Positions 1 through 23,442 of a DNA stretch of 23,442 nucleotides are shown piece after piece. The notes under the pieces were generated by a model. The model was not told the origin of the DNA, made no database searches, and worked only from the letters and a program-made list of their open reading frames with translations. Location of the stretch: positions 1 through 23,442 of IMG/VR virus record IMGVR_UViG_3300050821_008627. One strand, given 5' to 3'. The stretch's first letter is position 1, and every line of letters starts with the position of its first letter. The position numbers were made by a program, and so were the translations under genes. Origin of the DNA: a virus.

Positions 1-58
1 CCTATTTTGGTGCGGCCAAACGTTTCACCCCAACTGTTGTATTCGCGACTCACCGCCG

Positions 59-280
59 TTGCCGCGACAGCGACTCAATCGCATTGAGAACTGCTGTTAC
101 CCTGCCGATCGCGCGGTGATCGACCTTATGTTGGCGCATTCGCCGAAGGACCGAATCGAGTCGCGTTACAACCGAGCGACGCACACCGCGCGCCGGCGGC
201 AACTGGCCCAAATCTGGGCGGACCTGCTGCTTGCCGGCATGCCGAAGGCCGCTGAGCTCGTGGCGCTGCCGCGCACGTGA
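59..280 (+). pseudogene. 3' remnant of a phage-type tyrosine integrase
   Basis: The 73 codons resemble the extreme C-terminus of P4/phage-type tyrosine recombinases: a stretch like '..VIDLMLAHSPKD..' after the catalytic HxxR region, then 'RIESRYNRA' and 'RRRQLAQIWADLLL', the usual helix after the active-site tyrosine region. The upstream bases (1-58) do not continue this frame cleanly into the HxxR box, although fragments such as CGCGACAGCG resemble a degraded 'RATA' segment. The core catalytic residues lie outside the window or are scrambled. Integrases of this type usually mark an island boundary and are not the recombinase of Mu-like phages, which use a DDE transposase, so this remnant probably belongs to the island or an older element. 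The assignment is by family memory only. Confidence 0.5.
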
Positions 281-382
281 ATAGAGCCGGGACATCGACC
301 AGAGTGGCCACCAGTTGTTTGGCGTCGCCCGAGCGCGCCGCGGGATTGACCGAACTCTCTTCAGTTACGACTGACATTGATG

Positions 383-388
383 TATAAT
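383..388 (+). promoter_or_regulatory. candidate -10 box (TATAAT), possible leaderless start
   Basis: A perfect TATAAT hexamer sits six bases upstream of the ATG at 395, which would place the transcription start on or next to the initiation codon and give a leaderless mRNA. No good -35 box is found at the standard 16-18 bp; a TTGACC at 346-351 is about 31 bp away, which is too far. No Shine-Dalgarno sequence precedes ATG 395, which fits the leaderless reading. Confidence 0.4.
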
Positions 389-394
389 TTCCCC

Positions 395-676
395 ATGCGC
401 AGATCGAATGGTGCCAGCGATCGGTGGGTTGTGCTCGGCGAGGACGGCAGATACGTCACGCTCGGCCGAGCGAGGGACCCGAGCGAGGCGGATATAGTTC
501 GCGCCGAGGACGCCCTGCGCACTCAGGGTCTATCCGGGTGGCTCGCTGTCATGTCCGGTAGCGCCTATGCTCCCCGGTTACCCAACCTGCTGATGGTTCG
601 TCCTTTGGCTGCTCCAAGAGGAACTTTCGATGCCGCCGTCGAGGCGTTCAAAGCCGCCCGAGCCGAGTCCGTCTGA
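395..676 (+). CDS. conserved hypothetical protein, 93 aa
   Basis: A 93-residue soluble protein with no signal peptide or membrane segment. It begins with a basic stretch, then 'RWVVLGEDGRYVTLGRARDP', an acidic segment 'SEADIVRAEDALR', and ends with 'FDAAVEAFKAARAES'. I have the impression of similar small proteins in Acetobacteraceae genomes but cannot name a family or function. ATG 395 is chosen over an in-frame TTG at 377 because a consensus -10 box covers the TTG-ATG interval. It overlaps the start of the vsr-like gene by 47 bases, so the two may be cotranscribed. A repair or defence role would be guesswork from the neighbours. Confidence 0.55.
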   Translation: MRRSNGASDRWVVLGEDGRYVTLGRARDPSEADIVRAEDALRTQGLSGWLAVMSGSAYAPRLPNLLMVRPLAAPRGTFDAAVEAFKAARAESV

Positions 677-1088
677 CATCCGGATAGGCGAGGACTCAGA
701 GCAAGCGAAGAGCACAGGACCGGTCAGGGTGTTGCGGCCGGCGATTTGGCATGACGTGTCCGACGCCATACGGCGGACGATGCAATCAAATCGGGGTAAG
801 GACACAGCGCCCGAACGCGCCCTTCGTTCGCTCGCCCATTCTGCGGGATATCGATTCCGAAAGCATGTCCGTGGTCTCCCTGGCACGCCCGATCTGGTAT
901 TTTCCGCACGCCGGAAGGCGATCTGGCTGCACGGTTGCCTCTGGCATTCGCACCCTGGTTGTCGATTCGCGACCGTGCCACGCACCCGCGGTCACGCCGC
1001 ACGCCTCCAGATCGCCGACACAGGACTCCGAATTCGAATCGTGCACCCTGGACGAAATGCGGAGCTTGCCCGAGAGCGGCCGCAATGA
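630..1088 (+). CDS. vsr: Vsr-type very-short-patch repair endonuclease, C-terminus damaged
   Basis: Vsr enzymes nick DNA 5' of T:G mismatches that arise when 5-methylcytosine deaminates, and normally sit beside a C5-methyltransferase. The sequence shows the family signature: 'DAIRRTMQSNRGKDTAPE', then 'RFRKHVRGLPGTPDLVF' with the metal-binding Asp in TPD, then 'WLHGCLWHSHPGCRFAT' containing the zinc/catalytic His-Cys cluster. The Thr before the first His of E. coli Vsr is replaced by Leu. After 'PRTR' the usual 'FWxxKFxxNxxRD...GWRVxxVWECE' half is not recognisable in any frame, so the protein is either truncated and recombined or frameshifted several times. ATG 630 has AAGAGGA eight bases upstream. 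The stop overlaps the next gene's ATG (ATGA). It is probably inactive as read. Confidence 0.75.
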   Translation: MPPSRRSKPPEPSPSDIRIGEDSEQAKSTGPVRVLRPAIWHDVSDAIRRTMQSNRGKDTAPERALRSLAHSAGYRFRKHVRGLPGTPDLVFSARRKAIWLHGCLWHSHPGCRFATVPRTRGHAARLQIADTGLRIRIVHPGRNAELARERPQ

Positions 1089-1984
1089 CAAAGACGGTGC
1101 TCACAACCAAAATGGATCCAACCTACGACGACCGGTTGGAGGAGCAGTATCATTTTCCACGTACCTATATTCGGACCATGGAGGCGGCAGTTGGAGATTG
1201 GATAGTCTACTATGAGCCGCGTCGCACAAGTGGCGACCTTTCGAGCCGGGGCGGAAGGCAATCCTATTTTGCGACTGCGCGGGTTGCGTCAATCCGGCCG
1301 GATCCTGTGCGGCGGGACCATTTCTACGCGGACATTAGGGATTTCCAGGTCTTTGCAAGAGCAGTTCCATTCAAGGATGGCTCTCATTACTATGAGGCTG
1401 CTTTACAACGTCCAGATGGAGCCACGAGCAAGGGCGCGTTCAGTCGTGCCATGCGCAGTATATCGGAGAAAGAATACGAACTAATACTAGCTGCCGGTTT
1501 CGTCACCGTTCTAGCGGACGAAGTCTCGGAGCTCAACTTATCGCCGAACGCCTTCGCAGAGGAGCAGGCGACATTTGAACGCCCGATCATCGAACGGATT
1601 ATGAAGCGTCCGGTTCGAGAGGCGGCGTTCTCGTCCGCCATACGTAACGCCTACCATAATACCTGCGCCTTTACTGGTTTACGGATCATCAATGGAGGAG
1701 GGCGCCCTGAGGTCCAAGCGGCCCACATAAAGCCGGTGTCCGAGCTGGGCCCTGATTCGGTGCGCAATGGACTGGCACTGTGCAGTACAGTACACTGGAT
1801 GTTTGATCGTGGCTTACTGTCACTCGGAGATTATCACACAATCCTGGCGGCCGAAGGAAAAGTACCTGATACAATCCAACGCCTAATCAATCCAGATCGA
1901 AAGCTGCGTGTTCCAGACAGACCCGAGCTTTGGCCACACCCACAGTTCCTTCAGTTTCATAGGGAAGCCGTATTTAAGGGGTGA
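1085..1984 (+). CDS. HNH restriction endonuclease (type II-like)
   Basis: A complete 299-aa protein. Residues 1-150 form an N-terminal domain ('VGDWIVYYEPRR', 'HFYADIRDF', 'HYYEAALQ') of the kind that precedes HNH domains in restriction enzymes found with C5-methyltransferases and Vsr. Residues about 188-250 are an HNH domain (HNH_2-like): a Cys-containing 'NTCAFTGL', then 'AAHI' with His214, 'RNGLAL' with Asn228, and 'VHWMFDRG' with His237, giving the His-Asn-His metal/catalytic triad. The frame is intact, unlike both neighbours. ATG 1085 overlaps the vsr-like stop as ATGA. It would cut DNA at a site normally protected by the adjacent methyltransferase; the specificity cannot be read from the sequence. 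Confidence 0.82.
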   Translation: MTKTVLTTKMDPTYDDRLEEQYHFPRTYIRTMEAAVGDWIVYYEPRRTSGDLSSRGGRQSYFATARVASIRPDPVRRDHFYADIRDFQVFARAVPFKDGSHYYEAALQRPDGATSKGAFSRAMRSISEKEYELILAAGFVTVLADEVSELNLSPNAFAEEQATFERPIIERIMKRPVREAAFSSAIRNAYHNTCAFTGLRIINGGGRPEVQAAHIKPVSELGPDSVRNGLALCSTVHWMFDRGLLSLGDYHTILAAEGKVPDTIQRLINPDRKLRVPDRPELWPHPQFLQFHREAVFKG

Positions 1985-2046
1985 GTTGCATCGTTGGATT
2001 TACTCTGGGCCAGTCCTGCGCCGGCGTTCGGGGGGTAGGTTGCTCG

Positions 2047-2982
2047 CGAAAGTTTCCGAAGTCGAGTTACTGCTGGCCTCGCCCGAGTGCACCAATCACA
2101 CTTGCGCCCGGGGCACGCTGGACTTTGACGAAGCCAGCCGAGAAACCGCGCTGTACGTCCTAAACTACGCCCGCTCATTCCAGCCGCGCTGGGTGGTAAT
2201 AGAAAACGTCATCCAGATGCGCGCTTGGTCGCGATATGATGAACTGCTGGATGCTTTGCGGCGAGACTATAGGACCACGACGCAGGTACTTGACGCCTCG
2301 GATTTCGGCGTGCCGCAAACCCGTCGCCGTCTCTTCATATAATGTGTGACCGTAACAGGGTGCCGCCTGACCTGTCGGCACACAGATCGGCATATCGACC
2401 GTCCGCGCGTGACATTCTCGACCCGCCGGGAACGTGGGGGGCAAGGCCGCTAAACCGGAGGGGCGGGCGACCGAGACACTGGCACGCGCCAAGCGAGCGA
2501 TGGATGAGCTCGGGGAAGGCGTTCCTTTTTTGATCGTCTATTACAGCACAGACGGTGGTGGTGGTTGGCAGACCTTGGATAGACCACTGCGCACGCTAAC
2601 CACGCTCGATCGCTTCGGGCTGGTGGAATGGCAGTAGGGGGAGCCGACATTGCGGATGCTCCAAGTCCCCGAGTTGAAGCGGGCAATGGGGTTCAGCAAC
2701 GATTACAAACTGCTCAGGGGGACCCGAAGGGATCGCATAAAGCTTTTGGGCAACGGCGTCTGCCCACCGGTGATGCAAAAGATCGTTGCCGACCTGACCG
2801 GCATCACCAGGACCATCCCTCGTGATTCCGCGATCGTGGCGCCCAGGCCGTCGCTCGAAATGCCGGTCCTGTATTCGCCTGATTGCAAACGCGCGTCGGA
2901 TCGACGCGTGACCGTTCATTGGATGTTAACGATATTCGGCAACAATCGCCCGGTGCGAACCGGAACCGCCGCTCGTGTCTGA
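2047..2982 (+). pseudogene. C5-cytosine DNA methyltransferase, 5'-truncated, frameshifted, with in-frame TAG
   Basis: Catalytic motif IV reads 'LLLASPECTNHTCARG' (the Cys nucleophile in SPEC), motif VI is ENV in 'WVVIENVIQM', and motif VIII is 'QTRRRLFI'. The target-recognition region and motifs IX-X follow in other frames: 'CDRNRVPPDLSAHRSAYRP', 'GWQTLDRPLRTLTTLDRFGL', 'LRMLQVPELKRAMGF' and 'LLGNGVCPPVMQ'. Single-base losses are needed near 2340 and 2458 (GG to GGG would repair the latter). A TAG at 2635-2637 lies in frame between 'LVEWQ' and 'GEPTLRML'. The N-terminal SAM-binding motif I (FxGxG) is absent from the sequence between the HNH gene and motif IV, so even a corrected gene lacks its start. 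After motif X the frame runs about 60 codons further than usual, to TGA 2980-2982. This is the expected partner of the HNH enzyme. Confidence 0.75.
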
Positions 2983-3313
2983 TTTCGCTTATTGGATCGC
3001 TCGCCCGTTTTACGTGCTCGCGTTGCTTGCCCCGACGTGCAGCCGGACGAATAACGGAAACAGCGGTCCGGCGATTGCTGGTTTCGTTATAGTTTGCCTT
3101 GCACTGGCAGCCGCCCAGCAGGCGGCCCGGCGCAAGGGCCGACCATTGATATGGGGCTTGGGCGCATTTTTCTTCCCGCCGCTGCTCCTTCTCCTGGAGC
3201 TTTTGCCGACGGCCAACCCGCCCCCAGTCCCAACGACGAGCAATCTTGTTCTGGAGTGGGTTGGATCACTGGCTGTACTGGGGGCCGTGGTGATCACGCT
3301 CGTTCAGTTGTGA
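2975..3313 (+). CDS. small membrane protein, unknown function
   Basis: A 112-aa protein from GTG 2975, overlapping the previous frame's stop. Three hydrophobic stretches are visible: around residues 4-20 ('YWIARPFYVLALLAP'), 32-48 ('AIAGFVIVCLALAAAQQ') and 57-77 ('IWGLGAFFFPPLLLLLELLP'), with a further one at the C-terminus ('WVGSLAVLGAVVITLVQL'). An 'AARRKGRP' basic loop separates the second and third. No family is recognised. It converges on the phage lysin gene, leaving a 36-bp gap that holds no convincing terminator hairpin. Confidence 0.5.
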   Translation: MSDFAYWIARPFYVLALLAPTCSRTNNGNSGPAIAGFVIVCLALAAAQQAARRKGRPLIWGLGAFFFPPLLLLLELLPTANPPPVPTTSNLVLEWVGSLAVLGAVVITLVQL

Positions 3314-3349
3314 AACACCCGTCGCCGAAGAAGCCAGCCAAACGCCAGC

Positions 3350-4051
3350 CTATGCGTCCAAATCGCGGAACGCCATGACGAAGGATGGTGCGTCGCCGGC
3401 CCGATCGGCCGCGACTGTCAGGCGCATGGCATCGTTGAACCAAGCCACCATGCGCTCGACATACCGGCCGGTGCCGAGCGGATAGCAGCGCAACCGCCAG
3501 CGGTTCGCCGCTGCCGGGTCGTAATAGATGCCGCCGGCGTTGTAGGCCGCGGCGACCAGCGGCGGATCGAAGTTGGTTGCCCAAAACTGTGCCGCGATCA
3601 TCGCAGCGCCCGCATCGATGGACACGGCGGGATCTTCCAGCTCCGCGGCAATCACCGGACGCATGAGGACCTCGGCCGCCGTCGAAACCAATGTCTGCAT
3701 GCAGCCGACGGAGACGCGGCCGGGCGTCGCGGCATCCGAGACGAAACCGGCTTCGTCCCGGCGGGCTTGGCAGACCTTGGCCCGCTCGAACCGCCCGGCG
3801 GCGGATTCGGTGCAGATCGTGGCAACGATCAACTCGACCGGCACGTCGTGCGTGCGCGCCGCCGCCGTGATCTCGGCACCGAACCAGTTCCACACACGCA
3901 GCGCCGTCGCCGGCGGCCCGCTTGTGCCTTCGGGCGCCCGGCCGCCGATCGCAAGACCGGCCCGCCCGAGCGCCCAGGTGACACCGCCGAACGGTCCGCT
4001 GTGCGACGTGGCGAGCTGCTGCAGGTCGCGCGGCCAGTCCGCCGCAGTCAT
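3350..4051 (-). CDS. phage lysin, lytic transglycosylase (SLT) type
   Basis: A 233-aa protein with a lysozyme-like transglycosylase fold: 'VELIVATICTESAAG' with the probable catalytic Glu82 in the ES motif, 'VSVGCMQTL' near residues 114-121 (G-x-M/L-Q signature), and 'AAAYNAGG' near 167-174, the typical AYNAG box. It would cleave peptidoglycan at the end of infection. No signal peptide or anchor is seen, so export depends on the holin. It is the last gene of the operon; its ATG overlaps the preceding stop (TAATG). The reading frame is intact. It could alternatively be a virion-associated transglycosylase, but its place in the lysis cassette favours an endolysin. Confidence 0.78.
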   Translation of the reverse strand: MTAADWPRDLQQLATSHSGPFGGVTWALGRAGLAIGGRAPEGTSGPPATALRVWNWFGAEITAAARTHDVPVELIVATICTESAAGRFERAKVCQARRDEAGFVSDAATPGRVSVGCMQTLVSTAAEVLMRPVIAAELEDPAVSIDAGAAMIAAQFWATNFDPPLVAAAYNAGGIYYDPAAANRWRLRCYPLGTGRYVERMVAWFNDAMRLTVAADRAGDAPSFVMAFRDLDA

Positions 4052-4379
4052 TAGGACGTCACCGGCGGAACGATCGCCACCTGCGGCGCGGTCGCAGGAT
4101 TGGCCGACGGCGAAACCGGAATACCCTTTGCCGCCGCGCAGGCCGCATCGACGAACTGTTTCGATGCACCGGTTGCGATCACCGCCAGCGGCTCGGCCGT
4201 CGCTGCCGCGCCCGCGACTGCTGCGTTGATGAGGCCCACGACCACCGCCCCGCCGCCCGACGTCTGGACCGCACAGAACATTGCCCCGATGGGCTGGCGA
4301 GTGCCGTGTTGACTGCCTGCTGTTCGGCAGGCGTGCAGCCGAACAGCAGCAAGGCGGCGAACCGGATCACGCGTCGCAT
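4051..4379 (-). CDS. small lipoprotein of the lysis cassette (one frameshift)
   Basis: The start 'MRRVIRFAALLLFGC' is a lipoprotein signal with lipobox LFGC and Cys15 as the lipidation site. After 'AVNTALASP' a single missing C in the run at about 4291-4293 shifts the frame; the restored protein (about 109 aa) continues 'IGAMFCAVQTSGGGAVVV', a hydrophobic Ala/Gly-rich helix, and a Pro/Ala-rich tail. GGAGAGG lies upstream of the ATG. The restored stop overlaps the lysin start (TAATG), which supports the repair. I do not recognise a family. Being between holin and lysin suggests an accessory lysis or envelope function (inference). Confidence 0.55.
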
Positions 4380-4415
4380 GGTTTGGCCTCTCCATTATAG
4401 ATAGCGGGGTGGATT

Positions 4416-4865
4416 TCAGGCGGTTGTGGCGCGTGCCAGCGCCTCGACGGCCGGGTTGGTCTGAGCGTCGGGCGCCTCCATGGGCGGCCCGCCGATCGAC
4501 ACGGTTGGATCAGCGGCGAGCAAACCGCCCAACCGCGCCTCGACCATGCGGTGCACATGATCGGGCGTGATGCCCAGCGCAGCGATCGCGCCTGGCGCCG
4601 ACGCCATCACGTGTTGCACGCCGATCGCGACCGCCGCGTTGCGAATCAGATCGGTGCGATAGCTCACGCCTGATGTGGCGATGTAGCCATACGCCGCCTT
4701 GGCGCCAGCGTCGGCCGCCGCCTGCACCGCCGTCGCCTGCGTCGCGGATAGCTGGATATGCAGATAGCGGTGCAGCAACGGCGCGATGAACGGCGTCGCG
4801 GCACTGATTGCGGCAAGGGCGAGCGCTGCCAGCGCCTGCACAAGAGGCGTGAGATCAACCGTCAT
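4416..4865 (-). CDS. holin, LLH-like
   Basis: A 149-aa protein with one long N-terminal membrane segment (about residues 6-30, 'LVQALAALALAAISAATPF' and onward), then a soluble helical region rich in Ala with 'ATQATAVQAAADAGAKAAYG' and 'GITPDHVHRMVEARLG'. One N-terminal helix plus an Ala-rich cytoplasmic domain matches phage LL-H-type holins, which make the inner-membrane lesion that frees the lysin. It follows the o-spanin-like gene by 16 bases with a purine-rich GAGGGCGG ahead of the ATG. The short acidic/Pro C-terminus ends 'VEALARATTA'. Confidence 0.6.
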   Translation of the reverse strand: MTVDLTPLVQALAALALAAISAATPFIAPLLHRYLHIQLSATQATAVQAAADAGAKAAYGYIATSGVSYRTDLIRNAAVAIGVQHVMASAPGAIAALGITPDHVHRMVEARLGGLLAADPTVSIGGPPMEAPDAQTNPAVEALARATTA

Positions 4866-4881
4866 GTTTCGGGTCCGCCCT

Positions 4882-5154
4882 CTATTCTGGTTCGAGAATC
4901 CAGGCGCGCAGTCGCTGGTAGTCGCGAGCACACTCCGCCCTTGCCTTCTCCGTCGCGCTGGCAGCGAGTGCCGCCCGACGTGCCCACTCGCCAAGCTGTT
5001 CGACCGTGCGCGGACGCCGCGGCGGCTCCGGCAGCGCGACCCCAGCCCGACAGGCAGTCGGCGCGTTAGGCGGCAGCGGCGGGCGTGGCGGAACCCGGTC
5101 CGGCCGAGCACAGGACGCCAACGCGACCAGGAGGAGGACGGGACGCCGGATCAT
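4882..5154 (-). CDS. outer-membrane spanin-like lipoprotein (Rz1 type)
   Basis: A 90-aa protein starting 'MIRRPVLLLVALASC', with a lipobox LASC (Cys15), then a proline-rich stretch 'RVPPRPPLPPNAP' as in Rz1 proteins, and a C-terminal helix 'RAECARDYQRLRAWI'. Its ATG overlaps the stop of the upstream membrane/coiled-coil gene (ATGA), the usual close packing of Rz and Rz1. Together they would fuse inner and outer membranes in the last lysis step of a Gram-negative host. It contains two further cysteines, which might crosslink dimers as in lambda Rz1 (inference). Confidence 0.62.
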   Translation of the reverse strand: MIRRPVLLLVALASCARPDRVPPRPPLPPNAPTACRAGVALPEPPRRPRTVEQLGEWARRAALAASATEKARAECARDYQRLRAWILEPE

Positions 5155-5594
5155 CGCCTTGTCCCTGGCAACGGGACCACGCTCGCCCGAGTGACCGCGT
5201 TCAGATCGCTACGCAGTTCGATCATCTGGCGTTCCAGAGTGAGGATCCGGCCATCGAGGCCGGCATGCCGCGTGTCCAGATCGGTGAGGCGGCGCTCCGC
5301 CTGATCAAGCCGCGCGCGCTGATCCGGAAGAAGGCTGAGCTGCTGGCGCATGTCGGTGAGGCCCGCCGCGACTGTCTGGCGCAACTCGCCGGTCTGTTGT
5401 GCCATGGCCGTCTGCAGCTCGTCGAGTCGCCGCTCGTTATCGATGCCGCGATTGGCGTTGATGAAGAACCAATAAACCAGCGCACATAGCAGCGAGACCA
5501 CCTGAACAACCTGGAGGACCTGGGCGAGGTTGAATTCCCATGCGAGACGGAACCCGTTACCGGGCACCTCGCCCTGACCATCAGGCAGCGGCAT
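5151..5594 (-). CDS. inner-membrane coiled-coil protein, i-spanin-like (or DUF2730-like)
   Basis: A 147-aa protein with one membrane helix at about residues 22-46 ('LAQVLQVVQVVSLLCALVYW') and a long heptad-like region from about 50 to 135 ('NERRLDELQTAMAQQ', 'LDQAERRLTDLDTRHAG', 'LERQMIELRSDLN'). This is the layout of Rz inner-membrane spanins, and the overlap with a lipoprotein gene supports that. Mu-like phages also carry DUF2730 proteins with the same topology, usually in another part of the genome, so the family name is uncertain. The membrane helix sits further in than a classic Rz signal anchor. Confidence 0.55.
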   Translation of the reverse strand: MPLPDGQGEVPGNGFRLAWEFNLAQVLQVVQVVSLLCALVYWFFINANRGIDNERRLDELQTAMAQQTGELRQTVAAGLTDMRQQLSLLPDQRARLDQAERRLTDLDTRHAGLDGRILTLERQMIELRSDLNAVTRASVVPLPGTRR

Positions 5595-5618
5595 CGCTGC
5601 GGGCGCTCAGTGCCTGTG

Positions 5619-7760
5619 TCACGGAACGTCGCTCAATACGATACCCGACGAAGCGACGCCGCCGGTGAGCGACATCGGTGCCTGGATCGGCAGGTTGATC
5701 GACCATGAACTGCCGAGATCGGCGCCGATATCCCAACCCGCCTGCTTGGCAATGGTGGCGAAATTGTCGGTGACGGCATCGCCTCGGCCGATGCCGTTCA
5801 GGCCGGCTTGCTGGCAACTGCCATACGGATAAAACAGCCGGCAGGCGGCGGAAGCATTGACCAACGGCCTGGCCAGCGTCAGTTGCAGATGCGTCACGTC
5901 GATACGCACGCAGGCCGTCGCCACGACGATCGAGCCTGGCGAGGCCATCGATCCGCCATCCATCACGGCCCAGCCGCGACCGCTCGCCGCCAATGTCGCC
6001 GGCACGATCAGATCGGTTCCCGCGTCGTGTTGTATCGTGACGATCAGCACGGTGTTGCTTTGGCGGAAAACGTGCGACACGCGCGGGCCGCCGCTCGCGG
6101 GGATACCGGCCGGGATCGCCGAAAGTGTGTCCCCTCCCGATGCGACCAGGATGGCCAGAGCCGCCACCGGCGCTGCGCGTTGCGCCAATGTGATCAGGTC
6201 CACCGGGTCGCGATGCCAGTTGTCGCCGCCGGTCCATACGCCCGTCGCGGCGGTGTAGGATGTGCTCTGATTGGGCAGGTTGTCGCTGGTCTGCGGCATG
6301 ATGATGGTGACATTCTGTGTGCTGTCCGCTGCCATCTCCGCGGCGACCTCGCGGACCATCTGCACGCCTGGATCATTGTTACCGTCCGGGAACGGGATCG
6401 CGGACCACCACAGGTGCGGCAGGCTGGCGGCGGAGTGCGACAACATGCCACGCTCGAAGCCCAGCAGGCGGCGGGCAGCGGCCTGGTAGTATGCTCGTTC
6501 CGAGTGCCCCGCGTGCTGTCGGTTTCGGACCACGGCCAGAAGATCGCGACGATATCGGCCAGGTCGGCGGCGGATTGCGCGCCAAGATAGGTCTGCACCG
6601 CCAGCCCGTCCGCACCCAACGACCAACCCGCCGGGCTTGATCCGTCGCCGGGATCTTGCAGGAACGATCCCTGCATGGATTGGGCCGGAACGTCATAGAT
6701 GCCCTCTCCGCCGATGCGGGTGGCGGACGGTGCGCCGCCATAGTTGGCGATGATGCCCCAGGCCAGCGCGCCAAGGTGCCATGCGATGCCCTGGGCGAGC
6801 ACGTGCCAGGCGCCGGCGTTGACGCCGTTGCCGGCGTTGCTTTGGCCGGACACCACCAGTTGCACCCCCTTGCGCGTGCCGAGGGTCCACCGCGCGGCGC
6901 ACGCCAGCAAGGTGGTGACTTCGGCCGAGGCCAGGGCACGCGACCAGATAGCCGCCTCGTGAAACCAGCACTGTGCGCCGCCCGATGCGGTGCCGTCATG
7001 CAGGAACAGCAATTGCCCGGACGCCGACGCGGCCAGCGGGTTCGGCGCGGCGGTGGTGGCTTGAACCCCGTCAAGCCACCCCGCAATCCCAACCCCCAGT
7101 GTGTTGCGGATCACCACCGCATGGGTGTGGCGGCGCGCCATGGGCGAGGCCAGCACGGTTTGTGAGGCGCCGGGGAACAGCACCAAGCGGCCGGGACTGG
7201 TGTTATTGTCCAGTGACAGGACCACCACCCCGTTGATCGTGATCAGGTTGGCGGGGTTCGCGGTCCAAGCGCGATAATTTGGCCGCGACCAGACCAGAGA
7301 GGGTCCATGCCTGTGCGGAACCGAGCTGGGCGGCGGCCAGTGCCAAGCCTTGGTCGCTGTCCATCACGGGCAGCGGCAGGATGGCGGCGACCATTGCGGC
7401 CGGGGTGGTGGCGGTGTTCAGGCCGAGGCCGCCAAGATGGCCGTTCAGGCGCGGGGTGGCCACGGGCGCGGCGGTGGCGCCGGACTGATGATAAACAGTC
7501 AGGGGCGATCCCACCCCGGACTTGTCCGCCAGACTGCCGACAGTCGACCCCGTGGCGGCGATCGGCGCGCCGGACGGATTGAGCATGGACCCGATCAGGC
7601 CGGCATCCCACCACCCCGACAAGCCGGCTATGGCGGACGGATACGAGCCGGCAAAATTTCCACCCCCGCCGCCGGACGCCGCCCGCAATGGTGACCAGAG
7701 CGCGGCGGCGCGCGGGTTGATCAACATGGCGCGGCGCGGGGCGACGAGGGCGACGGTCAT
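5619..7760 (-). CDS. tail fibre/depolymerase: LamG-like domain plus SGNH (SASA-type) esterase, two frameshifts
   Basis: The restored protein is about 713 aa. The N-terminal 25 residues are Ala/Arg-rich, followed by a laminin-G/ConA-like lectin fold ('GLSGWWDAGLIGS', 'LSLDNNTSPGRLVLFPG', 'GWLDGV', 'EAAIWSRALASAEV'). Residues about 295-520 look like an SGNH hydrolase of the sialate O-acetylesterase type: block I 'VVSGQSNAGNG' with nucleophile Ser near 306, and 'DNWH' near 512-515 as a possible DxxH catalytic box. The C-terminus is beta-rich and contains 'GIGRGDAVTDNF', typical of phage esterase fibres. An extra A in AAA near 7281 and a missing G in GGGG near 6518 break the frame. A good AGGAG precedes the ATG. 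It probably deacetylates or binds surface polysaccharide during adsorption. Confidence 0.7.
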
Positions 7761-7775
7761 CTGGGCTTCTCCTGT

Positions 7776-10134
7776 TCAGGTGACCGTGATGGCGGTGCCC
7801 ACGGTGGTGAACATCACCGCATTGGACCCGTCATAACCGATTGCCATTGAAATTGGCCGCCCATCCATCGATGACCGCCGGCATCGGCGACGGCGGCACG
7901 GTTGCGCTGGCGGACAGGCCGAGCGCCACCTTGGCCGGCGCCGTCCCGGTCGCCGCGACGTTGAAGATGTTGCCGCCACCGCCATGCACGAGTGTGGACT
8001 GATAGACGTTCCACGCGGCGGTGGCGGACCCGCCGGACGTGGTGGCGATCGTGGCGGCGGTGACGGTCGCGGTGTAGCCGCTGCTTCCCGCGCTGTTGGT
8101 CGCCTGGACCTGGATGTCATAGGACGTGCTGGCGACGAACGACTCCAGTGTGGTGCTGGTGCCGGTCAGGGTGCCGCTTTGCGTCCACCCGCTGGTCCCG
8201 GTTACCCGGTATTGCACGGTGTAGGACGCGGCGGCGCCGCCGGTTGTCGGCGCGGTCCACGATACCGGGATCGACGCACTCGTGGCGGCACCGGTGGGCA
8301 GGCCGGGTGCCGTCAGGCCGCCACCCATGGTGGCGGTTGTGGCAGCGGTGAAGGCGCTTGATCCTGTCACGTTCACGGCCGCGACCTCGAAGTCGTAGCT
8401 GGTCGAGGCAAGCAGATCGGTGACGGTATAGGCTGTGCCGCTGATGCCGGTGACCGTTGTCCAGGTGTTCGCGCCATGCAGCGAGCTGCGCACCGTGTAG
8501 CTTGCGACCGCCCCGCCGGAACTGGGCGCCGCCCAGGTCAACGGCATGGTGCTCGGCGTGGGCGTTCCGGCGGTGAGGCCGGTTGGAACGCCTGGCATAG
8601 CAGGCGGAGCGGCGGTGGTGGTCGCGCTCGCCACTGCCGACGCGGTGCCGTTGCCGACTGCGTTGACCGCAACGACCTGGAAGTCATAGCCGGTGGACGC
8701 GGCAAGGCCCGTCACTGTGTAGGCCGTGCCGGCAACGCCGCTAGCCGCCGTGTTGAAGCCGCCGCCGCCGGTGACGCGATACTGCACCGTATAGCTTGCG
8801 ACCGCGCCGCCCGAGGCGGGTGCGGTCCATGCGAGATTGACCGTGCTCGCCGTCGGACCACTGGCCACGAGGCCGGTGACCTGGCCGGGCGCCTGCGTCG
8901 GTGCGGCGAGCGTCGTTCCGGTGGCGATGGACGATGCCGGACCGCTGCCAGTGGCATTGTTGGCGATGACCTCAAAGTCATAACCGGTTGCCGCGGCGAG
9001 GCCGGAGGCGGTCAGGCCTGTTCCGGTGGCACTCTGCGCTGTCCAGGCACCGCCGACAGAAGTCACCCGATAGTTGACAGTATAACCAGTCGCGGCACCT
9101 CCGGTCGTCGGCGCCTCCATGTCAGGACCATGCTGGATGGCGTAGCGACCCCAGCGACAAGAGCGGTGACCTGGCCGGGTGCCTGCGCCGGCGCCGAACC
9201 GCCGCCGATCTGAGCAAACACCACATTGCCGCCGGTGTAGGTGAACGCCCGCAGCTCGGCCGCCTGGCCGGTGGGCAGCGTCTGGCTTCCGGATGACGTC
9301 GTGATGCCGGCGGCGAAGGTGACGTTGCCGGCGGAGACATTGACGACGCTGCAGGTGAAGCCACTGCCCATCGTGCCGAACACGGGCGTGAGCGTCACCG
9401 GCTGCGAGCAAATCAGGACGGCGCCGTTGTGAAGCGTGCCGTCCAGCGTGAGGTTTGCGGCAACCTCGATCACCGGTCGCCGATAGGACGGCAATTTGCC
9501 GGCCATCCAGCTCCAGAGCGCGGCGAAACTCTGCACCGTCATCGTGCTTGAGCCTTGCCCGACCCAGAAAGAATCCGTGTCGGAGGCTCGCCCGGCCACC
9601 GCGCCCGTATCGATGGTCTGACCATCGAGCAGATTGGCAAGTGTGATGGCGTGATCGGCGCCCCACAAGATCGGTGGCGCTGATCGTAGCAGTCTGTGCC
9701 AGACTGGTGATTGTCGAACCGGGGCCCGCCGGTCCCTGAGGTCCGGCCGCGCCCGGCAGTCCCTGGGGACCTTGCGGACCGGCGACGCCTGGCGGACCCG
9801 CACTGCCTTGTTGACCCGCAGCGCCGGGCAATCCCTGAGGACCTTGCGGGCCGGCGACGCCTTGCAAACCCGTGGAACCCTGCGGCCCAAGCTGCCCCGG
9901 CGGCCCGGACGGGCCTTGCATGCCCTGCGGGCCGGCGGGCCCCTGGCTTCCCTGCGGTCCGATCTGTCCTTGCGGCCCCTCGACCGTGCCCACCTGGCCA
10001 AGCAGCCACGTGGCGAGCAACGATGCCGGCGCGCGGCGGGTGTCGGTCGTGCCGTCGGCGTTGGCCTGGTCAAGCGGGATCTGATCCGTCGGCGTGATGG
10101 TTCCCGCCTGGGACAGTTCGCCGATGTAGGGCAT
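7776..10134 (-). CDS. tail fibre with collagen-like and four FN3 domains, three frameshifts
   Basis: The N-terminal 50 residues ('[20 protein letters not shown]') resemble fibre attachment heads of Mu-like phages. Residues 53-139 are collagen-type Gly-X-Y repeats, followed by a beta-structured domain ('[19 protein letters not shown]', '[11 protein letters not shown]'-like segment, '[11 protein letters not shown]'), then four fibronectin type III domains with repeated '[16 protein letters not shown]' and '[12 protein letters not shown]' strands and 'APGQVT' linkers, and a C-terminal '[17 protein letters not shown]'. Frame repairs needed: one extra G in the GGGG at 9661-9664, one base missing near 9115, and one G missing near 7837. 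With the last repair the gene ends at TGA 7776, just before the next gene's Shine-Dalgarno sequence. GGAG lies six bases before the ATG. Confidence 0.72.
8040..9205 (-). repeat. four tandem FN3 domain-coding repeats (about 290 bp each)
   Basis: Four consecutive FN3 modules can be aligned by their linker and core strands: 'APGQVT' linkers at about 9168 and 8876 (292 bp apart), then related linkers near 8590 and 8300. Each unit carries a Trp-Ala-Pro ('TWTAP/AWTAP/TWAAP/SWTAP') strand, a Tyr-Thr-Val strand and a 'YDF/YDI' strand near its end. The copies are diverged, with the first two the most alike. Confidence 0.7.
9718..9978 (-). repeat. collagen-like Gly-X-Y repeat with internal 72-bp duplication
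   Basis: About 29 Gly-X-Y triplets (residues 53-139 of the fibre). Segments 9749-9790 and 9821-9862 match at 38 of 42 bases with a 72-bp offset, corresponding to a duplicated '[16 protein letters not shown]' block. Collagen-like repeats form trimeric stalks in phage fibres. Confidence 0.8.
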
Positions 10135-10152
10135 GGAAACTCCGCGATCCGA

Positions 10153-10771
10153 TCAACGAAATTGCAGGAGGCCGCCGCTCGCTTCGATCGCGGCACCGTC
10201 GGTGGTGGTGGCGGCGCTGGACAGCGCACCGCCCGCCGGCAGCAGCGGCGTGCCGTCATGCGCGAGCAGCGGCGTTGCTTCGTCCGTGCGCACCGCGAGC
10301 GTCGGCAGGGACGGCGCCGGGTAGGCTGGCGCGGTCGAAACAAGGAGGAGACCGGGGCTATCAGATTTTGTCCGCTGCCGAAGGTGATCGCCCAGCTCGC
10401 GGTGTGATCGACGCCGGCGGACCCGCCGCCGAGCCACACGATCAGCACACCACCAATGTTGATGGTCGGCACCACTTGCATATCCGCCGGCGGATCGATC
10501 GCAAGGCTGAAGTCCGCGATCGTGTCGCCGGTGCTCGCCAAATGGTCGCGGCAGTCGAGGCCGTAATCCAGTAGATCGGTCGTGCGCTTGTCTGGCCAGC
10601 GGCGGGGCAATGGCGTTGCCACGTAGCCGCGCGGTGCCGCGCCGGCATAGGCGAACAGCGGAACGAACCGCGCCCGGCATGGCACCCAGACGCGTGGGGT
10701 TGTCGTGATTTACGCATACCGGCGAACGGCCGGCCTTTAGGCGTCATGGTCGGGCTTGATTGGGCCATCAT
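10153..10771 (-). CDS. tail fibre-associated protein, adaptor-like (two frameshifts)
   Basis: The restored protein is about 206 aa. It starts 'MMAQSSPTMTPKGRPFAGM', continues 'TTPRVWVPCRARFVPLFAY', and its middle resembles the beta-sandwich of phage fibre-tail adaptor proteins: 'TGDTIADFSLAIDPPADM', 'IGGVLIVWLGGGSAGVDHT', 'ASWAITFGSGQ'. A C-terminal tail 'AVRTDEATPLLAHDGTPLL' follows. Single As are missing from the A-runs (T on the + strand) at about 10709-10711 and 10366-10369; restoring them gives one frame that ends at 10153, just before the collagen fibre. Its start overlaps the previous gene by ATGA. It probably links a fibre to the baseplate (inference from fold and position). Confidence 0.55.
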
Positions 10772-11088
10772 TGCAGCGTGACCGTGGCGGACACCGATTT
10801 GACGCGCTGCTGTGCCGTAATGATCGAGCAACCGATGGACCAAGTTCCCGCCGCCGCTGCGGGGCCGAGTCGCGCGATCACGCGCGTTGCGTCCACAGAC
10901 ACCGAACCAAGCGCGATCGACGGATCAGACGGCGTGACCGAACAACTCGCGACCCGATCAAGCGAGCCAAGCCACGGCCCGAAATCGAAGATGTAGTCCA
11001 ATTCGTCGCTGATGCTGGCGAGCGGGAACGTCAGGCCCTCGGCCGCGCCATCATCGGCGCCGATCACCACCACGCGCGCGACAAACAT
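10768..11088 (-). CDS. fibre-tail adaptor-like protein, 106 aa
   Basis: An intact 106-aa protein. The segment 'LDYIFDFGPWLGSLDRVAS' followed by 'VTPSDPSIALGSVSV', 'VIARLGPAAAAGTWSIGC' and 'RVKSVSATVTLQ' has the pattern of the Ig-like fibre-tail adaptor proteins of alphaproteobacterial phages (a construct of imposed 'source term', Ser/Val strands and a closing T-V-T strand). It overlaps both neighbours closely and precedes a larger protein with a similar fold. The family call is from pattern memory, not a search. Confidence 0.5.
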   Translation of the reverse strand: MFVARVVVIGADDGAAEGLTFPLASISDELDYIFDFGPWLGSLDRVASCSVTPSDPSIALGSVSVDATRVIARLGPAAAAGTWSIGCSIITAQQRVKSVSATVTLQ

Positions 11089-11089
11089 G

Positions 11090-11608
11090 TCAGGCGATCA
11101 CGATCGGCGAGGCCGGTAGCGTTGTGCCATGGCCTTGCGCGACCTGAGCAGCGGCATAGACGAAGTTCATCACCGCTTTCGCCAGCGCAGTGAACTGCGG
11201 CGCGGGCCACGCGTGTGCCGCGCCCGTTGCGTCCGGCCAGTTGAAGTTGGTCCCGCCGCTTGGCAGACCGAGGCCCGCGCTGATCGCCGCCGCGATGCCG
11301 GTGATCTGCATCTGTGTCGCCTGATCGATTGGATAGGCGGCATCGAGGGCAGGCAGCGACGTGCTTTGCACCGCGACGGGCGCAACAAGCAACGCCATCG
11401 CCTGTTGCTGCAACGTCGGAGGCGGCGGCGGCGCAAATGTGGTACCGTCATAGGTCCATCGCGGTTGCGGCTGCGGACTGATCGCCGATATATCGATCCA
11501 TTGCAGATCGGCATGGAACAGATCGGCGATGGGCGTGCCGGTGAACTCGGCCGGCGGCGTGTAGAGTTCCGCGACAATGCCGGAGTCGATGCGCGCATAG
11601 ATCGACAT
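11090..11608 (-). CDS. DUF4376-like tail fibre/assembly protein
   Basis: A 172-aa intact protein starting at ATG 11608 with GAGGT upstream. The N-terminal part 'MSIYARIDSGIVAELYTPP' and 'WIDISAISPQPQPRWTYDG' resembles phage tail proteins that read out a 'pattern-then-proline' linker ('FAPPPPPTLQQQA'), and the C-terminal half ('MQITGIAAAISAGLGLPSG', 'FNWPDATGAAHAWPAPQF', 'FVYAAAQVAQG') matches the DUF4376 type seen after tail fibres. Such proteins are often fibre assembly factors or fibre components. It follows the glycine-rich fibre by two bases. Confidence 0.6.
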   Translation of the reverse strand: MSIYARIDSGIVAELYTPPAEFTGTPIADLFHADLQWIDISAISPQPQPRWTYDGTTFAPPPPPTLQQQAMALLVAPVAVQSTSLPALDAAYPIDQATQMQITGIAAAISAGLGLPSGGTNFNWPDATGAAHAWPAPQFTALAKAVMNFVYAAAQVAQGHGTTLPASPIVIA

Positions 11609-11610
11609 TG

Positions 11611-12437
11611 CTACCACCTCACGATGCAGAAGCCGGGCGCGCCGGCAGCGCCCGGATAGGGTGTCAGGCCGTTCGAGCCGGTGCCCGCACCGGAGGCCCC
11701 GCCGCCAGGGGAATACCCGGTCTTGCCGGTTGTTCCCTGATTGGTGAAGCCGCCGGAGAGCGGACCGCCACCGCCGACGCCGCCGGTGTTGAAGACCAGC
11801 CCGCCCTGATTGCCCATGCCCACGCTGCCATCGCTGCCGGGCAGATTTAGATCGCCGCCGGCGCCGAATCCGGCAAGGTTCCCCAGCGCTGGCGAGCCGG
11901 GGCTGTTCAGCGGGTTGAGCTGTCCGCCCGTTGCGCTGCAATAACTGCCGAAGCTGCTGGCTCCCCCTGCCGTCGGTGCCACGCCGGCGGTTCGGGCATT
12001 GCCGCCGCCGCCGATTGTGACCGGGATCGTAGCGCCGACAGTAAGGCCGGTGATGCGCTTCTTCGCATAGCCGCCGCCGCTGCCGCCCGCGATGCCCAAG
12101 AACCGGAACCGCCGGCCCATATCTCGACCTCGATTGTGGCGGCGGGCACCGTGAACCATGCCGTTGCGCTGATGGTCTGGAGGCCGTGTGGCACGCAGGC
12201 AATCAGCGCGCGGATCGCGGCGAGGACCTGGGCGTTGTTGGTTTTATCCAGCGTCCCGCCGATGCCTTGTTCGATGATGGCGGCAAGTTCTTCCTGAATC
12301 GTGTTCGCCCAGAAATAATCCAGGATTGTTGCGTCACGTTCCGCGAGTGGATCGCCCGGGTCGAAGTGGCCGGGCGTGCTCGATCCCGGCGGCGCCGGCA
12401 ATGTGGCGACGGCCGAAGAATTGTCGATGCGATGCAT
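11611..12437 (-). CDS. glycine-rich tail fibre (one frameshift)
   Basis: The restored protein is about 275 aa. It has an N-terminal attachment head ('HFDPGDPLAERDATILDYFW', 'NTIQEELAAIIEQGI', 'NAQVLAAIRALI') common to phage fibres, then 'ATAWFTVPAATIEVEIWAGG' leading into a glycine-rich domain with 'IAGGSGGGYAKKRI', 'VGATIPVTIGGGG' and 'TGKTGYSPGGGASGAGTG'. Such domains of parallel glycine-rich loops are used for receptor binding in T4-like tip proteins. One G is missing from the run at 12095-12097 (C on the + strand); its repair gives 'GSWGIAGG'. It ends at TAG 11611-11613. Confidence 0.68.
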
Positions 12438-12439
12438 GG

Positions 12440-12981
12440 TTATGACCCGTAGGAGAATTGCAGGACGGTGTGTGCCGGGGCGAACTGGGCGAGCCGGCAT
12501 TCGAGTTCGCTGTTGCCCCATGACCGCAACGGCTCGCCGACGGCCGACTTGCCGACGCGGAAGGACTGCATCGTCACACTCGGTGCGTTGACGCGCCATG
12601 TATGCAGCCACGGACCGCCCAACAGCGAATCGCCGACGCGGGAGCGACTCACCCGGAACTGGCGAAACTCCGCGATGGTGATGGCGTAACCGAGGGCGGC
12701 GGCGACGCTGACATAGTAAGCGATCGACTGCCCGCCCCGACTGGCAATGCGCGCGACCAGCGCCGCTGTAGCGTGGCCTTGCCGCCGGGCGCCCATGGCC
12801 AGCACTTGAGGCACCAGCATTGCGGCGGGATCGCCGGCAACGGATGCAGCAGCCGCACCTTGGGATCGTCGCCGGTGGTTATTTCTTCTGAGCTGGGCGC
12901 ACAGGCGATCCAGTCCAGATCGCCGCACGCGCACCGCAACGTCACCCCGGCGAGCTGGACCGGGGCGGCGGGGCGCGTCAT
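12440..12981 (-). CDS. gp48-type tail protein (DUF2313/YmfQ C-terminus) with Cys-rich N-terminus, one frameshift
   Basis: The C-terminal 105 residues match Mu gp48/YmfQ tail proteins: 'ALVARIASRGGQSIAYYVS', 'LGYAITIAEFRQFRV', 'SRVGDSLLGGPWLHTWRVN', 'FRVGKSAVGEPLRSWGN', 'APAHTVLQFSYGS'. The N-terminal 70 residues do not look like the usual YmfQ helices. They contain six cysteines (C18, C20, C27, C55, C57, C60; 'RCACGDLDWIAC' and 'QCWCLKCWPWAPGG') and sit in another frame. Inserting one G near 12763 joins the two. It starts in an ATGA overlap with gp47, so the N-terminal frame is a genuine start. It could be a real fusion, or the junction of a deletion that removed the end of a Cys-rich gene and the start of gp48. 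Confidence 0.6.
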
Positions 12982-14039
12982 GCGAACGTCACGGGCGCAA
13001 AGTTCGGCATGTGCCCCGAAGCCGACACGACATCGGCGGTCGGGCTGGTCAGTTCGAAGTGGTCAACCCCGCCGGCATCGCTGATCGCCGCCGACAGCCG
13101 GTTGAGCCAGATGGTGCCCGCCGGCTGGGCGTCGCGCGCCAGCAGATCGGCGATCGCCGTGTTGACCGCCGCCTGCGTCGCGGGCGTGTTGGGGGAGAGG
13201 CCCGCCACGGTGACCGCGAATGGATCACCGGCCGGGGCGAACACGTTACAATCCGCGGTCACCGGCCGCAGCGGATCAAGCGCCGCCTGCACCGCCGCGA
13301 CGTCGGCCGGCAGCGGAATGATGTTGCTGCGGCCATCCATGACGAATGCGACATCGACCGTTCCCGCCCCGCGGTGCAGCGGAAACACCCAAGCCCGGGT
13401 GACGCCGGGCTGCGCCAGGGTCCAGGCAAGGTAGTCCACCGGCGCACCGCCCTGTGGTGGCGTTCGAATGCGCAACAGGACACGCGACCGATAGGCATCG
13501 TCGCTTTCCGCGTCGGCTCCGCCGGTGGTGCCGGGCGCTGCCACCGTCGCCGCCGGGCTGACACCGGCGATGGCCTGGCCAAGCGTGAGGGTGGCACCCG
13601 TGGCGAGGTTCGTCACCGTGCCGGGTTGCGATGCCGCGATAGGCAAGGTGACCGAACCGCCGGCCGAAATGTTCGCGCCGGCGGTGGTGGCGAACTGGGT
13701 CACGCCGTCGACCGCGAGCAGCAGCAGGCCCACCGGGATCGGCAGATTGACCAGCCCCGAGAACGTCGCCGCGCCAATTGCCGCCGCCGCCGGCTTGCTG
13801 GCGACGCCGAAGATACGACCCCAGCGAGCGAGGTAGTCACTTCCGGCAAGGTCCGGCATAAGCATCGCCGCGAGCCAAGCGAGATAGCCGTGTTCCGACC
13901 AGACCAGGCCCGCCTGCGTTCGGGCGATGGCACGCAGGATCAGCCGCCGGACCTCGGGCGCGACCTGCGGCAGATCGGCGAGTAACAGCGTTTCCGTCTG
14001 CGCCATCAACGTCGCCAGATCGGGGCGGGCGAATGGCAT
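12978..14039 (-). CDS. baseplate assembly protein J-like (Mu gp47)
   Basis: An intact 353-aa protein of the Baseplate_J family. The N-terminal part 'MPFARPDLATLMAQTETLLL' and 'WGRIFGVASKPAAAAIGAAT', a conserved 'GTVTNLATGATLTL', and 'GGADAESDDAYRSRVLLRIR' with 'PPQGGAPVDYLAWTL' are all hallmark segments of Mu gp47/P2 gpJ. It forms the wedge or peripheral part of the baseplate under the sheath. The C-terminal part ('TIWLNRLSAAISDAGGVDHF') is the usual strand-turn region. It overlaps gp48 by ATGA and follows gp46 by three bases. Confidence 0.9.
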   Translation of the reverse strand: MPFARPDLATLMAQTETLLLADLPQVAPEVRRLILRAIARTQAGLVWSEHGYLAWLAAMLMPDLAGSDYLARWGRIFGVASKPAAAAIGAATFSGLVNLPIPVGLLLLAVDGVTQFATTAGANISAGGSVTLPIAASQPGTVTNLATGATLTLGQAIAGVSPAATVAAPGTTGGADAESDDAYRSRVLLRIRTPPQGGAPVDYLAWTLAQPGVTRAWVFPLHRGAGTVDVAFVMDGRSNIIPLPADVAAVQAALDPLRPVTADCNVFAPAGDPFAVTVAGLSPNTPATQAAVNTAIADLLARDAQPAGTIWLNRLSAAISDAGGVDHFELTSPTADVVSASGHMPNFAPVTFA

Positions 14040-14042
14040 GTG

Positions 14043-14490
14043 TCAGGACCAAGCCAGAGGAACGCCCCGCGTCGCAGACCATGCCAGATCGAAGCGCGAC
14101 GCGGCGGTGCGGCCGTTGGCGTCGGTGCGACTGATCGCAATGGCGATGTCGAGACGGCCGATCGTGTCGGCGTTCCATGTCGCCTGCACGTCCACCGCCG
14201 CCGCCAGGCCGTCATCCAGGAGCCATTGCAACGCCTCAATGCAATACGTGATTGCATCGAGGCGGGTCTGTTCGGTCAACTTGCGACGCGAGAGAAGCCA
14301 CAGACGAGAGCCAATCAGATCGGTTGGCGGCGGTGCGTTGGCGAGCGGCAGCGCCATGTCGGCCCACCAGCCGCGCCGATCGCCGGTGCCGTCGGGGATT
14401 TCATTGTCAGGCGTTGGCGAGATCGTTGCCGTCAAATACCCAGTCCGCGCGGAGCAGAACGGGATCCCAGGTGACCGCTATGTCCATCAT
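14043..14490 (-). CDS. baseplate protein gp46 family (one frameshift)
   Basis: Mu gp46 is a baseplate wedge component of the GP46 family. The start 'MMDIAVTWDPVLLRADWVFD' is in one frame and stops after 'GNDLANA'; the rest ('DNEIPDGTGDRRGWWADM', 'SRLWLLSRRKLTEQT', 'AITYCIEALQWLLDDGLA') continues in another. Removing one C near 14410 (GG on the + strand) joins them into about 148 aa. 'DGTGDRRGWWAD' is the strongest family signature. Its ATG ATG start overlaps the preceding stop. Confidence 0.72.
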
Positions 14491-14792
14491 TGTGACGTGT
14501 CCGGCGGGATCGTCAGCGTCACGTGCCATTGGCGCTTGCTGGCTTCGCGGACCGCCTGCATGTCCCAGGCGACGCTGTGAATGGTGATCGGGCCCTGCCA
14601 CTCATTGCCGGACTGAAAGACCAATTTGCTGCCGCCGATGCGGGTGACGCCGTTGCGGACCGTCACCTCGGCGCGCTCGCCGTTGCGCCAGAGTGTGAGC
14701 GACAGGCCGCGGATGGTGTCTATTGCCAGATCACCGCGCGACTCGAATGGCTGGCCTGTGGGACGCAGCGTTGCCGTTGGATTGTTTGGCAT
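14487..14792 (-). CDS. phage protein of unknown function, 101 aa, in baseplate operon
   Basis: A 101-residue protein ('MPNNPTATLRPTGQPFESRG', 'DTIRGLSLTLWRNGERAEV', 'GGSKLVFQSGNEWQGPITI', ending 'LTIPPDTSQ'). It looks beta-rich and soluble, with no membrane segment. It is coupled by ATGA to gp46 and sits between gp45 and gp46, where Mu has no gene. I do not recognise the family. Position suggests a virion or baseplate assembly role (inference). Confidence 0.55.
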   Translation of the reverse strand: MPNNPTATLRPTGQPFESRGDLAIDTIRGLSLTLWRNGERAEVTVRNGVTRIGGSKLVFQSGNEWQGPITIHSVAWDMQAVREASKRQWHVTLTIPPDTSQ

Positions 14793-14794
14793 GT

Positions 14795-14981
14795 TCAGAA
14801 TGTCACGGTCGCAACGGTGATGCTGCACCCCTCGATCCGCGCTATCGCTGCGGAAATCGCCTGCATGAGCGCGCCGATGTTGGTGGCGAGCGCTGTTAGC
14901 TGGGCGATGTAGGTTTTCGATGCCGCCTGTTGCGGCGCGACGAAGCTGGTGATCCCTGCGGTTGCATTATCAGGCCCTCAT
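14795..14981 (-). CDS. small helical phage protein, about 61 aa (one frameshift at its start)
   Basis: The frame 'NATAGITSFVAPQQAASKTY', 'IAQLTALATNIGALMQAISA' and 'RIEGCSITVATVTF' is open but has no start codon. The gp45 stop overlaps an ATG at 14979-14981 whose frame reads M-R-A-stop; removing one G from the GGG at 14975-14977 (C on the + strand) joins this ATG to the coding frame as 'MRPDNATAGITSF'. It has a helical central segment and a short beta C-terminus. No family is recognised. It sits where tail or baseplate micro-proteins are found. Confidence 0.4.
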
Positions 14982-15466
14982 TCAATGTTAACGATGATGC
15001 CGCCCGGCACGGTCACGACCTGGCCGGTTGGCGTGGTGAACGAGCCGGTTGCGCCGGTGCCCACGGCGAGGTTGCCGGAGATCGATACCTCGGGACTGGT
15101 GATCACCACGGCGGTCGAGGTGGTGATCTCGATTTGGTCGGCCCGGAAAACGATTTGCTGGCCGTGGGCGTCGCGAAAGCCGAACTCACCCGCCCGCAGA
15201 TCGGTGATGCGCGATACCGGATCATCGACCAGTGCGACAAGATGATCGCGTCGGCCGCCCACCTGGAACAACAGCACATCGCCGCCGAGCGGCACCGCCG
15301 ACATGCCAGGCGGCAACAGCAACTCGACGCCTTCCTTGACCTCGCCCTTGAGGATGGAGACCTGCAGGACGGTACGCTGCGGCCCAAGACGCGCGCCACG
15401 CACCTTGCCGCGCGTGACCATGACGGCGGCGACCTGGCGCACCGCCTCACGGAGTGCGTCCATCAT
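14978..15466 (-). CDS. baseplate spike protein (Mu gp45 / gpV-like)
   Basis: A 162-aa protein, complete. 'MMDALREAVRQVAAVMVTRG' leads into an OB-fold-like segment ('QRTVLQVSILKGEVKEGVEL', 'VPLGGDVLLFQVGG', 'HLVALVDDPVSRI', 'LRAGEFGFRDAHGQQIVFR'), followed by beta-helix-like strands ('IEITTSTAVVITSPEVSISG') and a tip 'GTGATGSFTTPTGQVVTV'. This is the trimeric spike that punctures the outer membrane. I see no His-x-His iron site at the tip. Start and stop overlap the neighbours by ATGA. Confidence 0.82.
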   Translation of the reverse strand: MMDALREAVRQVAAVMVTRGKVRGARLGPQRTVLQVSILKGEVKEGVELLLPPGMSAVPLGGDVLLFQVGGRRDHLVALVDDPVSRITDLRAGEFGFRDAHGQQIVFRADQIEITTSTAVVITSPEVSISGNLAVGTGATGSFTTPTGQVVTVPGGIIVNIE

Positions 15467-15768
15467 GCGGGGCGATGCGTCACTGTGGCCGGGCTGGTGT
15501 GGATTTCCGGCAAGATCAGCCGTGCCAGCACAAGGCAATCGCGATTTTGGGCGAACTGTTCGGCGTGACTGCTAACACAACGTTCAAGCTTGCCGGTGTT
15601 CAGCCAGCGGACATAGACGACGTAACGCGACTGCGGCGGGTCAGCCGGCGGGACCGCGTAGGGACGCGCTCCGGGCCGGTCATCTGGTTCGCGAGCGAAT
15701 GCGCCGCCTCGACCTGTGGGCGCCCTGTAGCCTCGCCTGGGCGCGGGTGTGGCCCGTTCTGGCGTCAT
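15463..15768 (-). CDS. unknown protein, 101 aa, between gpP and gp45
   Basis: An intact 101-aa frame coupled on both sides (TAATG with the gpP stop, ATGA with gp45). The N-terminal half is Arg/Pro-rich; the C-terminal half contains 'RYVVYVRWLNTGKLERCVSS' and 'NRDCLVLARLILPEIH', which looks like a folded segment with two cysteines. Mu has no gene here. No family is recognised. It is likely a real gene because of its exact coupling and the lack of an alternative frame. Confidence 0.5.
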   Translation of the reverse strand: MTPERATPAPRRGYRAPTGRGGAFAREPDDRPGARPYAVPPADPPQSRYVVYVRWLNTGKLERCVSSHAEQFAQNRDCLVLARLILPEIHTSPATVTHRPA

Positions 15769-17025
15769 TACGAGATGTTTGCCGGCAAGCCGGCTTTGCC
15801 GACATCATCCCAGAAAGACCCGGCCCCGCCCTTGTGCTGATTGCGGCTTCGGTGGCGATGGTAGCGCACCTGGCCGGGATCCGGCTGGTAGCCGTCCGCC
15901 GGGCCGATCGTCAGCTCGGTATGCCGCCCGGCCGCTTCGTTCAGGCCGTAGATCACGCCTGCGATCAGCACTTCCATGTCGAGCGACAGGAACGGAATGC
16001 GCGCCGCGACCAGTTGGTTGAGTCGCCACAGCGAGCCGTCGGATTGCCGCAAGCCCGGCACGATCACCCGCGCCTGCGTGCCACGCGCTGCGTTGTATTT
16101 CGCCTGCCACACCGCCCGCAGTTGCGCGCCCGGCTCGTCGAGGGCGGTTTCCGCCATGATCACATGCGGCCGATAGCGCGGCACCCCGGGATCGGTCGCA
16201 CTGCCCTCGACCTCGGTCATGACCGGCACCTGGGCGTCGGCTTGGACGGGATCGCCTTCCTCGGGCGGTTCGCCGTCGGTTTCCTCGCCGTCGTCAACCG
16301 ACGCGGCGCCAACCGAACCCGACCCAACGCCCTCCCAGGACGATGCGGCCGGGGAGGTGACGCCATGCACCGTCTGCTGTGCCTTGACTTTGTAGAGCGA
16401 GAAGCGCCGCGCGCCGGAGAACACCGCCGAGGCCCATTTCACGTTGCCACCTGGTCCCTGCAACAGCGCATCGGTGGCGCGGTGCGTGCCAGCGCGGGTC
16501 AACACCAGCCGGCCCTGTTCGTCATCTGTGGCAAGGACGGAACGGAGGCGACATAAACGCTCGAGGAAGGCGAAGCCGGTTTCGTGGCGTTCGATCGTCG
16601 CGTCTGGGAACGGCTCGCCGACGTCGGTTTCCACCACGACATCGATGCCGAACAGGCTGGCGATCGAACGGGGCGATGGCGTCGAGTTTGTAGCCGGCGA
16701 ACTGCCCGCCGGTGATGTCGGGCGTGCAGTCGATCAGGTCCTCGGTCTTCGAACGGCCGGTGATGCGGACCGAATGACGGTCGGCCTCGACCTCAGGCAG
16801 ATAGTTGTCGATGTAACCGGTCAGCACGACGTCGCTGCCGATGGAGACCGTGCAAGGCATGAACGGCGCGAGCGGGGAATCCGATGCGGCGCCGAGGAAG
16901 CGTTCGGATACCGCCATGCTGAAGTCGGTGCACATGCGGTCGATCTCGCGGGTGACGCGGATTTCCTCCCATCGCTCGAAGCGCTTGCCGTTGATGGTGA
17001 GGGTGAAGGTTTCCGGGGCGGTCAT
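15768..17025 (-). CDS. baseplate hub protein (Mu gpP / gp44 family), one frameshift
   Basis: The N-terminus 'TLTINGKRFERWEEIRVTRE', 'CTVSIGSDVVLTGYIDNYLP', 'ADRHSVRITGRSKTEDLIDC' is diagnostic of Mu gpP, the hub that holds the spike. An extra C in the CCCC (G on the + strand, 16670-16673) breaks the frame; the restored protein (about 418 aa) continues 'SIASLFGIDVVVETDVGEPF', 'ERHETGFAFLERLCRLRSVL', 'GRLVLTRAGTHRATDALLQG' and 'ARIPFLSLDMEVLIAGVIY'. An acidic linker 'EETDGEPPEEGDPVQ' separates two domains. Start and stop are coupled to the GcrA-like and the 101-aa genes. Confidence 0.82.
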
Positions 17026-17237
17026 TTCATCGCCCCTCGCCGATCCGTCGGCGGTCCGCGCTTAATCGGCGAACCGCGCGTCGGCAGATCGAGCCGGCGG
17101 CGTTTGCCGACCACGGCGTTGACGGAAACGCCCAAGTCCCGAGCGATGGTCGAAGCCGTGTTGCGCCGCCGATCAGCCCACAAGACGCGGAGCCGTTCGA
17201 CCCGCTCCGCAGGCCATTCATCGCGCGGACGCCACAT
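17022..17237 (-). CDS. GcrA-family DNA-binding protein, N-terminal domain only
   Basis: A 71-aa protein whose first 55 residues follow the GcrA helix-turn-helix pattern: a Trp, 'ERVERLRVLW', 'ASTIARDLGVSVNAVVGK' and 'RRRLDLPTRGSPIK', matching the GcrA 'W-ERV-LLKKLW...IA-LG-TRNAVIGK-HRLGL' motif. GcrA in alphaproteobacteria works with sigma70 at CcrM-methylated GAnTC sites to control the cell cycle. The sigma-interaction domain of full-length GcrA (about 170 aa) is absent, and the tail is basic. It lies between gpN and gpP in the late operon; the stop overlaps the gpP ATG. A structural role is unlikely; a host-regulation or late-gene role is inference. Confidence 0.72.
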   Translation of the reverse strand: MWRPRDEWPAERVERLRVLWADRRRNTASTIARDLGVSVNAVVGKRRRLDLPTRGSPIKRGPPTDRRGAMK

Positions 17238-17244
17238 AGTTCGC

Positions 17245-18431
17245 CTATGCCGTCAGCGCCTGGCCGGACAGCGGCATGAACAGCGGGTGCGGCGCATCGT
17301 TGAGCGCGACAAGCTGCGTCGCGCGGGTCGCATCCTGACACAGACGATAAGCCAGCGACTACGCCGCCGGCGGCGACGGGCGCGCGTAGGTCGCGAGCTG
17401 CGGCAGTTGCTGCGCCCTCAGCGTCAGGTCCTGCGACGATATCGAGGCCAGCGCCTGCCACGCCGCGAACAGCGCATCCTGCCCCGCTGCTGCTGCTGCC
17501 GCCATGGCGCGCGCATCGATCAGCGCCAAGAGTTGGTCGCGTGCAGTCGCCGCCGCGTCCGCGCTGGTCCAATCGGTGCCGGCGTAGACCTCGGCCACCG
17601 CCGCGACGGCCGCGCCGCGCACCAGGTCAACCGTCGCCTGGGCATTCGCCGCCTGTAGCGCGAGCGTCGGCGTTCCGCCGGTGTTGGCGGCGAGGATGTC
17701 GTCACCCCATGTCGCCAGTCCGGCCAACCCGCCGGACGGATCGCCTTGCACCGACACCGTGCCGTCGGTGATCGCCTCGGCGTAGGCGCCGTGACGCCGA
17801 CGATCGCGCCGGCCGTAGCGGCGGAGTCTGTCGGCATGCCAACAATGCCGGGCAGCAGCGATGACAGGCTGTATTCCGACGCCAGTGGCAACGCGGTCAG
17901 CGAACCGACCAGGTTGGAGAGTGCGCCGACGAATGACGACAGTAACGCCGCCGGCACGCCGATCAGGGCGATGCCGATGGTGAAGGCTAATTGCACCTCG
18001 GAGACGACACCTTCAACCTGTTTCAGCACCGAAAGCGCGGTGTTGATGAACGATGACGGCCCCGGCTGCTCGCCGGCCTCGACAAAGGTCAGGTCGAAGT
18101 TGGCGATCTGACCGTTGTCCTTGTCTTCGCAGACCTCGTAATCGCAGCAGCGGACGCGCAACGGGCCGAGATAGGGATGAACCAGCGTGCCAACCTGATC
18201 CTGATCCTCGCATGCTGCGATCAGGGCATCGCGGTTGACTTCCCAGAGCGGGCCGATGACGTGGCCTTGCAGGCGGTATTGGCGGATTTTCCGCCCGAGG
18301 TCTTCGGTGAACGGATCGTCGCGAGTCGGAAACTCACGGATGGCGACACGGCGCCCGCCGCGCAGAGTGTAGTTGCCGAAACGGAAGGTGATGCCGCGCC
18401 AGATGACCGGCAGGGCGATGAAGCCGAGCAT
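17245..18431 (-). CDS. DNA circulation protein (Mu gpN), one frameshift and one in-frame TAG
   Basis: The N-terminus 'IALPVIWRGITFRFGNYTLR' and 'RKIRQYRLQGHVIGPLWE' matches the gpN family, a tail-hub/ring protein that follows the tape measure in Mu. A base is missing near 17791 (repair gives 'GVTGAYAEAITDGTVSVQ'), after which the frame runs through 'LALQAANAQATVDLVRGA' and 'QLPQLATYARPSPPA'. There a TAG (17359-17361) interrupts, yet the same frame continues with the family-like end 'SLAYRLCQDATRATQLVAL' to a TAG at 17245-17247. Total about 395 aa if the internal TAG is sense. Its ATG overlaps the tape-measure stop by ATGA. Confidence 0.76.
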
Positions 18432-20129
18432 CAGGCGAAGCCGAGTCGCTCGAAGCCGAAAGCATAGCCGACTTCCGCTTGCGGCACGCGCACCTGGCCG
18501 GTGCTGGTCGTCTCACCCGCATGCCGGGTGGCGCGTTGTCGAAGCGCACATTCACTTCCACAGCGCCTTGCGGACTTGGCGCCCCTGGCGCCGCGCTGGG
18601 CGTGTAGAGGTTCGGGAAGATTTGCAACGGGCCGATGCCGCCTGATCGGGTTCCGGGTAACGGCGCAAGCTGGGGCGCCAGACCCCAGGGCAAGGCGCCC
18701 GGCGGACCACCGCCGGTGACCTGGCCGGGCGCGGGCGACGTGCCCGACGGCGACGGTGCTCCGCCGGAGAACAGCCCTTTCAACCGCTCCCACGGTTCAC
18801 GATACTCCGGATGCTCGCGGCGATATTGTTGCTTCCGCTTCGCGTTTTCCTCGATCTGCTTTTCTTGCGATTCACTGTCGCCGGTGACCTGACCCGCCGG
18901 CCCGGTCAGCAACAGCGCCGCCAAAGGCCCGCCGATCCGCATCAGGAACACCATCCAGGCCGGCACTTGGATTGCGTTCATCGCCACGCCTAGGTTGATC
19001 ACGTTGGCCGTGAGGCCGAGCACCCCGGCCGCCGCTAGCCGATGGCGCCGATCAAAGGCCCGAAGGTGATCGCTCCGACGGCCAGCAATGCAACCTTGAG
19101 CGGACCGATCCACTGTATCCATTCCCATGTCTTATCAGCGTAGTATTTGAAGTTCTCTTTCATTTCCTCCCAAGCATCGCTTTTGAAGTATTCGACCATC
19201 TGCTTTATAAAAGCAGTGATGTCGTCTGAAATCCACTTGCCATTGATCGCGACCCAATCGCGGAACTGGTCGATGACCGGATTTAGCACCGGAGCGAGTT
19301 CTGCGCCGAGCATGTTGGTGAACCCGCCGACGGCCGTTTCGAGGCCAATCCAGGACCGACGGAACTTCGTCAGGTTCTGATCGTCAACCTCGGTGAATTT
19401 GTAACCGAGGCGGCCAAGCTCGGCGACCCAGGCGCGCAGCTGCGCCGGCGTCTCCCGCAACATCGGTTTCATCATCTGGCCAGCCTTGCCGAACAGGAGG
19501 ACGGCCATGGCCGATTGCAGCGTTGTGCTGGCCGTGTGCTGATAGGCGTCTGCGATCTTCGGCAGGATATCCATCGCGTTGCCGGACTTCAGTTCGGCAA
19601 GCGAGATATGCATGTGCTGGAACAGATCGAGCGCGCTTTTGTTTTTGCCGCGCGCCGCATCGCCCATCACCCGGTTGAGCTTGGTCATGCCGGTTTGTGC
19701 AGCCTCGACATTGGTGCCCGTCATTTTCGCAACGAAGTTGAAGCGACCAAGCAACTGCGGCGTCGTGTCCAGTACTTCCGCCATGTGCAGCATTTCCTCG
19801 CGCGCCTCGGCCACGTGCTTGACCAGGCCGAACAGGCCGGCGAGCGTTGTGCCAGTGCCGAGCGCCGCGAGAGGCGGCATCAGCGACGTGAGACCGGACC
19901 ACAGACCGCCGAGATGGCCGCGCAAGGTGGCAAAATACCCGCCAAGCCCCGCCACGTCGCGCCGCATGCGACCGAACACGCCGGCCGGGGCGAGGGCAAG
20001 GCGCTGCGTCGCGATCTGCGCCCGCATCGCCGCACCCGACATGCCTTCAATGCCGCGCCTGATCGTCGCCAGAACCGGCGATGAGCGGTCGAGTGTGGTA
20101 ACGACCGCCTGAAACACTGGATTCGCCAT
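18431..20129 (-). CDS. tail tape measure protein (two frameshifts)
   Basis: The restored protein is about 566 aa, short for a Mu-type tape measure, suggesting a tail of roughly 80-90 nm by the usual residue-to-length rule. The N-terminal segment 'MANPVFQAVVTTLDRSSPVL' and helical stretches with 'TMLHMAEVLD'-like and 'MAVLLFGKAGQMM' segments are typical, as is the membrane-type stretch near residues 345-420 ('KVALLAVGAITFGPLIGAI', 'GVLGLTANVINLGVAM'). A missing C near 19037 turns GGCCTA into GGCTAG (false stop), and a missing G near 18514 occurs just after 'NAPPGMRV'. After both repairs it ends 'YAFGFERLGFA' overlapping the gpN ATG. Confidence 0.82.
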
Positions 20130-20133
20130 GTTG

Positions 20134-20334
20134 CTATGACCCGGGCCTGATCGTTTTGCGGATGCGATCGGCGTGCTGGAGGTAGAGCAGCAATTCCGGC
20201 ACTGTCAGGCTCATGATGTGCTCTACGTTGCCCCAGAAGACGCCGGCATCGAAATAGGCTGCGAGGATTGATTCGCCGTCGAAGGTGCGGCCGTCTCCGT
20301 CATGCCCAAAAAACCTTGAATAACGCGTCAGCAA
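20134..20334 (-). CDS. second frame of the tail assembly chaperone (frameshift extension or coupled gene)
   Basis: A 66-codon frame opened from TTG 20334 ('LLTRYSRFFGHDGDGRTFDG', 'FDAGVFWGNVEHIMSL', 'LLYLQHADRIRKTIRPG'). It is in the -1 frame relative to the upstream chaperone and overlaps its last seven bases. In dsDNA tailed phages, such an open frame between chaperone and tape measure is the T extension of a G/GT pair. A start at TTG would be an alternative to frameshifting. Its stop lies just before the tape-measure ATG. Confidence 0.6.
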   Translation of the reverse strand: MLTRYSRFFGHDGDGRTFDGESILAAYFDAGVFWGNVEHIMSLTVPELLLYLQHADRIRKTIRPGS

Positions 20335-20597
20335 GCAAACCAGTCGACGGCGGCCAACTGATCGACACTGGACAACGGCACACCAGCAAGTTCCGAGATC
20401 ATCGATGATACCGCCGCTGAATCCACAATGCCTTCCTCACCGCGGCTGATGCGGTATGGCGTGCCGCAGATGGGCAAATCCTTGCCGGTGAGTGGGCGGA
20501 GCGTCAGTTCGGATAGGTCGCGGCCGTGTGCCTTGATAGGCGTCGAGAGAGTGACGGGAACCGGCTGCGGGCGATGCGTTGCGCCGTTGCCACTCAT
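20328..20597 (-). CDS. tail assembly chaperone (gp41-like, G protein of a G/GT pair)
   Basis: An 89-aa protein ('VPVTLSTPIKAHGRDLSELT', 'RPLTGKDLPICGTPYRISRG', 'ISELAGVPLSSVDQLAAVDW') of the phage tail-assembly chaperone E/41/14 family; the LTLRPLTGxD segment is the best signature. It is expected to bind the tape-measure protein while the tail tube grows. The stop TGA (20328-20330) lies in the sequence TGGTTTGCTTGCTGA, near which a -1 slip would continue into the downstream frame. The ATG overlaps the restored tube stop by ATGA. Confidence 0.75.
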   Translation of the reverse strand: MSGNGATHRPQPVPVTLSTPIKAHGRDLSELTLRPLTGKDLPICGTPYRISRGEEGIVDSAAVSSMISELAGVPLSSVDQLAAVDWFAC

Positions 20598-20967
20598 GAC
20601 GCGAGTTCTTCATAGGCGGTCAGCGCCTCGAATTTGACGCTGATCTGGCCCTCGCCAGTGTCCAGTTGGGCGAGGCCGGAATACCATGCCTGCTGATAGT
20701 TGTAGGTCTTGCCGTTGTCGAGTTCGACCGTGACGGTTTCATGACCATCGCGGCCATGTCTTGCAGAGACAAGGTGCCTTCATCAGAAATATTTGCTTCT
20801 ACTGTGGGGGTGACCGGCATTTTCTTGCGGCCATGCACGCCGTCTTGACCGGACACGCCCTCATACTGGAAATTGTTAGGCTGCAACTTGAAGTCGCCAC
20901 GCACGCGAAGCTGTCGGCCGCCGGCCCAGAAATAGGCCACGCCGCCGACGGTGGGGATAGCTGGCAT
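20594..20967 (-). CDS. tail tube protein (Mu gpM), one frameshift
   Basis: The N-terminus 'IPTVGGVAYFWAGGRQLRVR', 'GDFKLQPNNFQYEGVSGQDG', 'VHGRKKMPVTPTVEANISDE' and 'TLSLQDMAAM' is typical of Mu tube protein gpM. A missing G in the pair at 20745-20746 (C on the + strand) then leads into the wrong frame; the right one continues 'HETVTVELDNGKTYNYQQAW', 'SGLAQLDTGEGQISVKFEAL' and 'TAYEELAS'. The restored 124-aa protein ends in an ATGA overlap with the chaperone. AAGGAG precedes the ATG. It forms the inner tube of the contractile tail. Confidence 0.85.
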
Positions 20968-20980
20968 CGGTTGAAACTCC

Positions 20981-21208
20981 TTACAGGATCAATCGGAGCG
21001 GGATCGCGGCAACCTCGGGCGATGGCGGCACGCATTCCTGAAGCTCCGCCTCGAAGGCACGCAACGCATCGGCGTCATGGGTCTGCGGGCTGATCCGCGT
21101 GATGTAGCAAGCCACCTTCACACCCGTGACGGTCTCGCCTTCCCACACTCGAGCCGGCACGCCGTTCAGCGTGACAAGGTGATCCGTGCTGGTGATCGTC
21201 ATCCGCAT
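20981..21208 (-). CDS. small phage protein of unknown function, 75 aa
   Basis: A complete 75-aa protein: 'MRMTITSTDHLVTLNGVPAR', 'VWEGETVTGVKVACYITRIS', 'DADALRAFEAELQECVPPSP'. It looks like a small beta-rich domain with a C-terminal helix. GGGA is found upstream of ATG 21208; an alternative ATG is at 21202. It lies between the sheath block and the tube, where Mu has no equivalent. I have the impression that such proteins recur in alphaproteobacterial Mu-like phages but cannot name one. Confidence 0.55.
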   Translation of the reverse strand: MRMTITSTDHLVTLNGVPARVWEGETVTGVKVACYITRISPQTHDADALRAFEAELQECVPPSPEVAAIPLRLIL

Positions 21209-21221
21209 GCGGGTGATTCCC

Positions 21222-21434
21222 TTACCAGGTCGTTTCGGCGGTATTGCGTGCGTATCGATGTACGCCGAGCGTCAGCCTGCATTCCATCATTTCCACAGGG
21301 TCCGGCACGTGCTCGCACAGCCATGCGCACGATGCGCAGAACCCGTGCGCCGACGGGTCGATGATGTCGAACGCAACGACATGGACCCCGCAGCCCTCGC
21401 AATCGAATTCGCACATAGCACCGTCCTCTGTCAT
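21222..21434 (-). CDS. Cys-rich microprotein, probable zinc ribbon, 70 aa
   Basis: From the ATG at 21434 (ATGA overlap with the preceding gene) the protein reads 'MTEDGAMCEFDCEGCGVHVV', 'DIIDPSAHGFCASCAWLCEH'. Cysteines C8, C12, C15, C33, C36, C40 and C52 include two CxxC pairs 17 residues apart (C12/C15 and C33/C36), the spacing of a zinc ribbon, plus a third motif near C40. A hydrophobic 'HVVAFDIIDP' lies between. No enzymatic motif is seen. It may bind zinc and act as a virion or regulatory protein; the function is unknown. Confidence 0.6.
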   Translation of the reverse strand: MTEDGAMCEFDCEGCGVHVVAFDIIDPSAHGFCASCAWLCEHVPDPVEMMECRLTLGVHRYARNTAETTW

Positions 21435-21640
21435 TGCGCACCCATTCCCCACCAGCGTTGCTGGCAGGGTTCGCGGAACTCCGCGCACCAGCCTGAGTCA
21501 TTCCAGAGAATTAGCGGTATCGAGTCCTCCGGCAGGGGCGCTTCGCAATAGGAACAGCGATCGGTGCGCGCCTGGTCCGGCCCGCCCCAGCCAACCGCTG
21601 TCCAATCGAAGTTGGGCAGAGGCCGTATGGTTGCTGGCAT
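21431..21640 (-). CDS. Cys-rich microprotein after the sheath, 69 aa
   Basis: ATG 21640 overlaps the sheath stop (ATGA). The 69-residue protein has 'TAVGWGGPDQARTDRCSYCE' with a CxxC (C29, C32), and 'WCAEFREPCQQRWWGMG' (C52, C59), which could complete a four-Cys zinc site. Trp residues are unusually frequent. The next gene, also Cys-rich, overlaps its stop. A small zinc-finger-like fold is likely; the function is unknown. Confidence 0.55.
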   Translation of the reverse strand: MPATIRPLPNFDWTAVGWGGPDQARTDRCSYCEAPLPEDSIPLILWNDSGWCAEFREPCQQRWWGMGAQ

Positions 21641-23160
21641 CACGCCGCGAGCGTCGCGGGTGCTGCGGCGCTGGCGTTCGCCTCGACCGAGAGCAGGCGG
21701 AGCTGATTGAGCAGTGCGACAATGCGCAACCCGCCGACAAGATAGGGTGCCCATAGGACATCGAGGTGGCTCGGATCGGTGGCGTTGCGTTCGACCACGG
21801 TTGCCGCTGCCATCGCGTCGGCATCCTCGACCAGACCGTCATATTCCATCTGCCGGTACTGGGCGATGATCTCCGCTCGGAAGATCGACGGCGTAACAAC
21901 CGGCTGGCCCGGGCCGAACCGCGTGCCGTCATCGGCGAGTTTGGCACGAGGGAATTTCTGCGTTGTCGCCGATCTCAGGCGGCGGGTGACCTCCGCCAAC
22001 GTCGCGAGCGTTTCATAGCCGAGATACGACTGATCGGCGACGCCGTAGCGGTTGAGCTGGTAGGTGGTGACGCAGCGCAGAATGGACACGCTGCTGTCCT
22101 GGCCAACCGCAGGAAGCGCGATGCCGTTCGATAGCAGAGCTTGCTGATTGTCCCACGCGAACAAGGCAGGTTCGGGCGGCGCAAGAACGCCGGCAATCGG
22201 GATGGTCTGCAATGGCCGCGCTGGGTCCGCCTTGATCGGAGGCGCGCACGCACCCGCGAAGGCCGCAGCCCAGACATAATCCGGCATCGGGCTGCCATAG
22301 GTGCCGAGGACAGAAAGATGCGGATCGTTCAGCGTGTTGCCGAACGTCAGCAGGTTCGCTGCGGTGTCCTGCTTCGCAGTGAAGACGTGGCCGTATTTAG
22401 CGATCTTGTAGGACCACCGTCCGGTCTGATCGTTCATCATCGCCGTGGTCTGCGCGAGTTCCGCCGGCGCGGTCCATGGCGACACGATGAAATCGAACTC
22501 CATCGCGCCGATCGCCGCAGCGACGCCGGACAGATCGGGATCGCCCGCCCCGCCGGCCATCGCCGTGATCGTGCAGGTGAGCCCGGGCGGCATGACCTCG
22601 CCGCCTCGCGGGCCGTAGTAGGCCATGGAAATCGGGATCGTATTGCCGAGCGATCCCTTGTTCAGTGCGGTCAGTGTGAGGGTGGCGGAGCTGCCGACGG
22701 GATTGACTGGAAGGCTGGGCGTGGTCTGCATTGTGGCGAGAACCTTTGCCGTCGCCGCCGTCGCGGTATCACCGGCCGCAATGGCGGTGGCGACGGACAC
22801 ACCGCCGACGCGCAACGGGATGACGCCTGGCGCGGTCGCACTGCCCGCAAAGGTGATACTGCCCGCCGCCGCACTGGACGCGGCGGCGTCGGCGAAGGGT
22901 GGTGTCCACAACTCGGTAGTCGGATCGTTGGCGCGGAATGCGCCGACCTCGGCCGCGAGCTGCGAGGCGGCGCCGAACTCCGACGCCGCGACCGCCGGCG
23001 AGGCGATCCACACCGGCATCGTCTGGCCGGCGCCGATCGCCTGGCCAAGGATCAGCGCCCGCTGGTTCGGCTGATTCGCGCCGGCCTGCGAGTTGTCGAA
23101 CTCCGCATAGAACAGCGGGATCTTCAGGCCCGGCGGAATGGTTGCGAACGAAATGGACAT
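21640..23160 (-). CDS. contractile tail sheath protein (Mu gpL)
   Basis: An intact 506-aa protein, the length of Mu sheath proteins. The start 'MSISFATIPPGLKIPLFYAE' followed by 'DNSQAGANQPNQRALILGQ' is diagnostic. Further features are 'FGAASQLAAEVGAFRANDPT', 'FDFIVSPWTAPAEL', 'YKIAKYGHVFTAKQDTA', 'LLSNGIALPAVGQDSSVSIL' and the C-terminal 'RCVTTYQLNRYGVADQSYLG' core. It polymerises around the tube and contracts at infection. GGGAG sits seven bases upstream of the ATG. The clean frame over 1.5 kb is a useful control against the indels elsewhere. Confidence 0.92.
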   Translation of the reverse strand: MSISFATIPPGLKIPLFYAEFDNSQAGANQPNQRALILGQAIGAGQTMPVWIASPAVAASEFGAASQLAAEVGAFRANDPTTELWTPPFADAAASSAAAGSITFAGSATAPGVIPLRVGGVSVATAIAAGDTATAATAKVLATMQTTPSLPVNPVGSSATLTLTALNKGSLGNTIPISMAYYGPRGGEVMPPGLTCTITAMAGGAGDPDLSGVAAAIGAMEFDFIVSPWTAPAELAQTTAMMNDQTGRWSYKIAKYGHVFTAKQDTAANLLTFGNTLNDPHLSVLGTYGSPMPDYVWAAAFAGACAPPIKADPARPLQTIPIAGVLAPPEPALFAWDNQQALLSNGIALPAVGQDSSVSILRCVTTYQLNRYGVADQSYLGYETLATLAEVTRRLRSATTQKFPRAKLADDGTRFGPGQPVVTPSIFRAEIIAQYRQMEYDGLVEDADAMAAATVVERNATDPSHLDVLWAPYLVGGLRIVALLNQLRLLSVEANASAAAPATLAA

Positions 23161-23169
23161 AATAGCTCC

Positions 23170-23408
23170 CTACGGAATAGCGAGACTGACTTCCGGCTCG
23201 ATTGGCGTGGGCTGGTCTGCCGGCGGCTTGGCCTTGGCGTTCGGCTGCACCTGCATGACGATCCGTTGCAGATCGTCGGGGAGCGCCGGCGGATATTCGT
23301 CGCGATAGGTGATGGTCAGGGAAACGAGGCCCTTGCCGATGTACACCCTGACTCTTTGAGAACCCGAATCCGCCTCTTGCGACTCAGTTTCGCCGCGATT
23401 CTAGTCAT
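23170..23408 (-). CDS. small pre-sheath protein, about 79 aa (one frameshift)
   Basis: Two frames join here. From ATG 23408, 'MTRIAAKLSRKRRIRVLKES' runs to a premature end; the next frame from about 23346 reads 'VYIGKGLVSLTITYRDEYPP', 'ALPDDLQRIVMQVQPNAKAK' to TAG 23170-23172. Adding one G to the GGG near 23347 unites them into one protein of about 79 aa with a very basic N-terminus. A shorter version could start at GTG 23346. It lies where Mu-like phages carry a small protein (DUF2635 position), but the sequence does not match that family as I remember it. Confidence 0.45.
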
Positions 23409-23442
23409 TGCATGATCCGCGCCGGCTTCCTTGACCCTGAAA
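23405..23442 (-). CDS. 3' end of an upstream phage gene (partial)
   Basis: The last codons of a frame enter from the right edge ('SGSRKPARIMQ' and stop TGA 23405-23407), and the stop overlaps the next ATG by ATGA, matching the coupling pattern of this operon. The upstream gene would be the Mu gp37-type joining protein by position, but too little is visible to support that. Confidence 0.35.
   Translation of the reverse strand, partial: SGSRKPARIMQ

Follow-up and report, generated by a model that had tools for sequence, protein, structure and literature searches.

Between the tail sheath and tail tube genes of the phage analysed here, three small reading frames are found that probably form a replaceable accessory cassette (cargo of a moron-like kind) that recombination has brought to this junction; the tail of the phage is of the SfV/Mu type. 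The sequence under study, hereafter the window, is an IMG/VR virus record of 23,442 bases, and the three frames, named A, B and C, are located on its minus strand. That these frames are replaceable is suggested because an unrelated gene occupies the same junction in the nearest relative, the tube gene directly follows the sheath elsewhere, and relatives of B and C are located away from tail operons.

The sheath-tube junction in the window and in its relatives

On the minus strand, the order of the genes is sheath, A, B, C, tube, tail assembly chaperone, tape measure, N, hub and baseplate wedge. The gene that a preliminary description of this DNA had taken for a sheath is indeed one; it is intact, encodes 506 residues (21640..23160, minus strand), and matches PF04984 (E 2.3e-14), PF17482 (E 8.4e-14) and phrog_165 (E 1.5e-157). 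The tube gene (20597..20967, minus strand; PF10618, E 5.7e-13) is frame-broken near 20741. Downstream of it are located the tail assembly chaperone gene (PF10109), the tape measure gene (recognised by a profile match), and those for the DNA-circulation protein N (PF07157), the hub (phrog_177) and the baseplate wedge protein (phrog_6). These families, and the usual order in which they appear, are those of the SfV and Mu tail modules, from which the window differs by the presence of three small genes between sheath and tube. After the tail assembly chaperone gene there is an overlapping second frame (20134-20600, minus strand), which we take to resemble the programmed-frameshift pair of other phage tails. 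Elsewhere in the window, a fragment of a DNA methyltransferase was found at 1908-2342 (plus strand; phrog_116, E 1.1e-21), with adjoining frames that look like more pieces of it, as well as a protein with a transglycosylase SLT domain at 3350-4051 (minus strand; PF01464, E 9e-8), possibly a lysis or tail-tip enzyme.

Relatives of the sheath were found in 33 viral loci, four of which (L019, L021, L027 and L034) are cut off at the junction. Apart from the nearest relative, L002, the tube gene directly follows the sheath in every readable junction (28/28), the arrangement that the preliminary description had mentioned for Mu; 26 of these were read by a script, with gaps of -1 to 18 bases, and two (L020 and L024) by eye. 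For the latter two a fusion of sheath and tube was considered and rejected, given that a stop is present in both. In the phage collection, all 28 records listed as matching both genes together have 28-121 bases between the ends of the sheath and tube matches, as obtained by subtracting match ends, a distance that could not accommodate a gene; this count excludes two records with two places and two that lacked a listed sheath row. Neither A nor B is present at any of the 29 readable junctions of the sheath relatives, L002 included, and A has no counterpart in the 47 records of relatives that were searched (out of those of 54 relative loci). Absence of the pair from relatives had been named beforehand as one of the outcomes that would tell against the preliminary proposal, and it is largely what was found. 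The idea of a two-gene pair at the position of the tube was correct in that A and B are located there, but the insert also contains C, which precedes the tube at 20967.

The sheath of L002 is 79% identical to that of the window. DNA homology between the two ends at 21687, within the final codons of the sheath gene (47 bases from its last base), and restarts at 20973, 6 bases before the ATG of the tube. The replaced segment defined by these limits has 713 bases (20974..21686, minus strand) and includes the C-terminal tail of the sheath together with A, B and C. In L002 the junction holds a single unrelated gene of 250 residues (L002:2422-3174) that matches phrog_5606 (E 1.2e-44) and the RTasTM family of PADLOC (E 9.4e-8), and that shares 40% identity, along 80% of its length, with ORF1 of the Z region of P2-EC58, annotated as a lysogenic protein. 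Another gene of P2-EC58 sits in a variable region thought to have been horizontally acquired, according to an excerpt of a paper on Abi polymerases (PMC9508834). A blastn search with the 713-base insert gave no match in plasmids or phages, the inserted DNA lacks direct repeats of at least 12 bases, and its GC content (0.61-0.66) is not different from that of the surroundings (0.57-0.73).

Classical morons carry their own promoter and terminator; in general, morons and other accessory cargo lie between genes that are adjacent in relatives, are absent or replaced in close relatives, and have a base composition unlike that of the phage. The insert resembles morons and lysogenic-conversion genes, such as the Z region of P2 and ORF1 of P2-EC58, in that extra genes are found between genes that are neighbours in relatives, and the likeness to the P2-EC58 Z region extends to the different gene that occupies the same place in L002 and is itself related to ORF1. 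In contrast with classical morons, A, B and C show no promoter or terminator match and no odd GC content, A starts on the stop codon of the sheath, and the site is the sheath-tube junction. Given that the GC content of the insert is like that of its flanks, it is called here moron-like and not a classical moron. A further comparison is with the defence hotspots of P2-like phages, which, as described in an excerpt of PMC9122126 (2022), are located near cos, in P2 between gpA and gpQ, span approx. 1-5 kb and carry tested defence systems. Variable cargo between two conserved genes is common to the hotspots of that excerpt and to the window, whereas here the cargo amounts to 0.7 kb, is located in the tail operon and shows no known defence gene in A, B or C.

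Coding evidence for the three frames

Frame C (75 residues; 20981..21208, minus strand), located between B and the tube, belongs to a family of small phage proteins. Its relatives were found at 18 loci (L038-L055), of which 14 were kept and, together with the window, produced an alignment of 15 rows; L040, L046 and L047 were left out as repeats of others, and L054 for being cut. The family corresponds to a conserved phage protein of approx. 75 residues with the motif NGVPARVWEG. Using a codon model trained with the tail genes of the window and L002, C scored 0.262 bits per codon, within the range of true genes, and in the synonymous-codon test it reached a z of 3.79; in this test 76 shadow frames ranged from -1.99 to 4.23 and 39 true pieces from 1.16 to 6.13. 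The members of the family that were tested had no Pfam match, and no relative of C was found in the phage collection. Its structural model is fair (pLDDT 84), with three strands and a helix; the best result of the fold search (Z 4.8, kinase lobes) is not telling, and no viral match was obtained at E <= 0.001. No interruption is seen in the frames of the sheath, B or C.

The two frames of 69 and 70 residues reported in the preliminary description were both confirmed on the minus strand, as was their ATGA overlap, present at 21434-21431. Frame B (70 residues; 21222..21434, minus strand) has cysteines at positions 8, 12, 15, 33, 36, 40 and 52 that include two CxxC motifs (C12/C15 and C33/C36) with the spacing CxxC-x17-CxxC, and it is the sole frame with two such motifs among the 94 ORFs of 60-110 residues in the window. 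Of the CxxC pairs attributed to both proteins, those of B stand, whereas A has only one. A relative of B that is 63% identical over 52 residues was found in L035; the protein of L036 is the same, so that there is one independent relative, and a candidate in L037 (38% over 40 residues) was dropped as unlike. Residues C12, C15, C33, C36 and C40 are conserved in L035, while C8 and C52 are not. Along the 50 aligned codons there are 31 identical residues, 15 of which are specified by different codons, and the three codon positions differ 15, 13 and 22 times, respectively, a pattern that suits a protein under selection. This comparison with its relative speaks for B being a gene. The start of the L035 protein aligns with Met7 of B, and a Shine-Dalgarno-like GAGGAC is found upstream in both; for these reasons the real start of B may be Met7 (21416), which would give a product of 64 residues. 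Therefore, of the coupling through ATGA that had been proposed for B, the overlap exists, but the start that it provides may be unused.

Relatives of B were detected neither in phages or plasmids nor in genome contigs, the last of which were searched with the B alignment. A scan with its cysteine motif gave at least 119 stretches, 36 of them open in register, and inspection by eye revealed no B relative among the matches listed. B has no Pfam match at E <= 1, its best PHROGs match (E 0.11) is unconvincing, and no match was obtained in NCBIfam or, by sequence, in the PDB. Structure prediction, one of the checks put forward in the preliminary description, yielded a poor model (pLDDT 60, from a two-row alignment) in which a hairpin precedes a helix, the latter beginning at the second CxxC, an arrangement reminiscent of a treble clef. 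With this poor model as the query, the fold search gave one match, 2mmv (Z 2.6, rmsd 4.7 over 65 residues), which is uninformative. B is predicted to be, probably, a small protein of the zinc-finger type. Its CxxC-x17-CxxC spacing, and perhaps the hairpin and helix of the poor model, are shared with small zinc-ribbon and treble-clef proteins of phages, from which it differs by the lack of matches to Pfam, NCBIfam or PDB sequences.

Frame A (69 residues; 21431..21640, minus strand) begins on the stop codon of the sheath (TGATG), the first base of its ATG being the final A of the sheath TGA, and the pair had thus been correctly described as directly following the sheath. It has cysteines at positions 29, 32, 52 and 59, i.e., one CxxC (C29-S-Y-C32) and C52-x6-C59. 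At least one CxxC is present in 12 of the 94 window ORFs of 60-110 residues; the motif is therefore common by chance and in A means little by itself. No relatives of A were found in viral contigs, phages or genome contigs, where the scans of the viral and genome_contigs sets require exact short peptides, so that distant relatives may escape them. The only plasmid match (E 0.8, 37% identity), located within an FMN transferase, was rejected. Two DNA motif scans gave 2 and 6 stretches, and none of the eight translations is a relative; the search of the PDB by sequence gave a single, chance-like match (E 0.051). The homology check had in this way a mixed outcome, with one independent relative for B (that of L035), 18 loci for C and none for A, and the notion of two tiny zinc proteins divides along the same line: B is probably metal-binding, with cysteines conserved in its relative, while A has no relative to be compared with.

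In the codon model A scored -0.043 and B -0.025 bits per codon, each the best of its six frames yet below 41 of the 42 true-gene pieces, and their z values in the synonymous-codon test were 1.87 and 2.21, respectively. Codon usage leaves both frames unseparated from shadow frames and proves neither. A is an orphan that is a candidate gene by its position only; it may be a small zinc protein similar to B, or else no gene.

It is somewhat unlikely that A, and perhaps B as it is read here, is untranslated, being either a chance frame in GC-rich DNA or part of the wreckage of a decaying prophage or an error-rich contig. Such an origin agrees with the orphan condition of A, with its codon scores in the range of shadow ORFs, and with the state of the adjoining genes for the tube, tail assembly chaperone, tape measure and hub, which are frame-broken. 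Compared with relatives, the broken tail region extends over 20967-15768 (minus strand): the tube of L002 matches the window in two frames (20967-20743 and 20740-20597), a stop lies within the match of the tail assembly chaperone, that of the tape measure is scattered over several frames, and the hub gene is divided between two frames. The record may be a decaying prophage or a contig with errors. Nevertheless, A starts exactly on the sheath stop, ends in the overlap with B and has its best codon score in the frame as read, and in the case of B the comparison with its relative shows the 15 synonymous changes among identical residues described above. As a separate observation, N seems by eye to change frame near 17650.

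Putative expression and role of the cassette

Between 20700 and 21900 of the window there are no promoter-like matches, as scanned with the sigma-70 consensus only, and no terminator-like matches; no promoter-like match is found directly before the cargo gene of L002 either, and Rfam gave no match on 20500-22000. Since the insert lacks a recognisable promoter or terminator, A, B and C would probably be transcribed with the late tail mRNA. From this mRNA, A would be translated by ribosomes that reinitiate at the stop of the sheath, and B either by coupling or from the GAGGAC that precedes Met7; C would use a site of its own, as would the tube after it, and the AAGGAG of the tube overlaps the stop TAA of C. 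The product of B is expected to bind one zinc ion through C12, C15, C33 and C36, in a site of the treble-clef or ribbon type, and to act within the cell, where its targets would be functions of the host or of competitors, and not in the virion. A late host-directed role is possible for A and B.

The places where relatives of B and C are found differ from the tail operon. L035 is a record of 34.7 kb from another temperate phage, in the early region of which the relative of B is located approx. 1.5 kb from an integrase gene and surrounded by small genes with the same orientation as the latter; Mu GpP-like and baseplate J proteins are likewise encoded by this phage. When the neighbours of C were examined with Pfam at eight loci, a replication, recombination or DNA-methylation gene was present in five of them (L042, L044, L045, L048 and L051); L050 and L052 had no Pfam match, and L055 showed DUF families. 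No sheath match was obtained for any of the 19 tested records that carry relatives of B or C, L035 included, although these records may be fragments, which suggests that the B and C families occur without this sheath.

A different possibility is that A, B and C act in the lysogen against other phages, as a lysogenic-conversion or defence cassette whose promoter was missed by the scan. The relationship of the L002 gene at the same junction with a lysogenic gene of the P2 Z region and with the RTasTM family of PADLOC would fit this role, and so would the defence hotspots between conserved genes of P2-like prophages, as presented in the excerpt of PMC9122126. We consider it unlikely, given that A, B and C have no PADLOC match at E <= 1, that no promoter match was found, and that the relatives of B and C are located in early regions and not in known defence loci. 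That A and B are assembly factors of the sheath or tube, as the chaperone or capping role of the preliminary description would have it, is suggested by their position and translational coupling only and is very improbable, since they are absent from all 29 readable junctions, even next to a sheath 79% identical, downstream there is already a gene for a tail assembly chaperone of the usual kind (PF10109), and B and C have relatives in records, possibly fragments, without a sheath match.

With a replaceable cassette as the preferred reading, most of what is seen at this junction would be ordinary phage mosaicism, and the junction has a modest chance of being a hotspot for cargo. Such a hotspot is possible, and because only one relative has a different cargo, the case for it consists of two phages. 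A more specific version, which we hold to be rather unlikely, is that of an undescribed hotspot where a gene similar to those of the P2 Z region and RTasTM is swapped for cysteine-rich microproteins, B and A being zinc proteins for defence or counter-defence that are timed late by reinitiation. Cargo between sheath and tube is unusual among the relatives examined. These results also call for caution, as the position in a tail operon is, taken alone, a poor ground for assigning a structural role to small genes. If more relatives show changing cargo, the sheath-tube junction would serve as an anchor with which short viral contigs could be searched for small genes of defence or counter-defence.
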